Origin: Haloarcula halophila
Lineage (GTDB): Archaea; Halobacteriota; Halobacteria; Halobacteriales; Haloarculaceae
NCBI RefSeq assembly: GCF_029278565.1
Contig: NZ_CP119561.1
Span: forward strand, 1 to 64,000
Reading direction: 5' to 3'
Length of the DNA stretch: 64,000 nt
Part shown: piece after piece, positions 1-64,000 of the stretch
How the letters are laid out: every line of letters begins with the position of its first letter
Position numbering within the stretch: position 1 is the stretch's first letter
Position numbers and translations under genes: made by a program
Notes under the pieces: model-generated
The model's database searches: none
What the model saw: only the letters and a program-made list of their open reading frames with translations
What the model was told of the DNA's origin: nothing

Positions 1-462
1 GGAGGTCCCTCAAATTCGAACCCACGGGACGACTTTCGCCGTATCTGGACGGGTAGCCGCCCTGCAAGTAGTTCTTCCGTATAGAATAAGAGTGTTTGAC
101 TGTAGCGAGGGTATGCAACTTTGCCTTCGACAATTAAGTCTGGTTGTTCTGGTAAGATAGCATCTGCTATCGGTTTTTGAATAGGTGGACAAAGCTGCAA
201 CCTCATTTACCATCTTCTCATATTGTTCGGTAGTAACTTTTTCTGGGGTGACAGAAACCAAGTTATTGTAGTTACCCACCCAAGCCCCGGGGCGGAACTC
301 TTCACTTCCAACAATGCGGGGAGAATTGTTTGACGAGTTGACTGCCAGCTCAACAGCATCAACGTAGGTTTTAAAATTGCCCCACTGAGCTTTATTCAAA
401 TCAAGATCTTCTTGGGTATAGCGTCCTCTCGTAGCTACTTCTTTGTAGGCGTTTGAGTTCAC
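1..462 (-). pseudogene. McrC-like (DUF2357-type) restriction component, frameshifted and cut by the window edge
   Basis: The reading frame opens with GTG at 460-462, overlapping the TGA of the McrB-like gene by 4 nt (GTGA), which suggests translational coupling. The first ~90 residues include FRPGAWVGNYNNLVSVTP, which resembles the N-terminal DUF2357/McrC-type domain. At about 183-190 the frame must shift by one base; beyond it the other frame reads YPRYSQTLLFYTEELLAG and stays open to base 1. In McrBC systems the McrC partner carries the nuclease, but the catalytic domain would lie outside this window. The assignment rests on partnership with the McrB-like ATPase and weak motif resemblance, so it is tentative. 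Confidence 0.5.
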
Positions 463-1670
463 GTGAACCCACTTGATGCTTGCATATCCCGCAACTGCGC
501 AGCGACACGCTCTAGTCCCAGTGCACTAGCTGCTCGTACTGTACAATCGAAGTTCTCTGTTACCTCACCCTCCGTTCCGATTGTTTCAGCCTGTCGGAGC
601 TCCGGCATGACAATCTCAAATTGCGGAACAATATAGGAAATAACTGCTTGTTCAACAGTCTCGCCGCTCACCTCATCAGGAAACATAAGTGCATATACCA
701 CAAGGAACTTTACCGCATCAATGACCATTGCTTGGCCAATTTCAAGGAGGTCGTTATTGGCCGCAATAAAACAAAATTCAATCAACACATCAATAAAATC
801 GCGTTCACCTTTGTAGTGGTCAAGATCTTCAAAGAGAGACTCAAACTGTTCCTCAATCAGTTCCTCGCTGCATAGCTTGGCTCGATAGGGTAGGCGTCCC
901 TTCCAAACGGGCCCTGCTCAGTTTGTGCCTCGGCCGAAAGTGGGAAAGTCTCAAAGATAGTTCGGGAGTATGAAAGACTCTCAATAACGCTCTCTTTGAT
1001 AATCTCGTTCTTGAGAGATTCATAGTCAGGTACTGCTGGAATATCTATTTCTTCTTCGTCATTTGACTTAGATGAACTGGTCTTCAGGAGGGTTCCGACC
1101 TCTACAAAAGCAAATCGTCGTCTAAATGCATAGCCGAGTTCAAATAGCTGGGCTCGGTCGTAAGTGTTCATTGTCGCGAGAATACGGAAGGAGTGCGGGA
1201 GATAGGTTGATTCATCTCCATATTGGAGCCTTTCGGTATCACGATAATCCGGGTCAAGCAGGGTGAATACTTCTCCGAAGGACTGATCTGTTCGCCCGAT
1301 TCAATTCGTCGATAATCAACCAGGCCGGCCGTCCATCCGAGCGGAGGCCCTGCTGGCACAATTTAGCGGTTTCTGCGAGTGGTCCCGCCTGTGTCGTGAA
1401 GCCACCGTCACTATCAGGTGTGTATCCCCCGATAAGGTCATACCGGGTAAGTTCCGCGTGAGCAGTTATGAGGTCAAAGGAATTCCCACCACAAACCCAT
1501 CGTGAGAGTAGCCGTGCAGCCCGGGTTTTTCCGGTTCCAGGCGGACCTTGGAAAACCACGTTTTTCCCCGATACAAGATGTGCTAATGATTCCCGGTAAA
1601 TCTCGGGCCGCTCTTGATCGACGAGACTGGCGAATGCTTTCGAAAAAATCGTCTCCTCAGTAGACATCAA
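459..1670 (-). pseudogene. McrB-like AAA+ GTPase/ATPase of a restriction system, two frameshifts
   Basis: Residues 35-50 carry the Walker A motif GPPGTGKT and residues ~120 carry the Walker B-like WLIIDELNRAN. After a frame shift near 1290 the sequence continues DQSFGEVFTLLDPDYRD and ATMNTYDRAQLFELGYAFRR, the hallmark sensor/arginine-finger region of McrB-type motor proteins. A second shift near 865 restores EELIEEQFESLFEDLDHYKG and the C-terminal helical part down to the TGA at 459. Known McrB proteins are NTP-driven motors that translocate DNA for modification-dependent cleavage. Apart from the two single-base shifts the whole ~400-residue protein can be followed, so this is either a recent pseudogene or a sequencing artefact. 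Confidence 0.75.
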
Positions 1671-1779
1671 ACCGATAACCTCCCAGACATTTGCTTGAAT
1701 AAAGCCGTTGCAAAGATGTTACATGTTTCTGTTTATGAAGAGCCATAGTTTCGTTTGTTAAGATATTATCTATTACCAT

Positions 1780-2367
1780 TTATTTAAATTTGACAATTCC
1801 ACTCGCGCTATCTCCGGCCCGTTGGTCAAATGCAATATTAAACGGGTCTAACCTCTCTGGAGAGTTATTATACACCATCCGAGTATGAAACCTTCCTTGT
1901 GAGTCACGGACGAAATACAATATGGGAACATGATCTGCAGTCATATTCTCGTGTTCATCATCAAAAAGTTCGTCAGCACTAGGTATAAACCCATGTTCTG
2001 TTTCCCAAAGCGGATAATCGGTTGAATTGCCAGGTAATTGCCACTCGTTTCGACCGTTATTGTAGTCGATTTCGATTTCGGCCTTGGTTTCCTCGTACTG
2101 TTGGACAGGCGCCAATTGGACGCGGATCGTTCCATCCGGACCACCATCCCACTCGTTGTGATTGAAAAATTCGGCAATGTCTTCGGGATCACCTGGTAAG
2201 TAGATTCTTGCGTGAGCACCGCCGCCGCCAGGATTCCCCCAATATCCGAGTTTGGCTTTGAGATCAGTCTCCGTTAGCCGCCGCCAGTACATTGCCTCAG
2301 CCGAGCAGACAGTCACAAATGAAGTTCTATTTTGACGTAATAAAAGATATTTTAAGCTCATTATCAT
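1780..2367 (-). CDS. Hypothetical protein upstream of the McrB-like gene
   Basis: A 195-residue open frame with no family I recognise. It is acidic and glycine/asparagine-rich in the middle (YWGNPGGGGAHARIYLPG) with no membrane segment or signal peptide. An alternative start at MYWRRLTETDLKAK (about residue 26) is plausible because the first 25 residues look atypically hydrophobic. It lies 110 nt upstream of the McrB-like gene on the same strand, and the AT-rich gap (1740-1779) could hold a promoter for the latter. Role in the restriction system is inference from position only. Confidence 0.5.
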   Translation of the reverse strand: MIMSLKYLLLRQNRTSFVTVCSAEAMYWRRLTETDLKAKLGYWGNPGGGGAHARIYLPGDPEDIAEFFNHNEWDGGPDGTIRVQLAPVQQYEETKAEIEIDYNNGRNEWQLPGNSTDYPLWETEHGFIPSADELFDDEHENMTADHVPILYFVRDSQGRFHTRMVYNNSPERLDPFNIAFDQRAGDSASGIVKFK

Positions 2368-2453
2368 TTTCGACGGAGAAGAGGAAATGATAGTAGAAGG
2401 ATATCGGGTTTGGTTATCTTCCGATGAGATACGCTCAATCTGCTCATTTACAA

Positions 2454-2524
2454 GAAGGAAGTCCTTCCTACGGTGCCGTTAGAAGTCTGATAACTTATAT
2501 ACTCGACCGACACCGCAGAAAGTA
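2454..2524 (+). promoter_or_regulatory. Promoter region of the serine recombinase with small palindrome
   Basis: A TATA-like CTTATATA lies around 2491-2498, about 28 nt before the ATG at 2524, the usual spacing for a leaderless haloarchaeal transcript. A palindrome GAAGGA-AG-TCCTTC at 2454-2467 sits just upstream and could be an operator or a recombinase site. Confidence 0.45.
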
Positions 2525-3330
2525 TGCCCAAAATCGGCATCTATGCCCGTGTCTCGACAACAGACCAAGACCCGCAACGACAGCTCGACGAACTCCGGGA
2601 GTTTGCCGAAGACAGGTATGATGAGCCAGAAATTCACGCCTACGCGGATCTCATCAGCGGGACCGAAACTGACCGCGGTGAAGAGTACCAGCGACTCCGA
2701 GCAGATATCAAAAACGGGGCCCTGGACATCGTCGTTGTCCACGAACTCTCACGTCTTTCTCGACTCGGTGGCGGCGAAATCCACGAGTTCCTGGAGTTCT
2801 GTCTCAGTCACGAAACTAGCGTTCAGGATATGGAAGTCGGGCTGGAAATTAGCCTTGAGGATGACCTCGTCGACAGAGCAGTGAGTCAGCTTATCGCCGG
2901 TGTGATGGGTGACCTCGCCCGGGTTGAGCACAAACAGAAGCTCCGCCGGATTCAATCAGGTATTGACGCTGCAAAAGAGGCCGGGCGATGGACTGGCCGG
3001 CCGCCAGCCGGGTTTGATGTCGAAGACGGCTATCTCCAGGTCAACGCCGACCAGTTCCTTACTATTCGTCGCGCGCTCGAACGCGTTGAGCAAGGCTATA
3101 CCTATGCTGAAGCAGCTGATGGAACGCCTGTTGCTGAATCAACGTTGAGGGCCCTCGAAGACGACCGTCGCGACCTCTATTTCTACGCTGAAGCTGAAGA
3201 TGAGCGGCTCCAAGCTGCCGCTCAAGAGCTTGAACCACTTGGGAAACCGGATATTCCCGATGACACAGACCTCCCGGAGCAGGACATCAGGACTATCGTT
3301 CGCGATGAAATCCACCGACACCAGCAATAG
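2524..3330 (+). CDS. Serine recombinase (resolvase/invertase family)
   Basis: The N-terminus GIYARVSTTDQ contains the nucleophilic serine (Ser11 region) of serine recombinases, followed by the conserved LSRLSRLGGGEIHEFLEF helix and a resolvase-type dimer helix (~residues 95-150). After residue 150 comes EAGRWTGRPPAGFDV, typical of resolvases, and a C-terminal ~110-residue helical region that probably binds DNA. At 268 residues it is longer than classic Tn3 resolvases and typical of haloarchaeal plasmid-borne versions. It likely acts in plasmid multimer resolution or element integration; neither partner site nor element boundary is evident. Start at 2524 is supported by the TATA box. Confidence 0.85.
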   Translation: MPKIGIYARVSTTDQDPQRQLDELREFAEDRYDEPEIHAYADLISGTETDRGEEYQRLRADIKNGALDIVVVHELSRLSRLGGGEIHEFLEFCLSHETSVQDMEVGLEISLEDDLVDRAVSQLIAGVMGDLARVEHKQKLRRIQSGIDAAKEAGRWTGRPPAGFDVEDGYLQVNADQFLTIRRALERVEQGYTYAEAADGTPVAESTLRALEDDRRDLYFYAEAEDERLQAAAQELEPLGKPDIPDDTDLPEQDIRTIVRDEIHRHQQ

Positions 3331-3399
3331 GTCTCATTCAAGGGGTTTCGTACTCTCTGCTCAATGTCGCCCCGACAGTTATTACTCAATATATGAATT

Positions 3400-3993
3400 A
3401 TGAATCGTATGTCGAAAGCTGCGGGCGATCCGGAACGGGCTATAAATGGTCTCATGTCGATCGCACAGCTGCTGGAAGAACCACGGCTGGCCCGTCTCTA
3501 CACGTTCGTCCTTCGCGATGGAGAGGCCACTATCGACGATATCGTTGCGACGCTGGATATGCCTCGGACGACGGCGTATTCGGATATGGGGACACTCGTC
3601 GACCTCGGTGTAGTCACCCGAGACGAGACTCAGAAGACGCACACGTATTCTGCAGTCCCGATTACGCTTACTGCGGATCTCGACGGTGACGAATACACTG
3701 TCACTCCAACCCTTATCGAGGCTGTTGGCCGCTCACCGCAGGACCAGGATCTCGATCTTCTCTTGGAAAAATATGGGCTTGGGAAGCTTGCTGCTGCCCT
3801 CATGTATGCAATCCCGTATGTCGGTGGTGGGATGTCTGAGCGGGTCGCTGCCCGCGAGCTCGATCTCCAATACGCCTTCGCGGTTGCCGTGTTGCATGCA
3901 CTCCGAGATGTCGTTCAGGATATGGAATCCGCTGACCCCTACTTCGACGATATCCGAAACGCCCGTGATCAGGAACCGTCAGCGGAGGATTGA
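3400..3993 (+). CDS. Winged-helix (MarR/TrmB-like) DNA-binding protein paired with PIN gene
   Basis: The 197-residue protein has a winged HTH at residues ~25-75 (TIDDIVATLDMPRTTAYSDM then LVDLGVVTRDE) and a C-terminal helical domain. It ends 10 nt before the PIN-domain gene, a gene order typical of a regulator/antitoxin plus toxin. The start is ambiguous between 3400 and the MSKAAG start at 3409; a TATA-like ACTCAATATATG lies immediately upstream. I infer that it represses the pair and may bind the PIN protein, by analogy with other DNA-binding-antitoxin/PIN operons. No ligand-binding motif is visible. Confidence 0.7.
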   Translation: MNRMSKAAGDPERAINGLMSIAQLLEEPRLARLYTFVLRDGEATIDDIVATLDMPRTTAYSDMGTLVDLGVVTRDETQKTHTYSAVPITLTADLDGDEYTVTPTLIEAVGRSPQDQDLDLLLEKYGLGKLAAALMYAIPYVGGGMSERVAARELDLQYAFAVAVLHALRDVVQDMESADPYFDDIRNARDQEPSAED

Positions 3994-4002
3994 TCGACAG
4001 AC

Positions 4003-4305
4003 ATGAGTGAGTTATTCGACCCTTTTGACGAGTCTGTGGCGTGGGTCGCAGACACGGGATTCTTCGTTGCTTGTGGCCGACAGCGGAATAACAAATATAC
4101 GGCGCTCGAACGCTTCGCGGACCGGAACGAACTCACGTTTGTGATTCCACAGTGTGTCTACGAAGAACTTGGCGGAGCCCCGGATTGCAGCACACCGGGG
4201 CAGACACCTATCAACAGCGCACGGGACGCTGGCTGGGTCAGAGTAGCTGATGAACCTGAGTATACGAACAGCACTGACTCTCGAGTGATGGATTATGTAA
4301 GGTAG
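4003..4305 (+). pseudogene. PIN-domain nuclease (toxin-like), C-terminally truncated
   Basis: The start VADTGFFVACGR contains the first acidic residue of the PIN RNase fold (D in VADTG), and VIPQCVYEELGG is the second conserved acidic helix. The reading frame stops at TAG 4303-4305 after about 100 residues, just where further acidic residues of the PIN active site would be expected, so the protein probably lacks part of the catalytic centre. Directly downstream is a stem-loop sequence (4326-4346) that looks unrelated to the gene, which suggests that an insertion removed the 3' end. Nuclease function is therefore doubtful. Confidence 0.6.
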
Positions 4306-4325
4306 AGTCGGAGTCCACTGGCAAA

Positions 4326-4346
4326 CCTCGGGGCTTGATCCCGAGG
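4326..4346 (+). other. Stem-loop, possible relic of an IS200/IS605-type right end
   Basis: CCTCGGG and CCCGAGG form a perfect 7-bp stem around a GCTTGAT loop, followed by CGGTTGACTAG. From memory, similar hairpins occur at the 3' ends of haloarchaeal TnpB-encoding IS605-type elements, where they belong to the right end and the guide-like RNA. No tnpA or tnpB frame is found nearby, so at most a fragment is left. An unrelated hairpin remains possible. Confidence 0.3.
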
Positions 4347-4503
4347 CGGTTGACTAGCGGTTCTGGAACTGACTGCAGTGATCGAGTTCTCTCGAATACA
4401 TAAGGAATAGATGACAAAGGCGAAGAGACACACACCAGATTTTGAGTAAGGATTCTATGAGGTGTGTGGCAAAGGAGTGTTCAATTGAATTTAGAGGGGA
4501 TTT

Positions 4504-4711
4504 CTTACTCCAAACTATGTGTGTTTCTTTAGTCTAGTTATCCTAGTAAGTAGTAGTGTAGTAGAAGCAGATACAACAAATCAACTGGACGAACTCAACT
4601 GCTCCTAATCCGCGTCTCACCCTTCCCGACTTTCTTACTCCAAACTAGGTGTGTGTCTGTCCTCTCCTTACTCCAAACTAGGTGTGTGTAGACCCGGTTT
4701 GGTGTAAGGAG
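4504..4711. repeat. Origin-recognition-box-like repeats; candidate replication origin
   Basis: Three direct copies of TTACTCCAAACTAGGTGTGTG start at about 4505 (with one mismatch, TATG), 4635 and 4668, and an inverted partial copy, GGTTTGGTGTAAGGAG, lies at 4696-4711. They sit 100-300 bp upstream of an orc1/cdc6 gene with AT-rich DNA between (ACCAAATATTTATTTC near 4770-4785). Clusters of oriented repeats beside an Orc1/Cdc6 gene are the classical archaeal origin layout. No protein gene is visible in 4306-4809. Confidence 0.65.
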
Positions 4712-4809
4712 AAAACCCTCAATATTAGACTTTCAAACGCTATGAAGGAGTTATTACTCATAACTTGGTACCAAATATTTATTTCACTGGCTGTCGTCTG
4801 GCCTTAATA

Positions 4810-6013
4810 ATGGATAGCAACGAGGGGTCAGAGACGGTTCACAGTGTCTTTGAGAGTGTTGATGAGGGGGGTTGTGGGATCTTCGAGCAACGGGAAATTC
4901 TTCAAATCGACTATGTCCCCAGTGAGAAGCGAATAGTCGGTCGCGATGAGCAGATCGAGAAGGTTGCTGGTGAAATCGGACCAATCGTCGTTGGGCAGCC
5001 GCCAAATTCTATCATCATCTACGGAAAAACGGGCTGTGGAAAGTCACTCGTCGCAAAGCACGTTTCCAAAATCGCTCAAGAAGAAGCCGAGAACCGAGAT
5101 GTGAGACTTGCTACGGGGTATGTTAATTGCCAGCAGGCGAAGGGAAATTCCGACGCTCTGAGCAAGTACGGTCGTGAGATTAACCCACCAGAAAGTGGCA
5201 TTAAGTTCCCAGCACGGGGGATTTCGGAGAACGAGTATTTTGAGCGGGTCTGGTCGGTCCTGAACGAGTTTTACGACGCCGCCATCATCGTTCTGATGAA
5301 GTTGATAAGCTCAATAACGACGACTTGTTGATGGCACTTTCCCGAGCAGGGGAGGATGTGTTGATGTTCCGATTGGGGTGATTGCGGTGTCGAACAAAAT
5401 CAATTACCGGGACAATATGAGTGAACGCACAAAGAGCTCGTTCGGACACAACGAGTTCATCTTTGAACCCTATGATGCAGCTCAAATCCGAGAAATCCTT
5501 CAGAATCGGACTGATGCCTTTGCTAAGGGAGTTCTCGATGACGGGGTGATTCCTCGTGCTGCCGCACTGAGTGCAAAGGAACACGGTGACGCACGAAAGG
5601 CAATGCGCCTTCTCCGGTACGCTGGTGACCAAGCGAACAAAGAGAATGCCGACCGGGTGAAAGAATCTCACCTCTCTGACGCTCGGGCTTCAGCGGAAGT
5701 TGATCGACTGCTTGAACTCATTTCGGGGCTCCCGCCCCACAGCAAGCACGTCCTGGTAGCGCTCGCGAACCTCACTAAAAACCAACCGGACCGGGAATGG
5801 TTCCGGACGATGCGAATACGCGAGACGTATCTTGATGTTTGCGATCAGATCGGGACCGACCCGCTATCAGCTGAGCGGACGCGGCAACTACTCAACGAAC
5901 TTTGCTTCTTAGAGATTGCCGGGAGTCGACGAGGTACCGGGGAGGGGAAGGGGCATTACAGTCAGTACACTCTCCTTTGGGACGCAGATGTTGTCCTCAC
6001 TCTCGACAGCTGA
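4810..6013 (+). pseudogene. orc1: Orc1/Cdc6 replication initiator, two single-base frameshifts
   Basis: The AAA+ domain begins with VGRDEQIEKVAGEIGPIV and Walker A IIIYGKTGCGKSLVAKHV (residues ~75-92). Near 5294 one base is missing, so that the expected Walker B (VLDEVDKLNN) reads in another frame; a second shift near 5350 restores VDVPIGVIAVSNKINYRDN. The remainder includes sensor 2 (EHGDARKAMRLLRYAGDQA) and a C-terminal winged helix, as in full-length ~400-residue Orc1 proteins. A TATA-like AATATTTAT lies ~30 nt before the ATG at 4810. As read, no functional initiator is produced; with two bases restored it would be a normal origin-linked protein acting on the adjacent repeats. Confidence 0.85.
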
Positions 6014-6035
6014 CGCTATCTGTTTCTGTGCTTGA

Positions 6036-6254
6036 ACCCTCCAAGAGCAGCGGATCTACGATATCGACGAGCGGGCGTACGTCAGGAAAGCCGACATCAA
6101 CGAGGACGTGAAAGAGACGCGATTGCAGGGATTAAAAGACCGACTCGCGGCCACTGAAAGCGAGGAGGCGGATGTCCTCCGCAGCGAAATCGAGGACCTG
6201 GAAGACCGAATCGACGAACTCACGAGCTTTCGAACAGGTTCCGAGGTACAATAG
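6036..6254 (+). pseudogene. Remnant of a gene encoding a C-terminal coiled coil
   Basis: The frame is open from 6036 to the TAG at 6252-6254 but has no start codon; a stop lies directly upstream. It reads IYDIDERAYVRKADINED and then an acidic, heptad-like stretch (LKDRLAATESEEADVLRSEI) ending FRTGSEVQ. Codon use is like a real haloarchaeal gene, so this is probably the 3' end of a gene whose front was lost beside orc1. Original function is unknown. Confidence 0.45.
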
Positions 6255-6327
6255 CTGAGTATCGTTGTCGGGTGACTCTCGCAGCAGATCCGGCGAAGAG
6301 GTCTTCCTGGGATGACCACGAGTCCGA

Positions 6328-6996
6328 TCAGTCTAGACGGGTGAGCGAGCCATAGAGTTCTTCGTTTTGAATGTGAGTACAGAACTGTGCGCAGAGCCGA
6401 CAGCAGTCCGCGGCATCGGTGAAGGTCCGGACACTGGCGTCCCAGCGCGCGTGGACGGCGCCAAGCATCGCACTTCGAACCGATGGTTCGGTCGCGACCA
6501 TAACCCGTCGCGCACGCGCGGGCGGCGTTGCATCGGCTGCCGGTCCCTGCATTCCAACTGTCGACAGAATATCCTCGAGGACGCTCCCGATCTCGATCCC
6601 GACACCGAGGTTGTCGCCGACCTGTGGAGCGATGAAGATCGTTGCATTACTCGCTTGCGCAAAGGCGATACTCTGTGTGGCGGCATCCATCTCGTCGAGC
6701 GGAATCCCGACGTCGATTGCGAGAAAAGCATTAAATCCGCGGTCGCGGAGGCAGTCCCGCGTCTCCTGCAGGAGCCGCAACACCTCGTCTTCGGCGTACT
6801 CGCCGCTGGTCTTGTCCCACGTCGCAAACGACGGGGCATCGGTTTCGACATCGGCGTCCGCCGGCAACAGTGCGTCGACGTCGAATGTCCGGTACGGTCC
6901 CATCAGATAGACGAGAAACTGTTCCCGCCGGACTGGAGCGAGCGCATCTGAATCACCAGCGGCACGGGGGAGATTGTCGATAATCCGTTGCCGCAT
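6328..6996 (-). CDS. Conserved-looking haloarchaeal protein of unknown function
   Basis: The 222-residue protein opens MRQRIIDNLPRAAGDSDALA and contains FLVYLMGPYRTFDVDALL, AIDVGIPLDEMDAATQSIAF and IFIAPQVGDNLGVGIEIGSVL. Alternating hydrophobic strands with a GPY motif and an acidic centre suggest a nucleoside-deoxyribosyltransferase-like Rossmann fold (compare MGPYR.. and a later acidic residue), but I cannot confirm catalytic residues. A TATA-like GATATTTATATG lies at 7021-7032 on the minus strand, 27 nt upstream of the start, supporting 6996. It is divergent from the winged-helix gene at 7109. Confidence 0.6.
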   Translation of the reverse strand: MRQRIIDNLPRAAGDSDALAPVRREQFLVYLMGPYRTFDVDALLPADADVETDAPSFATWDKTSGEYAEDEVLRLLQETRDCLRDRGFNAFLAIDVGIPLDEMDAATQSIAFAQASNATIFIAPQVGDNLGVGIEIGSVLEDILSTVGMQGPAADATPPARARRVMVATEPSVRSAMLGAVHARWDASVRTFTDAADCCRLCAQFCTHIQNEELYGSLTRLD

Positions 6997-7052
6997 TCGG
7001 CTCGTCGGTTCGGAACGGTAGCATATAAATATCGGTGTTTTCAGGAATATTC

Positions 7053-7068
7053 TAGTCGAGAACGACTA
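7053..7068. promoter_or_regulatory. 16-bp palindrome upstream of the winged-helix regulator
   Basis: TAGTCG-AGAA-CGACTA is a perfect inverted repeat 40 bp before the ATG at 7109 and between two divergent genes. It is placed as expected for an autoregulatory operator of the ArsR-like protein. Confidence 0.4.
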
Positions 7069-7108
7069 AGTACGTGGCGTCCCAACGTAGGACCCGAGGC
7101 ACCCGCAA

Positions 7109-7501
7109 ATGTCCGAAACCGATCGCCATCCAATAGAGGGGGTTCGTCAGCCGGACCCGCCGCTTCCCGAGGATAGCGGGCTGACGCTTGAGGAGTATCT
7201 CGCTATGCAACAGGCGATCGGCCACCCGACGCGGTTCCGGATCCTCCGCACGCTCGTCGCCAACGACGAACTGAGTGCTGCCGACCTCAAGACTGCGGTC
7301 GATGTTGAATCCCACAATTTCCACTACCATCTCGACGAACTCGTCGATGTCGGGCTCGTCGACAAGCGCCAGCGACGGACCGCTGACAGCCAGGGTTTTT
7401 ATACATACTATCGGCCGACGGCAATGGGCCGCGGTATTCTTGAGCACGGTGTCGAAGAGCTGATAAGCCGTGAACGGGAGTTTAATGACGCTTATTCGTA
7501 G
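7109..7501 (+). CDS. ArsR-type winged-helix transcriptional regulator
   Basis: The 130-residue protein contains IGHPTRFRILRTLVANDELS, the standard opening of ArsR-type winged helices, followed by the recognition helix region AADLKTAVDVESHNFHYHLD and the wing VDKRQRRTADSQGFYTYYRP. No metal-binding cysteines are present, so metal sensing is unlikely. It is followed 10 nt later by an IS end, so anything once cotranscribed downstream has been separated from it. Likely target is its own promoter through the palindrome at 7053-7068, which is inference. Confidence 0.75.
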   Translation: MSETDRHPIEGVRQPDPPLPEDSGLTLEEYLAMQQAIGHPTRFRILRTLVANDELSAADLKTAVDVESHNFHYHLDELVDVGLVDKRQRRTADSQGFYTYYRPTAMGRGILEHGVEELISREREFNDAYS

Positions 7502-7510
7502 GCTGTCGTA

Positions 7511-8583
7511 GGGGGGGTGGGATAAAATCACCCTCATAGCGCTAAGTTCGGACTGCTCGGATCACCTCCTCGTTCGTAATTCGTGATCGCTACGACAAGC
7601 CGAAGACACACCGATAAGAACACGTGTGCCTTCGCCATGGCGCGGTCTCGGGCGGGAACGCGCCCGAGACCGCCCTCCTTGCAGACGTTGATCGTGTTCT
7701 CGACCTGTGACCTGTCAGCGTAGGTCTCGTTGAGCTGTGTCTGCGACACACCGATGTCGTCGAAGTGGTTCGTGACGCGGTCTTCAACCCGGTACTCGAT
7801 ATCGAGGGGATCGTCCGTGTTCCGGTGATTGTACGGAGCCACTGGCACGACCTGCTCCTCCAGCAGCAGGTCGTGCCAGTTCAAGATGTCGAACGCTGAA
7901 GCACCGATCATCCACAGCGGTTTCTCGACGGCGAGCGCGTCACGCGTGACGCGCATCGCCGTCTCCTCATCAACCTGCTCGCCGTCTGTGAACGCTGCAG
8001 CAACCGGGACATTGTTCGCAGTCGTGACCAGTGTACAGCCGTAGCCAAAGTAGTTCTCATCGGTTGTTGGATCGTAGTTCCACGCCCCGTCGGAGTCATC
8101 TCGGGGTGTCGCCCGTACTTCCGTCGAGTCGATCCGGAACGTCGGGGAGAGCAGGCCGCGCCGGGCGGCCTGCTCGACCAGATGATTAAAAATCGCCTCA
8201 GCAGTCATGCTAAAGTCGCTTCTGAAGCGTTTGATCGGGTCACGCGACGGGGCATGTGGAAAGCCACACTGCCGCCAGACGGTTTCGTCTTGGAGGGCAC
8301 GATAGACCGCTCGTTGACCGTAGATATCGTTGTGGAAGCAGTACAGATGGGTCAGAAACAGTCCATACGGGTCGAAATCCGGTGTTCGCCCCCGAGCCGC
8401 GGGGGCGAACCCTCGAATTGCTCAAGGAACGACGAATCAAGATGCTCACCTAACAGTGTGATCTCCGTCTCCAAGAGATTGAAGACGTTCTCAACCGTAT
8501 CTACTGGTGGCAGGGCTTGTGTCGACATTCTATTCCGCTAGCCCTGCCGTCTAACCCTGAGAACGTTTCTATCCCACCCCCTT
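7511..8583 (-). mobile_element. Insertion sequence, ~1.07 kb, with matching terminal inverted repeats
   Basis: GGGGGTGGGATA at 7513-7524 and its reverse complement TATCCCACCCCC at 8570-8581 bracket a single transposase gene. The ends are extended by extra G/C bases, so the exact outer boundary and any target duplication cannot be fixed by eye. The element lies immediately downstream of the ArsR-like gene. Confidence 0.7.
7534..8528 (-). pseudogene. DDE transposase (IS4/IS5-like superfamily), frameshifted
   Basis: The first part starts MSTQALPPVDTVENVF and the frame must shift near 8393, inside a G run, to continue RTPDFDPYGLFLTHLYCF and the main body MTAEAIFNHLVEQAARR onward. FRIDSTEV supplies the first catalytic Asp, YADRSQVENTINV the Glu. 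The middle motif reads MIGASAFDILNWHD, where a related Asp would be expected at the Ala of GAS, so activity may be lost by substitution as well as by the frameshift. Family placement within the DDE transposases is approximate. Confidence 0.7.
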
Positions 8584-8777
8584 GGATAGTCAAAAGTGAT
8601 AGCGGCTGCTAATACTCGTCAATAGGTCGACCCATGCTCGTCGAAATCGAGTACGACTTTTATGAGAGTACTTTCTAAAAGACCTCTGCAGCGATGGAGC
8701 GCGCAGAACACAATTGCTGTGATCAAGAGTATTTCAGAAGTGGCTCGGAGAATAGCAAGACAGCAGACTGTCCACTG

Positions 8778-9431
8778 TCAAGTATCTGCAGGCTCTCTGA
8801 CCGGTGTTGTTGATGGCGACTGCCTGGACTGTCCCGCTACCGCCTCCACAACCGTAATTTGAAGCGCGAACGTGGAACCAGCGAACAGTAGGACGAACGC
8901 AACAGTTAACAGCGCAAGCAATGCGAAGAGCACAATCGAAAGTATGCCAGTAGTCAGTGCGGGAGTGGGATGGCGAACCAGCCAGCCAAGACCGAATCGA
9001 AGCGCTTCGATGGGGCTATCGCCATGGGCTAACCGGACGAACGTCGGCACCAACGCCAACGCGACGTATAACGCCGTATACCCCGTGAGGAGGGCGGCCC
9101 CCTCGCCAACCAGCGATCCCTCTCGCAAAGCTGTGACACCGTAGGTGACCGCGACGGCACCGAAGGCGACGGGGACGCCACTGAACAGCAATGCAGCAAC
9201 GCCGTTCATTCGCAGCGTGTGACAGACGCGTGATCGATCAATCCGATTGCGATCACTCCGGAGGTCCAGAATCGCCGCGTAGGCCCCAAGTGTGGCTGGG
9301 CCGATCGTCACGAGCGGTAGCGACACAAAAAACCAGACAACACTGATGACCACAAGAGACAGGCTATTCCGGTAGACGAACCCAGGAACGCTCGCCACCG
9401 CACGTCGGAACGACTCCTGATCTCCAGCCAT
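8778..9431 (-). CDS. DUF624/YesL-like membrane protein of the sugar-transport operon
   Basis: The 217-residue protein has about five hydrophobic segments, the first being LSLVVISVVWFFVSLPLVTI, followed by GPATLGAYAAI, which matches the N-terminal signature of DUF624 (YesL) proteins. Such proteins are regularly encoded beside CUT1-type sugar ABC transporters in bacteria and archaea; their exact role is not known. The ATG at 9431 lies 3 nt past the intended stop of the upstream permease, so it is the last gene of the operon. Confidence 0.7.
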   Translation of the reverse strand: MAGDQESFRRAVASVPGFVYRNSLSLVVISVVWFFVSLPLVTIGPATLGAYAAILDLRSDRNRIDRSRVCHTLRMNGVAALLFSGVPVAFGAVAVTYGVTALREGSLVGEGAALLTGYTALYVALALVPTFVRLAHGDSPIEALRFGLGWLVRHPTPALTTGILSIVLFALLALLTVAFVLLFAGSTFALQITVVEAVAGQSRQSPSTTPVREPADT

Positions 9432-9434
9432 AAG

Positions 9435-10297
9435 CTATCCCGTCCCTGCCTGCATCTGCACGCAGAGATGAGCTTGTCCTGGAACAGTAGGAACACGATG
9501 AACAGCGGCAGCGAGATGAGCGCCAGGTTCGCCATCAAGCGGTTAGATTCCTGAGCGTAGACGCTCTGCAGTGTGGTCGCGCCCACGGGCAGGGTGTACG
9601 CCGCCTCGTTCTGCAGAACGATCAGCGGCCAGAGATACTGGTTCCAGCTCCAGACGAACACGAACAGCGCCAGGGCCGTGATCACCGGCAGCGACAGCGG
9701 AAGGATGATTTGGGCGTAGATGCGGAACGTCGAGAAGCCGTCCAGGCGAGCTGACTCCTCAAGATCCTCGGGGATGTCCCGGAAGAACTGCACTAGCAGG
9801 AACACCCCGAGTGGCCCGGCGACGAACGGAAAAACAAGGGCCTGGTAGCTGTTGACCCACCCTAGGCGATTGATCAGCGTGAATAGCGGGATAACGTTGA
9901 TCTGGGGCGGAACCATGAATGACGCGATGATGATCCCCAGAATGGCCTTGCGTCCCGGCCACTCTAGGCGCGTCAGCGAGAACGCCACCATGGAGTCGAC
10001 CACGACGATGAGAGCGGTCGTGGTGCTGGCGATGATGAACGTGTTGAGGATCCAGCGTCCGAGCAGGTCGCTCGTGGTGATCGTCTCGATCCAGAACGCG
10101 AGCGTCACCCGGGTGGGGACCCACTGGAAGCCGAACAGTTGTGTCGAGGGGGTCACTGACAGCGCGAACATCCGGAGCAGAGGGATGAACCACAGCAGCG
10201 CCAGGCCGTACAGGACCACGTAGACGCCGACCTCGTAGAGGGTCTGAACGTCCACCCGGACGTCGATCAGGTCTTTGGCCGTGTCGGCAAACGACAT
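9435..10297 (-). CDS. Sugar ABC transporter permease (MalG/UgpE type), small C-terminal frameshift
   Basis: The protein starts MSFADTAKDLIDVRVDVQ and has six membrane segments. The EAA loop of CUT1 permeases is visible as EESARLDGFSTFRIYAQIILP. Near 9466 the frame shifts: one frame reads on into the next gene, while the other gives MQAGTG and stops at 9435, 3 nt before the DUF624-like start. The ATG at 10297 overlaps the TGA of the partner permease, so the two are translationally coupled. It forms the membrane channel with the other permease for import of an oligosaccharide, plausibly a fructan/sucrose-type sugar given the GH32 gene. Confidence 0.85.
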
Positions 10298-11207
10298 CAG
10301 CCCTCCACCCCTGGCCGACGAGGTAGTAGTTGATGATTGAGACCCCAACGAGGATAATCAGGATGACGTAGCCGACGGCGGCGCCGTACCCAAGGTCGAA
10401 CGTCTGGAAGCCCAGCTGGTAGAGGTAGTACACCAGGGTATTGGTCGAACCGTTCGGACCGCCTGTCGTCATCGTCTGGACTTGGCCGAACACCCGGAAC
10501 TGGAAGACGGTTCCCGCGATCAGCACGAACATGATGGAGTTGCGCATCTGTGGGAGAGTGACGTCCTTGAACTGCCGGAGAGGACCAGCACCGTCGAGTT
10601 GGGCGGCCTCATAGAGGCGCTCGGAGACGCCCTGTCTGCCCGCCAGCAGGATTGCGAAATAGAAGCCGGCCTGCCACCAGACGGTCACCAGGGCCAGTGC
10701 GGGCATCGCGAACGCTTCCTGGCCGAGGACGTTGCCCACGAGCCAGCCGACGTGATGGGTGAAAGCGCCGTTTGCCGAGTACAGCTGCAGCCAGAGGAAC
10801 CCGACGATAGAGACGGTCATGACGTACGGGACAAAGTAGAAGAACTTCAGCACCTTCGTACCCTTCACGCCGCGGTTGATCCCCAGCGCCATCGCGAGGC
10901 TGACGAGCAACAGCAACGGGACCGTCAGCACGACGAACCAGGTGGTGTTCTTGAGCGCCTGCCAGAACATCGGGTCCTGAAGCAGAGTCGCGTAGTTCTG
11001 GAGGCCGACGAACTCCGACTGCGCCGGGTTCAGAAGGTTCCACTCGAAGAAGCTCATGTACAGTCCTTTCAATAAGGGGTACACGAGGAACACCGCGAAG
11101 ATGGCGAGGTACGGCAGCGCGAAGGCGTACGCCTCGAGTGTCTCCCGGTCGATCCACTGTCGGAGGTCGGCCGCGAACGCCGGTCCGGTATCCGATTCCA
11201 CCGACAT
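10297..11207 (-). CDS. Sugar ABC transporter permease (MalF/UgpA type), frameshift near the C-terminus
   Basis: The N-terminus MSVESDTGPAFAADLRQWID is cytoplasmic and is followed by AYAFALPYLAIFAVFLVYPL, the first of about six membrane spans. The EAA motif reads YEAAQLDGAGPLRQFKDVTLP. At about 10311 a G4 run must be G5 for the frame to close as LVGQGVEG and TGA at 10297; otherwise the frame runs on without meaning. The start at 11207 follows the binding-protein stop by 1 nt. Confidence 0.85.
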
Positions 11208-11208
11208 G

Positions 11209-12607
11209 CTAGCTCATCCTGTCGCTGATGGCGTTGGCCGACTGGGTGAGCGCCTCCTGGGGTTCCATGTTCTGAGCGTAGATCGACGACAGTGACTTCC
11301 CGATCTCGGGTGCGTACAGGTCGATCGTCGCCCGTGGCTGGTAGGTGAGCTGACCATTGCTCGCCATCTCTTGGAGCGTCTTGACAATCTCGTACTTCTG
11401 GTAGATCGGGTGGCTGGTCACCGTGTCCGAGGTCGCCACCTCTGGCGTCGAGGGGAGGTGGGTCGCCTTCGTCGCCCAGATTGGGTTGTTCTGGGTGACG
11501 TACTCGACGAACTTCACCCGCGCCTCCTTCTCGGCCTCGGTATGGTCCGGGTTCGATGGGAAAAAGAAGCCATTGCTCTCACAGAACGTACTCTTGGTGT
11601 CGCCGCCGAAACCCCAGGGCTGGTGGTAGGTAAACTCCAGACCGTCGATAAACTCGTTTTGCTCGTTCTGGAAGTTATTGGCTGTCCAGTTGCCGATGAA
11701 CCCCATCCCTGCCTGGTCGTTCTTGAACTCGTTGACGCGGATGTTCGAGTCCGAAATGTCGTCTGCGTTGTCCCAGTTGCGCTGGCCGGTCACTAAGTCG
11801 TAGAATTCAGCGGCGGCTATCCCTGCGTCGCTCTCATGGAACACTGGCTGGCCGAGGTCGCCGTCCTCGCCCTCGAACATTTTGCCACCCTGCTGGCGAA
11901 GCAGCGAGTAGTAGACCCGGAAACCGGCGAAACTGTTGTTCGCAGTCTGGAGGAAGAACGGCCGCTTGTCGGTGTTCTCTTGGATGGCGTTGGCTGCACT
12001 GACGAACTCGTCGTGGGTCGTCGGCTGCATGGGGGCGCCGGCCTCCTCAAGGACCGTGTCGTTGGTCGCAAGCATCATCGCGTGGATATCCATCGGCAGG
12101 GCAACGACGTTGCCACCGGCCGTCGCAGCGGGTTCGACGAGGTCGTAGTACGGGTTCAGCCCGTCCGACAGGTAGTCGTCGATGGGGTCCAGGATGCCCT
12201 TCGCTTCGTAGTACGACGAGAACGACATCCAGTAGGTGAACACGTGCGGCGTGTTCCCTGAGGCCGCAGCCGAGACGACCTTTGTTGGGACGTCGCCGAA
12301 CGGCACCGCCTGCGTGTTGACCGTGATGTTGGGATTCCGTTCCTCAAACTCGTTTTTCAGCTTCTTCATCTCGGAATCCTCGGTGCCGCCGAAGTAGTCC
12401 CAGAATTCGATTTCGACCTGCTGGTCGGTTGTGCTCCCCGTGGTCGTGCCACTGCCGCCGTCGCTACCATCACTGCCACTGCCTCCATCGCCGCCGTTGC
12501 CGTCACCGGTACAGCCCGCGAGTCCGGCCGCAAGTGGTCGTAAGGACAGCGCGACGCGAGATGCGATCAGTGTTCGATTCGGTCGTACGGTTGGTATTAT
12601 CTGACAT
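11209..12607 (-). CDS. Sugar-binding lipoprotein of the ABC transporter, frameshift in the signal region
   Basis: The N-terminus has a Tat motif (SRRAVLTT) from the ATG at 12607; a frameshift near 12535 is needed to reach LAAGLAGCTGDGNGG, whose Cys is the lipid-anchored residue, followed by a Gly/Ser-rich linker typical of haloarchaeal lipoproteins. The mature part reads VEIEFWDYFGGTEDSEMKK, the opening of CUT1-type (family 1) sugar-binding proteins, then FPSNPDHTEAEKEARVKFVE and related C-terminal features. It binds the sugar outside the cell and delivers it to the two permeases. Without the restored base, translation would start at MKKLKNEFEERNPN and lose the anchor. Confidence 0.8.
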
Positions 12608-12648
12608 TGGTCGTGAGTCGCTGGTGTATTTTTGTATGGTGCTGTTCG

Positions 12649-13791
12649 TCAGGATTTGATTGCTGACGCCTCCTCTGACCCCGTGACGCCGGTTTCATCC
12701 TCGGTGAGAAGGTTCTCGTCGGTCATGTCGTCGAAAACGTGGACGTGTTCCTCAGGAAGCGTGAACGCGACTTCCTCTCCCGATCTGAAGTTGGTACTCC
12801 CGTCGACGCGGACCGTCCATTCCGTGTCGCCGGACGAGAGATAGAGGTAGTTGTCGCTCCCTTCGTGTTCAAGGACATCGAGTGTCGCAGTGACATCGTC
12901 TTCGCCAGTGCCGACTGCAACGTGTTCGGGACGGATCCCGAGCACGAGGGAGTCGCCCGTCGAACGCCGGCGGATACGGGTTGCTATCTCATCCGAAACA
13001 GTATAGCTGAACGCGTCAGCAACCAGTCGGTCATTATTTAGTGTGACGCCGAAGAAGTTCATCGACGGCGAGCCGATGAAATCAGCGACGAACCGGTTGG
13101 CCGGTTCTGCATACACTTCGCGGGGTGTGCCGACCTGCTGGATTTCGCCGTCGTTGAGGACGACGATCCGGTCGGACATCGTCATCGCCTCGGTCTGGTC
13201 GTGAGTGACGTACACCGAGGTCGTCTCCAGGTCTTCCTGAATACGCTGGAGTTCGGTCCGCATGTGGAGCCTGAGCTTCGCATCGAGGTTCGACAGCGGT
13301 TCGTCGAACAGGAACACTTCAGGCTGGCGGACGATGGCACGTCCCGTGGCGACGCGTTGCTGCTGGCCGCCCGAGAGGTTGTTAGGCTTCTTTTCTAGCA
13401 GATCCTCAATTCCCATCATCTCCGCAGTCTCTTCAACTCGCTGTTCGATTGCTCCCTTCGAGAGGTCCGTCGTGAGCTTCAGTCCGTAGGACATGTTCTT
13501 CCGGACGGACATGTGAGGGTACAGCGCGTAGTTCTGGAACACCATCGCCACGCCGCGATCCTGTGGTGCGACGTTGTTCACCACCTGTTCGCCGATGCGG
13601 ATCTCGCCGTCCGTGATGTCCTCCAGGCCGGCGATCATCCGGAGCAACGTCGACTTCCCTGAGCCGGATGGGCCGACGATCGTGAGAAACTCGCCGTCGT
13701 TGACGGTAAGGGTTACATCATCGACGGCCCGGATGATCCCAGAGTCGTCGTCGTACTCCTTTCGTACATTTTCGATCATTATCCTACTCAT
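12649..13791 (-). CDS. Sugar ABC transporter ATPase (MalK/UgpC/MsmK type)
   Basis: Walker A GPSGSGKSTLLRMIAGLED, signature LSGGQQQRVATGRAIVR and Walker B EVFLFDEPLSNLDAKLR are all intact, and the C-terminal TOBE-like regulatory domain includes LVLGIRPEHVAVGTGEDD. The 380-residue length is normal for the CUT1 ATPase. The likely start is MSRIMIENVRKEY at 13791, with an alternative Met at 13779; an open frame continues further upstream but that extension is not homologous in appearance. It powers import by the two permeases and may be shared with other transporters, as MsmK-type ATPases often are. Confidence 0.9.
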   Translation of the reverse strand: MSRIMIENVRKEYDDDSGIIRAVDDVTLTVNDGEFLTIVGPSGSGKSTLLRMIAGLEDITDGEIRIGEQVVNNVAPQDRGVAMVFQNYALYPHMSVRKNMSYGLKLTTDLSKGAIEQRVEETAEMMGIEDLLEKKPNNLSGGQQQRVATGRAIVRQPEVFLFDEPLSNLDAKLRLHMRTELQRIQEDLETTSVYVTHDQTEAMTMSDRIVVLNDGEIQQVGTPREVYAEPANRFVADFIGSPSMNFFGVTLNNDRLVADAFSYTVSDEIATRIRRRSTGDSLVLGIRPEHVAVGTGEDDVTATLDVLEHEGSDNYLYLSSGDTEWTVRVDGSTNFRSGEEVAFTLPEEHVHVFDDMTDENLLTEDETGVTGSEEASAIKS

Positions 13792-13841
13792 CACCAGCCA
13801 CTGTGGACCCCTTCGTATTAATTTTTTCCCCACAGCTGTGA

Positions 13842-16007
13842 TTAATCCTTTATACTGGTAGAGGGTCGCATCGTTCCCATCTCCCACACATCGAGTGATT
13901 GAACGGTTACTGGCCGGTTTTCGGCGTAGAGATCGATTTCGACTGCGTCTTCTCGCGTGGGATAGATCCGCGAGGTGAGACATTGTGCATCGGCGGTGAA
14001 CAGTTCTAAGACCGACCGGTCTAGAAAACATCGCAGTTCGAACTTACCGTCTTCTGTCAACCGAATCGGCATCGAATGGTTTTGGTCGGCCGGTGCATCA
14101 TCCAGACTCGAAGCCGATCGGTCAACCCAGCTTCGCGGTACTGTGGCCGCACGCGGATGACTGTCCGCTCTTGATCGTCTGGGGACGCCCGCAGGACGAA
14201 CCCAAATTCGCCTGTCCGTTCCGCATTGACCGTTGCCCGGATTTCTAGGGTATCTCCCGAGACTCCGGGTAGGTGTCCGCTCTCGTCGGGATGAATCGTC
14301 ACATCCTCGAACGACTGATGAGAACGACGTAGATCAGTCACCTCGCTCGGGACATCGACCTGCAGGCGTCCCGCTTCTGTAGAGAGAACGCGCGGGAGCG
14401 ACATCGCGCCGGACCACCCGGCGTTCCACTGAGCTGTCGAGTCTCGATCCTCCTTAAGCCAACCGAACGTAATCGTTCGTCCGTCGTCGTCAGTGAACGA
14501 CTGCGGTGCATAAAAGACACCGTGATCGAGGATGCCACGCTCTCGTGGTTCCAGCCGATCCGACTCTGTGTTGTACGGGCCGAGGAAGTACCAGACGTTT
14601 GAATAGTCCGAGACGTGGAGGACCGTATCGTCGCCAAATCTCAGGAGTTCCGGACACTCCCACATCGGTCCTGTCTCGCGCCAATCGCCAGTCAGCACTG
14701 GATGACAGTACTCCCATTCATGCAGGTCCGGGGACCGATAGAGCAGCGCCGCTCCGCCCTCGTCAGCGATCCCGCTCCCGATGAGCTGGTACCAGTCACC
14801 GTCAGCACGCCAGACGCAGTGGTCCCGAAACTCGGCGTTCCAGTCAATGCTAGTCAGGATATCTATATGAGCCGGTGGCTCCTCTATTACCGGATTCGTG
14901 GGTTCTTTTCTCCAGGATCGAAGCGTGTTGTCTTCGGCCCGGGCCAGGCACGGGAGCTGGTCGCACCCGTCGCCGCCAGTGTACATCACGCGGGGGATGC
15001 CGTCATCGTCGACGAAGCACCCCGACCAACAACCGTCGGAGTCGGGCCCGTCAGGGTCCGGTTCGAGAGCGATCGGTTCGTCTTGCCAGTGAACCAAATC
15101 GTCGCTGACGGCGTGTCCCCAGTGGATCGTATCGTGGAACGGCCCGGCCGGGTTGTACTGGTAGAACAGATGATACCGCCCGTTCCACTGGACCACACCA
15201 TTCGGATCGTTGAGCCAATTCGCCGGCGGCGTGAAGTGGTAGGCTGGCCGGTGTTTTGCATCGTCGACCGTATCACGAAGCGCGGAAAACTCCTGGCGAC
15301 CTTTCGGCCGACCAATGGGCGACGGCTCAGTCTCGCCTCCAGCGAGATACGACACGGCGTTCGAGAGTAACTTCTGTTGTACGCTGCTCTCTCGCTCGAA
15401 ATTCAGACCGTGGCCGATCCCGAGGACGCGACCATCTCCGACTCCCCATCGGAGAATAGACTTCTGGGCGTATTTATCGGTGCCGTCGGCCTGGCGAGCC
15501 GCAAGCACGTCTGCATCGTGTGGCATCAGAGACTCGTAGTAAGTGGCGACGCCACTTGATACAGGCGTCTCCCCCGGTCGGAGGGCGTCTATTTCGTCGA
15601 AGAGTGGATGGCTGGTGTACGCGCGACGGAGGAGGTACCCGTCGTTGTCAGCTCTCAGCGTGCTGGGTGACATCTGGATCATACGTTTCGATCCCCAGTA
15701 TACTGGCACCCTCTAGTGCACCATGCGTGAGGAGAAGTCCGCCGCCGTCTTCGAGAAACGGGCGAATCTGCTCGGCGATAGACGTGAGCGCCTCGCGGCT
15801 CGTCTCGTCGAGAGATGTCGTCCGGTGCCACCAAAACACGTCGGTATCGTTGATTTTTGTTGCGGTCAGATCGTCGAGCGTGCAGTGAGTGCCGCCGTGT
15901 TTGCCGTACGCACGCAACTGAGCCCGTGTCGGTTCAGAGACGGTCAGACACAGGATATCCCGTTCCATTCTGGTAGCTCCAGCGGGAACATTGTTGGTGC
16001 TATTCAT
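13842..16007 (-). CDS. GH32 fructosidase (levanase/invertase-like) with extra N-terminal domain; two frameshifts
   Basis: The GH32 core shows NWLNDPNGVV (nucleophile Asp), FRDHCVW (RDP-like motif with H for P) and MWECPELLRF (EC motif acid/base Glu), followed by the beta-sandwich ending FLDRSVLELFTADAQ. Frameshifts near 15665 and 14090 divide it into three open pieces. The first ~220 residues (VSEPTRAQLRAYGK; GGGLLLTHGALEG; GIGHGLNFERESS) look like a ThuA/glutamine-amidotransferase-like fold fused ahead of the hydrolase. No signal peptide is seen, so it is probably cytoplasmic, cleaving imported fructose-containing sugars. The start at 16007 lies ~28 nt after a TATA-like box (16032-16039). 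Confidence 0.8.
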
Positions 16008-16028
16008 ATTAACCACAGGAGTGATGAA

Positions 16029-16060
16029 ATTGTATAAATCTATGTGTCCCGGACGCATAG
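16029..16060. promoter_or_regulatory. Palindromic operator and TATA box between GH32 and TrmB-kinase genes
   Basis: CTATGTGTCC-C-GGACGCATAG (16040-16060) is a 21-bp inverted repeat with one mismatched pair. It abuts the minus-strand TATA-like ATTTATACAAT (16029-16039) and lies 50 bp before the TrmB-kinase ATG at 16111. The layout suits control of both divergent genes by the TrmB fusion protein. Confidence 0.55.
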
Positions 16061-16110
16061 GGAGCGACAGGAAAGTAAATGGCTTACCGTGGTAGACTGA
16101 GGTCTAGACA

Positions 16111-18326
16111 ATGAGAGGAGAGGACGATGCAAAGATAGCGATGCTCCACGAGACGCTTAGAGATCACGTCGGGCTCTCCAAGTACGAAGCTGAAGTGTAT
16201 CTCGCGCTCGTCCGCGGCGGGACACAGACGATGAACGATCTCGCCGAGATGAGTGATGTGCCCAAACAACGCGTGTACGACACGGTCAGCTCGCTCCGTG
16301 ACGATGGCTTTGTCGAAGTCATCGACGACTATCCGCGGAAAGCGTATGCGGTCAACCCAAGCGAAGCGCTTGGACAGGTGCGTGAAGAAATCGAACGTGC
16401 CGAAGACGAACTGGAAAAGTTCCATGAGAGCGTCGAAACCGTCGAGAGCGGAGTTGCGTTGTTCAAAAGCGAGTCGACGATTCAGAAGTACGTCACCGAC
16501 CTGATTTCGACTGCCGAGCGAGATGTTCTCCTGCTCGTTCCCTACGACCGCCTCGACGAGATCACTGACCTCCTGGCCGAGTGTGAAGACTTGCGACTCC
16601 GTCTGATCATCTCAGACCTTTCACCCTGGAAACGAGCGAAGACTCGGTCGCTATCGACCGTACGCTTCCGGACACCGTTGACGATGTCCGTGGCGTAACC
16701 TCGACTGAGGACTTCGTACTGATTGCGGACCGAGATCATGCACTCTACTGGGCACGTCGTGGTTTCCGGGGGCAGAGTGAGGACGACCAAGCCTACTACG
16801 TCTCGAATCCACGGTTGGTGTTCGTCCTCGATCGGTTTGTTTCTGAATCCGTGTGGCCCTACGCTCGGTCCATCGCCGGTCAGGAGCGTTCTGCATCGCT
16901 GCCCAGCGAATACCTTCGGATCCGTGATTGTCTGGAAGACATCGACGAACTCGCCGACCGCCGACCGATAGATGATATCGAAGTCAAATTCGAGGGTTAC
17001 GATACGGAAAGCGGTGAAGCCGTCGAACGGGCTGGGACGCTCACCAGTTATTATTTTACCGAATACGACATCAGGGCATCTCTCACACTTTCGCTACACC
17101 TTGACGCCGATACTGTTCAACCGACACTCGCCAGTGTCGGGGGTATCGGGGCTCGTAAAGTGGACTACGCGGCTGAACGAATCGTCATCAGGGAGTACGA
17201 TGGCCATGACAGCAACGACCCAACCAACGAGACAGCACGCTATCTTAAACAATGTCGTTCGGAGCTCCCCACAGAATTAGGCGACGCCTCCATCGCAATC
17301 GGGTTCGATGCGTTCGTGGACCGCATGCGCGAATTTATTGAACCCTCCGGTGACCGCTACAATCACATCTCGCAGTTCGAGCGGTTCCGAGAGTCGCTCG
17401 TAAAGTACGAGGCCAGCGAGAGTTCGCCACGTGCCCTCTGGAGAGAAACTGAAACCGAACCGGGCGGCCACGCCTCTCACCTCGGCAACGTGTTCAACGG
17501 TCTGGGGTACGATTTGACGCTCGTCGGTCGGTTCGGGAGTCCGATCCACCCGGAGTTCGAATCGGCGTTCAATGATCAGACGATAATCAGCGTCGGACCG
17601 ACGACCTCAACGGACTATGTCCGGTTCAAAAACAGGAATTTCCTGCTGACGGAACCGAACACCGATCCGCTAAACTGGTCGACTCTCACGGAACAGAGCG
17701 ATCGCTCGAAACTGGTCGACAGTTTCGATGAGACTGCAGCCGTCGCTCTCGGTACATGGTGGGCGACACCCGATCTTCCCGATATTCTCGAAGGGATGGC
17801 TGAAGAACTTTGGCCCCAACTCGAATCGCCACCCTCGTTCGTTCATCTATCAACTGGCCAAGTTTCAGAGCTCTCGAGTGAAACAATCGAATGGGGGTGT
17901 GATGCCCTTAAGAAGCTTGATGAACATGTATCCGTCGTCGTTACTGCGAATCGCGATCAGACTCGACAACTCTGCGACACACTTGTTCCCGACTCCGGAA
18001 CGAAATCGTCCGTGCAGCGGCTCCGAAAGCAACTCGGCGTTTCACAATTCGTCATGCATTCACTAAAAGGCGCGACGCTTGCCAGTGCTGACGGAGTACT
18101 GACTGTCAGTACTCCGCAGATCCCGAGTCCGCGTCGCGTCCGCAACGTCGACGATCACTTCAAGAGTGGTTACGTGCTCGGTCTCGCTGAAGGCCTATCA
18201 GCCGGAGCGTCACTCGTACTCGGAAACGCTATCGCCGGGTACTTTGTCCGATACGACAGAACCCCGGACGAGGAGGAACTCCGGTCGTATCTCGCAGACT
18301 ACCACGCCCACTACGAAGAATCGTGA
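16111..18326 (+). CDS. TrmB-type sugar-sensing regulator fused to a PfkB-like carbohydrate kinase; one frameshift
   Basis: Residues 1-100 form the TrmB winged helix (GLSKYEAEVYLALVRGG, MSDVPKQRVYDTVSSL) and a coiled dimer helix. A missing base near 16622 separates this from TLETSEDSVAIDRTLPDTV and the sugar-binding domain, which includes YVSNPRLVFVLDRFVSESVW and SYYFTEYDIRASLTLSLHLD. From about residue 390 the protein continues into a PfkB-like domain: IAIGFDAFVDRMREF, GGHASHLGNVFNGLGYDLTL, VGRFGSPIHPEF and the C-terminal SAGASLVLGNAIAGYF. Such a fusion would couple sugar sensing to sugar phosphorylation. Kinase activity is uncertain because the canonical GAGD catalytic motif is not evident. 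It faces the GH32/ABC operon and probably regulates it. Confidence 0.75.
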
Positions 18327-18401
18327 AACACACTTGTGAAGCACGTTTCAGAGGAGTAGCGTGGAGAGCATGTTTGATAGTGATTAGGTCGAACCTTTAC
18401 T

Positions 18402-19447
18402 CGCTCTTATGTAGAATCGCGGAAAGCCCCGATAACGAGACACTCAACGATTGGCTCGGCGGATTCACCCGCTAGGTTGAGTGACCGAACGATGCCAAAG
18501 GTGTGAGCGGCCTGCTCCAAGCCCTGCTTGGACAGGCCGCGAAACTTCCGCAACCACGGCTGGACGAGCGAAAACAGGCACTCAGCCTGGTTAATATGAA
18601 CGCCCTCGGGCGAAACATACCGCTCTTTGTGGACGACCGTTAGGTGGTCAAACTCCATCTGTCGGTATGCCTGGAGTCCGTCGGTCCAGACCTCTCCCAG
18701 CGGCTGTGAGAGGTCTTCAACCTCCTAAATCACCGGTTCAAGATCACCGCTGTAGTCGATGCCCAGTTGGCTGCGAATCACGCGAAGCGAGTCGCGGCAC
18801 GCCGCGACGAGCGTCAGCTGATCACCGTGACGACCTCGCCAGCGTGATCGGCCTGTTTGGGACGAGCAGCCGCGTGAACGGCTGTTCCGCGGCGGCTCTT
18901 GGCCTTTGTAGCCCGAACAAACCTCGCCGGATTCGTCGACTTGCGTCGGTCCATCGATGGTCTGGTCGAGTAGCTTCCAGACGACGGGGAAGCCGCGCTG
19001 AACTGCGGCTTCCACGTCTCGAATGGCTGTATAGACGGTTCTATAGGCTCGACCGAAGAACGGCGCGATCTGGTTGAGACTCAGTAACGTATCGGCGTAC
19101 AGCGTGAACGCGAGAAGCACCTCGCCGCAGGAGAGGTGCTTCTCGTGGAACGGGGTTCCGTAGGTGAAAACCGGCTTGAAATTGCAGTCACGGCACCAGG
19201 TTCGGTCGATACTCTCCCACGTCACGATGCTCTGGTGGCCGCACCGTGGACAGGACGTATTCTCCCAGAATTCCTTGAGTCGCCGCTTGATACGGGCATC
19301 GAGCGGTTCTGTGTCGATCTCGACGACGCCCAGCTCGATCAGCTCTCGAAACATCGCTCCGAACGCTGGCTGAGCAGAAACCATATCGCCACATTAGCGC
19401 CGGTTCAGTGTAACAATACGGTCTTTCCGCAGCTTTGCATAAGAGCG
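18402..19447 (-). mobile_element. IS1595-type (ISH4-like) insertion sequence
   Basis: CGCTCTTATG at 18402-18411 and CATAAGAGCG at 19438-19447 are matching inverted ends around one transposase gene. Weak similarity extends a few bases outward, so the true ends may lie up to 15 bp further out. It sits between the sugar locus and the polymerase operon. Confidence 0.65.
18407..19384 (-). pseudogene. IS1595-family transposase with an in-frame amber codon
   Basis: A zinc ribbon (CPRCGHQS...WCRDCNFK) opens the protein, followed by the DDE-like core: QVDESGEVCSGYKGQ, GEVWTDGLQAYRQM and HINQAECLFSLVQPWLRKF, typical of IS1595. The frame is interrupted by a TAG at 18725-18727, and the same frame then continues to 18407. 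The two parts are in phase, so this is a nonsense mutation (a C-to-T change from CAG would explain it) rather than an indel, and the element is probably unable to transpose by itself. Confidence 0.8.
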
Positions 19448-19454
19448 CTCAGTA

Positions 19455-19493
19455 TAACCAACAACTCTCCCGATATCTCGATAGTGTTGGTTA
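19455..19493. promoter_or_regulatory. Inverted repeat at the 3' end of polB
   Basis: TAACCAACA (19455-19463) and TGTTGGTTA (19485-19493) form a 9-bp perfect inverted repeat with a 21-nt spacer; the right arm contains the polB stop codon. The same sequence occurs as an inverted repeat on the other side of the operon (23068-23111). Confidence 0.5.
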
Positions 19494-21656
19494 ACTTCTT
19501 CCAATCTCGGTGAAGGCGGTCAAGTCCGTTTCCCGAGTTTCCGCGATCTCGCGTCGAACTTCTGTCCGATCCCAGCCAAGCGGTGCCAGCACACTCTCGA
19601 CAGCTCTGACGAGTTGCGTCTCGTAGTACGACGCATCGTACGACTCTATCTCTTCGTGGGCCAACGCGACCCGCCCTCGAGAACTCTTCTCGTCGTCGAC
19701 GACCACGTACTCGATATCCTGTCCTGGGTAGATGGCGAGGTCCTGGTCCCGAGCCCGCTTCAGCGCCGCCACGTTCTGTGTGTTCTGCGTGTACCCTTCC
19801 AGCGGCTTGGAGACACGATTCCGTTCGACGAGCTGCTCAACCGGCACCGTTCCAGCGTGGAGGCATTTGATCGCGTCCTGGAGACAGTCGAGTACGGCGT
19901 CCGGAGATCGAGTCGCGTCGAGCCGTTCGAGACAGTCCCGCTGGACGTTCTCGATGAACGGCGGGGTCGAGCGCTGCCGGGCTTCGATGCCTCTGATCTT
20001 GAAGTCGTCGTCGCCGGCGACCTTGCCGAAGTACTTCGTCAGCGCGCCGGCGTCGCTCTCGCGCTGCGGCACGAACGCCACCCAGTCGTAGTGGGCCTCG
20101 TGTTCGAGCCGAATCTCGACGCGTTCCGTGATCTCCGTCGCGAGCGTCCCGAGGTCCTCGCGGTCATCGTTGTCGATGTCGGGGTCCGGGGTCACCCAGA
20201 TGGAGTCGACGATGCCGTGGACGACGCGCCAGCCGCCAGCTTCCAGTCGCTGTTTCGACGTCAGCAGAATCTCGCGAGCGAACGCGTTGATCGTTTCGTG
20301 GCACTCGATGCGGCCGAACTTCGCGTTGCTGAACCCTTGATAGCCGAAGCAGGCGACGAGGATCCACTTCAGCGCTCCCGACCGCCCCTCTAGTTCTGCC
20401 AGTCGGTCCTTGTCGGGGTCGTCCCGTTCCTTCTCGTGACGGATGGCCGCCTTGATCTCGTCGCGGGCGTCGATGATCGGCTGGAGGACGTCGACGAGGT
20501 AGCCCCGGTCGTCGCAGATCGAGTACCCGAGGCCGGGGACGTCGTCGCGGTCGCTGTGGCAGTCACACCGGATGACGTCCGGCGATACGTTCCGGGTACA
20601 GATGATGTTCGGGTACAACGAGGAGAAGTCGAGTTCATGGACGTTCTCGTGAAACCCGACCTCGGGCGCGAAAATGAAGCCGCCACGGTCGGCGTCGTGG
20701 AGCGTCCCCATCGGCTTGTAGAACTCGTGACGCCAGGAGTTCCATGGCACGAGGACGTCGCGGTCGTGGGCCTCGCAGATCTGGATCGCCGTGAGCACGT
20801 TCCCGATCGACGCCCACACGAGCTCCTGAACGGGCTTGTTCGAGCGCGACACGAGGTCGAGGACGCCGTCGAGGTTGGTCTCCCCGTAGAAGAACGTGTT
20901 CGACTCGTCGATGATTGCCCGCCCGGGGACGTTGTACCGCGCCGGCGAGTGGCCGACGCGGCCGTAGCTCGAGTACGTCGACCGGCTCGCGAGCTGCTGG
21001 TAGTCGATGTCCGGCCACCGACTCAGCGAGAAGTCGTCGACGCCGGCAGCCGTCGCCATCTCGTACAGGGTCGGGACGATCTCGCTGGTTGAGCAGACCA
21101 GGACGTCCGGATCGTGCGCTTCGAGTGCCCCTTGGACGGCGGTCAGGATATCCGTCGGCGAGCCGGTGACGGTGTCGCCGCCGACGGACAGTTCCTCGTA
21201 GACGTCGTTGCTCGTTTCGGTCACCGGAACACTGAGCCGGAGCGTCGACAGTTCGCTCGCCGGCGTCGGATCGGCGCCGGTCTCCAGACAGTATCGGAAC
21301 TCTCGCGAGAAGTCGACGTTGAAGCAGGCGAGATCCCCGACTGGATAGGCCGACAACTGGCGCGCTTGCCGGGCGGGTGGAGTGATGCGGTCGATGTGGG
21401 CGACGTCGACCGTGAGAACGGCCTCCTCGTCTCGTCGAAAGCCCGGCCGTCGCGTAACCATCTCGGTCGCGACGACGTCCGGGTGCTGGTCGTACACCGA
21501 CTCGAGTGTCGTGAGGTCGAGGTCGGCATCAGGGTCGCGACCGGCCACGTAGAAGCGTGGGGTGTAGTCATCGCGCTCGGTCGCGACGGCGCCGTCGGCG
21601 GTTGCCTCCCACTCTAGGACGCGGCCGTCGTCCAGAAAGTCGATACTGAACGGCAT
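19491..21656 (-). CDS. Family-B DNA polymerase (haloarchaeal PolB2-like)
   Basis: At ~720 residues this is a shorter B-family polymerase. Motif A is ELDFSSLYPNIICTRN, motif B is LKWILVACFGYQGFSNAKFG and motif C is GIVDSIWVTPDPD, where the usual YGDTDS is reduced to a single well-placed Asp plus a Ser, so the catalytic centre is unusual. The 3'-5' exonuclease motifs near the N-terminus are not recognisable (LACFNVDFSREF is the nearest), so proofreading may be absent. Two bases separate the ATG at 21656 from the stop of the preceding gene (TGA-CG-ATG); a GTG at 21662 is an alternative. With the RecA-like neighbour it could act in repair or translesion synthesis, which is inference. Confidence 0.85.
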   Translation of the reverse strand: MPFSIDFLDDGRVLEWEATADGAVATERDDYTPRFYVAGRDPDADLDLTTLESVYDQHPDVVATEMVTRRPGFRRDEEAVLTVDVAHIDRITPPARQARQLSAYPVGDLACFNVDFSREFRYCLETGADPTPASELSTLRLSVPVTETSNDVYEELSVGGDTVTGSPTDILTAVQGALEAHDPDVLVCSTSEIVPTLYEMATAAGVDDFSLSRWPDIDYQQLASRSTYSSYGRVGHSPARYNVPGRAIIDESNTFFYGETNLDGVLDLVSRSNKPVQELVWASIGNVLTAIQICEAHDRDVLVPWNSWRHEFYKPMGTLHDADRGGFIFAPEVGFHENVHELDFSSLYPNIICTRNVSPDVIRCDCHSDRDDVPGLGYSICDDRGYLVDVLQPIIDARDEIKAAIRHEKERDDPDKDRLAELEGRSGALKWILVACFGYQGFSNAKFGRIECHETINAFAREILLTSKQRLEAGGWRVVHGIVDSIWVTPDPDIDNDDREDLGTLATEITERVEIRLEHEAHYDWVAFVPQRESDAGALTKYFGKVAGDDDFKIRGIEARQRSTPPFIENVQRDCLERLDATRSPDAVLDCLQDAIKCLHAGTVPVEQLVERNRVSKPLEGYTQNTQNVAALKRARDQDLAIYPGQDIEYVVVDDEKSSRGRVALAHEEIESYDASYYETQLVRAVESVLAPLGWDRTEVRREIAETRETDLTAFTEIGRS

Positions 21657-21658
21657 CG

Positions 21659-21964
21659 TCACGGGTTCGCGTCCGGTGGGGCACTCTCCTGGTCATCGCG
21701 TGCTGCGACCGCGGCTTCGAGCTCCTCGAGGCGCTCTTCGTGGTCGTCGAGGCGCTCCTCCTGTTCGAGATCGATGCTGAGCAGCGCCGGCAGCAGCGGG
21801 TTCTGGTGGTTCAACAGCCCGCTCGCGTCGGCGTGCTTGCGGGCGTACTCGAACAGCCGGTCGAAACGTGGTTGGTCGCGACGCCGCAGTGCCCGGCGGA
21901 ACTCCGCCCAGCGCTCTTCGATGGCCCGGAGCGTATCCCGGTACGTCGGGTTCGTGCGCCCCAT
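21659..21964 (-). CDS. Small conserved protein of the polymerase operon
   Basis: The 101-residue protein starts MGRTNPTYRDTLRAIEERW and ends in an acidic helix-rich tail with a heptad-like segment (EERLDDHEERLEELEAAVAA). The ATG at 21964 follows the preceding stop by 2 nt (TAG-CG-ATG), the same spacing as to polB, so three genes form one tightly coupled operon. The open frame extends 11 codons further upstream but that part overlaps the neighbour. No catalytic motif is visible; a bridging or regulatory role in the polymerase complex is speculative. Confidence 0.7.
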   Translation of the reverse strand: MGRTNPTYRDTLRAIEERWAEFRRALRRRDQPRFDRLFEYARKHADASGLLNHQNPLLPALLSIDLEQEERLDDHEERLEELEAAVAARDDQESAPPDANP

Positions 21965-21966
21965 CG

Positions 21967-22911
21967 CTATCGGCCTCCTGTCCCGGTCGCCGTCCACGCA
22001 TCAAGCAAGGGGTCCGTGGTGGTCGCCACCGTCTCACCGTCAGCGGTGACGCCCGTTCCGACGCCTTCCGGAGTCGGCGTCGACGGCGCCGGCGTCGTCG
22101 GTTCCACGCCGACCTGCGTGGCGCGTGCCGCGAGCAGCTGCCGCCAGTACGCGAACGTCGTCTGGTAGTACGCGCCGTCGTCGACGGGATAGACGAGCGT
22201 CTCGAAGTCCTCGCCGACGACCCGTGGCCCCATCCGGGTTTGCTCACACTCCAGGTGGTGGTCGGCGACCGTCGCGATCGATTCGGTGAATTCGTTTCGT
22301 TCGTTTCGCGTAACGAGCACCGGGATGTCGTACCCCTCGGCGTAGGTCGCTAACCGGGCAAGGACGCGGGCTTGGAGGGTTTTCGCGTGGGTCTCGCCAA
22401 GGGTATCTTCGGCGCGGTACTGGGCATCGACGGCCGGCGCGACGATGAGGGCGGGTGTGTGGGGCGACGTGTCCTCGTCACGACTCGGTTCCCCTCGACC
22501 GGCCGCCCTGGCGTCGGTGGTGGACATCTGGATCGACTTGTTCACTGCCGTCGGGAGATCACAGACGGCGCCGTAGTGCTGGTAGGCAGTGAATCCGCGT
22601 GCGACGTGGATTCGGTTGAGCAACCGTTGACTGGGCGCGATCTGAGCGAGTGTCGTCGTCGTCGCGTGGCCGTTTGCGTCGACCCAGAAGGCGGGTCCGT
22701 CGTGCAGGAGGAGATGGTCGAGCACGAGCGAGTGCAGGATCGGGACGCCGCGGCCTCCCTCGACGTCGAGCAGGGTGATGCCGTCGCCGAGTGACGGCAA
22801 CAACATCCCGTCCGTAGCCGGATCGGCCTGGTCAGCGAGGGACCGATTGCGGTCAGCTCCCCGAGTTGGCTGGTCCACCGCCAATCGGTTCGACGTTGAG
22901 TGTTCTCCCAT
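21967..22911 (-). CDS. RecA/RadA-like ATPase with degenerate P-loop
   Basis: Residues ~45-75 read DGITLLDVEGGRGVPILHSL, where a RecA-type Walker A would be, but the lysine-threonine pair is missing, and ALIVAPAVDAQYR occupies the Walker B position. The rest (YDIPVLVTRNERNEFTESIA, then VADHHLECEQTRMGPRVVG) follows the RadA core fold. It is therefore a probably inactive RecA-like protein. Inactivated RecA paralogues beside specialised polymerases are known in bacteria (ImuA-type mutagenesis cassettes) and the arrangement here looks analogous. The tail is Thr/Pro-rich. Confidence 0.65.
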   Translation of the reverse strand: MGEHSTSNRLAVDQPTRGADRNRSLADQADPATDGMLLPSLGDGITLLDVEGGRGVPILHSLVLDHLLLHDGPAFWVDANGHATTTTLAQIAPSQRLLNRIHVARGFTAYQHYGAVCDLPTAVNKSIQMSTTDARAAGRGEPSRDEDTSPHTPALIVAPAVDAQYRAEDTLGETHAKTLQARVLARLATYAEGYDIPVLVTRNERNEFTESIATVADHHLECEQTRMGPRVVGEDFETLVYPVDDGAYYQTTFAYWRQLLAARATQVGVEPTTPAPSTPTPEGVGTGVTADGETVATTTDPLLDAWTATGTGGR

Positions 22912-23067
22912 ACTCGACTAGTTGTCTACGTTCCCGATAAGCCGCGGCGTGTCGCTTCCGCGTTTCAGGAAACTCGATGTGATCCCCTCCAATCCCGGTA
23001 CAGTCCCGAGTTGTCTCCGTTTGGATCCTATTTCCGAGAATAGTTCCTGAATCGAGCGTACTTCGTG

Positions 23068-23111
23068 TTAACCAACACCCGGCCGTATTGACAGCGGTGT
23101 GTTGGTTAAAC
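23068..23111. promoter_or_regulatory. Inverted repeat upstream of the polymerase operon
   Basis: TTAACCAACAC (23068-23078) and GTGTTGGTTAA (23101-23111) form a perfect 11-bp inverted repeat with a 22-nt spacer, between the divergent RecA-like gene and the gene at 23183. It matches the repeat at 19455-19493, so both ends of the polymerase operon carry it. An operator is likely; a site for an element boundary is the alternative. Confidence 0.5.
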
Positions 23112-23182
23112 CTACCTGCTGCAGTCTCGAGCCTGACTGCTCGGAATGTTAATGCTCAACGCCACGTTGGAAGAGGTGCTCT

Positions 23183-23773
23183 ATGAGCTATCCACGAACC
23201 CACGTCGACCACCGAAACCCCGACCACCACGAGTCGATGCACCCAACTCGAAATATCGTGAACGCCCACGTTGTTGCCGGGGAATTCCTCACTTCGCGGT
23301 ACCACGAGGCGCTTCAAACTGTTCTCCATCCCCTCGGCGAGTCTTTGGACACCAAAGACCAACATGCGCTCAACGACCTTGGCATCGTCCATGCTACTGG
23401 TTCCTTGAACGAGCTATCCCCGATCGTTCGCACATACGTCAAACTCGATGAGTATTGGACACGCACCCATCGTACTGCGCTCAACGAACTATTCGCTGAT
23501 CGACGTGCTCACGTCCTGAGTTGCTGTACACGGTTCCTTTCTGAATTCTCTCGACACACACTCGAAGTCGAATCTGGCCGTTCCGGAACTGCGCTGGATA
23601 GTACCCTTGCCCCATTCCTGGAAAGCGGGTTTCTCTCACACACAGATGATGAGAAAACGCCTTATTCTGTTGATGAACACCACGCACTGTATCGACCGAC
23701 TGAACGGCTCTTCGACGCACTTCTTGACCAAGCACCTGTTCTCTGTGGTCTTCTGCCACCGACCGAGCTCTAA
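23183..23773 (+). CDS. Hypothetical haloarchaeal protein
   Basis: The 196-residue, His-rich, soluble protein starts MSYPRTHVDHRNPDHHESMH and is mostly predicted helix. No family is recognised. It has its own region upstream with the TTAACCAACAC inverted repeat and is divergent from the polymerase operon, so it may be coregulated with it. Confidence 0.5.
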   Translation: MSYPRTHVDHRNPDHHESMHPTRNIVNAHVVAGEFLTSRYHEALQTVLHPLGESLDTKDQHALNDLGIVHATGSLNELSPIVRTYVKLDEYWTRTHRTALNELFADRRAHVLSCCTRFLSEFSRHTLEVESGRSGTALDSTLAPFLESGFLSHTDDEKTPYSVDEHHALYRPTERLFDALLDQAPVLCGLLPPTEL

Positions 23774-23876
23774 TCGCACGATTCAGAGGCTTTTCGGCTC
23801 TGTAGAAATCCTCTTGGCCACATACCAATAGCCGGTACGTAAGCTTGCGAGTCTTACACACACGAAGGGGAAGGAT

Positions 23877-24473
23877 TCAACCGTCCTTTTCTATCGGAAG
23901 AACCCGCCCATCCTCCGTAACACGGAGATTTTCAAACTCTAAAGCCGTATTCAACTTCTCTACCACTTCTTGATGCTTCTTCTGCTCGCCGATATACTGC
24001 TTAGGATCCGCGGCCTTCTGAACAATCTGCACAACATATCGGTAATCCTCGCTGTTCAACTCTTGCAACTTCTCTTTAGCAATATAAACGCGATTACTAT
24101 GGCCCTCAGCCTTACTCCGCAACGGATCATCATGGCTTAAATTGTACCTCATTTCATCCGCGTCAAATCCAACTATCTCGAAGAAATCAGCTATCTCATC
24201 CGTACTACGTCCGTCAGCGATAACCTCTGCCAGTTCATCCAGCACCTCGTCACTGAACTGCTTCTTTTCCTTCAACTCCTCCAACCACTCTCCGCCTGCC
24301 AGATTCATTTCCTCTACTCTCTCTGACTCAGCGTATATACTCATCACCTCTTCCCACTTCGGCGTCCAGACATACTCATTCCCGTTACTATCCTGGAAGA
24401 TGATATCCATCTTGATTCTGTTATCTGGGAATGTACCCACAGAATCTATCTTGTCGAAGAACACCCGTTTCAT
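23877..24473 (-). CDS. Unknown protein of lower GC content, helix-rich
   Basis: The likely start is MKRVFFDKIDSVGTFPDN at 24473; a TATA-like AAACTATTT lies ~28 nt upstream (about 24498-24506, minus), although the open frame extends a further 39 codons to 24590. The protein has a helical, charged middle and a C-terminal section (KHQEVVEKLNTALEFENLRV then TEDGRVLPIE) that resembles the ends of some abortive-infection proteins, but I cannot assign it. Codon use is more AT-rich than in neighbours, which hints at recent acquisition. Confidence 0.5.
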   Translation of the reverse strand: MKRVFFDKIDSVGTFPDNRIKMDIIFQDSNGNEYVWTPKWEEVMSIYAESERVEEMNLAGGEWLEELKEKKQFSDEVLDELAEVIADGRSTDEIADFFEIVGFDADEMRYNLSHDDPLRSKAEGHSNRVYIAKEKLQELNSEDYRYVVQIVQKAADPKQYIGEQKKHQEVVEKLNTALEFENLRVTEDGRVLPIEKDG

Positions 24474-24683
24474 GCTTACACCAATCGGATGTAATGGTGA
24501 AATAGTTTTGTAGGTTGTCAGTAGAGAAGTACCGTTTATCTGTTTTCCATAGACGCCTCCTCTGTTGTATAGAACCTCTGTACTTGCCAATCATCCCAAA
24601 TCTACCATCAAACGAAGGGGCCTCAGAACCAGCCCTTCACATTTTCAAATACGTTGAAGACTCTCCCAGTTGGATCAGGATGT

Positions 24684-25373
24684 ATGTGTGGTCGAAACTC
24701 GCTTTTCATCGATCGGGCCGACCTCGAGGCCCGTTTCGATGCGGAGGTCGTCGCTGACGGCGGGTATACACCCCAATACAACATCGCGCCAGGTGAGGAC
24801 CTCTACATCATCACGAACGAGGCCTCCGACGAGATCGACGCCTACCACTGGGGGCTGATTCCGTTCTGGGCGGATGAGCACGAGGAGGGCATCATCAACG
24901 CTCGCTCCGAGACTGCCGGCGAGAAACGCGTCTTCGAGCGGGCGTGGGAATCACGTCCCTGTCTTGTCCTCTCGTCGGGGTTCTACGAGTGGAAATCACC
25001 GAACGGCGGGTCGAAACAACCCTACCGGATTCACCGGGAGGACGACCCCGCGTTTGCGATGGCCGGGCTCTGGGACGTCTGGGAGGGCGACGACGAGACG
25101 ATTTCGTGCGTGACAATTCTCACAACGGAGCCGAACGACCTGATGAACTCAATCCACGACCGGATGCCGCTCGTCCTTCCACAGGACGCGGAATCTGACT
25201 GGCTCGCCGCAGATCCGGACACCCGCAAAGAACTGTGCCAGCCGTATCCGAAGGACGATCTAGACGCTTACGAGATCTCGACGCGAGTTAACAACCCCGG
25301 CAACGACGATCCCCAGGTCATCGAGCCGCTGGACCACGAGCAATCAGGCCTCGGCGAGTTCAGTTCGGGATAG
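24684..25373 (+). CDS. SRAP domain protein (HMCES/YedK family)
   Basis: The true start is the ATG at 24684, giving MCGRNSLF: the Cys at position 2 becomes the N-terminal catalytic residue after Met removal. Further SRAP residues are visible in the PQYNIAPGEDL segment (Asn and Pro), ARSETAGEK, YEWK (Glu) and the H of SIHDRMPLVL. Family members form a covalent cross-link with abasic sites in single-stranded DNA and so protect replication forks. It is convergent with the orc1 gene at 25389, and part of a replication/repair neighbourhood with polB and RecA-like. Confidence 0.9.
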   Translation: MCGRNSLFIDRADLEARFDAEVVADGGYTPQYNIAPGEDLYIITNEASDEIDAYHWGLIPFWADEHEEGIINARSETAGEKRVFERAWESRPCLVLSSGFYEWKSPNGGSKQPYRIHREDDPAFAMAGLWDVWEGDDETISCVTILTTEPNDLMNSIHDRMPLVLPQDAESDWLAADPDTRKELCQPYPKDDLDAYEISTRVNNPGNDDPQVIEPLDHEQSGLGEFSSG

Positions 25374-25388
25374 TTGACGGCGTAACGG

Positions 25389-26417
25389 TCACTGCATCGG
25401 CGACGCCGCTGCCGAATCGACGAGCGAGTACTCTCGGTCTCGACTCGTCCCTTCCGCCTCGAGGAGGTTGTACTGCTCCATCTTCGAGAGGTACGTGCGG
25501 ATAGTCCGCTTCGTCCGCGGATCATCGACGTCCTCGGTATAGCGCTCGTGAATTTCGCTCGGCCCGACCGGGCCGTGCTCGCGAACGACGTCGTAGACGA
25601 CGCGCTGGTGCGGCGTGAGCGAGTCGAGGCTCTTCTGCTTGATCTGGGCCCGAGCATCCTCGGCGGCGTCCAGGAGAATGTCGTCGGTGATACGCTCGTG
25701 ATTCTCGCGATCTGCCTTGCCGGCGGCCGTTCGAAGGATGCCGATTGCGAGGCGGGCGTCGCCGGCGGCCGCGTCGGCCATCCGGTAGAGCTGGTCGTCG
25801 GTGATGACGTCCTCGTCGAGCCCCCACTTTGCCCGAGCACTCAGGATGTCGTACAGCTGCTCGTCGTGGTACTTGTCCATCCGGACGTGCTCGCTGGAGC
25901 GCAGTCGGCTCACGAGGCGGTCGTCGACGCGGCTGAACAGCTCCTCTTCCTTGTTCGCGATGCAGATGATTGCGAACTGCGGGAGGCTGTGGAGGTCGTA
26001 GATGACGCTGGGGTCTTCGAGCTGGTCGACCTCGTCGAGGATGACGACGGTTCGCGGGCCGTCGTGCTGCTGGAGGCGATCAACAAGTTCGTCGTGCGGC
26101 GTCGACTGCCGGTGGATGTCGATGGTCGCGCCGAGGTCGTCGAGAATCTGGTAGAGCGTCCGAAATCGGGTGTAGTTACGCCAGCAGTTGACGTAGATGG
26201 CCTCGACGTCGAGGACCTCCTCGCGCAGTCGTTCCGTGACGAACTTCGAGATACACGTCTTCCCCGTTCCGCTGGGTCCGGTGACGATAGCGGTGTCGGC
26301 GGGTTCTCCGTTCGTGATGGGCTCGAGGACGCTAGAGAGGTGGTTAACTTCCGCGTCGCGATGCTCAACTTCCCGAGGGACGAATCCGGCGCGGAGAACG
26401 CGAGCATCGCGGATCAT
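25389..26417 (-). CDS. orc1: Orc1/Cdc6 replication initiator (intact)
   Basis: The 342-residue protein has Walker A TGPSGTGKTCISKFVT, Walker B VVILDEVDQLEDPS, sensor 1 FAIICIANKEE, sensor 2 AAGDARLAIGILRTAA and a C-terminal winged helix (LTPHQRVVYDVVREHGP). It is a compact Orc1/Cdc6 of the type common on haloarchaeal plasmids and islands. It is followed by the converging SRAP gene. The 180-bp upstream region carries TTTCCGGAAA palindromes (see separate entry) and could be its binding site. Confidence 0.9.
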   Translation of the reverse strand: MIRDARVLRAGFVPREVEHRDAEVNHLSSVLEPITNGEPADTAIVTGPSGTGKTCISKFVTERLREEVLDVEAIYVNCWRNYTRFRTLYQILDDLGATIDIHRQSTPHDELVDRLQQHDGPRTVVILDEVDQLEDPSVIYDLHSLPQFAIICIANKEEELFSRVDDRLVSRLRSSEHVRMDKYHDEQLYDILSARAKWGLDEDVITDDQLYRMADAAAGDARLAIGILRTAAGKADRENHERITDDILLDAAEDARAQIKQKSLDSLTPHQRVVYDVVREHGPVGPSEIHERYTEDVDDPRTKRTIRTYLSKMEQYNLLEAEGTSRDREYSLVDSAAASPMQ

Positions 26418-26467
26418 CGTTGCTTGATAGACTGGTTTTGCCCTAACCGTAAAAGCGTGACCGGGTT

Positions 26468-26557
26468 GTTTCCGGAAACCCCTATTCGGTGTTCATTATA
26501 AAACACAACCCTACGCAGTGACGCGATTCTTTTGTGGAAGTAGTATATTTCCGGAAT
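26468..26557. repeat. TTTCCGGAAA palindromes upstream of orc1
   Basis: GTTTCCGGAAAC (26468-26479) is a perfect 12-bp palindrome and ATTTCCGGAAT (26547-26557) a near copy, with a TATA-like ATTATAAAAC between them. Two such sites upstream of an orc1 gene are compatible with a small origin or autoregulation. Confidence 0.4.
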
Positions 26558-26598
26558 ACTTGAGACCCCGTTAACTGAGTCAGATTGTTCGAAGTCAG

Positions 26599-26823
26599 CT
26601 ATTTAATTGGGGGACGGATAGCTCGCCATCGAACATCAACCGTTTCTCCTGATTCGAGCTGGATTCGATAGAGTCGTGAATCCCGTGAATCTCCTGTTTC
26701 CTTGCCGGCGTCGTCCGAGAAGATATTCACAATTACGCCGTGTTCTCCGTGATATTGGTGGTCTGGATCGGTTTCGTCGGGGATATCTATTCGGACCCGA
26801 TCCCCTTTGCTTGTATTTTCCAT
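26599..26823 (-). CDS. Small SH3/KOW-like protein of unknown function
   Basis: The 74-residue product starts MENTSKGDRVRIDIPDETDP, then HGEHGVIVNIFSDDAG and ends VDVRWRAIRPPIK. The pattern of short strands and conserved glycines suggests a small beta-barrel such as KOW/SH3. The open frame reaches upstream to 26850 but the Met at 26823 fits the domain. It is divergent from the BREX operon and could belong to it or to the replication neighbourhood. Confidence 0.55.
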   Translation of the reverse strand: MENTSKGDRVRIDIPDETDPDHQYHGEHGVIVNIFSDDAGKETGDSRDSRLYRIQLESGETVDVRWRAIRPPIK

Positions 26824-26934
26824 AGTGTATCGGTGGTATCTTGGACTCATCCCCGCTCGGCGATTAAACTCCTACGGAAACCAAGAGTAACCAGAGACGC
26901 TGGTTCTAAACCCTCCCCTATTGTGAGTGCACAT

Positions 26935-27591
26935 ATGACCCCTGCTGACGTCGCTGACGTGTTCGCCTCGACCAGAGAAACGCTTGAGAAAGCAGGTATG
27001 GCCGATGACTTCTTTCTGGATCTTGTCGCTTCCCGCCTTATAGTAGAACGGGTCGGTGAATCGAGTAATCAGGATTGGTGGGAGTCACGGGTTCTGTCTG
27101 GGACTGGTCGCACCCGGCTGTCTGAAGTAACCCCAAAAACACGGCTGAAATCCCGAATCACTCTCGCATTGAAAGTCGGCCGCAAAGCAGAATCGGATCG
27201 AGTTGCTGATGACTCAATCTCGCTTTTCTCCTTTGGGCCCCAGATAGAATCACGCCTTACCGCTGCAATCGAGGAACTGGAGAGCAACGACGAACTGACG
27301 TTTGAAGCACTCGAAGACCTGTCGGTCCAGCCGCTGGAAGAGGGCTGGACAGACAGTATTATTACCGCAACTGCGTCGAATATCTCCAGTTCAGACACCA
27401 CTGAGCCTCAGCAGAATCCAGGGACGGGTGAATCATATCTGGTTGGCGAGAGAAGTTATACGCAAGATGAGATTGAGCCCGACAAATGGAGAATCCTCAC
27501 CACTCTCCTCCGGGGCTACGGGCAGTGCACCGACCAGCTTCAGGTGCCGTACTACACCCTTGAGTCAGAACTTAAATCAGAGAACGCGTGA
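26935..27591 (+). CDS. brxE: BrxE-like protein, first gene of the BREX operon
   Basis: The 218-residue protein begins MTPADVADVFASTRETLE. Residues ~30-75 (LVASRLIVERVGE, QDWWESRVLS, LSEVTPKTRLKSRI, then ISLFSFGPQIE) follow the order of conserved positions I recall for BrxE of type 6 BREX systems (RLLVGYLGE-like, WW, P-K/R-T, LFR/LF). A TATA-like TTCTAAA ~30 nt upstream supports 26935. It precedes brxA by 9 nt. The role of BrxE is not known in the family. Assignment is by motif order, not alignment, so moderate confidence. Confidence 0.6.
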   Translation: MTPADVADVFASTRETLEKAGMADDFFLDLVASRLIVERVGESSNQDWWESRVLSGTGRTRLSEVTPKTRLKSRITLALKVGRKAESDRVADDSISLFSFGPQIESRLTAAIEELESNDELTFEALEDLSVQPLEEGWTDSIITATASNISSSDTTEPQQNPGTGESYLVGERSYTQDEIEPDKWRILTTLLRGYGQCTDQLQVPYYTLESELKSENA

Positions 27592-27600
27592 TGAGTTCGT

Positions 27601-28413
27601 ATGAGTAACGAACCCGTCGAACCAGAGGATGGAGAAGAGGTAGAGAACGAAGAGAGCCTCGACCCGAAAATCGCCCATCACAGCACGTACATCGACGAGA
27701 CGAAACGGATTCTCCAAACCTACGTCGAATGTGGTTCCTACGAGGAGCTGGAACGCCGTGTCGTCGAGGGGAATATCCTGAACAAGAATACTGACGAATA
27801 TAGAACGAACATTCTTCGGGAGGTTACGCGTCGACACATCCCCGACAAAGAGGAGTACACCGAGACCCCGCTGATGCAGGTGATAACCTCGGAGGTCCGT
27901 AGTGACGTTATCGACTGGTGTCTCTACTACGAGTTCGCCCAAGATCCGTTCATCCGACTCGTTACCACCGATTTCCTCTACCCCGAATTTGAGCGTGGAA
28001 CGCTCTCCGTCCAAGCAGTCGACATCGTAGAGTTCATCGAATCGATTCAGGAGAACTACGCCGACCTGCGGGATCGCTCTGAGTCAACAATAAACGAGGC
28101 CGCTACGAAGTACCTCACCGCCCTCCGCAACTTCGGTCTCTTAGAGGGAACCCAACGGAAGGAATTTGCAGTCACATACATCCCTGATGAGACTATCGCG
28201 TACGTGGTGTATCGACTATTCCAGAAAGACGTGAACTCGGCATCAGAGATTATTGAACACGACGACTGGAAACTGTTCCTTATGAACGAGTCGGAAGTAC
28301 AGCGACGGATTCGAGATATCTCCCCGCAGTACGTAAATTATGAGAAACGTGGCTCTACACAACGACTCGTGAGAAAGCACGACAGTATGGAGGATCTCAT
28401 CGATGCCTTCTGA
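27601..28413 (+). CDS. brxA: BrxA (DUF1819) BREX protein
   Basis: The 270-residue protein has features of the DUF1819 family: LDPKIAHHSTYIDETKRILQ, then NILNKNTDEYRTNILREVTR and WCLYYEFAQDPFIRLVTTDF with FLYPEFERGTLS. BrxA is a small DNA-binding protein of BREX; its exact part in phage exclusion is not settled. An acidic N-terminal tail of ~20 residues precedes the domain. It overlaps brxB by 11 nt, implying coupled translation. Confidence 0.85.
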   Translation: MSNEPVEPEDGEEVENEESLDPKIAHHSTYIDETKRILQTYVECGSYEELERRVVEGNILNKNTDEYRTNILREVTRRHIPDKEEYTETPLMQVITSEVRSDVIDWCLYYEFAQDPFIRLVTTDFLYPEFERGTLSVQAVDIVEFIESIQENYADLRDRSESTINEAATKYLTALRNFGLLEGTQRKEFAVTYIPDETIAYVVYRLFQKDVNSASEIIEHDDWKLFLMNESEVQRRIRDISPQYVNYEKRGSTQRLVRKHDSMEDLIDAF

Positions 28414-28972
28414 GTTCCAGGAACGGCTCGAAGAGGTCGAACGGCTCGTTCGAGATGACCGTGACGAGGTCGGGAAGCGAGCGGGGGTCCCATTCATCGT
28501 ATTCACGTACGACCCGGGCGACGAAATTGAGGTCGATGAAGAGGTTCGAAACCTCATCGAGAAACTGGAATATCACGACCAGAACGTCGCAGCAATCGAT
28601 ATGCGTGATCTGGTCTTCACGATCCTCGAAGAACGCGGGATTCTGGATAACGTCATTGACCTCGAACGCCGAGACAAAGAGCAGCTACTCGACGGCCTGA
28701 AATCGTCGCTGCTGGACGACGGTGAGATGGGGAAGCTGGCTTCAGCAATCGCCGAACAGGCAGAGACAGCAGATACTGTCATCGTCTACCGGATGGGTAT
28801 TCTCTATCCGTTTGCAAGCGCGTCCACTCTGATGGGACAATTAGAAACGAATACGCCGGACGAGACCCCAATCGTATTCTGTTACCCGGCGACAGTCGAT
28901 GACAAGAGCTTAAGATTCCTCGATGAATCTGAAGGAACATATTACCGCGCAAGGGTGATCGGACATGAGTGA
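28403..28972 (+). CDS. brxB: BrxB (DUF1788) BREX protein
   Basis: The 189-residue protein includes PFIVFTYDPGDEIEVDEEVR and AIDMRDLVFTILEERGILD, ending with TPIVFCYPATVDDKSLRFLD, in line with the DUF1788 family. BrxB is a core component present in nearly all BREX types, function unknown. It overlaps brxA by 11 nt and brxC by 8 nt. Confidence 0.9.
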   Translation: MPSEFQERLEEVERLVRDDRDEVGKRAGVPFIVFTYDPGDEIEVDEEVRNLIEKLEYHDQNVAAIDMRDLVFTILEERGILDNVIDLERRDKEQLLDGLKSSLLDDGEMGKLASAIAEQAETADTVIVYRMGILYPFASASTLMGQLETNTPDETPIVFCYPATVDDKSLRFLDESEGTYYRARVIGHE

Positions 28973-31900
28973 CACTACTACATCACACCAGATACACGAA
29001 ATCTTCTACCGGTCGATCAATCGGAAAATCGACCGCGTCGTCAAGGTCGACAACGACGACCCGAGTGTCGTCAAGAAAGAGCTTGAAGAGTACATCCTCA
29101 CACCGCAGCTCGAACGGCACTTTTCGGACGCATTAGAGGCCGTCATCGACACCGAACACGCACAGACGGAAGACGTCGGCATGTGGGTCTCGGGGTTCTT
29201 CGGTTCCGGGAAGAGCCACTTCATGAAGATCCTCGGGCACGTCCTGGAAAACCGCGAATTCGACGATACCCAGGCGGCCGATATGTTCCGGGATCGCATC
29301 GAGGGCAACGAAATGCTCGACGGTGCGGTCGGCTCCGTGACGCAGAAATTCGACTCGGAGGTGCTGATGTTTCAGATCGGCGCGAAAGCTGATGCCTCCG
29401 GGAGCGAGTCAATCACGGAGATCATTCACCGGGAGTTCAACACCTCACGTGGCTACGCGTCGATGCCCTGGGTCGCCCAAATGGAGCAGGAACTCGAATC
29501 TAGGGGAGTCTACGACGACTTCGTCAACGCCATCGAGACGAACACCGGGAAAGACTGGACGGAGGCCCGCAAGGACGCTATGTTCGTCCGGTCGGACATG
29601 GAGACTGCCTTGGTCGAGGCAACCGACGAATTCGACGACGAAGACGATGCGGCTCGGGCGATTGATGACGTTCAGGATAACGTCCTGATCAACCCTTCGA
29701 CGCTCGCTGAGGACATCGTGGACTACGTCGAGAAACGGGAGGAGGAGACGGGAGACAACTGTCGGTACTTCGTCTTCATCGACGAGATCTCCCAATTCAT
29801 CGGCGACGACGGACAACTCCTCTTGGAGCTACAGAGCATCGTCGAGGAATTCGGACAGAAGGGCAAGGGGAAAATCTTCCTCGGAGTCACGTCTCAGGAG
29901 CAGCTCCAACAGCTGATTCCCGGCGTGCTGGAAAAGGAAGCCGAGGAATCGAAGGTCATCGACCGCTTCCCACATCGGTTCGACCTCACCTCCGAGAACC
30001 TGGATAAAGTCGTCCGCGACCGTGTTCTCAGTAAAAAGGGGAGTACAGGGGTACAATCGGTGATCTTTACGACGAGCATGAAGGGTTCCTCTCGGCAAAG
30101 TATAAACTCGAATCTGCCAAAGTCTGAAACCGATTACTCGGGACAACTTCATCGACTGTTACCCGTTCCTTCCCTACCAGCTCGACATCCTTCCGGAAAT
30201 TTTCAAGTCACTCGGAAAAGGCTCCGACGATCAGTTGGCCGGGAGTGAGCGGACGCTGATTGACGTCACACAGAGCGTCCTTAAAGACGAGGAGTACCTC
30301 TACAACGAGGAACTTGGGGCGCTGGTCACGCTGGACATGATCTTCGACGAGATCAGCAACGACATTCCCAGCAGTGACGTCAAATCCATCCGCGAGGCGA
30401 AACCGAAGGACGCCGACACGGAGACCGCACGGCGCGTCCTCAAATCTCTCTACCTCCTCCAGCAGCTCCCCTGGATTCCGAACACAGCGGACAACATTGC
30501 CACGTCACTCCAGCGTGAACTCGGGCCAACCCAGGAGTTGGAGGGCGAGGTGGAGGATACGCTTGACGCGCTCGTCGACGCCGGCTTTGTCGGCCGGAGC
30601 GAAGAAGGATACCGGTTCCTCCGCGAAACTGAACGTGAGCTCGAAAACGAGATTAAGGGGATCGAAGTCGGTCCTGGCGACATCCGCCGGTCGTCCAAGC
30701 GCTTCCTGAACGACATCCTCGACGAAACCTCTCGCGTCAACTACGAGGGGAAGACGTTCCAGCTGAACTTGAACATCGACGGTGAGGAGATCACGTCTAA
30801 GGGCTACATCGACCTGAAGACCTACTCGCCGATCTACCAGCGATACGAGGACCTCGACCCGGACGGTCTGAAGACGCAGAGCTTCAGTGAGGACGATTCC
30901 CTCTACTGGATCGCCGACGACGAGAAGCAACACACCATCTACGACAAGCTGAAATCGATCTACCAGATCAACACCGTCGTCAAAGAGAAGCGCGGGAACG
31001 AACTCAGCCAGGAAGAACAGGAAGCACTCGGACAGAAGCAAGAGGACCTCCAGCGCCTCCGCAGCGAAGTCGAGCGCGAGTTCAAACGCAGCTTCCAACG
31101 CGGCGTACTGATCTACAACGGCGATACCGAGGAGTTCGACGCGACCAACACCTCACTCAGTTCGCTCGTATCACGGAAGACAGACAACGCCATCCCGAAG
31201 GTCTTCCACAAGTTCAACCACGGTTCTGCTTCAGTGAAGGACCGTCATATCAAGGACATATTCGGTGACCTTGATAAGTCGTCAACTCCCGCAGCCCTCA
31301 CCGAACTGGGTGTCATTCAGGACGGAGACCTTCTTGCGGAAGCATACATCGCGTCTGAAGTCGAAGACGAAATCCAGAGCCGCGAAAAAGCCGGTCAAGA
31401 CCGTACTGGAGACGACCTAATCAGCCACTTCGCACAGCCGCCATACGGCTGGAGCAGAAACGTCGTCAGACTCGCCGCTGCCGTCCTCTTCCGACACGGT
31501 GCTATCATCCCGACGTACAAGGAGCGAACGTACAGCACGTATACGGAGGACGGCGCACAGGAGCTGTTCACCCAGGTTACGAAGTTCAAGAACACCTCCT
31601 TCGACGAGCGGGAGACTGTTGACGTCGAAACGCGAGAGGACGCAAAGCAACTCCTCGACCGGCTGTTCGACCGCAAAGTCCAATCCACCGACCAAGCAGT
31701 CGATGAGGGGATCCGCGAGGAAGCGAATACATGGGAGTCTACCACGAGCACCCTGCTTTCGCAATTGCGGCGAGTAGGCTTCCCGCTGGCCGACGACGTC
31801 GAGGACTTCCAGAACAGACTCAACAACCTCCTCCAGCAGCCCACCTCCGCCAAGCGCATCAAGAAGTTCGCCGAGTTCGAGGACGAACTGGAGAACCTCG

Positions 31901-32604
31901 CTAAAACGGCAAAAGCAGTTGCCGAGTTCTGTGGCGAAACGGGTGGCGAGAACCACCTGAAGGAGTACGAAACGATTCAGGACTTCATCTCTGGAGAGTG
32001 GGAAACACTCGTGGATGAAGCAGCTGATCACGACATCGTTCACATAAGCGACGAAGCTCGTGACGCTGCTGACCGCGTCAAGAACACGCTGGACACCGAG
32101 GGTGTCATTGAGCAGTGGAACGACGTCAAGACCGATTATCGGACTGCAGCGGAGGCCTTCGCCTCGACGTACGAGGAACTGTACGAACAGCGCTATGAGA
32201 CCTACACTGCGTCCATCGAAAACGTCCGTGCGTACGCAGGTGACGACATCGACGACAATGACCTGGAGTCGGCAATATCGGACTTGACGGAGCGCCAGGG
32301 CGAGGGATCGGTCGATCTGGACATCTCCAGCAAGGACCACATCAACCCCACACCTTCGCTCACACGCCTTATCGAGCACATCCAGACTGTCGATGCGTAC
32401 GAGAGCGCAGCAAAGAACGAAATCGACGACATCGAGGATGATGACGACGATGGGAAGACCCGCAAGAAAGTGGACACGTCCGACATCTTCGGGAACACCG
32501 TCGTGACTGAGGTTGACGACATCGAGAAGCCAATCACCGACCTCCGAGAGAAGGTCGAAGAACTCCTTGACCAAGAGGGAGACGTCGAGATCCGGTTCCG
32601 GTAG
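28965..32604 (+). CDS. brxC: BrxC/PglY ATPase, two single-base frameshifts
   Basis: The N-terminal half has Walker A GFFGSGKSHFMKILGHVLEN (residues ~75) and the acidic FVFIDEISQFIGDDGQ (Walker B). Around 30040 a G run must gain one base to read KKGEYRGTIGDLYDEHEGFL, and near 30115 another base is missing before ITRDNFIDCYPFLPYQLDI and the C-terminal 790 residues, which include a coiled-coil region and end with VEELLDQEGDVEIRFR. Total length (~1210 residues) is normal for BrxC. It is the large ATPase of BREX and acts with PglX and PglZ. As read, only the ATPase half would be made. Confidence 0.9.
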
Positions 32605-32683
32605 GGTAACTTCTCGAACTAACCCTCTGCGCTGAATCTCTCGACCTGTGTCGAGACGGTGACGGAACGAGCCCGTGACCCAA

Positions 32684-32796
32684 TACTATAAGAGACGCCA
32701 ACTGCTTGTCGGTGGTATGTCATCGCGGGCGGGAATCACGACACAGCGTACTGCCGTCCCGCCCGTTTCGTGGCAGTACGCGACCCTCTAATATCC
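32684..32796 (+). promoter_or_regulatory. Promoter and leader of pglX with interlocked stems
   Basis: A TATA-like ACTATAAG (about 32686-32693) lies ~27 nt before an ATG at 32717 that opens a 24-codon frame. The leader contains two perfect stems: CGGGCGGGA (32726-32734) with TCCCGCCCG (32757-32765), and GCGTACTGCC (32746-32755) with GGCAGTACGC (32772-32781). Their order A-B-A'-B' is that of an H-type pseudoknot. The small frame ends at 32791, 5 nt before the pglX ATG. Confidence 0.5.
32717..32791 (+). CDS. Possible 24-residue leader peptide upstream of pglX
   Basis: The frame begins MSSRAGITTQRTAV and ends WQYATL before TAA at 32789-32791. It covers both stems of the leader and would place terminating ribosomes directly ahead of the pglX start. 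It may simply be a chance frame; the near-leaderless distance to the TATA-like element is the main argument for it. Confidence 0.3.
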   Translation: MSSRAGITTQRTAVPPVSWQYATL

Positions 32797-35700
32797 ATGT
32801 CCACGACACACGGTCAACCTGGTCTCTCGTCGGATCAACGCTCAACCATCCGAAGCACTATCATCAGCACACGCCACACGCTCGAAGACGAGCTTCGCCG
32901 CCAGCTCGAAAAGTACGGCATCTATGAGGACAAGAAACTTCCACAGGATCAGCTGACGCATCTCTCTGCCGAGGAACTCCACACCCGCGATAGAATAGAC
33001 GCAGCCATCGAACGAGAACTCGAATCCACGGATGGAAACCTGGAACGGTCGATCACTAACTACGTCCGCGAAGCCACGAAGACCTATCTCAACCGATTCG
33101 TCGCGCTAAAAACCATCGAGGTTCGTGGTCTCGTCGAGGAGACCATCACTGAACGGCCGGAGTACGGCAACCGGTCGTACATGCACCACACCGTGGCCGA
33201 AATCGCTGGTGAACTCACCAACGCGCAAGACGACGGTTTTGGTGCCGCACTTGACCTAGCGTACCAGGAGATCGGTGCGGAGATTCGGATGATCTTCGAG
33301 GAATCCGAACACACCGCTATTGACCTCGATGCGCAGGTTCGAGAAGAGGTTCTCGACGAATTGGACGCAATTGACGACGAAGCCTGGGAGAGCGACGAAG
33401 CTCTGGGCTGGGTGTACCAGTATTTCGGTGAGGAGGAGCGTGAGGATATCGACGAACGCATCGACGAAGAGAATTACAAAGTCTCAGGTACCGATATAGC
33501 AACAAAGACCCAGCTTTTCACGCCACGTTATATTGTCGAATGGATGGTTGATAATTCTCTTGGGCGGACGTGGCTTGAAATGAAAGGGGAGCGGACGAAT
33601 ATCGACAGTGAGGAGAATTGCTTCTACCTTGCACCCCCCCAAGACTCACTAATTAACCGGGAAGAAAAGTCAGTTGAGGAAATTACGGTTCTTGACCCCG
33701 CCTGTGGCAGCGGTCATATGCTGTTTTATTCTTTTGACATCCTTTATCAAATGTATCTGGAGGAGGGGAAGTCCCAGAGAAATACATACCGCGGGAAATT
33801 CTCAGAAACAACCTCTATGGTATCGATATCGATTCAGGGGCTGCGCAAATCGCCGCGCTCTCGCTTTATTTGAAGGCCAAAGAGCAATCACCAGAAGTTG
33901 CAATCCCACAGCTGAACATCGCTTCAGCCGACGCGGTACTTATTAACGGAGATAGGAAGCAGGAGGTACTTGAACGAACAGAGTCGGAGCTCGAAGAAGA
34001 AATACTAGAGCAACTCTGGCGAAGCTTCGATAACATCCGAGAGTTCGGCAGTCTCATCCGTATTGAGGATCGGATTGAATCGATTCTTGATGAGCACCGT
34101 GACTCAATTCAAGAATCAGGCCAGTCTCAATTCACGTCAGAGGGAGGGCTTGCGACTCAAAGCTCATTTGTTACTAGTGAAGGTGGCGAAGAAACGTGGG
34201 AAGAAGTAAAGAATCGACTCCTTGACTCAGTTAGGGAACTGGCGACTGAAGCTTTGGATCATAACGACCCCGTTGAGGAGATGTTTGCAGAAGAAGTGGA
34301 AAAGACAGTTGAATTAGTGGATCTACTCGTTGCGGACTACAGTGTTGTCGTCTCTAACCCCCCATATCTTGATAGCGGTAAAATGGGCGATGACCTGACT
34401 CAGTTCCTTAAGGACACTTACAAAAGCAGCAGGGATACCTATGCTGCATTCATTGAGCGGAACACAGAGTTTCTCGCCCCTGATGGACTAGCGTCTATGA
34501 TCACCCCAGAGACATTTATGTTCAATTACAGCTTCCGGGGCCTTCGGCCAAAACTTCTAGAGAACTCGGAGTTCGTTGATGTCGTTCATCTTACTAACCG
34601 AGATGAAGCTTACATGAATGTCTGTACACTGATTTCTAACTCCAAGCACAACCGCCGGTCCCGTTTTATTCGTTTAATAGGAGCAGACGATAGGCCAGCA
34701 GCATTAAACAATACAATAACGGACCTTAGGGTAGGAGACAGTTCAGAGCGACAGTACTTCGCTAACCAGTCAGCATTCCTGGAAATTGATCGATCTCCAT
34801 TTATCTATTGGTTTGGGAAAGAAGTCTTGGACCTATTCATTAAGTATGGGAATCTAAAAGATACTGCTGATGTCTTGAGGGGACTTGACACCGGAAATGA
34901 CGACCGTTTTGTTCGGTATGACTGGGAAGTTGACCCGAACGATAATTCTTGGAACAGGTATGTAATGAGCGGCGAGGGAGAGCCATTCTTCGAAGCCTCA
35001 AATATGAAAGCATTGTGGGAAAATAACGGAGCAGAAATCAAATCAACCGATGATAGTATCGTCCCCAGCGAGGACAGATACTTTGATGAAGGAATGACAT
35101 ACCGAAGGTTTGGCGATCTTGTCGTTCGTCACCTCCCAGCTAATTGGATTCCGAGTGACGGGAGCCCATTTATTGGGCCACACGAGAATGACCGAATACT
35201 TCACATTCTTGGCTATCTCAATTCATCACTGGCGGAATTCGTTATTGAGGGTCTGAATCCGGGCCTGAACATTCAGATTGGTGACGTTGAACGTATCCCT
35301 ATCGACACTAGTTGGCGGAACGATGAAATCGAACGTCTATCAGAAATTGCTATTGAAGTGCAGGAAGAACGGCAATCCTATTTAGAAACTGCTCCAGTTT
35401 ATCACGGAGGTGAGAAGTTCAGAAGTGAGTCAATGAGTGAATATCTCTTCAAAGAAGATCTTCTTGATTCGGCTTTGCTGGTTATTCGGCATAAGATCTC
35501 AGAAGCAGTTTTCGACTATTACGAAATATCTAACGACACGAGAGAGCAAATTTACCAGGAGAGTGAACGAGTGATCGGAAAAGATTACGTACTGACGTCT
35601 GACCAGCCAGTTCCGGAGCTAGTCGATCAAATTGGTGTGGAGCCAACGGTCGTAACAGATGAAGAATATCAAAAACTTAGGGGGGCGTTTGAATCCTTCT

Positions 35701-36461
35701 CTGGTGATGATCTACAAGAAGCTTCAAAAGAACTCGGCGTCTCCCCATTTACGATTGCAGATCTTCGCCGTGAATCATATGATGAAGAGCGTAAAGAGAT
35801 ATATGCTGAGGATCAGCTTTCGTTTGCAATAGGACATGCGCTTGGTCACTGGAATACCTTCGACCAGCTTCCGGCACCCGATAGTGAAATTGTTCCAATT
35901 GGTGATAGTTATGAAGAGAATATCGGTTGGTATGTAGATGAAGTGGTTCAGCATTTAACGGGAGACGATGAATGGCGACCTCGATTTAATGACCATTTGG
36001 GGCGAGAGGTGGCTGACTGGATTCAGAATCGGTTCTTCCGATATCACCACTGCAAAGAATATCGTCGCCGAGGGCAGCGTATTCCGATTTATTGGCAAAT
36101 CGAAAGCCCTGCTGAGGAGTTCAGTTGCTTCCTTTATTACCACGGAATAGATGAAAATACCCTTCCGAAGCTCCGAGGACAGTATCTTGATCCGCGGATC
36201 AACGAGCTCGAAAATGAACTCGAAACCTTAAACGCTCAGACAAACCGGGAAAATCCAGACAAAGATCTCCTGAATAGACAGGAGGAGGTCCAGACCGAAC
36301 TTGATGATCTCGAACAATTCCGTGAAACCATAGATAAAATGATTGACGACGGCGTCACAGTTGACGTTGAGAAGGGTATTTGGGAGAACCTCAAGGAATG
36401 GGATCAGTACGAAGTCCTCGAAACTGGGCTTCCCAAACTGAAGTCCAGTTACTCTCGATGA
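32797..36461 (+). CDS. pglX: PglX adenine-specific DNA methyltransferase, one frameshift in a G run
   Basis: The N-terminal ~220 residues are a helical PglX-specific region. The methyltransferase domain shows motif I EITVLDPACGSGHMLFY (residues ~310) and, after the frameshift near 33768, motif IV VVVSNPPYLDSGKMG. A GAGGAGGGGAAGTC sequence must have one more G for the frame to read EEGEVPEKYIPREILRNN and continue LYGIDIDSGAAQIAALSLYL. PglX methylates host DNA at a BREX-specific site. The start at 32797 follows a separate promoter and leader. Base composition becomes clearly more AT-rich from about 33490, which suggests exchange of the specificity part. Confidence 0.9.
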
Positions 36462-36485
36462 GGTAAAGTCGGCCGTTTCTCCAAT

Positions 36486-37025
36486 ATGGATTTAGAGGTA
36501 GTTAACGCAGTAGGGTCGGGTGATTTGGGGATAGAGATTGATCTAAATCGACTAACAGCCGATTTCGAGGAAGTTGAGTTTGATCCAGATAAGTACCCAG
36601 GTGCCTATGTAAGGCTCGAAGATGTGGAGCCACTGATTACGGTTTATAGAACTGGAAAATATATTATTACAGGATCAACGTCCGAAGAGGAAGCCTACCA
36701 CTGTAGAAGACGTTTCTTGGAACTTCTTTCTGACAGGGGAGTACTGGATACACCAGATGATAAATGGTTCTCTATGCAGAATTACGTATGTACAGGAGAA
36801 TTAGACCAGGTTCAGAACCTAAACGCGCTCGCAATTGGTCTGGGATTAGAGTATACAGAGTATGAGCCTGAACAGTTCCCAGGTCTCGTTTTTCGGCCTG
36901 ACGACCACCCAGTAGTGATATTGATATTTGCGTCCGGTAAAGTGGTCGTCACTGGAGCAAAGGACATTGATGCGGCAGAGGAGGCATTTCAGAGCTTAAA
37001 GGGAGATTTAGATGCTCTGGTGTAA
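36486..37025 (+). CDS. tbp: TATA-box-binding protein (TBP) paralogue inside the BREX operon
   Basis: At 179 residues it has the length of archaeal TBP and two sequence repeats. The first reads VVNAVGSGDLGIEIDLNRLT, then YPGAYVRLEDVEPLITVYRT and GKYIITGSTSEEEAYH; the second reads NYVCTGELDQ, QFPGLVFRPDDHPVVILIFA and GKVVVTGAKDIDAAEEAF. This is the two-fold saddle of TBP, and the second half matches the classic FPGLVYRL..SGK.V.TGAK motif, but the first half is divergent. It starts 24 nt after pglX and is AT-rich like it. It probably recruits RNA polymerase to alternative promoters, perhaps those of this island. Confidence 0.85.
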   Translation: MDLEVVNAVGSGDLGIEIDLNRLTADFEEVEFDPDKYPGAYVRLEDVEPLITVYRTGKYIITGSTSEEEAYHCRRRFLELLSDRGVLDTPDDKWFSMQNYVCTGELDQVQNLNALAIGLGLEYTEYEPEQFPGLVFRPDDHPVVILIFASGKVVVTGAKDIDAAEEAFQSLKGDLDALV

Positions 37026-37106
37026 TGTGAATAAGGGATGGACACCAATCGAAGCACGAAAGACTACCCGAAACAACCTTCAGCCTATCGTAGGAAAGGA
37101 GTTTTA

Positions 37107-39533
37107 ATGGGAGATCTCGCGGACAGCATTATCACGGAACTCCGGCAGAAGTTCGACCGACACCCGGTCTGGGTGTGGTACGACGCCCAGGAGAAGTACA
37201 AGGGCGTCCTCGACGAGGTCGAAGCTGCCCTCGACAACGTTACGCTCGCGCGCTACGATGGCAGCTACTTCGAACTGAAGCGCCGCCTCTACGAAGAAGA
37301 CCCGAACTACGAGAAGAACTGGCTGTTCTACATCCCTGAATCAAGGAACGAGGCCGAGTGGTTCCGCGACATCCACGCACTCGGGCGACAGTACCGTGTA
37401 GGCCAGGACATCGACGACACGCCCGTGACGCAGTTCCTCGTCGAGCACGACGAGGAGATACCCGATGCCTACGAGGACTGGGGCCAGAACCGCGAGGTTC
37501 AGCGCCTGGCGTTCTTCTGTGTTCTCTTCGACACTGCTGGCCCGGAGACGGACGAGTGGGTACGGGCCTACCTCTCGAACCCGGAAGAGTATCGTGAGAC
37601 AATTGAGGACAACGCGATGGCAGACGCCTGGGACGCCCAGCTCCGAGAGGAGTACGGTGTCACGGCGGGGCTCGACCCGAAAGAGCTAGCGACTCAGCTT
37701 CTCTTCGGCGAGGTGGCCAGCCGAGCACCGACGTCCCGGTACGACGAACTCGCGGCGGACGATACCCGCGCAGCTGCGACGTTCTGTGACGAGTGGCAGC
37801 AGTACGCCCCTGCCGAGTTCCGGCGCTACGCCGAACGAATCGAGGAAGACTACGACCTTGCGGAGACCGTCGTGGAATCGGAACGCGCCCACTGGGACGC
37901 TACTGCGTTCAAAGGTATCGACATGGGCCTCATCCGGCTCGTGATGGAACGACTCGCCGAAGAGACGTACGCTGATCTCCCCGACATCGCCGCCGATCTC
38001 GAACAGACCGTCACGAGCCGCCAGAACAGCTTCTGGAGCAACGAGGACCTCGTCGATTGGTCCGTCCCTGCCCGGGCCATCGAAACCCTCCAGCAGATTG
38101 GAACCGTCGACGCGGACGAGGCGAAGACCCTCACGTCAGAAGAACTCGCCCAGGCCTACACGGGCGACGACGGCTGGTGGCAGATCGACGCGTCCTATCG
38201 GCGATATATCGATGCAACCCGGAAGACCACGTTCGTCTACCCGAAGGAACCGGTGGTGAAACGGCGGGTCACCAGACACTACATGTCCTTCCTCCAGGGC
38301 GTCAATCGCCCGCTCGCCGATATCCTGAGTGACGATCCGACGCTCGGAACCCCCCAGGCCTCGTTCTACGAGGAGTTCGCTGACTTGGATAACGGAACGG
38401 CGATCATCATCTGTGACGGCCTGCGCTACGAACTCGCCGAAGCGATCAAGGAGAATCTCGGCCGCCAGACCGACTTCGAACAGAACCTGAGCGCTGTCAG
38501 TGCAGCGCTGCCGTCGATTACCGAAGTTGGGATGGCAGCACACCTCCCCGGAGAACTCGGACTCTCTCTGGACGATGACGACCTCGTCGTGACCAGCGGT
38601 GGCGAGGAGATGAACGGCAAATCGGACCGCATTGAACGGCTCAGCAACGCGGGCTTCGAAGTCGTAGACATGGACGAGGTGAGCGACATCTCGCTGGAGC
38701 AGCTGACCGAGTCCGAGCCAGTTCCTCGCGTCGTCTACTCCGGGACGATAGACAAACTCGGTGAGAATCTCGACGACGACGAAGCGTTCAGCCAAGTCGC
38801 CTCGCACGTCGACGACGTCGAACGTACAGTCCAGCGACTCAAGCAAGCCGGATACACCCGATTCGTCATCACAAGCGATCACGGGTTCCTCTACACAGAC
38901 CGACTATCTGACGATCTCAAGGTCGAATCCCCTGACCTCGCCTCCATCGTAAAGCGACGGTTCGCCGCTGCCGACAGCGATACTCCACTCGTCGATACGG
39001 ACGAGTTCATCGAGATCGACCCCGATGCGCTTTCTGACCTCGGAATCGATGCCCCCGACCTGAAGTTGCTGTTCCCCCGAAGTGTCGCGTGCTTCAAGGC
39101 ACAGGGTGGGAACATGCGCTACTTCCACGGCGGGATTTCTCTCCAAGAGCTGCTTGTCCCGTGTCTCACCGTAACGACCGAAGGAATCGAGGAAAGCGCG
39201 TCGATCACTTACGACGTTTCCATCCCCGATCCGATCACGAACTCCATTGTCCCTGTGGAAATCGAGGCCAAAAGCGGTCAAGTTGCCTTCGACCCAGCAC
39301 CGACTCTGGAAGTTCGTGCGAACATCGACGGTGAGCCCGTTGCAGACCCTGCTTCGATGGAGATCTCGCCGGGAACCAATACCACCAGAGTCAGGCTCAA
39401 ACAAGGCGCGATCTCCGGAGAGGACACGGTCCAATTCGAGGTCATAGATACGGACACCAGAGAGACGATAAGCAAGCAGACGGTGAATCTCGATCTGCTC
39501 TTCGGGGATGACGATATGGGATTCGACGTCTAA
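37107..39533 (+). CDS. pglZ: PglZ alkaline-phosphatase-superfamily BREX protein
   Basis: The likely start is MGDLADSIITELRQKFD at 37107, preceded by a GGAG ribosome-binding-like site; the open frame extends 23 codons upstream without similarity. The 808-residue protein contains the phosphatase-like core with GTAIIICDGLRYELAEAI (metal-binding Asp) and FVITSDHGFLYTD (Asp-His pair), then ends with a beta-rich domain. PglZ is a core BREX effector of unknown exact chemistry; loss of the active site abolishes function in studied systems. GC content returns to the island norm here. Confidence 0.9.
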   Translation: MGDLADSIITELRQKFDRHPVWVWYDAQEKYKGVLDEVEAALDNVTLARYDGSYFELKRRLYEEDPNYEKNWLFYIPESRNEAEWFRDIHALGRQYRVGQDIDDTPVTQFLVEHDEEIPDAYEDWGQNREVQRLAFFCVLFDTAGPETDEWVRAYLSNPEEYRETIEDNAMADAWDAQLREEYGVTAGLDPKELATQLLFGEVASRAPTSRYDELAADDTRAAATFCDEWQQYAPAEFRRYAERIEEDYDLAETVVESERAHWDATAFKGIDMGLIRLVMERLAEETYADLPDIAADLEQTVTSRQNSFWSNEDLVDWSVPARAIETLQQIGTVDADEAKTLTSEELAQAYTGDDGWWQIDASYRRYIDATRKTTFVYPKEPVVKRRVTRHYMSFLQGVNRPLADILSDDPTLGTPQASFYEEFADLDNGTAIIICDGLRYELAEAIKENLGRQTDFEQNLSAVSAALPSITEVGMAAHLPGELGLSLDDDDLVVTSGGEEMNGKSDRIERLSNAGFEVVDMDEVSDISLEQLTESEPVPRVVYSGTIDKLGENLDDDEAFSQVASHVDDVERTVQRLKQAGYTRFVITSDHGFLYTDRLSDDLKVESPDLASIVKRRFAAADSDTPLVDTDEFIEIDPDALSDLGIDAPDLKLLFPRSVACFKAQGGNMRYFHGGISLQELLVPCLTVTTEGIEESASITYDVSIPDPITNSIVPVEIEAKSGQVAFDPAPTLEVRANIDGEPVADPASMEISPGTNTTRVRLKQGAISGEDTVQFEVIDTDTRETISKQTVNLDLLFGDDDMGFDV

Positions 39534-39656
39534 CCACTGCCCGTTCTCAACGATTTGTGCCGGTCGGCCCGAGAGTAGATTCGAAGCAGTCGTCGATAAT
39601 GGATTGGCCCAGTTTTACCGACACCAATATGCCCCCGGCTCTGTTCCTCCTTTACA

Positions 39657-41684
39657 ATGACTACTGAGGACGTCGACCAGAAAGCACTCGACGTCTTTCC
39701 CGGACGCGTCGTCCGGAAGGATCTCGTTCAGGACATCAAATCTGGCGCGAACGTACCCACCTACGTTCTGGAGTACCTTATCGGGCAGTACTGCGCCACG
39801 GATGATGAGGAATCACTTGAGGAGGGACTCGAAAAGGTCAAAGAGATTCTGTCGAAGCACTTCGTCAGGCCTGACGAAGCCGAATTCGTAAAAAGCGAAG
39901 TGCGCGAACGAGGGCGCTACCGGGTCATCGACAAGGTGAACGTCCGACTCGACGAGCAACAGGATGCCTACATCGGATCGTTCGTGAATCTCGGCCTGAG
40001 CGATGTGGAGATCAACGAGCATCTCGTCAGTAAACATCCCAAGCTCCTCGGCGGCGGTGTGTGGGCTATCATCGACCTGGAATACCTCCCCGATAACGCA
40101 AACAGTCCGAAGAGCCTGTTCGGAATCGACTCGTTCAAACCGATTCAGGTTTCGAATCTCGACCTCGACCAGCTGAAGGACCGTCGCCGTGAATTCACGC
40201 GCGACGAATGGCTTGACCTCCTGCTCCAAAGCATTGGATACGATCCTTCCGCATTTTCGGAGCGCGAGAAGTTCCTCTTCCTCACTCGATGTATTCCGCT
40301 CGTTGAGTCGAACTACAACTATGTCGAGCTGGGTCCCCGTGGAACCGGGAAGAGCTACCTGTATCGGGAGATTAGCCCGCACTCCATCCTCATCTCCGGC
40401 GGTAAGACGACCGTTGCAAAGCTCTTCCTGAATCTCAACACCGGTCGGATTGGCCTCGTCGGCCGCTGGGACGTCGTCGCCTTCGACGAAGTCGGTGGGC
40501 TCCAGTTCAGCGACTCCGAAGCAGTCCAGATGCTCAAGGACTACATGGAGTCCGGGAGCTTCTCCCGCGGAACTGAAGAGCTCACTGCACAGGCTTCGAT
40601 GGTCTACGTCGGAAACATCGACCTCGACGTCGAAGGCGTTCTCAAGAGCTCCCATCTCTTTGAACCGTTCCCCGAGGATATGCAGGATCTCGCCCTTATC
40701 GACCGCTTCCACTACTATCTTCCCGGATGGGAAGTTCCGAAGATGCGCTCCGAGTTCTTCGGTGACCAGTTCGGATTTATCGTGGACTACTTCGCCGAAT
40801 TCGTGCGCGAACTCCGAAAGGAATCCTACAGCGACGTGATCAACGAGGAGTTTGCATTCGGCGATCACCTGAACCAACGAGACGAAAGGGCTGTCCGGAA
40901 AACCGTCTCTGGTCTGCTCAAATTACTTCACCCGCATGGGGAGTACACCAAGGAAGAACTCCGCGAATACCTGGAATTCGCAATGGAGGGCCGGAGAAGG
41001 GTGAAGGAGCAACTGAAGCGGATGGGAGGAATGGAATATCGAGCAGTGGAGTTCTCGTACCTCGATCTTGAGACGAAAGAGGAAATCTACGTGCCGGTTC
41101 CGGAGGAGGCCGATGAGACACTCATTCCCCCAGGAACACAGCAACCTGGGACGGTTTACACAATCGGGAACAGCGAGGGTCGCCACGCACCATTCCGAAT
41201 TGAAACACAGGCACTCCCAGGATCAGGTAAGACGAATATCTCGGGGACTCCGGGAAGTGACATGAAAGAATCGTTCGAAACGGCGTGCGATTATCTCCAG
41301 GCAAATATGCGAGAACTCCGCCGCGATGAGACGCTGGAAGAGTACAACATTAATGTTCAAGTGCTCAATCCCTCCGACGCAAACGAGGGCGGCGAGACGA
41401 GTGTCGGCTTGCTTGTAGGGATTGTTTCAGGTATTCTTGGCCGGCCTGTCCGCTCTCAGGCAGTTGTTCTGGGTGCTATGAGTTTGATGGGGGAGTTGGT
41501 CGCCGTGAGTTCTCTGGTCGACAAGCTACAATTAGCAGCAGATTCCGGGGCTAAGACAGTGTTACTGCCAGCCAAAAACAAGGAGGATATGGCGAAGATA
41601 CCGGACGAGCTTCTCGATCAGCTTCAGCTTGTCTTCTACACAGATCCACTTGACGCCGCTAGCAAGGCGATTCAGATAGACTGA
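39657..41684 (+). CDS. brxL: BrxL Lon-like AAA+ protein
   Basis: The 675-residue protein has the BrxL N-terminus (VFPGRVVRKDLVQDIKSGAN, VPTYVLEYLIGQYC), Walker A VELGPRGTGKSYLYRE (residues ~225) and Walker B-like WDVVAFDEVGGLQFSD. The C-terminal Lon-type domain reads NEGGETSVGLLVGIVSGILG and MSLMGELVAVSSLVDKLQLA; the Ser is present but the usual Lys position carries Val, so peptidase activity is doubtful. In type 1 BREX, BrxL is the last core gene and is needed for phage restriction. It lies 123 nt after pglZ. Confidence 0.92.
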   Translation: MTTEDVDQKALDVFPGRVVRKDLVQDIKSGANVPTYVLEYLIGQYCATDDEESLEEGLEKVKEILSKHFVRPDEAEFVKSEVRERGRYRVIDKVNVRLDEQQDAYIGSFVNLGLSDVEINEHLVSKHPKLLGGGVWAIIDLEYLPDNANSPKSLFGIDSFKPIQVSNLDLDQLKDRRREFTRDEWLDLLLQSIGYDPSAFSEREKFLFLTRCIPLVESNYNYVELGPRGTGKSYLYREISPHSILISGGKTTVAKLFLNLNTGRIGLVGRWDVVAFDEVGGLQFSDSEAVQMLKDYMESGSFSRGTEELTAQASMVYVGNIDLDVEGVLKSSHLFEPFPEDMQDLALIDRFHYYLPGWEVPKMRSEFFGDQFGFIVDYFAEFVRELRKESYSDVINEEFAFGDHLNQRDERAVRKTVSGLLKLLHPHGEYTKEELREYLEFAMEGRRRVKEQLKRMGGMEYRAVEFSYLDLETKEEIYVPVPEEADETLIPPGTQQPGTVYTIGNSEGRHAPFRIETQALPGSGKTNISGTPGSDMKESFETACDYLQANMRELRRDETLEEYNINVQVLNPSDANEGGETSVGLLVGIVSGILGRPVRSQAVVLGAMSLMGELVAVSSLVDKLQLAADSGAKTVLLPAKNKEDMAKIPDELLDQLQLVFYTDPLDAASKAIQID

Positions 41685-41748
41685 ACGCGGCAAGAGACCT
41701 CCGAGCCGGTGATCTGGTGAATAGCGCTCGTTGAGGGAATTCTAGATT

Positions 41749-41760
41749 CCTTTTATATCT
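41749..41760 (+). promoter_or_regulatory. TATA-like element upstream of the AddB-like gene
   Basis: CCTTTTATATCT lies 90 nt before the ATG at 41842, in the 157-nt gap after brxL. Transcription of the addB-addA pair may thus start here as well as by read-through from BREX. Confidence 0.35.
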
Positions 41761-41841
41761 CCGTGAGCAAATTATGGTGCTCCTAAGCTGTCAGTCTCGC
41801 CAAGAGTGAAGTGAGACCGATATCTTGGTAGGGAGTGTTCG

Positions 41842-44800
41842 ATGGATTCAACGCTTCTCACCGGTCCGAAACACGCCCAATTGGAACAACGGGCATTTCA
41901 GCGGGCTGATGACATTGCAACCGATTCGCTGGGGAGTATCCTCTACATAACGCGGAACGACGCTCGCCGGAGTATGGTCGAGGACCGCTGGGCCGCATCC
42001 CACGAACCCCTCCGTCTTCGTGCCGAGACGCTCGATGCGGTCGTTCGGGAGTGGTATGAGCATCTCCACGGTCCGGTTCAACCCCTCTCCGGGCAGCTGA
42101 ACCGCCGGCTGGCGGAGTACGCGCTTGACAGAACCACAGCCGAAACAGATGGAGATGGTGCACTCGCCGGCGAACCGGCCTCTGCCGCTCTCGCTGACTC
42201 GTTCAGTAGCCGCTTCTCACTCTTCGACGACGCCGGCGTCGGGACCGCTGACGCGCTCGTAGCGGAATTCAAGGGCTCCGCTCTCGATGACCGTATTGCG
42301 AAAGCCACTGTCGACGCGTACCGACACTACCGGAATCTCCACGCTGACAACGTCGACGAGTGGGTCTGTACTCGGGGAGAGATGTTCGACGCCGTCGCGA
42401 CGACGGAGCAGTCACTCTCAACATTCTCCCCGGAACTGGATGTCGTCCTCCTCTCCGGATATCACGAGTTCCGTCCTGTCGAACGCCGCCTCATCGAACG
42501 CCTCGCCGACGAACTTCCGATGATCGCACTGCTGCCGCTCCACCAGGATGGCCGGAGCGGAGTCGACGCCGTTGCGGAAGATGCGCTGGATGTCTACGAA
42601 GCGCTGGACTTTGAGGCAGTAGAACTCGAACCCCTCAACGAGTCAGGGCGGGCCTTCGGAACGATTACCGAGGCGCTCTACCGCCCGGACCCGGACACTG
42701 TCCCTGCTCCAGACACTCTGCGATGGCGTGAACTCCCGACGCCCGAGCGCGAGGTTCGCTTCGTCGCTCGTGAACTCCGGACTGAGTTAGCCAGTGGTCG
42801 CGACCCCGACGACCTGGCCGTCGTCGTCCCGGGGACCGAGGCCTATTCGGGGTACGTCGAGGACACGTTCGATACGTTCGACATCCCGCACGTCACGACT
42901 GCCGCCTCACAGCTGAACCGGACGTTCACCGGAAGCGTTGTACACGACCTCCTAAACCTCGCTGAACCGGACCCGCGGGCCGAGGACCTCACGTCCCTGT
43001 TAGCGAATCCATTGGTCAACGTCGTCGACACCGACCAAGCCAACGCCGTCACGGCAGCTGCTCGCCGGCGCGACACGGTTTCTGTATCACCCCTGCTCGA
43101 TGACGTCGACGACCAGGCGGCGGCACTGATCGAGGAGCTGCTGGCCACGCTAGAGACGCTCCAAACAGGCGACGTTGAGGATGCGACCGAGACGCTCCGA
43201 CGACTGTTGGACGAACGGTTCGACCTGGAGGCGGCGACGGAGGATTACGCCAGCGGCGCCGAGCAAGCCGTCGAACAGCGAGCCTACGACCTCGTGGACG
43301 AGGTCCTCTCCTCGTTCGAGTCGCTGGCGGCAGTCAATAGCGACCTCTCTCCGTTGGCACTGTTCACCCGTGCGTTCGATGGCGTGCCGATTCGGGTTCC
43401 ACAGCGCGCTGCTGGCGGTCACGTTGAGGTGATGGGGCTGCTCGACGCCCGGATGCGCTCGTTCGAGAAGGTGTTCCTCGTGGGCCTGACGAGCGAGCAT
43501 TTCCCGGTAACGCCGGAACGCCCGGCCTTCTTCGAGGAGATGACCGACGCCCATCCGCGGTTCGACACTGGCGACGAGCGCCTCCGGGGGCGCTATCTCT
43601 TCGCGACGCTCCTCGCGAACGTCGACGAACTCACGATCACCACACAAGAGACGGGCGATGACGAATCCGCCGTCGTCCGGTCGCCGGTGCTCGACGAACT
43701 CCAGCGCGTAACAGGTATCGAACCCGAAGACGGCGTCGATGACCGCGTGGGCTCCCGCGAAGACCTTCAGCGGCACGTCGCCGCAACAACGAACCGGCGT
43801 GCGGCAGTCAGCCACGCCGGCGACCGAGGTGACCTCTCCCCCGAGCAGACCAAGCGCACGGATCGGGGACTCCACTGTGCGGACAACAGGGGAACGGCTG
43901 GCCTCTCCGAACACGACGGCGTGTTAGAACCCGAGACCGTAGCTGAGGTCTATCCTCCGTCGGAACGAGAACCCTACAGCGCGAGTCGGATCGAGCGATA
44001 CGTCGAGTGTGGGTTCAAGTTCTACGCCGACGAAGTGCTCGGAATCGAGGATCCCGACGACGTCGAGGTCGTCCCTACGCCCCTCGAAACCGGATCGTAC
44101 GTCCACGACGTCCTCGAACGGTTCTTCGCGGATCTACAGGACGAAACCGAAGATGATGTCGACCTCACCGAGTTCGACCGGAACGACCTGGCGATACACC
44201 TTCGCGAGATTGCTGTCGAAGAACTCCGGGATGCTGACTTTGAGTACGACGGCCTGTTCTACGAACGGTGGAAGGCGGAGCTGTTCGCGGGCCTGGGTGA
44301 CGGCGAGAGTGCTCCGTACGAGGCCGGGAGCAAACCTCACGACGCACCGGAACAGGGGTTGTTCGCTACCTTCCTCGACAACGAACTCTCGCGGGACGGC
44401 GCTGACCGCCCACACTTGTTCGAGGCCCCGTTCGGCGAGGGACTTCCCGACTCGGATGCTGGGCCGTTCACAGTTGAGCGACCGGACGGCTCGACTGTCT
44501 CGATTCGGGGTTACATCGACCGCGTTGACGTGAATCGGAATGGCGAACAACCGACGCTCACGCTCTACGACTACAAGACTGGGCGAGCACCGTATATGAC
44601 GAAGACGACCGGCGGCACGAAGTTCCAGCTCCCTATCTATCTGCTTGCTGCGGCCAACGTCGTCGACGGTGACCTGTTCGCGGAGGGCTCGCTCTCGGCG
44701 ACGTACTATCAGGTGCGACCGCCAAACGACCTCAAGGTTCCACGCGGCGTCGAATCGAAGTTCGATTCAGAGGTCGAACTCCGCCGGTTCCTGAACGATG

Positions 44801-45036
44801 TCGTTCCGGAGTGGTTGGGCCAGATCGACGAGGCGATCAGCAACGGACGGTTCCACACGACGCTTCTCTCGGCCAGCGGAGCGAACTGCCGATACTGTGA
44901 CTACCGTCGGGCGTGCGATGTCCGCCATCACCGCAAGCGGGAGTTCGTCGACGCGGTTCACAAGGACGACGCAGCGTACGTTCCGCTGCGTGTTCGCGAC
45001 GACGAGGACATCGAGACGGTGATGAGCGATGACTGA
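41842..45036 (+). CDS. addB: AddB-like helicase-nuclease subunit with Fe-S cluster cysteines
   Basis: The 1064-residue protein opens LLTGPKHAQLEQRAFQ, a degenerate P-loop, and contains UvrD-like motifs in weak form (RRLIERLADELPMIALLP). The C-terminal third is a PD-(D/E)XK nuclease: YSASRIERYVECGFKFYADE carries the first Cys, LTLYDYKTGRAPY is the catalytic D-YK, and CRYCDYRRAC supplies three more Cys, the pattern of a 4Fe-4S staple as in AddB. It overlaps the next gene by 8 nt. With AddA-like it would form a DNA end-resection machine; adjacency suggests it cooperates with BREX. Confidence 0.85.
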   Translation: MDSTLLTGPKHAQLEQRAFQRADDIATDSLGSILYITRNDARRSMVEDRWAASHEPLRLRAETLDAVVREWYEHLHGPVQPLSGQLNRRLAEYALDRTTAETDGDGALAGEPASAALADSFSSRFSLFDDAGVGTADALVAEFKGSALDDRIAKATVDAYRHYRNLHADNVDEWVCTRGEMFDAVATTEQSLSTFSPELDVVLLSGYHEFRPVERRLIERLADELPMIALLPLHQDGRSGVDAVAEDALDVYEALDFEAVELEPLNESGRAFGTITEALYRPDPDTVPAPDTLRWRELPTPEREVRFVARELRTELASGRDPDDLAVVVPGTEAYSGYVEDTFDTFDIPHVTTAASQLNRTFTGSVVHDLLNLAEPDPRAEDLTSLLANPLVNVVDTDQANAVTAAARRRDTVSVSPLLDDVDDQAAALIEELLATLETLQTGDVEDATETLRRLLDERFDLEAATEDYASGAEQAVEQRAYDLVDEVLSSFESLAAVNSDLSPLALFTRAFDGVPIRVPQRAAGGHVEVMGLLDARMRSFEKVFLVGLTSEHFPVTPERPAFFEEMTDAHPRFDTGDERLRGRYLFATLLANVDELTITTQETGDDESAVVRSPVLDELQRVTGIEPEDGVDDRVGSREDLQRHVAATTNRRAAVSHAGDRGDLSPEQTKRTDRGLHCADNRGTAGLSEHDGVLEPETVAEVYPPSEREPYSASRIERYVECGFKFYADEVLGIEDPDDVEVVPTPLETGSYVHDVLERFFADLQDETEDDVDLTEFDRNDLAIHLREIAVEELRDADFEYDGLFYERWKAELFAGLGDGESAPYEAGSKPHDAPEQGLFATFLDNELSRDGADRPHLFEAPFGEGLPDSDAGPFTVERPDGSTVSIRGYIDRVDVNRNGEQPTLTLYDYKTGRAPYMTKTTGGTKFQLPIYLLAAANVVDGDLFAEGSLSATYYQVRPPNDLKVPRGVESKFDSEVELRRFLNDVVPEWLGQIDEAISNGRFHTTLLSASGANCRYCDYRRACDVRHHRKREFVDAVHKDDAAYVPLRVRDDEDIETVMSDD

Positions 45037-48000
45037 GGAACCCGAGGAGATTCAGCTCACGGAGGAACAGGAGGACGCGCTCGTCCAGGGCCGGAACGTC
45101 GCGATCACTGCCGGCGCCGGGACAGGGAAGACGACAACGCTCACCGAGCGGTACGTCACGATACTGGCCGAGAACCCGTCACTCACGCCGGAGAACATCG
45201 TCACGATCACCTTCACACGAAAGGCTGCTGCCGAACTGACCGAGCGCGTTCGGGAGGAGGTGTACGATCGGCTCGAGGCTGTCGACTCACCAGAGGCCTA
45301 CCACCGCTGGCGAAACGTCCTCGACGATCTGGAGGACGGCTATGTCCACACCATTCACGCGTTCTGTACCCGGCTCTTGCGAGAACGGGCCGTCGAGGCT
45401 CCGGTCCCGCTCGGCTTCGACGTGCTCGACGAAGACGGCGCCGCGACACTCCAACGCGAAGTCGTGACGGAGTTCCTCGAACGCAACCAGGACGATGACG
45501 ACGTGGAGCTCCTTGCCCAGCTCTGGAGTCGCGACCAGTTGGTCGATGTACTCACTGGACTACTCGATGAGCGCCCACAGAGCGAGGCTGTCCTCGAGGC
45601 GTGGCGTGACGCCGAAGTCGACGACTACGTCGATATCTGCTGGGAGGTCGTTTGTGATCTCGACGTTGCCGACGCTCGACAGACGCTGTATGCGGACGGA
45701 CTCCTTGAGCAGCTACGCACGGTTGCGGGCCGTGTCGACCGCGAGGGCGCTATCGCCGACGAAGACGGTCTTCGAGCCTACCGGACCTTCACCGAAGTCG
45801 CGACCACACTCTCGGCCGACCCGGAGGAAAGTGATCCTCGCGACTGTCAACGGGCAATCCTCGACCTCTACGAGGCCTGTGAGAAGAAGAACGGTGGCCT
45901 GTACAGCAGTTCGGGGTACGTCGTCGGTGACCGGGACGATTGGGGTGAGTACGGTGACGTCTACGACGACCTGAAGGACGCTATCGACGCGGTCATCGCG
46001 GCCGTCGAACCGCACGCGGATGCAGTCGAGACGACGCCGGGGGAGCTGGAAGCGAATAGCGCTCACTACGCGCTGGCTCTGATGCGGGTCTTCGACGACG
46101 TCCTCGCAACCTACACCGACGAGAAGGAGCGACGCGATACGCTCGACTTCCCCGACGTGATCGAGACAACGCTTGAGTTCCTGCGAGCGAACGATGCCGT
46201 CACGGAGCGGCTCCGAGAGCAGTTTGCGGCCGTGATGGTCGACGAGTTTCAGGACACGGACCCGCGTCAGTGGGAGTTGGTCAAGCTCCTCACGGGCGTT
46301 GACGAGCAGGCGGCGTCGAACGTCTTCCTGGTCGGCGACGAGAAACAGAGCATCTACGGATTCCGTGGGGCCGACGTGACGACGTTCGGGGATGCGCGCA
46401 GAGAACTCCAGACCGTCAACGAGGCTCGTGGGGTTGACGACGTTCCCGACAGCGATGCCGAGAGTCCGACCGCCCTCGAACTCTCCGGGAATTTCCGGAC
46501 GCTGGACGAGCCGTTATCATTCCTGAACGAGCTCTTCGAGTACCTGTTCCAACCAGAAGGTGATACCCACGAACCCTACGAAGCGCCACCTCAGGGACTG
46601 AGTACGCAGCGCGACCGTGTTGAGGACATCGAGGGACTGACCGGGAGTGTCGAGTATCTTGCTGTCCCAGACGACGCCGATACGGCAGCGGAGCTCTTCG
46701 GCGACGACCATCCGGTCGCCGAAGGCGCGCTGGACCACACTATCGAGGCCGAGGCGCAAGCGCTCGCTGCTCGACTGACCCACCTGTTCGACGATCCGCC
46801 GACAGTCCAAGACCCCGATACAGGTGTCCATCGCGACGCTACGCCGGACGACACGGCAATCCTCCTCCGCCGGCGAACCCATTTGGATCGGTATCAGCGC
46901 GCCCTTGAGGAGTACGACATCCCCTACACTGTCGTCGGTGGCGTCGGGTTCTACGATACGCCTGAGGTCCAGGCGCTCACGAACCTGCTTCGAGTACTCG
47001 GTGATCCACAGGACGACGTCTCCCTCTACGGGGTGCTTCGGTCGCCGCTGTTCGGATTCGCGGATGATCGCCTCGCACCGGCGGTCGCAGAGGCTGATTC
47101 AGTGTGGGACGCGCTCGCCGAGACGGACGATCCACAGCTCGCGGACGCGTTCGACCTCCTCACAACGTGGCGGACTCTCAGCGGCTGTGCGACGCCGTCC
47201 GAAGATGGCGTCCTCCCGTGGAACCGCCTGCTGTCCCGGGTGATCGACGACACCGGGTATCTGGCAAGTGTGAGTGCAGATGAACGCGGTCGACAGGCCG
47301 TCGCGAACGTCGAGAAGTTCCGCGACCAGGTCCGTACTTGGAGCGAGAATGGTGTTCACACAGCTGCCGGGTTGCTCCACCGGATCGACCGCCAAGCCGA
47401 GATCGACCCTCGTGAGGGGAGGCAGATATTCCGGGTGACGCCGAGGGCGTCCGGATTATGACGATCCATTCCGCGAAGGGACTTGAGTTCCCGATCGTCA
47501 CCGTCCCCGATCTCGGGAGTGATCTCAACTTCGGTCGGTCCGTCGACGACCATGGCTACGTTCGACTCGTGGACGGAACTGATGACGCGCCGCCGGTGCC
47601 GGCGGTCGGCGGGCCGAATCCGGGCGATGCGTTCTCCATCGAGAAGACGGCCGTCCACGAGTACGCCGACCGACGGTCACGTCCACAGGAGCGGGCGGAG
47701 TCGAAACGCCTCCTCTACGTAGCGTGTACACGAACGCGGGATCACCTCCTTCTCTGCGGCACGCACGACATCGGTGTCGACGAGTCCGATACAATCGAAC
47801 TCGGCGAGCCTGCAGCCTTCGACGACGCAGACCGGTGGCGCGACTGGTTACAGCCAGCCCTCCTCGACGGAGCACTCGTCGGCGAGGCGGTTCGTGACGG
47901 ACAGGCCCGTGCTGAGATAGATGGAGCCAGCTATACTGTTCGCAGACCGCCGCGCCCAGTAGACTGGTACACCGACGACGACGCTGTTGATTCAGCGCCG

Positions 48001-48663
48001 GAGATATCGATTCCGTCACCGCCGTCGTTAGCGCCGGCGAAACGGATCGCGGCTACGACCCTCGTGAATGCGGTGGCGGATGCGTCTCCAGACGGTCACA
48101 GTTACTCTCAGCGTGAGGAGTCGGCCGGCCTGAGTCCAACGACGTTTGGGACGGTCGTCCACCGGATCAACGAACTTCGTCCACCGAGAGACGAGTGGAC
48201 CACCCTGATCCGTCGTTTGAGTCAGATGGCTGGTGAGGAGCCGACAGAATCGGACCTCCGTGATGCTGTCAACCACGCTGCAGATGCAGTCGAATTTGTT
48301 GATCACATCGAGTCCGATACCCAGCTTCAGAATATTTACGACGAATACTCTGTTGTCGCTCGAATCGATGAGTCGCGGATTGTCGGTGATATCGACCGGC
48401 TGCTCGTCACGCCGGACGCATTCCACATTATCGACTACAAGACCAACGACCTCTCAGCTACGACATCGGATGAACTCGCGGAGCACTATCGACCACAGAT
48501 GCTCGCGTACGCTCTCGCCCTCCTCCAACATGACCGGAACCGTGACGTACGAGCTTCACTCCGGTTTACTGACAAGGGGATAGAGGAGCGATTCCATTGG
48601 GTGCCGGATCAGATGACGGAGATTGAATCTGAACTACGGTCAATGGTGGATTTGGTAGATTAA
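45029..48663 (+). CDS. addA: AddA/RecB-like helicase-nuclease, one frameshift in a G run
   Basis: The UvrD-type helicase core shows NVAITAGAGTGKTTTLTERY (Walker A), FTRKAAAELTERVREEV, AVMVDEFQDTDPRQWELV (Walker B) and FLVGDEKQSIYGFRGADV. Near 47415 the frame must gain a G (GAGGGGAGG) to give EGEADIPGDAEGVRIMTIHS and the helicase motif MTIHSAKGLEFPIV. The C-terminal nuclease domain includes IVGDIDRLLVTP and FHIIDYKTNDLS. At ~1210 residues the combined protein is AddA-sized. It overlaps the AddB-like gene by 8 nt. Confidence 0.88.
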
Positions 48664-48727
48664 GCCCCGTTTTCGCCAATACGCTCACCTCGCGATAGAT
48701 CTGGACGAACCCTGGGTGGGAGTCTCT

Positions 48728-49017
48728 GAGAAACGAACAGAACGAACGAAACGAACGCATCGAGAGTGTTTCGCGTAATGAACGAATTTACCGGAACGAG
48801 CTGGTCCGACGCTGAAACAGAGAGTGTTCGGTGAACGTAACGAACAAAACGAGCGAAATGAATGATGTGATAGGAATGAACGAATTATACTCAACGAGTG
48901 GAACGAACAGTTGGTTTTAACATTGTAGTAATCCTCTCACCGAGTGAAACACCCTCACCGAACGCACCGAACTAAACGACCAAAACGAACGAAACGAACA
49001 TAACGAGCGAAACGAAG
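48728..49017. repeat. AACGA-type pentamer-periodic repeats upstream of parA (centromere-like)
   Basis: The 357-nt region without a gene (48664-49020) contains AACGAACGAAACGAACG at ~48733-48749, AACGAGCGAAATGAATG at ~48848-48864 and AACGAACGAAACGAACATAACG at ~48984 onward, plus many single AACGA units, all in 5-nt steps. Directly upstream of a ParA gene this is the position of a partition centromere (parS). The same repeat recurs inside the partner gene. Confidence 0.6.
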
Positions 49018-49020
49018 ATA

Positions 49021-49839
49021 ATGACCGACACCAATACCGCACGAATCACGGTGGCGAATCAGAAAGGGGGCGCGGGGAAAACAACCGACGTCATTCATAC
49101 TGGCGGCGCACTCGCCGCCCGAGGCCACGACGTCCTCCTGGTCGATATCGATTATCACGGCGGGCTCACCTGCTCGCTTGGCTACAACGACCTGTACTAC
49201 GATACCGACCGTACGACGCTGTTCGACGTCCTTGACTTCGACCAGATGGAGTCGGTGAACGACATCATCGTCGAGCACGAGGAATTCGACATCCTTCCCG
49301 CCAGCGAGAAACTCGCGAACAACAAGAACATCCAGACGCTGCTTGAGGCGCCGAAGAGTCGCGAGCGGTTGGAGATGACACTCGACGAGCTCGAGAAGGA
49401 CTACGACTACATCATCGTCGACACGCCGCCATCACTGAACGTCCTCACCGACAACGCCCTCGTCGCGACCGGCAACGTCGTCATCCCCGTCATTCCCGAG
49501 AAGCTCAACGCCAACAGCCTCCAGATTTTCGCAAAGCAGCTGAGCTCCCTCGAACAGGCGTACGGAGACATCAATCGGCTCGCAATTGTCTGTAACCGTG
49601 TCGAGCAGAACGCTGAACACCGCGACACCATCGAGGAGATCAAGTCGGCGTACTCCCTCCCGGTGTTCGAGATCCCGAAGCGGACCGACCTCTCCCAGTC
49701 GATCGGCGAGGGGGTGTCCGTCTTTGGCTTCGGCAAGGAGAACCAGCGCGTCGAGGATGCACGCGACCTGTTCAACGAGATTGCCGACCTGTTCGACGAG
49801 ACGTTTGACAAGACTGCTCCTGAGGAGGTGGAAGCATGA
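49021..49839 (+). CDS. parA: ParA/Soj partition ATPase
   Basis: The 272-residue protein has the deviant Walker A NQKGGAGKTTDVIHTGGAL (with the signature Lys upstream), Walker A' LLVDIDYHGGLTCSLGYN and Walker B YIIVDTPPSLNVL, as in type Ia/Ib ParA ATPases. It segregates the plasmid by ATP-driven DNA binding. The partner is the gene at 49836, whose ATG overlaps the ParA stop (4 nt). This supports the idea that the window is on a replicon that partitions itself. Confidence 0.92.
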   Translation: MTDTNTARITVANQKGGAGKTTDVIHTGGALAARGHDVLLVDIDYHGGLTCSLGYNDLYYDTDRTTLFDVLDFDQMESVNDIIVEHEEFDILPASEKLANNKNIQTLLEAPKSRERLEMTLDELEKDYDYIIVDTPPSLNVLTDNALVATGNVVIPVIPEKLNANSLQIFAKQLSSLEQAYGDINRLAIVCNRVEQNAEHRDTIEEIKSAYSLPVFEIPKRTDLSQSIGEGVSVFGFGKENQRVEDARDLFNEIADLFDETFDKTAPEEVEA

Positions 49840-50243
49840 GCGATGGCTGGGGTGATGCTTCCGGCATCGAGGGCAACTACGAGGAGGAGGACGATGAGGT
49901 CGAATCCAGCGAAACGAGTGAGGTGAGTGAAACGGTGGAAACCAGTTCATCGACCGAAACGACCGAATCGACTTCAACGAGTGAAACGAACGAAACGAGC
50001 AAAACGAAGACGAACATCAAGGACGAGTGGAATGGGCGGACGATCTACATTCCCGACGATGTCCTCGACGAGATGGAGGATACCTACCTCGAGTCCCAGC
50101 TAAAGCTCCGCAAGGCGGGCCAGGACGAGTTCAAGAAGAACCGCCACTTCTACCCGCTACTCGTTCAGTTCGGTGTTGAGGCGCTCTCTGAGGCGGATGC
50201 CGAGGAAATCCAGGCTCGGCTCTCGGAACTCGGCGACGAATGA
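49836..50243 (+). CDS. ParA partner protein, Ser/Glu/Thr-rich N-terminus
   Basis: The 135-residue protein has a low-complexity first 55 residues (ESSETSEVSETVETSSS, then ETTESTSTSETNETSKTK) and a folded C-terminal part (EWNGRTIYIPDDVLDEMEDT, then NRHFYPLLVQFGVEAL) that may be a ribbon-helix-helix-like DNA-binding domain. The DNA encoding the repetitive part is made of ACGA-type pentamers (GAAACGAACGAAACGAGC), the same motif as the array upstream of parA. It is probably the centromere-binding partner of ParA. Confidence 0.7.
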   Translation: MSDGWGDASGIEGNYEEEDDEVESSETSEVSETVETSSSTETTESTSTSETNETSKTKTNIKDEWNGRTIYIPDDVLDEMEDTYLESQLKLRKAGQDEFKKNRHFYPLLVQFGVEALSEADAEEIQARLSELGDE

Positions 50244-50494
50244 CCTCGCGCAGAACCACAACTTCGGAAGATGGATTTGATGCGTACCTTCTGTCTTCTC
50301 CGCTCCAACAAGATACGTCACAAGCTTCCGACTAACCCTGATATTCGCTTCAGCAACACTCGACAATTTCGAAGTAACTCGGTGTCTCTTAGAGTGCCGG
50401 TATCCCACTATCCTGAGAGGGCATATCCATAATCACTGTAATGCCGCAGCTGAAAATGATAATCCTTAATATTTCTTGTAGTCCATATTGTTAT

Positions 50495-50923
50495 ATGAGT
50501 GTGGTCAGCGTTTCGATGCCGGAGGAATTGCTTAACCGAATCGACCAGTTCGCCGACGACCACGGCTATACTGGCCGCAGTGAGGTACTTCGTGAAGCAA
50601 GCCGGAATCTCCTCGGTGAGTTCGAGGATAAGAAACTTGAAGATCGAGACTTGATGGGCGTCGTCACGGTGGTTTTCGACTACGAAACGACGAGCGTCGA
50701 GGAGAAGATGATGCACCTCCGCCACGAGCACGAGGACATCGTCGCATCGAACTTCCACAGCCACGTCGGCGGCCATCATTGCATGGAACTGTTCGTACTC
50801 GAAGGGTCGCTCGAAGAGATCTCGACGTTCGTCGGGAAGATCCGAGCGACGAAGGACACGCTCACAATCGACTACTCAGTGCTACCCGTCGACGACTTTG
50901 GCCCGCTGGCCGATATGAACTGA
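50495..50923 (+). CDS. nikR: NikR-type nickel-responsive regulator
   Basis: The 142-residue protein starts [19 protein letters not shown], a ribbon-helix-helix domain, and has an ACT-like C-terminal domain with the metal motif [18 protein letters not shown] (H-x-H-x5-C). This matches the nickel site of NikR. The open frame reaches upstream to 50441 but the Met at 50495 fits the family. It probably represses the ABC importer that follows at 51115. Confidence 0.85.
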
Positions 50924-51102
50924 TACTGTTCTGCCCCTTCCGGCGAGTCCACTTCCTTCCGCTCGTTCCACTCGCTCCCTGCGGTCGCTCGCGGGATTCC
51001 CGCTGAATTCACGCTAACTCTGCAACATCTCCGAAATCTATCCTCTATCAGTATTAACTACTTTTGCTAGAATCACAGGTATTATTAGAACTACTTCTAG
51101 AG

Positions 51103-51110
51103 TTAGCAAT
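51103..51110. promoter_or_regulatory. TTAGCAAT motif at the ABC lipoprotein promoter
   Basis: TTAGCAAT at 51103-51110 lies 5 nt before the ATG at 51115. The same 8-mer occurs at 57917-57924 (reverse) and 63742-63749, upstream of other metal genes, and forms an imperfect inverted repeat with TTGCTA at 51068-51073. It is a candidate site of one of the NikR-like proteins. Confidence 0.3.
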
Positions 51111-51114
51111 ACTG

Positions 51115-52143
51115 ATGGTTCAAATCTCGCGCCGAAGTCTACTCCAGAAGGCAGGCGCATCCACGATTGCTGCGACGGGAATTGCTGGCTGTCTCGGTCA
51201 GGGAGGTGCATCACTTGATTCCGTCACGGTCGCGTACGTCCCGATTTACCCGAACATGCAACACTACGTGATGGAGCAAGAGGGGTACTACGAGGACGTT
51301 CCGGCAGATGTCTCAATAGAGCGGTTCAGCTCCGGCCCCAGTGTTGTCAAGGCGTTCGCGAGTGGGGACGTCGACGCTGCGCTTTTCGGGATCACTCCTG
51401 CAATGGTCCTCGTTGACAAAGGGACCAACGCCGGTATCCTCGCGGCGAACTCGAGAAATGGCTTCAAGATCATGGGGACGACCGAACTCGTCGATTTCTA
51501 CGAACAGGAAGGCCCAGCCATGTTCGAGCGCTTCGAGGAAGAGCGCGGCCGCAAGGTCCGGTTCGGTGCCCCACCGGACGGGAGTGTCCCCGACATCCTC
51601 CTCCGATACTGGATCCAGGAAGACTTGAACGTGGGGGAGGTGGAGTCCGCAATCAACAAGTCAAAAGTCCCGCCAGCGAAGGCGGTCCAGACGATCCAGT
51701 CGGGCGATATCGACGCGACGATCATCCAGGAGCCGTTCGCGACGGTCATCGGCCAAGATGACGGTTTCGGCGAACTCGCCTGGTCTGGAGATATACTGGA
51801 AGCCCACCCGGTGACGGTGCTTTTCGCGAACCAGCACGTGCTCGACGACAGCGCCGTCGCCCAATCGCTGGTCGAACAGCACGTCGCAGCGACCGAGTTC
51901 ACGGCGGACTCACCGGATGCGGCCGCCGCCCACGCCGCCACGGTCATCGGCTCCGACGTGAGCGAGGACCTCGCGACGGCCGCCATAGACTCGAAGGCAT
52001 CCGAATTCATCTCGAACCCGCACGCGATCACCGACCAGGCCGCGACGATGGGCGAGTTCGTCGCCAACGTCGGCAACATCGAGGATCCGGTCGCGACTGA
52101 AAATCTGTTCGCGTTCGACCCCTACGACGCCATTCAGGAATGA
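51115..52143 (+). CDS. Substrate-binding lipoprotein of a NitT/TauT-type ABC importer
   Basis: The start MVQISRRSLLQKAGASTIAA is a Tat signal; IAGCLGQGG supplies the lipobox Cys. The mature protein (VTVAYVPIYPNMQHYVMEQE, VKAFASGDVDAALFGITPAM) belongs to the NMT1/SsuA-like group. The open frame begins at 51064 but the Tat start at 51115 is preferred. The neighbours (NikR, ECF cobalt/nickel transporter) suggest a metal, probably as a small complex, although the family usually transports nitrate, sulfonate or pyrimidines. Confidence 0.85.
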   Translation: MVQISRRSLLQKAGASTIAATGIAGCLGQGGASLDSVTVAYVPIYPNMQHYVMEQEGYYEDVPADVSIERFSSGPSVVKAFASGDVDAALFGITPAMVLVDKGTNAGILAANSRNGFKIMGTTELVDFYEQEGPAMFERFEEERGRKVRFGAPPDGSVPDILLRYWIQEDLNVGEVESAINKSKVPPAKAVQTIQSGDIDATIIQEPFATVIGQDDGFGELAWSGDILEAHPVTVLFANQHVLDDSAVAQSLVEQHVAATEFTADSPDAAAAHAATVIGSDVSEDLATAAIDSKASEFISNPHAITDQAATMGEFVANVGNIEDPVATENLFAFDPYDAIQE

Positions 52144-52982
52144 GTACACGTACCGACACCAGTTCTAACGCGGTGGTCGCCGGCAGCTTCGAGGGGGATC
52201 TGCGGCGGTATCTCCGCGGCTTGGGCGGTCTCGTCGTGTTCCTGCTCGTCTGGTGGGTTGGCGCGATGACGACCCAGCCGTCGTATCTGGTGCCGGGCCC
52301 CCTCGAATCAGTACACGCGTTTATCGACCTGTTTGCGACCTCAACGGCGATTGTCGTTCCCGTTCTGGGGTCGAGTCTCGTACTACCGACTGGGCTCGCA
52401 CACCTCGCACAGACGCTGTTCCACTACGTTCCCGGCCTCCTCCTCGGCGCGCTCTGTGGCATCAGTCTCGGCCTTGCGATGGGCTGGAACGGTGTGCTCG
52501 ACGACTGGCTGCGACCACTCGTCCGAGTACTGCGACCGATCCCGCCGCTGGCGTGGGTCGTCTTCGCCATCGTCTGGTTCGGCATCCACCACACTGGCGC
52601 GGCGTTCATCGTCTTCGTCGGCGCGTTCTGGATCAACTTCTACGGCGCCTACGGTGGCGTGGAGGGCGTTTCGACCGAACTGACCGATGCCGCATCGACG
52701 CTCGGCGTCGAGCGCGACCTCTCGATGCTGAAACTCGTCGCGCTCCCGAGTGCGGCACCCCAAGTGCTGACTGGGTTCCGGACGAGCATTGGTCGCTGCT
52801 GGATGATCGTCGTCGGTGCCGAGCTGTTCGGCGCACCAGGCGTCGGCTACGAGATTATCAACGCCTCGAACAATCTCGCGATGGCGACCAGCGTCGCCTA
52901 CATGTTCCTCATCAGCCTGGCGTTCCTCTGTATGGACGTCGGGTTCCGACTACTCGAACGGAGGGTCCTCGCATGGCGCTGA
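52140..52982 (+). CDS. Permease of the NitT/TauT-type ABC importer
   Basis: The 280-residue protein has about six membrane spans, [20 protein letters not shown] being the first, and an EAA-like loop ([20 protein letters not shown]). It overlaps the lipoprotein stop by 4 nt (ATGA) and the ATPase start by 10 nt. It is the channel partner of the two flanking genes. Confidence 0.88.
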
Positions 52983-53761
52983 GTTCGGACTCGTCTACCG
53001 GTCGAGACTCACGTGAGAAGATCACTATCCAGAACGTCAGCCGGTCATACGAGTCGACGCAGGCGCTCGATGACGTCTCGTTCTCGGTGTCGGAGGGCGA
53101 GTTCTGCTGTGTCGTCGGTCCCTCGGGGTGTGGGAAGACGACGCTGTTGCGAGCAATCGCCGGGCTTGACGATCCGGATGGTGGGTCGATACTGGTCGGT
53201 GGAGATCCGGTTACCGGTCCTGGGCTGGACAGGGGGATGGTCTTTCAGGAGTACGCGCTGTTCCCGTGGCGAACCGTCCGCGGGAATATCCGGTTTGGCC
53301 TTGACCGGCCCGCCTGTGACTGTCCCGACTGCGAGGGACGGGTCCGGGAGTTAATCGACCTGGTAGGGCTCGACGGCTTCGAGGACGCGTACCCGAAGGA
53401 GCTGTCCGGCGGCATGAAACAGCGCGTCGGTATCGCTCGCGCGCTCGCCCCCGATCCAGAGATCCTCTTGATGGACGAACCGTTCGGTAGTGTTGACGCT
53501 CGGACGCGCGACCGCTTGCATGCCGAATTGCTCGATATCTGGACGCAAACCGGACAGACCGTCGTGTTCGTCACCCACGACATCGACGAGGCAGTGACCC
53601 TCGCTGATCGCGTGGTCGTCATGGATGCCGACCCGGGAACCGTGCAGTCGACGTTCTCTATTGACTTAGAGCGCCCACGTGAACGGACCTCTCGTGACTT
53701 CGTGGACCACGTCGCGCGAATTAGGGATGCGCTCGGAAGTCCTGTCGACACTAGCCACTGA
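52973..53761 (+). CDS. ATPase of the NitT/TauT-type ABC importer
   Basis: The 262-residue protein starts [20 protein letters not shown] and has Walker [21 protein letters not shown], a Q-loop [14 protein letters not shown], signature [17 protein letters not shown] and Walker [20 protein letters not shown]. It also carries a CDCPDC motif between Q-loop and signature, unusual in this family, which could be a metal-binding insertion. It completes the lipoprotein-permease-ATPase set. Confidence 0.88.
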
Positions 53762-53838
53762 TACGCTCTTACAGCAAGATTATTAACAGCGATTTACTAG
53801 ACCGCTATCTCTATTATCTTCGAGACAATTTTTAATAT

Positions 53839-54267
53839 ATGCCCATCGTGAGCTCCTCGATGACGGAGCGACTCCGGGACGATCTCGATACGTTTGCGGA
53901 AGAACACGGCTACACCGGACGAAGTGAGGTCATCCGCGAAGCGTGCCAGTCGCTGCTCGAAGAGTACCAAGAGACAGACGACGAGGATCGGCGGGTATTG
54001 GCGACAGTTACGGCTGTCTTCGGATACGACGAGCCGGAGATCGAACGCCGGATGATGGATATCCGCCACGAATTCGAAGCGTCAATCCGGTCGAACTCCC
54101 ACACCTGCCTCGAAGGCAACGCCGGCTGTGTCGAGACGTTCGTCATCGAAGCCGCGTACGACGACGTCCTGCGATTCATCGGAACCGTTCGAGGAGCAGA
54201 CGAGTCAGTTTCAGTCGAATACACGGTCGTACCTGTCGATGCCATGAACGAACAGATCCGCGAGTAA
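53839..54267 (+). CDS. nikR: NikR-type regulator with altered metal motif
   Basis: The 142-residue protein begins MPIVSSSMTERLRDDLDTF and has the NikR domain order. The metal motif reads SHTCLEGNAGCVETFVIEA (H-x-C, then Cys), where NikR has H-x-H-x5-C, so one His is replaced by Cys. A TATA-like TTTTTAATATATG lies immediately upstream. It precedes the cobalt/nickel ECF transporter and may control it, perhaps with a different metal preference. Confidence 0.75.
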   Translation: MPIVSSSMTERLRDDLDTFAEEHGYTGRSEVIREACQSLLEEYQETDDEDRRVLATVTAVFGYDEPEIERRMMDIRHEFEASIRSNSHTCLEGNAGCVETFVIEAAYDDVLRFIGTVRGADESVSVEYTVVPVDAMNEQIRE

Positions 54268-54408
54268 TAGGTTCGAAATCACTTGCGGCGACGGAAGTTA
54301 GCTCCCTTCTCTATCAAGACGAACCGCCATTCTACGCTATGATTGTTATCTACTGTGGGCTAGTACAGCAACTTTATTATAATCGCTACCAAAATTGGCA
54401 AAACAGAG

Positions 54409-55089
54409 ATGGCACACATTCACCTCGGAGAAGGCTCGTTCCCGCTATGGGCACTGGTACTCTGGACGCTGCTTGGCGCCGGACTGATCAGTGCCGTCGT
54501 CTACCGAGTTCGGAAGGGCGGCATCAAGACACACCAGATAGCGCTCGCGGGCATCGGAGCGGCCGCGAGCTTCGCGATCTTCCAGTTGAACATCCCCGTG
54601 TGGGGTGGCATCCACATGAACCTCACTGGCCTCGTGGGGATTCTTGCTGGCCCGCTGCTCGGAGCGCTCATCGCACTGGTCGTCAATATTTTTTCGGCAG
54701 CGCTCGGCCACGGTGCAGTCGGCCTCCTCGGGGCGAATACGCTCGTCAACGCGAGCGAAGCCATCGTCGCCTACTACGCGTTCAAGACGCTGATGGGGAT
54801 GGACTGGGACGTCTTCCCCGCCAGCGCCAGTGCCGCGACGCTCGGCCTCTCGGCGGGCGCGTTCCTGATGGGAGCGATCATCGTCGTCAGCGGCGTGAAC
54901 GGAAGCGCGCTCCCCCGTGGTGATCTGACGATTGCCGTCGCTGGTCTCGTCGGGCTCAACCTCGGCGTCGCCGTCATCGAGGGGATCCTGACGGGCTTCA
55001 TCGTCCAGTTCCTCGCGTCCGTCCGCCCCGACCTCGTCGGCCTCGCCGACCGTGACACCCAGGAGGAGCCGACCGGGGTGACGGCCTGA
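54409..55089 (+). CDS. cbiM: CbiM/NikM-type membrane S-component of a cobalt/nickel ECF transporter
   Basis: The 226-residue protein starts MAHIHLGEGSFPLWALVLWT; His residues near the N-terminus are the expected metal ligands of CbiM. About seven hydrophobic spans follow, including NIPVWGGIHMNLTGLVGILA with the family's conserved His. It lacks a long C-terminal extension. The stop overlaps the next start (ATGA-type). Confidence 0.85.
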   Translation: MAHIHLGEGSFPLWALVLWTLLGAGLISAVVYRVRKGGIKTHQIALAGIGAAASFAIFQLNIPVWGGIHMNLTGLVGILAGPLLGALIALVVNIFSAALGHGAVGLLGANTLVNASEAIVAYYAFKTLMGMDWDVFPASASAATLGLSAGAFLMGAIIVVSGVNGSALPRGDLTIAVAGLVGLNLGVAVIEGILTGFIVQFLASVRPDLVGLADRDTQEEPTGVTA

Positions 55090-55412
55090 TGCAGCGCTGG
55101 AAGCAGTACGGCGGCCTCCTCGGACTGTTCGCAGCCTTCCTCGCAGCCGGCTACTGGGGCTTCACCGCAACCGGCGGCGCACTGCCGTGGGCCAAACGCT
55201 CAGCGAAAGCCCTCCAGCGCGGTGTGCAGGAGGGTGGCGGTTCGCTTGTCGACTTCGGCCGCGGTATCGTGGTGGCCGGCCCCATTCGGAAGGGCGGAAT
55301 GATGCTCGAATTCGGCGCGATCGTCCTCGTACTGGTTGTCCTCGGTATCGGACTGTACGTCTACGTCGACCGCTACGGTGGCTTCGAGGACGGAGAACGC
55401 CCAGCTCGGTAA
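55089..55412 (+). CDS. Small two-span membrane protein in the CbiN position
   Basis: The 107-residue protein has one membrane span near the N-terminus (YGGLLGLFAAFLAAGYWGFT) and one near the C-terminus (LEFGAIVLVLVVLGIGLYVY), the topology of CbiN/NikN, but no clear sequence similarity. It lies between cbiM and cbiQ, where CbiN is encoded in other operons. It is thus a possible functional analogue needed for metal insertion. Confidence 0.65.
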   Translation: MQRWKQYGGLLGLFAAFLAAGYWGFTATGGALPWAKRSAKALQRGVQEGGGSLVDFGRGIVVAGPIRKGGMMLEFGAIVLVLVVLGIGLYVYVDRYGGFEDGERPAR

Positions 55413-55414
55413 CC

Positions 55415-56227
55415 GTGACGACACTCTCGAACCACGTTCCCGATCCGCGGCTCATCACGGCGTTCGCCGAACGGCGAGACGGACCGTTACACCGCGTCAA
55501 TCCATGGACGAAGGTCGGTGTCGTCGGTGCACTCGTCCTCGCCGTCACGGTGTTCGACCGCCTTGCGCTCCTGGCCGGACTATACGGAGCCGTACTGGTG
55601 GTCTATGGACTCGCGGGACTGCCATACCGACGACTCGCTGGCTGGTACACGCTCCCGATGCTATTCATCGTCTCGGTCGCCGGGCCGCTGGCGTTTCTCG
55701 AACCGGGAACGCCGATCGGTGGCGCACTCTCGACGCCGCTCGGTGAACTTTCTGTCACGTGGGCAGGGCTCGTGCTCTTCGGGGAGCTCAGCTGTCGATC
55801 ACTCACGGTCGTCACGTTCGCCCTGATGGCGTCGATGACGACTAAATACACCGACGTGGCGTACATGCTCGGGCGGTTGCTCCCACGGCCGATTGACCAG
55901 ATCGCGCTGCTCACCTATCGGTTCACGTTCGTCATGATCGAGACGCTTGAGGATCTAGTGAAAGCCGCGCTCTCTCGGGGTGCGAACTTCTCGGAGTTCT
56001 GGTCGAACAAACGGCTGTACGCGAGAATCCTCGGCATGACGATGCTGTCGGCAATCGAGCAGTCAGAACGACTCGTCAAGTCGATGGAAGCCCGTGGCTA
56101 CAACGGCGACATCACGCTGTACGGCGACGTCTCGCGGCCACCGATCCACGAACTATTCATCGTGGTCGGTTCGTATGTTGCCGTCGTCGGCTACGCAGCG
56201 GTCGCGGTCTACGGGGTGAGACTGTGA
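55415..56227 (+). CDS. cbiQ: CbiQ-type transmembrane T-component
   Basis: The gene uses a GTG start at 55415, directly after the preceding stop, and reads VTTLSNHVPDPRLITAFAER. The 270-residue protein has several spans and the ECF T-component couplers near the C-terminus (SIEQSERLVKSMEARGYNG region: IEQSERLVKSMEARGYNG). It overlaps cbiO by 4 nt. It links CbiM to the ATPase. Confidence 0.85.
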   Translation: MTTLSNHVPDPRLITAFAERRDGPLHRVNPWTKVGVVGALVLAVTVFDRLALLAGLYGAVLVVYGLAGLPYRRLAGWYTLPMLFIVSVAGPLAFLEPGTPIGGALSTPLGELSVTWAGLVLFGELSCRSLTVVTFALMASMTTKYTDVAYMLGRLLPRPIDQIALLTYRFTFVMIETLEDLVKAALSRGANFSEFWSNKRLYARILGMTMLSAIEQSERLVKSMEARGYNGDITLYGDVSRPPIHELFIVVGSYVAVVGYAAVAVYGVRL

Positions 56228-57099
56228 GTCGAGACGATTCACCGCTCGTCGATCTTCAGTGTGAGGCCCACACCTACCCCGACGGGACGGTCGGCATGCA
56301 CGATGTCGACTTCTCGGTGTACCCCGACGAAGTCGTCGCACTCGTCGGCGGCAACGGTGCCGGGAAGTCGACGCTACTCGAACACCTGAACGCGACGCTC
56401 GTTCCCGACGACGGCGAACTCGTCGTCGACGGCACGCCGATCACCGAAGACAACAAGGCACACGCACGGAGAGAAGTTGGCTTCGTCTTCCAGGACGCCG
56501 ATACGCAACTCGTCGCGCCCACGGTCCTCGATGACGTGATGTTCGGCCTCCAGAACTACGGCGTCCCCGGTGATGAAGCGAGAGCGCGCGCTCGTGAGGC
56601 GCTCGCGACTGTCGACGCGGGCCACCTCGAAGACCGGATTCCTCACTATCTAAGCGGCGGCGAGAAACGCCTCGTCGGCCTCGCCGGCGTGCTCGTCCTC
56701 GAACCGAGCGTGGTCGTGCTGGACGAACCGCTCGCAGGGCTCGACCCCGAGCGGTCCCAACTGGTCGCCGAGCGAATCGAGCAGATTCACGAGGACGGTA
56801 TCAGCGTCGTCCTGTCGACGCACGACCTCGAATTTGCCGCTGAAGTCGCAGATCGAGTCTGTGTGATGGCCGACGGCAACGTCGTTGGAAGCGGAACGCC
56901 CCGAGCGGTGTTCTACGACGACGAGCTGTTGGCGGACGCGAACCTTCACCCGCCGAGTGCGGTTCGTGTGGCTCGCGATGCAGGGCTGGGGGCGACCGAA
57001 CAGCCAGTGACTGAAGCGGATCTGGTGGCGCTCCTCACAGAAGCCGACAACCTGGGAGCCACACAGACACCCTCTCCAGATGGGCGCGGACACGACTGA
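56224..57099 (+). CDS. cbiO: CbiO ATPase of the cobalt/nickel ECF transporter
   Basis: The gene has a GTG start (56224). Walker A VALVGGNGAGKSTLLEHLNA, Q-loop GFVFQDADTQLVAP, signature YLSGGEKRLVGLAGVL and Walker B VVVLDEPLAGLDPERSQLV are intact. The 291-residue length is normal for CbiO. It energises CbiM/CbiQ. Confidence 0.9.
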   Translation: MSRDDSPLVDLQCEAHTYPDGTVGMHDVDFSVYPDEVVALVGGNGAGKSTLLEHLNATLVPDDGELVVDGTPITEDNKAHARREVGFVFQDADTQLVAPTVLDDVMFGLQNYGVPGDEARARAREALATVDAGHLEDRIPHYLSGGEKRLVGLAGVLVLEPSVVVLDEPLAGLDPERSQLVAERIEQIHEDGISVVLSTHDLEFAAEVADRVCVMADGNVVGSGTPRAVFYDDELLADANLHPPSAVRVARDAGLGATEQPVTEADLVALLTEADNLGATQTPSPDGRGHD

Positions 57100-57816
57100 G
57101 CGCCTCCTCGGTATCTCGCGCCACTTCCTCGGCGGATAGAGACCGTTGCCCTGCAGTACGCGTGGGTAATCGTCGCGATCAACCTCGCGGGAACGGCATT
57201 CGGCTTCTGGTACTACATCCCCCAGTTCCAGCTCGAGCCGGTCGTCGCGTGGCCGGTCGTCCCGGACAGTCCGACGGCTACGCTGTTCATCGCCTGCTCG
57301 CTGGCGCTGTACAAACTCGGCCGGTCGAACGAGTACCTGAACGTGTTGGCGTTTTTCGGTTGTATCAAACTCGGCCTCTGGACGCCGTACGTCCTGACGG
57401 TGTTCGCAGACGCGTTTCTCGCGACGGTGACGCCACCACCGCAGGTCGTTCCACTGTTCGGACGAGAACTCGCCTCGAACGTGATGTACGCCTTCCTGTT
57501 CGTCTCACACTTGGGGATGGTCGTCCAAGCGTTCCTCATCCATCGCTACAGTGACTTTCCGGGTCGAGCGATTCTCGTTGCCGTAATCTGGTACGGATTC
57601 AACGATCTTGTCGACTACTTCGTCCCGATTGTCGGGACACCGCATCACACCCTGTTGCCGGTCGAACCGATTGTGAACGGCACCGTCCAGCACGTCTCCC
57701 CGGCACACGAGATTGCAGCTGCGGGCGCTGTTGCGCTGACGATACTGGCGACAATACTCGCCGTTGCGACTCGACGAGTGAAAGCAATACGAACCAACAG
57801 GCCTGTATCACCCTGA
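57080..57816 (+). CDS. DUF1405-like membrane protein, frameshift near the N-terminus
   Basis: The reading frame starts MGADTTERLLGISRHFLGG, overlapping cbiO by 20 nt, and must shift near 57137 to continue ETVALQYAWVIVAINLAGTA and FGFWYYIPQFQLEP, the start of the DUF1405 family of membrane proteins. About six spans follow, with LAFFGCIKLGLWTPYVLTVF. Family function is unknown; it is often near metal transport genes. Without the extra base only the part from 57343 would be translated. Confidence 0.65.
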
Positions 57817-57958
57817 AGACTGTCTTTTCGCCGCCATATCGTTACAGCACGGTGTGTTCGAACACCGGAAAAATGATTCACCCACCGTCGGCCACTATCA
57901 TAATCTAGCAGATTCAATTGCTAACAACTCATAAGTGTGGGGTACAGATTAACACCTA

Positions 57959-58348
57959 ATGCGCACGAGCTTCAACATCCCCGACGACCTCCTCTCCGAG
58001 TTCGATGAGACGTGGCAGGCAGAGGGATTAGATTCACGTTCGCGTGGTGTCCGCGAAGCGATGCAGGAGTATATCGAGGTACACACCAGACTGGAGGATA
58101 TCGAAGGCGACGTCGTCGTTATCATCGCGTTCGATTACGAACACGAAGCGGTTATCGAAGAGATTCACGACGTACAACATCAGTTTCAGGACGTCATCAC
58201 GACCACGAATCATATCCATGAAGGAGAATGGTGTCTCGAGACACTCTTCTGCAGCGGACCGGCACCGCGTGTCCGGGACCTCACCTATCGCTTGCGCGAT
58301 TTCGATGCGGTGAGTCGGGTCAAACTGATGCTCCTCGCGGAGCACTAG
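57959..58348 (+). CDS. NikR-like regulator with shortened metal loop
   Basis: The 129-residue protein starts MRTSFNIPDDLLSEFDETWQ, a ribbon-helix-helix opening, with a NikR-like C-terminus. Its motif HIHEGEWCLETLFCSG has H-x-H-x4-C, one residue shorter than in NikR, and the second half is compact. It may sense the same or a related metal. A TTAGCAAT-type motif lies at 57917-57924 upstream. Confidence 0.6.
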   Translation: MRTSFNIPDDLLSEFDETWQAEGLDSRSRGVREAMQEYIEVHTRLEDIEGDVVVIIAFDYEHEAVIEEIHDVQHQFQDVITTTNHIHEGEWCLETLFCSGPAPRVRDLTYRLRDFDAVSRVKLMLLAEH

Positions 58349-58368
58349 GCTGTACTCACGGCTGGTTC

Positions 58369-58656
58369 TCACTCGATTTCCAGCTGACTGCTCTCACGAT
58401 CTCCATCAGCGCCGTTCTCGTCCCATTCGAGTTCGAACTCGATACTCAATTCACCGGGTCCATCTGTCGGCCCCTCACGTTCGGCTTTGACCTCGAACGT
58501 CGGGCGAGCTGGCGGCTCCATTGTCACGGAATCGGATCCCGCTTTCAGAGTGATTCCGTCTCCTTGTTCCAATTTATCGGCTACACGGCGAAGATACGCT
58601 GCGATTTCCTCTCGACTCTGGTCGCTTTCCGATTTGAACAGGACCTCTTCGGGCAT
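58369..58656 (-). CDS. Amphi-Trp domain protein
   Basis: The 95-residue protein starts MPEEVLFKSESDQSREEIAA and has an amphipathic helix (YLRRVADKLEQGDGITLKAG) followed by a strand-rich part, as in the amphi-Trp family common in haloarchaea. Function is unknown. The Met at 58656 is favoured over the upstream frame start at 58677. It is convergent with the NikR-like gene at 57959. Confidence 0.6.
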   Translation of the reverse strand: MPEEVLFKSESDQSREEIAAYLRRVADKLEQGDGITLKAGSDSVTMEPPARPTFEVKAEREGPTDGPGELSIEFELEWDENGADGDRESSQLEIE

Positions 58657-58773
58657 ATGGACGCAGATGCCGCCCATGCAGATAACTGCACCCTCTGTCC
58701 GAACTGCTGCTGCCCTATCTCACTGAATACAAGCACGCGGCGCCTATCCGTTCCTGTGGATTTCAACTTGCCT

Positions 58774-59205
58774 TCACGACTCGATGTGCTGATCAATGGG
58801 ATCTCTTCCGAATGAGGTAATCGAGTAATCCACCGCTTGGACATCCGGTACTGCCCGGACGGTATTGACGAAGCCAGATAGTGCCTCCGTGGTCCCTTCA
58901 AGGACGAATAACTCCATACAGTACTGGTCCTGGACGTGTGCATGGGTAGTCGCGGAGACGATAGCATCGTATTCGTGGCGTACTCCCGTGAGACGCTGTT
59001 GGACGGCGGGTTGACAGTACTCGAAGACCACCGATACTGTACACATCTGTTTCTGTCCGTCGATATTTTGCCCCTGAAACTCTTCGAGTAGCGTCCGTGT
59101 GCCTTCGCGAACGACCTCGCTTCGACCACTGTACCCGTGTTCGTCGGCGAACTCGTCGATGCGTTCGAGTAACGCTTCGGGCATCGAGATGCTAACGACG
59201 CTCAT
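58774..59205 (-). CDS. nikR: NikR-type nickel-responsive regulator
   Basis: The 143-residue protein starts MSVVSISMPEALLERIDEFA and has the metal motif [18 protein letters not shown] (H-x-H-x5-C) of NikR. It is the fourth NikR-like gene in 9 kb. It is divergent from the CobW-type gene at 59304, with an AT-rich shared region carrying TTAGTAT motifs, so it may control that operon. Confidence 0.85.
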   Translation of the reverse strand: MSVVSISMPEALLERIDEFADEHGYSGRSEVVREGTRTLLEEFQGQNIDGQKQMCTVSVVFEYCQPAVQQRLTGVRHEYDAIVSATTHAHVQDQYCMELFVLEGTTEALSGFVNTVRAVPDVQAVDYSITSFGRDPIDQHIES

Positions 59206-59303
59206 GTACTAAAATTCTATTCTGAGTTATTAGTATCTGTTATGACTGTGGGAACTGTACCGTAATAATTAGTATTTTAGTATAGTAGATTCATAACCCG
59301 CGT

Positions 59304-60521
59304 ATGCCGTTCAACAACGACCCAATCCCGGTGACAATTCTCAGCGGAAGCCTCGGTGCCGGCAAGACGACGACGCTCAACCACATTCTCAGTAGCGAGC
59401 AGGAACTGAACGCTGCCATCTTAGTCAACGATATGGGCGAAGTGAACGTCGACGCCGACCTCGTCGAACGCGAGTCGGATCTCACCCAGAACGACGACGA
59501 GATCATCGAGCTGTCGAACGGGTGTATCTGCTGTCGGCTCCGTGGCGATATGCTCGACGAAGTGGGACGATTGGCCGAAGAGCGAGACTTCGAATACCTC
59601 CTCGTGGAATCGTCTGGAATCAGCGAACCGATTCCGGTCGCCCAGACGTTCGCCCGCGGATTTGAGGACGCGGAGTTCGACCCTACGGGGGTCTACGAAC
59701 TCGACACGATGGTCAGTGTCGTCGACGCACACAGCTTCTGGCAGGGTTTCGACTCCGGACAGGTGCTCACTGACGATGAAATGGAGCCGCAGGGCAATCG
59801 TGTCCCCGAGGAAGCCCTCATGGACCAGATCGAGTTCTGCGACGTTCTCCTGTTGAACAAGTGCGACCTCGTCCCGGACGACGAACTCGAGGAGATGGAG
59901 GCCGTCCTGAAGACGCTCCAGCCGCGAGCGAAGATCATCCGGACCGAACACGGCGCCGTCGATCCCGAGGAGATCCTGAACACGGGTCGATTCGACTTCG
60001 AGGAAGCAAGCCAGTCCGCCGGGTGGAAGCGTGAACTCCAGCACGGACATCACCACGAGTCAGCCGCCGATGAACACGGCGTCACGTCCTTCGTCTTCGA
60101 CGCCGACCGACCGTTCCATCCCGAGCGGATCGCTCGTCTCTTTGCTGATCTTCCCGACGGTATCGTTCGCGCAAAAGGCTTTTTCTGGTCCGCCGGTCGC
60201 GAAGACATCGCGATGGGGCTCGACAAAGCAGGCCAGTCGGTCCGGGCCGGTCCGAAAGGGACGTGGATCGCCACGCTCCCAAAGGCCCAACAGGAGCGCT
60301 ACTTCACCGCCCGACCCGGCATCAAAGAGGACTGGGACGACCAGTGGGGCGACCGCGGATCAGAACTCGTGTTCATCGGCCGCGAATTCGATCAGGAGAC
60401 ACTAACCGAGCGACTGGAAGATTGTGTCCTCTCAGACGCAGAAATGGAGGAGGACTGGAACGAGTATCCGGATCCGTTCACCGCCGACGAACAGCGCGAA
60501 CTCGCACTGGCTGACGACTGA
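59304..60521 (+). CDS. CobW/COG0523-type GTPase (metallochaperone)
   Basis: The 405-residue protein has Walker A GSLGAGKTTTLNHILSSE, the CxCC metal motif NGCICCRLRG and the GTPase NKCD motif (LLLNKCDLVPDDELEE), with a C-terminal CobW domain. COG0523 proteins deliver a metal (Co, Zn or Ni) to enzymes using GTP. It starts the operon that runs to CbiL. Context suggests cobalt or nickel. Confidence 0.88.
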   Translation: MPFNNDPIPVTILSGSLGAGKTTTLNHILSSEQELNAAILVNDMGEVNVDADLVERESDLTQNDDEIIELSNGCICCRLRGDMLDEVGRLAEERDFEYLLVESSGISEPIPVAQTFARGFEDAEFDPTGVYELDTMVSVVDAHSFWQGFDSGQVLTDDEMEPQGNRVPEEALMDQIEFCDVLLLNKCDLVPDDELEEMEAVLKTLQPRAKIIRTEHGAVDPEEILNTGRFDFEEASQSAGWKRELQHGHHHESAADEHGVTSFVFDADRPFHPERIARLFADLPDGIVRAKGFFWSAGREDIAMGLDKAGQSVRAGPKGTWIATLPKAQQERYFTARPGIKEDWDDQWGDRGSELVFIGREFDQETLTERLEDCVLSDAEMEEDWNEYPDPFTADEQRELALADD

Positions 60522-61843
60522 TGGCCGTCGACGAGCAACCCCCGGTCACGATCCTCAGTGGCGGGCTCGGCGCCGGAAAGACGACCCTGCTCAACCACCT
60601 CCTTACCATCGGGGGCGAGGAGTACGATATCGCCGTTCTGGTCAACGACGTCGGCGAGGTGAATGTCGACGCCGACCTCATCGAGAATGGCTCCGAACTC
60701 TCGATGGAAGACGGCGGTGTCACGGAGCTCTCGAACGGCTGTATCTGCTGTGGGCTGCAGAACGAACTCGATCAGGAACTGAGACGCCTCGCGTTCGACG
60801 AGGAGTTCGACTATCTGGTCATCGAAGCCTCGGGTATCAGCGATCCAGTCCCCATCGCCCAGCGGTTCATCTCGCCCGCACGTGCGTCGGCACTGTACGC
60901 TCTCGATACGACCGTCACGGTGGTCGACGCCGCACAGTTCCATCAGGCGTTCGTCGATGGCCGCCCACTCAAGTCGACAGACGACGACGCCCGACCGCTG
61001 TCGGACCTCCTCGCCGAGCAAGTCGAGTTCTGCGACGTACTCGTCCTCAACAAGTGCGATCTCGTTTCCGAGACAGAGCGCGAAGCGGTCGAACGCGTCG
61101 TCCGAACACTCCATCCCGGGGTCGACGTCGTCCGAACGACCGAAAGCACCGTCGACCCGGAACGAGTTCTCGGAACGGGTCGGTTCGATCAAGACGAGGC
61201 GAGTGACTCCGCCCGGTGGAAACAGGCACTCTCGACCGATCACGGAGACAGCACAGACGTCGATTCAGACGACCACCACGAGAGCCAGACGGAGGCGGAC
61301 GACCACAGTCACGAACATGGCGACGACCACGACCATAGCCACGACGAAGCGCACGACCATCGTCACCCACCAGAGGAATTCGGTGTCGACTCGTTCGTCT
61401 ACGAGCGCCACCGGCCGTTCCACCCCGAACGCTTCAGCGAGTGGCTCCGTTCGTTCCCCGATTCCGTCGTCAGAGCCAAGGGCCACCTGTGGGTCGCTGG
61501 CCGCGAGCGCTACGCCCTCGACCTGAGCCAGGCGGGAACACAGACCCACGTCGAGGTCAACGGGCGGTGGGCAGTCACACTCCCCGAGTTCCAGCGCGAG
61601 TCCTACCGCGAATCGCGGTCGGACCTCCACTGGGACGAACAGTGGGGTGACCGCGAAGTGAAACTCGTCTTCATCGGGGCTGGGATGGACGAATCCAGCA
61701 TCGCCGATACGCTCGACGACTGCCTCGTTTCGGAGACCGGGATGGAAGACGACTGGGAGGCGTTCGAGAATCCGTTCCCGGGGACGATGGAGTGGTCGCA
61801 GCCCCCGATGGAACAACGCCTCGTGGTAGGTGACCTATCGTGA
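60521..61843 (+). CDS. CobW-type GTPase with His-rich metal-binding region
   Basis: The 440-residue protein has Walker A GGLGAGKTTLLNHLLTIG, CxCC NGCICCGLQN and LVLNKCDLVSETEREA. Between the GTPase and C-terminal domains lies a His/Asp-rich stretch (DDHSHEHGDDHDHSHDEAHD), typical of metal storage or buffering. It overlaps the first CobW gene by 1 nt. Two paralogues in tandem suggest different client proteins or metals. Confidence 0.88.
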   Translation: MAVDEQPPVTILSGGLGAGKTTLLNHLLTIGGEEYDIAVLVNDVGEVNVDADLIENGSELSMEDGGVTELSNGCICCGLQNELDQELRRLAFDEEFDYLVIEASGISDPVPIAQRFISPARASALYALDTTVTVVDAAQFHQAFVDGRPLKSTDDDARPLSDLLAEQVEFCDVLVLNKCDLVSETEREAVERVVRTLHPGVDVVRTTESTVDPERVLGTGRFDQDEASDSARWKQALSTDHGDSTDVDSDDHHESQTEADDHSHEHGDDHDHSHDEAHDHRHPPEEFGVDSFVYERHRPFHPERFSEWLRSFPDSVVRAKGHLWVAGRERYALDLSQAGTQTHVEVNGRWAVTLPEFQRESYRESRSDLHWDEQWGDREVKLVFIGAGMDESSIADTLDDCLVSETGMEDDWEAFENPFPGTMEWSQPPMEQRLVVGDLS

Positions 61844-62412
61844 TCCGGAATGACCGCGAACTTCCTCCAGCAGCGGACCGACGGACGACTGATGCCGACG
61901 GCCACGACTGTATCGACCCGCTGGGCGTGGCCATCGTAACCGTGTCCTCGTCCCGCGGAGACGGCGTCGAAAAGACGCCACCCGACCCCAGTGGCGACGC
62001 CATTGCGAGTATCCTCGTCGAAGCGGGCCACGTCGTCACGTCACGCCGGATGGTTCCGGACGACTACGTCCGGATCAAGACCACAGTGAGCGACTGCCTG
62101 GATCGACCGGATGTCGACCTCGTCGTGACCACAGGCGGAACGGGAGTCACCGTCGACGACGTCACTCCGGACGCGGTGAGCGAACTCTTCGACCGCGAAC
62201 TGCCGGGCTTCGGCGAAGCGTTCCGATGGCTCTCGTGGGAGGAGGTACGAACGCGTATCGTCTCAACCCGTGCGACAGCGGGCATCGCCCGCGACGTGCC
62301 AGTGTTCGTGCTCCCGGGAAGTGTGAACGCCGTCGAGCTCGCCACGGCGGAGATTATCAGCGAGGAAGCCCCGCATCTTGCCGGACTCGCAACCCGACAC
62401 AAGGTCGAATAG
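61840..62412 (+). CDS. MoaB/MogA-like molybdopterin-binding protein
   Basis: The 190-residue protein has the MoCF-biosynthesis fold: VAIVTVSSSRGDGVEKTPPD, the binding loop VVTTGGTGVTVDDVTPDAV and PVFVLPGSVNAVELATAEII. MoaB/MogA proteins adenylylate or bind molybdopterin. In this metal operon its presence is unexpected; a related role in metal insertion is possible. It overlaps the CobW gene stop by 4 nt. Confidence 0.8.
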   Translation: MIRNDRELPPAADRRTTDADGHDCIDPLGVAIVTVSSSRGDGVEKTPPDPSGDAIASILVEAGHVVTSRRMVPDDYVRIKTTVSDCLDRPDVDLVVTTGGTGVTVDDVTPDAVSELFDRELPGFGEAFRWLSWEEVRTRIVSTRATAGIARDVPVFVLPGSVNAVELATAEIISEEAPHLAGLATRHKVE

Positions 62413-62802
62413 ATGCAGGGTTCTAAAATGTATCAGGAGGTAATCCTGGATCACTACCGTAACCCTCGAAGGTGGGGCCGCCTCTCGCCGGTTACCTTCT
62501 CGCACACTGGCGAGAATACCTCCTGTGGCGACGAACTCACGTTTGATCTCAGACTCGCCAAGGACGGTGAGACGATCGAAGAGGTCACGTTTACTGGAGA
62601 AGGCTGTGCGATCAGCATTGCGAGTGCGAGCCTGCTCGCCGAAGAACTCCCAGGAATGACGCTCTCGGAGGTTCGTGACCTCGACCGTGAGGACGCCCTC
62701 GATCTCTTGGGAATCGAGCTGACGCCGATGCGCGTCCCGTGTGCTGTGCTCGCGGAGAAAGTGGTTCAGGACGGTATCGAGAGCCACGAGGAGGACACGT
62801 AA
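62413..62802 (+). CDS. IscU/SufU-like Fe-S scaffold protein
   Basis: The 129-residue protein has the scaffold layout with three Cys: NTSCGDELTFDLRL, GEGCAISIASASLL and RVPCAVLAEKVV, and begins KMYQEVILDHYRNPRRWG. It starts directly after the MoaB-like stop. The ATG at 62413 is followed by a Met at 62428 that is also possible. It may serve Fe-S proteins of cobalamin synthesis or metal handling. Confidence 0.82.
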   Translation: MQGSKMYQEVILDHYRNPRRWGRLSPVTFSHTGENTSCGDELTFDLRLAKDGETIEEVTFTGEGCAISIASASLLAEELPGMTLSEVRDLDREDALDLLGIELTPMRVPCAVLAEKVVQDGIESHEEDT

Positions 62803-62805
62803 CCG

Positions 62806-63471
62806 ATGACGCTCTACGGAATCGGGCTGGGACCGGGTTCGGCGGACCTGCTCACGGTTCGCGGCAAACGACGACTCGAATCGGTCGACGTCGTCTACTC
62901 ACCGGGACGACTGTCACGGCGCGTCGCAGCCGAGTACGTTTCCGAATCGAAACTGAGTGACCTCGAGTTCCCGATGACGACCGATCCCAAAGAACTCCAG
63001 GCAGCGTGGGAGACGGCGGCCGCGGAAGTCGCGCCGAAAGCGCGAGAGGCCGACGCGGCGTTCGTCACGCTCGGCGATCCCTGTATCTACTCGACGTTCG
63101 GGCACCTGCGTCGGACGCTTCGCGAGCAGCATCCCAGCATCGACATCGAAGTCGTTCCTGGTGTCAGCAGTGTGACGGCGTTCGCTTCGGTCCTCGGGGT
63201 CGACATCGACGCTGGCGCTGAACTGACGCTACGCGAGGCGACCGACGGCGAAGCACCGATCGGTCCGAATCGGTTGATCCTGTTCAAAGTGACTGACGCA
63301 CCGACGACCTACGAAAAGATGACTGAAGCAGGGTACGAGGTGACGTTCGGACGGCGACTCTTCATGGATTCGGAAGAGGCCCTCGTTACGAACGATCCCG
63401 GTGAGGTAACTGATCGAGACTACTACACGCTCGCGTACGCAGAGAAACGGGAGGCGACCGGGTCTGCGTGA
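62806..63471 (+). CDS. cbiL: CbiL, cobalt-factor II C20-methyltransferase
   Basis: The 221-residue protein belongs to the SAM-dependent uroporphyrinogen-methyltransferase-like family: LYGIGLGPGSADLLTVRGKR (SAM-binding GxGPG), then FVTLGDPCIYSTFGHLRRTL and VVPGVSSVTAFASVLGVDID. The pattern fits CbiL/CobI of the anaerobic cobalamin pathway. It links the metal island to cobalamin synthesis. The stop is followed by a 48-nt gap to the convergent micro-gene. Confidence 0.85.
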   Translation: MTLYGIGLGPGSADLLTVRGKRRLESVDVVYSPGRLSRRVAAEYVSESKLSDLEFPMTTDPKELQAAWETAAAEVAPKAREADAAFVTLGDPCIYSTFGHLRRTLREQHPSIDIEVVPGVSSVTAFASVLGVDIDAGAELTLREATDGEAPIGPNRLILFKVTDAPTTYEKMTEAGYEVTFGRRLFMDSEEALVTNDPGEVTDRDYYTLAYAEKREATGSA

Positions 63472-63519
63472 TGGGCGGACGCTGTCGGTCGTCCGGGGTA
63501 GGACCAACGTGAAGTGTCC

Positions 63520-63654
63520 TCAGGCGATGACGCCGAGGGTTTCTAGTTCTTCGGTGGAGTATTCCGTGCGGAGTTCTTCCATCGAGTGTTCTTCGAGAAC
63601 CTCCGCTCGCTGTTCGTCACTCATCTCGGTCAACTCGCTGAAGCAGTGGCACAT
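63520..63654 (-). CDS. 44-residue Cys/His micro-protein
   Basis: A short open frame not visible in longer-ORF screens reads MCHCFSELTEMSDEQRAEVL and then EEHSMEELRTEYSTEELETL, ending GVIA. The MCHC start has two Cys and a His in four residues, and the rest is an acidic amphipathic helix with two repeats of SMEEL/STEEL. It is convergent with cbiL. It may be a metal-binding or regulatory small protein of the cobalamin region; function unknown. Confidence 0.6.
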   Translation of the reverse strand: MCHCFSELTEMSDEQRAEVLEEHSMEELRTEYSTEELETLGVIA

Positions 63655-63874
63655 TGCAACCGTATCTGGGTGCCACAGCTACTAAATGCCTGTTAGCACG
63701 CTTCTCGGACTTATGTAATACGGAATCTGAGGTAGCAACGATTAGCAATTCCAGAGCCCACGTTAGTTATTCCGGCATCGGTTAGTAAGTCCCTCCCTCA
63801 CCTAGATAGAGATTATTAACTCTACCGCACAAAATCATAGCTCTTATTATCTAGTCTATCAGTGTTAACAACAG

Positions 63875-64000
63875 ATGCCTCGATACACCCGACGACGACT
63901 CGTCGCAACTGGAATCGGATTCACCACCATCGGCTCCCTCGCTGGCTGTCTCTCGAACGACGCCAGCTCTAATGATTCAGGTGGAGCCGGGCCGGAAGCC
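63875..64000 (+). CDS. Tat-exported lipoprotein, N-terminal part only
   Basis: The frame starts MPRYTRRRLVATGIGFTTIG and contains LAGCLSNDASSN, a Tat motif followed by a lipobox and Ser-rich linker, as in haloarchaeal substrate-binding lipoproteins. It is cut by the window end. Upstream AT-rich DNA (63780-63860) includes TTATTAT and GATTATTAACTC elements. Probably a metal or cobalamin-related binding protein given the neighbours. Confidence 0.7.
   Translation, partial: MPRYTRRRLVATGIGFTTIGSLAGCLSNDASSNDSGGAGPEA

Follow-up and report, generated by a model that had tools for sequence, protein, structure and literature searches.

The window analysed here, a stretch of 64,000 bases, is the start of contig C3 (363,408 bases) of Haloarcula halophila and carries a gene in which a TrmB-type regulator is fused to a ketohexokinase (Khk) domain. 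A GH32 gene diverges from it, together with genes for a sugar ABC transport system (Table 1). The fusion gene had been placed at 16029-18326 in an earlier sequence-only reading, and its start is corrected here to 16111. At its N-terminus the GH32 protein is extended by more than 200 residues, for which there is a weak DUF4960/ThuA-like match only. Directly downstream of the fusion gene lies a transposase-like ORF (18725-19384, minus strand), of zinc-ribbon type by eye.

Table 1. Features of the TrmB-Khk locus, in window positions.
Feature	Position	Strand	Remarks
TrmB-Khk fusion gene	16111..18326	+	Terminal copy intact, 738 aa; window copy frameshifted near 16623
TrmB winged-helix DNA-binding domain, PF01978, residues 16-83	16156..16359	+	E=5.4e-19, above cut-off
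TrmB sugar-binding domain, PF11495, residues 115-361	16453..17192	+	E=1.4e-24; interrupted by the frameshift
Prokaryotic ketohexokinase (Khk) domain, PF25270, residues 373-731	17226..18302	+	E=4.6e-102
NVDDHFKSG, where stand-alone Khks have the catalytic [SA]-G-D-H-F-N-A-G	18144..18170	+	Gly lost, Asp kept
Operator candidate TAACCACAGGAGTGATGA (TCATCACTCCTGTGGTTA towards GH32)	16010..16027		Between TATA-like box and GH32 ATG
Near-palindrome of 21 bp, CTATGTGTCCCGGACGCATAG	16040..16060		Once in the window; one mismatched arm pair
Second operator-like site, upstream of malK	13830..13844		Pattern match
Divergent GH32 gene	13841..16007	-	Window copy disrupted by indels near 14128 and 15656; terminal copy intact
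malK-type ABC ATPase	12649..13791	-	
Sugar ABC solute-binding protein	11209..12607	-	Window copy shorter owing to an 11-base difference near 12535
Two sugar ABC permeases	9435..11207	-	

Because the terminal 65.5 kb of C3 (297865-363408) repeats its first 65,526 bases at 99.92%, the contig is read as a circular replicon of about 298 kb that was left untrimmed, with the whole window as its redundant end. The copies differ by 35 events, of which 22 fall at CTAG, 9 in homopolymers and 4 elsewhere. CTAG is methylated in haloarchaea, and the clustering suggests long-read errors linked to base modification. In the window the fusion gene is split into an ORF at 16111-16698 and a second ORF ending at 18326, and its two copies differ solely by one C, at about 16623, where several C follow one another; the terminal copy (L002 385-2601) is a single intact ORF. 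Since the other copy is intact and the differences resemble long-read error, this frameshift is very probably a sequencing error and not biological, and further frameshifts within the window may be errors as well. The sequence-only reading had worried, given the interrupted frame, that two genes might have been joined through misassembly. This is now rejected, as the second copy is intact and the same architecture is encoded in one frame in 15 of 391 genomes and on finished plasmids.

The proposed fusion of TrmB and a kinase fold is real, with all three domains matched by profile in the one 738-aa ORF of the second copy; PF25270 scores 342 bits against a cut-off of 35, and PF01978, PF11495 and PF25270 are present together in all 16 fusions scanned. 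The kinase part had been called PfkB-like. Its fold is ribokinase-like in the structural models, but its family is PF25270, which points to fructose; PF00294 (PfkB) is not among the families of the window protein, and 1 of the 16 fusions matches it at E<=0.001. A model of an orthologue that is 55% identical (L055; mean pLDDT 73.1, pTM 0.53) matches TrmB 3QPH (E=1.3e-19), the sugar-binding domain 2F5T (TM 0.68 by target) and, among ribokinase-fold kinases, 1VM7 (TM 0.69 by target). For the Khk half of the window protein itself, the model (mean pLDDT 63.9, below 50 over residues 24-115) is poor over the presumed sugar pocket and aligns to ribokinase-family kinases at Z 14-17, and a sequence search of the PDB with this half gave weak matches only, the best being a fructokinase.

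The fusion had seemed new to the sequence-only reading, but it is not unique to this genome: full-length fusions occur in at least 15 of 391 haloarchaeal genomes (16 genes), a lower bound as the class search scored two candidates per genome and listed part of the matches, and one further genome has a truncated fusion. The architecture recurs in several haloarchaeal families. A scan of GTDB r220 species genomes with two short peptide patterns, which is not exhaustive, gave 79 loci with 8 full-length or nearly full-length fusions, all haloarchaeal. Plasmid records add fusions from Halomarina sp. BND7, Natrinema sp. SYSU A 869 and Halomontanus rarus, while the Haloterrigena turkmenica plasmid record repeats G181. 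With duplicates counted once (L055, L057, L058, L060-L062 and L136 duplicate G368, G158, G299, G316, G112 and G181), GH32 genes lie near 19 of 22 distinct fusion loci within the DNA examined around each, the exceptions being G316, G134 and G118. The public label of the plasmid fusions is 'TrmB family transcriptional regulator sugar-binding domain-containing protein', and such TrmB-only labels conceal the Khk domain. The literature searched yielded no account of a TrmB regulator that carries a kinase-derived domain: TrmB with ketohexokinase returned nothing, TrmB with PfkB no such protein among the papers listed (judged by title and abstract start), TrmB with haloarchaea and 'kinase domain' the phrase only in an unrelated table entry, and the wider HTH-kinase literature nothing relevant (judged by title).

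The catalytic centre of the Khk half is altered. Where stand-alone Khks have [SA][SA]GD the window protein has NVDD and so lacks an intact Gly-Asp motif; by its domain it belongs to the Khk family, but by its motif it does not qualify as a Khk enzyme. The motif x-G-D-[HY]-F is kept in 35 of 35 sampled stand-alone Khks and aligns with GAGD of the fructokinase 3HJ6; these 35 are chosen higher-scoring matches (L003, which holds the stand-alone khk of the same genome; 14 and 19 loci of searches; L138), excluding lower matches and those with internal stops, such as the ones in G237 and G301. Among 21 full-length fusions the motif Gly is lost in 20, G134 alone keeping it, and the motif Asp is D in 10, E in 8, A in 2 and N in 1. 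The Asp is therefore lost in 11, including most of the window protein's nearest relatives, with at least four changes on the tree (the truncated G118 fusion was omitted from the motif count and the Khk tree and kept in the TrmB tree). All 56 fusions and stand-alone Khks retain Asp404 and Gly452-Gly453; from the ribokinase family, we take these to be the sugar side and the motif Asp to be the catalytic base. The ratio dN/dS is 0.08-0.19 for the Khk half in 6 of 7 pairs, one pair having saturated dS, and 0.04-0.18 for the TrmB half in 7 pairs, with dS above 1 in several pairs; the low values of the Khk half indicate that the altered domain is maintained under purifying selection.

These residues bear on two points that the sequence-only reading had raised, whether the kinase catalytic residues are present and whether the protein phosphorylates a sugar or uses the kinase fold as a second sensor. 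The first has a divided answer, with Gly lost and Asp kept. On the second, an altered centre in 20 of 21 fusions favours sensing over phosphorylation, so the sensor half of the proposal fits and the enzymatic half is disfavoured, though the window protein retains the catalytic Asp and may therefore have residual kinase activity. The same genome has another Khk of 377 aa with an intact motif, whose gene lies between two that were named from sequence, one for a PfkB-type kinase and the other for an aldolase-like protein of class I. This neighbourhood is like the fructose cluster of Haloarcula hispanica, in which Khk is reported to make F1P (PMC11519228, in part). In G158 and G250 there is no Khk above the Pfam cut-off besides the fusion, whose Asp is E or A.

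The TrmB sugar pocket has also changed. Aligned to 3QPH, the window protein keeps Gly320 (G345) and has Val351 for Glu326 and Ala for Asn305, so that it departs from the full set of sugar-contact residues (Asn305, Gly320, Glu326), whose roles are those given in PMC4158304, in part. Glu occupies the Glu326 position in G146, G250, Halomarina and most of the distant fusions, and several close relatives have another residue there. Haloarcula TrmB homologues are reported likewise to retain only some of these residues (PMC10817205, in part), and membership in the TrmB family is accordingly judged here by the domain tests, which the window protein passes.

In 10 of 10 members of the window's clade, YCACNNNWGTKRTKA lies in the interval that separates the TATA-like box from the start codon of GH32. 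The operator pattern derived from these ten has 7 further sites in 23 sequences (22 loci, one a duplicate as L136 was retained here, plus the window; 457,579 bases), and 20 shuffles gave a mean of 1.1 sites in all and a maximum of 3. These further sites lie before malK in the window, G146, G250 and Halomarina, before the solute-binding protein gene of Halomarina, before a GH32 gene in G112 and before the genes running into the G316 fusion; the pattern is absent from 11 of the 23 sequences, most of which are distant fusions. In the 4.04-Mb genome the strict form TMAYCACNNNNGTGRTKA is confined to this site and its repeat copy, and the pattern has no match in the 4026 bases of L003 near the stand-alone khk. 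The form resembles the Thermococcales TGM (TATCAC-N5-GTGATA), which is reported to repress when downstream of TATA (PMC4158304, in part).

A 21-bp palindrome in the divergent promoter, which the sequence-only reading had singled out, does exist and adjoins the TATA-like box of the GH32 gene, just upstream. Its right half GGACACATAG is common to orthologous promoters at this place, but its left arm is not conserved in 9 orthologous promoters, and the window has 6 near-palindromes of this kind, so that it does not stand out on its own. It was rejected as the operator, and the TGM-like site on the other side of the TATA-like box is the conserved candidate. A perfect 21-bp palindrome, GAGTACTGACTGTCAGTACTC, lies at 18094-18114, inside the Khk coding region.

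On the sequence evidence, we consider it fairly likely that the fusion is a fructose-responsive local repressor of fructan and sucrose genes in which the Khk domain is mainly a sensor. The protein probably works like TrmB/TrmBL1 and would repress the divergent GH32-malK-ABC genes locally. Its winged helix would bind the TGM-like sites (YCAC-N3-WGTKRTKA) that lie between the TATA-like box and the GH32 start and again before malK. The C-terminal domain appears to derive from a ketohexokinase, with the fold and presumed sugar-side residues kept and the anion-hole Gly lost in the clade, which makes a ligand sensor its most likely role. The ligand would be fructose or its phosphate, and the repressor would be released when fructans or sucrose are available.

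Other readings place the activity or the sensing elsewhere. The protein could be a bifunctional trigger enzyme, whose Khk half phosphorylates fructose so that turnover or substrate occupancy sets DNA binding; the Asp kept in the window copy, as in 10 of 21 fusions in all, would allow this, as would the G134 fusion with its whole motif in an operon with an aldolase-like gene. We consider it unlikely, given the near-general loss of the Gly, the loss of the Asp in most of the nearest relatives, and the intact-motif Khk elsewhere in the same genome. Somewhat less likely again is that sensing stays in the TrmB sugar-binding domain and the Khk half serves for dimerisation or stability only. A complete PF11495 in 16 of 16 fusions is consistent with this, and Pyrococcus TrmB is reported to bind sucrose in that domain (PMC4158304, in part), but Val351 at the Glu326 position, with its replacement in several close relatives, and the retention of the presumed sugar-side residues of the Khk half in 56 of 56 sequences argue against it.

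It could also be that, in place of repression at the start site, the protein activates from a site upstream of TATA, in the palindrome region. Activation from upstream sites is reported for TrmB proteins (PMC4158304, in part), and the right half of the palindrome is shared just upstream of TATA. However, the left half is unconserved, the shared part coincides with the BRE/TATA region and the best conserved dyad lies downstream of TATA, which makes activation the least probable of these three readings. The local repressor with a Khk-derived sensor is the reading that we retain.

The history of the fusion has more than one Khk lineage. In a Khk tree built with the motif left out, the 20 altered fusions form a single branch (100/99) and the Khk domain of G134 nests inside the stand-alone enzymes beside L138 (100/98), whereas in the TrmB tree all fusions, including G134 and G118, join with two TrmB-only proteins (100/100). 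A single origin of all fused Khk domains is rejected by the AU test (p=0.0002), for a group that was chosen after tree inspection and is thus post hoc. Two Khk lineages against one TrmB branch indicate, as far as these trees go, that one TrmB subfamily met Khk at least twice or had its Khk swapped. The G134 fusion (L048 7309-9528) is in an ABC operon and not beside GH32, between the ABC genes and an aldolase-like gene, in an order similar to that of the L138 operon. The G118 fusion (L054 7491-9287) is also inside an ABC operon, with a truncated Khk half; the missing part was sought in a second frame by tblastn with the G134 protein and was not found there, as the one match obtained stops at query residue 640. 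At L138 (5926-7209) a stand-alone Khk lies in an ABC operon with alcohol dehydrogenase and fructose-bisphosphate aldolase. This Khk starts with some 40 residues that look like the end of the TrmB sugar-binding domain, and it is possibly a fission product.

A wider reading, which we hold tentatively and with somewhat more doubt than belief, is that the fusions form a natural series from enzyme to sensor, in which one TrmB subfamily carries Khk domains of two lineages. The polyol-type operon fusion with its motif kept would be a bifunctional regulator-kinase, and the stand-alone Khk of L138, in an operon of similar order, would be a fission product. The fructan/GH32 fusion would have lost the catalytic centre and turned into a sensor of fructose, with decay of the TrmB pocket in the clade of the window protein. 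In such a series, pocket decay together with a sensing Khk domain would mean that sensing moved between domains.

Several known systems share parts of this architecture. The Thermococcales regulators TrmB, TrmBL1 and Tgr (PDB 3QPH, 2F5T) likewise have a winged helix and sugar-binding domain, a TGM-like dyad downstream of TATA, and linkage to sugar ABC transport and glycosidase genes, but are without a kinase domain and have the pocket Glu326 that is absent from the window protein; TrmBL1 is reported to respond to fructose among others (PMC4158304, in part). TrmB of Halobacterium and Haloarcula (VNG_1451C, TrmBHar) has the TrmB domains and is a haloarchaeal sugar regulator, but is without a Khk domain and is reported as a global regulator of gluconeogenesis with another motif (PMC10817205, PMC4158304, both in part); against the NCBIfam halo-TrmB equivalog NF047392 the window protein scores 136.1 bits, below the curated cut-off of 500. 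The Haloarcula ketohexokinases HAH_1078 and rrnAC0343 have PF25270 in common with the window domain and are reported as stand-alone active enzymes (PMC11519228, in part); the Gly-Asp motif, altered in the window domain, is retained by the stand-alone Khks that were sampled.

Joining a sugar-kinase fold to a helix-turn-helix domain and using it as a sensor has precedent in the ROK family proteins NagC and XylR and in bacterial HTH-PfkB proteins. These differ from the fusion in having other kinase or HTH families and in being without a TrmB effector domain. If confirmed, the fusion would show, in haloarchaea that can be cultured and in a form that is tractable, how an enzyme domain came to serve as a ligand sensor, with active and altered Khk versions persisting side by side. 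It would also predict a regulator and an operator for fructan and sucrose use in archaea.

Follow-up and report, generated by a model that had tools for sequence, protein, structure and literature searches.

A TbpC-type TATA-binding protein in a haloarchaeal BREX operon and its relatives beside DNA methyltransferase genes

The BREX operon and its TBP gene

The window analysed here is a stretch of 64,000 nucleotides of the Haloarcula halophila genome, lying at the start of contig C3 (363,408 bases). Pfam and PADLOC assignments, together with alignments, reveal an operon of the order brxE-brxA-brxB-brxC-pglX-TBP-pglZ-brxL, in which TBP is a TATA-binding protein gene:

26833..27591, + strand: BrxE-family gene just upstream of brxA (NF033447, 108.7 bits against a cut-off of 40; 5' boundary provisional)
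27601..28413, + strand: brxA (Pfam BrxA, 60.7 bits; PADLOC BrxA)
28403..28972, + strand: brxB (Pfam BrxB, 64.2 bits)
28965..32604, + strand: brxC, split over two frames here (the PADLOC BrxC match spans the two ORFs)
32770..36461, + strand: pglX adenine methyltransferase, likewise split over two frames here (PADLOC PglX)
36486..37025, + strand: TbpC-type accessory TATA-binding protein, 179 aa (Pfam TBP, NCBIfam NF001593, tree, AlphaFold model)
37038..39533, + strand: pglZ, conserved part from about 37107 (Pfam PglZ, 81.9 bits; alignment to locus L014)
39657..41684, + strand: brxL (Pfam BrxL_ATPase, 470.5 bits; TIGR02653, 910.7 bits)

All six core genes of BREX type 1 (brxA, brxB, brxC, pglX, pglZ and brxL) are present in order, and the operon differs from that type by the upstream BrxE-family gene and by the TBP gene inserted between pglX and pglZ. 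The same gene order, with every gene intact, occurs in Halogeometricum limi (locus L014), where brxC is one ORF of 1214 aa and the TBP is 88% identical to that of the window.

The two ends of contig C3 overlap by about 65 kb, and the compared stretches are 99.95% identical with differences that are almost only indels. An apparent second genomic copy of the operon (C3:325-340 kb) was therefore rejected, and the overlapping ends are best explained by a circular replicon of some 298 kb that was left unclosed in the assembly. At this far end pglX forms an intact frame of 1256 codons, which disfavours its reading as a pseudogene, while pglZ of that copy carries a frame break of its own. Because pglX is whole there, the frame breaks in the window are probably sequencing errors; those in brxC, in pglX and in the second copy of pglZ are all probably sequencing or assembly errors.

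The sequence-only reading had described a TBP paralogue between pglX and pglZ in which both repeats are recognisable, the first divergent and the second canonical. This description holds throughout: a full-length TBP ORF, starting with ATG, occupies exactly positions 36486-37025 (+), separated by 24 bases from the end of pglX (36461) and followed by pglZ. The protein matches Pfam TBP (PF00352; 148 bits, E 7e-44) in two stretches covering both repeats, the better of them at residues 95-171, and scores 205 bits with NCBIfam NF001593 against a cut-off of 181. The TBP of M. jannaschii (2z8u) aligns in phmmer to residues 2-174 (E 1e-33). An AlphaFold model built on a shallow alignment of four sequences has a pLDDT of 82, and solved TBPs superpose on it over the entire length, most with a TM of 0.83-0.89; profile and model thus agree on the pair of repeats that forms the TBP saddle.

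Residue signature, selection and phylogeny of TbpC-like TBPs

The intercalating phenylalanines and the stirrup residues are numbered after yeast TBP, and their roles are known from established TBP-DNA and TBP-TFIIB structures. The two repeats of the window protein compare with these as follows:

36486..36755, + strand: TBP repeat 1; Y37 and Y54 replace the intercalating Phe (yeast F99, F116), and T52 replaces L114
36768..37022, + strand: TBP repeat 2; F131 and F148 (yeast F190, F207) are kept, as is the TFB-contact stirrup E127/E129

The alignment of 81 TbpC-like clade members with 34 housekeeping-type TBPs shows that these changes are a property of the clade. Tyr stands at F99 in 61/81 members and at F116 in 74/81, with Thr at L114 in 66/81; repeat 2 keeps F190 in 78/81 and F207 in 79/81, and the stirrup keeps E186 in 80 and E188 in all 81. 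Each of the four intercalating Phe is present in 33-34 of the 34 housekeeping-type proteins. In the window protein the stirrup stretch YEPEQF is whole, consistent at the sequence level with TFB contact. The expectation that the DNA-contact phenylalanines are retained stands for repeat 2 (F131, F148) and fails for repeat 1, where the pair is Tyr and the contact would be altered. The complete set of four is likewise missing from known members of the family such as TbpC, and the Tyr pair (Y37, Y54) limits any claim of canonical DNA binding by the window protein.

TbpC-like TBPs evolve under purifying selection, with dN/dS about 0.1: values range from 0.07 to 0.22 across 12 close clade pairs (0.12 for the window against Halogeometricum limi), and two housekeeping-type pairs gave 0.03-0.05. 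The kept stirrup and repeat-2 Phe fit a factor that binds TFB and would not be expected in a decaying gene, and the window TBP is a genuine paralogue kept by selection.

Our search of 391 Halobacteria genomes recovered about 60 TBPs that are 49-88% identical to the window TBP, and housekeeping-type ones at 41-44%. In a tree of 61 TBPs, 41 form a TbpC-like clade (support 99/98, internal branch 0.76) that includes the window protein, a plasmid TBP of Halobacterium sp. NRC-1 and two viral TBPs, with all housekeeping-type proteins outside. Constraining the window TBP to the housekeeping group of its host costs 122 log-likelihood units and is rejected (p-AU 4e-5), so that the earlier proposal of a TBP distinct from the housekeeping one is upheld. 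Compared with housekeeping TbpE-type proteins, the window TBP shares the fold, repeat 2 and the stirrup; it differs in an identity of 41-44% or less and in its separate clade, and TbpE-type proteins keep all four Phe. Many clade members are plasmid-borne. We found no close relatives outside Halobacteria at E 1e-43 among 393 genomes of the phylum, and an IMG/VR scan with the window TBP as query returned none.

The H. halophila genome holds three distinct TBP genes: the chromosomal housekeeping gene, whose product is 38% identical to the window TBP, the window gene itself, and a third on the same contig (L146, C3:286501-306400; TBP at 9722-10306). The third is very divergent and lies 46 bp from an ORF of 1165 aa with an NPPY methyltransferase motif.

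A tbpC-like clade with a missing N-terminal Phe pair was described in 2014; its members were considered nonfunctional or very specialised, and TbpC transcripts were unseen under laboratory conditions (PMC4230888). Knockout of tbpC in NRC-1 had no apparent phenotype, and TbpD, a different haloarchaeal TBP, influences hundreds of genes (PMC2121645). The window protein, lacking the N-terminal pair and keeping the C-terminal one, has the features that define TbpC-like TBPs. From the same missing pair and from its plasmid location, we infer that the NRC-1 protein at locus L204 is the product of the gene named tbpC. It belongs to the same clade as the window protein, at 53% identity, has likewise lost the N-terminal and kept the C-terminal Phe pair, and its gene too lies behind DNA methyltransferase and helicase genes; the window copy differs in sitting in BREX.

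BREX loci with and without a TBP

A PglZ search was positive in 24/391 genomes, and six of the 22 haloarchaeal BREX loci examined contain TBP genes: the window, L014, L186, L195 (with two), L199 and L200. Elsewhere the slot between pglX and pglZ holds an EVE-like small protein, a 353-aa protein, an 830-aa AAA-type protein, or nothing. Judged from this gene content, the TBP is an accessory gene in a variable pglX-pglZ slot of haloarchaeal BREX. The EVE-like proteins (L188, 11962-12489; L191, 8172-8687; L194, 11974-12489) were recognised by eye as of a modified-base-reader type and had no family match in the profile search; the 830-aa proteins (L192, 10004-12493; L198, 10003-12492) carry an N-terminal Walker-A ATPase motif. 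In two loci (L186, 11873-12457, - strand; L199, 7500-8132, + strand) TBP-like proteins between pglX and pglZ are encoded against the direction of the operon; only their repeat 2 is clear, repeat 1 is hardly recognisable and the N-terminal half is unfamiliar.

Close sister operons do without the gene. Over brxA-C and pglZ-brxL, locus L184 is 90-92% identical to the window and L187 is 94-97% identical to L014, and neither has a TBP. The region upstream of brxA, mostly the end of the upstream coding region, is alignable among nearly all BREX loci. Since TBP-plus and TBP-minus operons have this region in common, the TBP would not be obligatory for BREX transcription, and the idea that BREX transcription generally needs it is weakened by the comparison. 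The same near-identical operons weaken the earlier suggestion of a BREX promoter that this TBP alone would serve, and a dedicated BREX promoter found no support in the upstream sequences.

Exchange of the TBP and pglX as one cassette was also considered and rejected for BREX: between the window and H. limi the TBPs are 88% identical and the PglX proteins 51% even in their best segment, so the TBP does not track PglX. The tree separates the BREX TBPs of the window and L014 from those of L195 and L200; as their monophyly is not rejected (p-AU 0.24), multiple acquisition is unproven.

Methyltransferase neighbourhood and possible roles

Beyond BREX, we compared neighbourhoods at loci picked by TBP sequence and not by context, with at least 5 kb available on both sides, and counted as methyltransferase-like any ORF of at least 400 aa with the adenine-methyltransferase motif NPP[YFW] within 5 kb of the TBP. 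Such an ORF is present at 53/59 TbpC-like loci and at 1/29 housekeeping-type loci (Fisher p 5e-16, for loci that are not phylogenetically independent). Among the immediate-neighbour proteins of the clade (n=81), Pfam N6_Mtase was found in 19 and Eco57I in 16; the 25 most frequent families of the control neighbour proteins (n=64) include neither. The link of the window TBP to defence genes, suspected from the window alone, is supported both in its BREX operon and across the clade.

The systems concerned are diverse: type I hsdM-hsdS-hsdR, type IIG enzymes, MADS-like methyltransferases and BREX, as well as one that combines a 1380-aa DrmMI-like methyltransferase with a 988-aa BrxHII/DrmD-like helicase. 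On pNRC200 of NRC-1 the order is methyltransferase-helicase-TBP. In the virus HRTV-9 a type IIG enzyme gene precedes the TBP, and in HJTV-2 the TBP lies near an N4-cytosine methyltransferase and an Eco29kI-type nuclease. In helicase systems the TBP start codon overlaps the helicase stop codon, and at many clade loci the operon ends with the TBP, which is translationally coupled; at times it lies on the other strand or is divergently transcribed from the methyltransferase. Several systems (L080, L094, L100, L101, L104 and L195) contain two different TBP genes; in one such arrangement the first stands between the methyltransferase and helicase genes and the second follows the helicase. At L082, L083, L087, L089, L091, L092 and other loci, the methyltransferase-helicase-TBP genes are directly preceded by a small conserved ORF (about 65 codons) whose product, judged by eye, may be AbrB-like.

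Conserved TATA-like elements stand upstream of those TBP genes with a separate promoter region. In four genomes (L053, L054, L055 and L069) a conserved CAGCAAGTGTATAGACG-like element precedes the TBP and is a candidate promoter or autoregulatory site. Comparison of the upstream regions established no motif specific to TbpC-linked operons and none that is clade-wide. TFB-like matches occur at only 5 of about 71 clade loci and are absent from the window; with no TFB gene regularly linked, the partner would be a host TFB.

On this comparative evidence, the window gene encodes a TbpC-type accessory TBP that is an exchangeable partner of methyltransferase defence cassettes, and it may well act as the cassette's own regulator, a reading we adopt tentatively. 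Repeat 2 and the stirrup would bind a host TFB and grip a TATA-like site at its 5' half, and the Tyr/Thr-modified repeat 1 would touch the 3' half less strongly or in another way. Together, TBP and TFB could increase or dampen transcription of the methyltransferase and the genes that go with it, in the way that control (C) proteins set the timing of restriction-modification genes in bacteria. C proteins are small DNA-binding proteins encoded beside the methyltransferase in bacterial restriction-modification systems; the analogy, drawn from linkage, lies in that placement, and the difference is that C proteins are HTH proteins and the window protein a TBP. A stronger version would make TbpC-type TBPs a family of control proteins in archaea, recruited from a general transcription factor to serve mobile methyltransferase defence cassettes as their dedicated switch and possibly reading TATA-site methylation through the Tyr-modified repeat 1; we consider it unlikely. 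Several observations count against the cassette regulator: the upstream regions yielded no motif particular to TbpC-linked operons, and to this are added the upstream region common to BREX operons with and without the TBP, the lack of a regularly linked cognate TFB, and the tbpC deletion without apparent phenotype (PMC2121645). The last, translationally coupled position of the gene would suit a protein partner equally well.

Such a partner, a DNA-bending or targeting subunit of a methyltransferase/helicase complex with no role in transcription, is a somewhat unlikely reading. The adenine methyltransferase is indeed the constant neighbour across unrelated systems, the TBP start overlaps the helicase stop, and TBPs are listed among the parts of the TOTE and TALON conflict systems (PMC12458937). 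Against this, surface conservation is highest at the TFB-contact stirrup, sister systems without a TBP exist, near-identical BREX operons included, the gene is at times divergent or on the other strand, and the BREX TBP is conserved without regard to PglX. That the TBP might instead keep or switch on defence-gene transcription during viral takeover, or titrate a viral TFB, seems improbable. Haloarchaeal tailed viruses do encode transcription factors (a TFB in HRTV-DL1, PMC10544981; the TBPs of HRTV-9 and HJTV-2), and silence of TbpC under laboratory conditions (PMC4230888) would fit; the viral TBPs, however, adjoin viral restriction-modification genes and so mark cassettes, not necessarily takeover, and the sequence upstream of BREX is unchanged where the TBP is missing.

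Two further readings concern the clade as a whole. An alternative TBP of general use, acting at promoters in other parts of the genome and having defence neighbours only through a mobile lifestyle, would recall the breadth of TbpD (PMC2121645) and the plasmid location of many members; we think it quite improbable, as control TBPs, several of them also on small contigs or plasmids, are almost without methyltransferase linkage. Decay into a nonfunctional TBP, considered by earlier authors for the loss of the N-terminal Phe pair (PMC4230888) and compatible with the silent knockout (PMC2121645), is scarcely credible when dN/dS lies well under 1 in all 12 pairs, most of the clade carries the identical Tyr/Tyr/Thr change and repeat 2 is nearly invariant.

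The sequence-only reading had held a defence-linked TBP to be new. The TbpC-like clade itself has been known since 2014, given without genomic context in a paper whose main text mentions neither restriction nor methyltransferases (PMC4230888), and an archaeal restriction-modification survey does not mention TBP (PMC10609329). The nearest precedent is the mention of TBPs in TOTE and TALON (PMC12458937), which share a TBP gene inside a defence operon; TALON has ARMADA-like YprA, NERD nuclease and TPR-CSD genes, whereas the annotated genes of the window operon are those of BREX, with no member of these families identified among them. What stands of the claim is the link of TbpC-like TBPs to methyltransferase defence systems, for which we found no report in the open literature searched.

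For the TbpC-like TBPs, earlier set aside as possibly dead, selection and methyltransferase linkage together point to a likely and testable job, and the linkage spans several types of defence system as well as viruses. If the regulator reading is true, a general transcription factor would be in use as a private part of immune cassettes, possibly an archaeal answer to the regulation of restriction-modification genes on entry into a new host.
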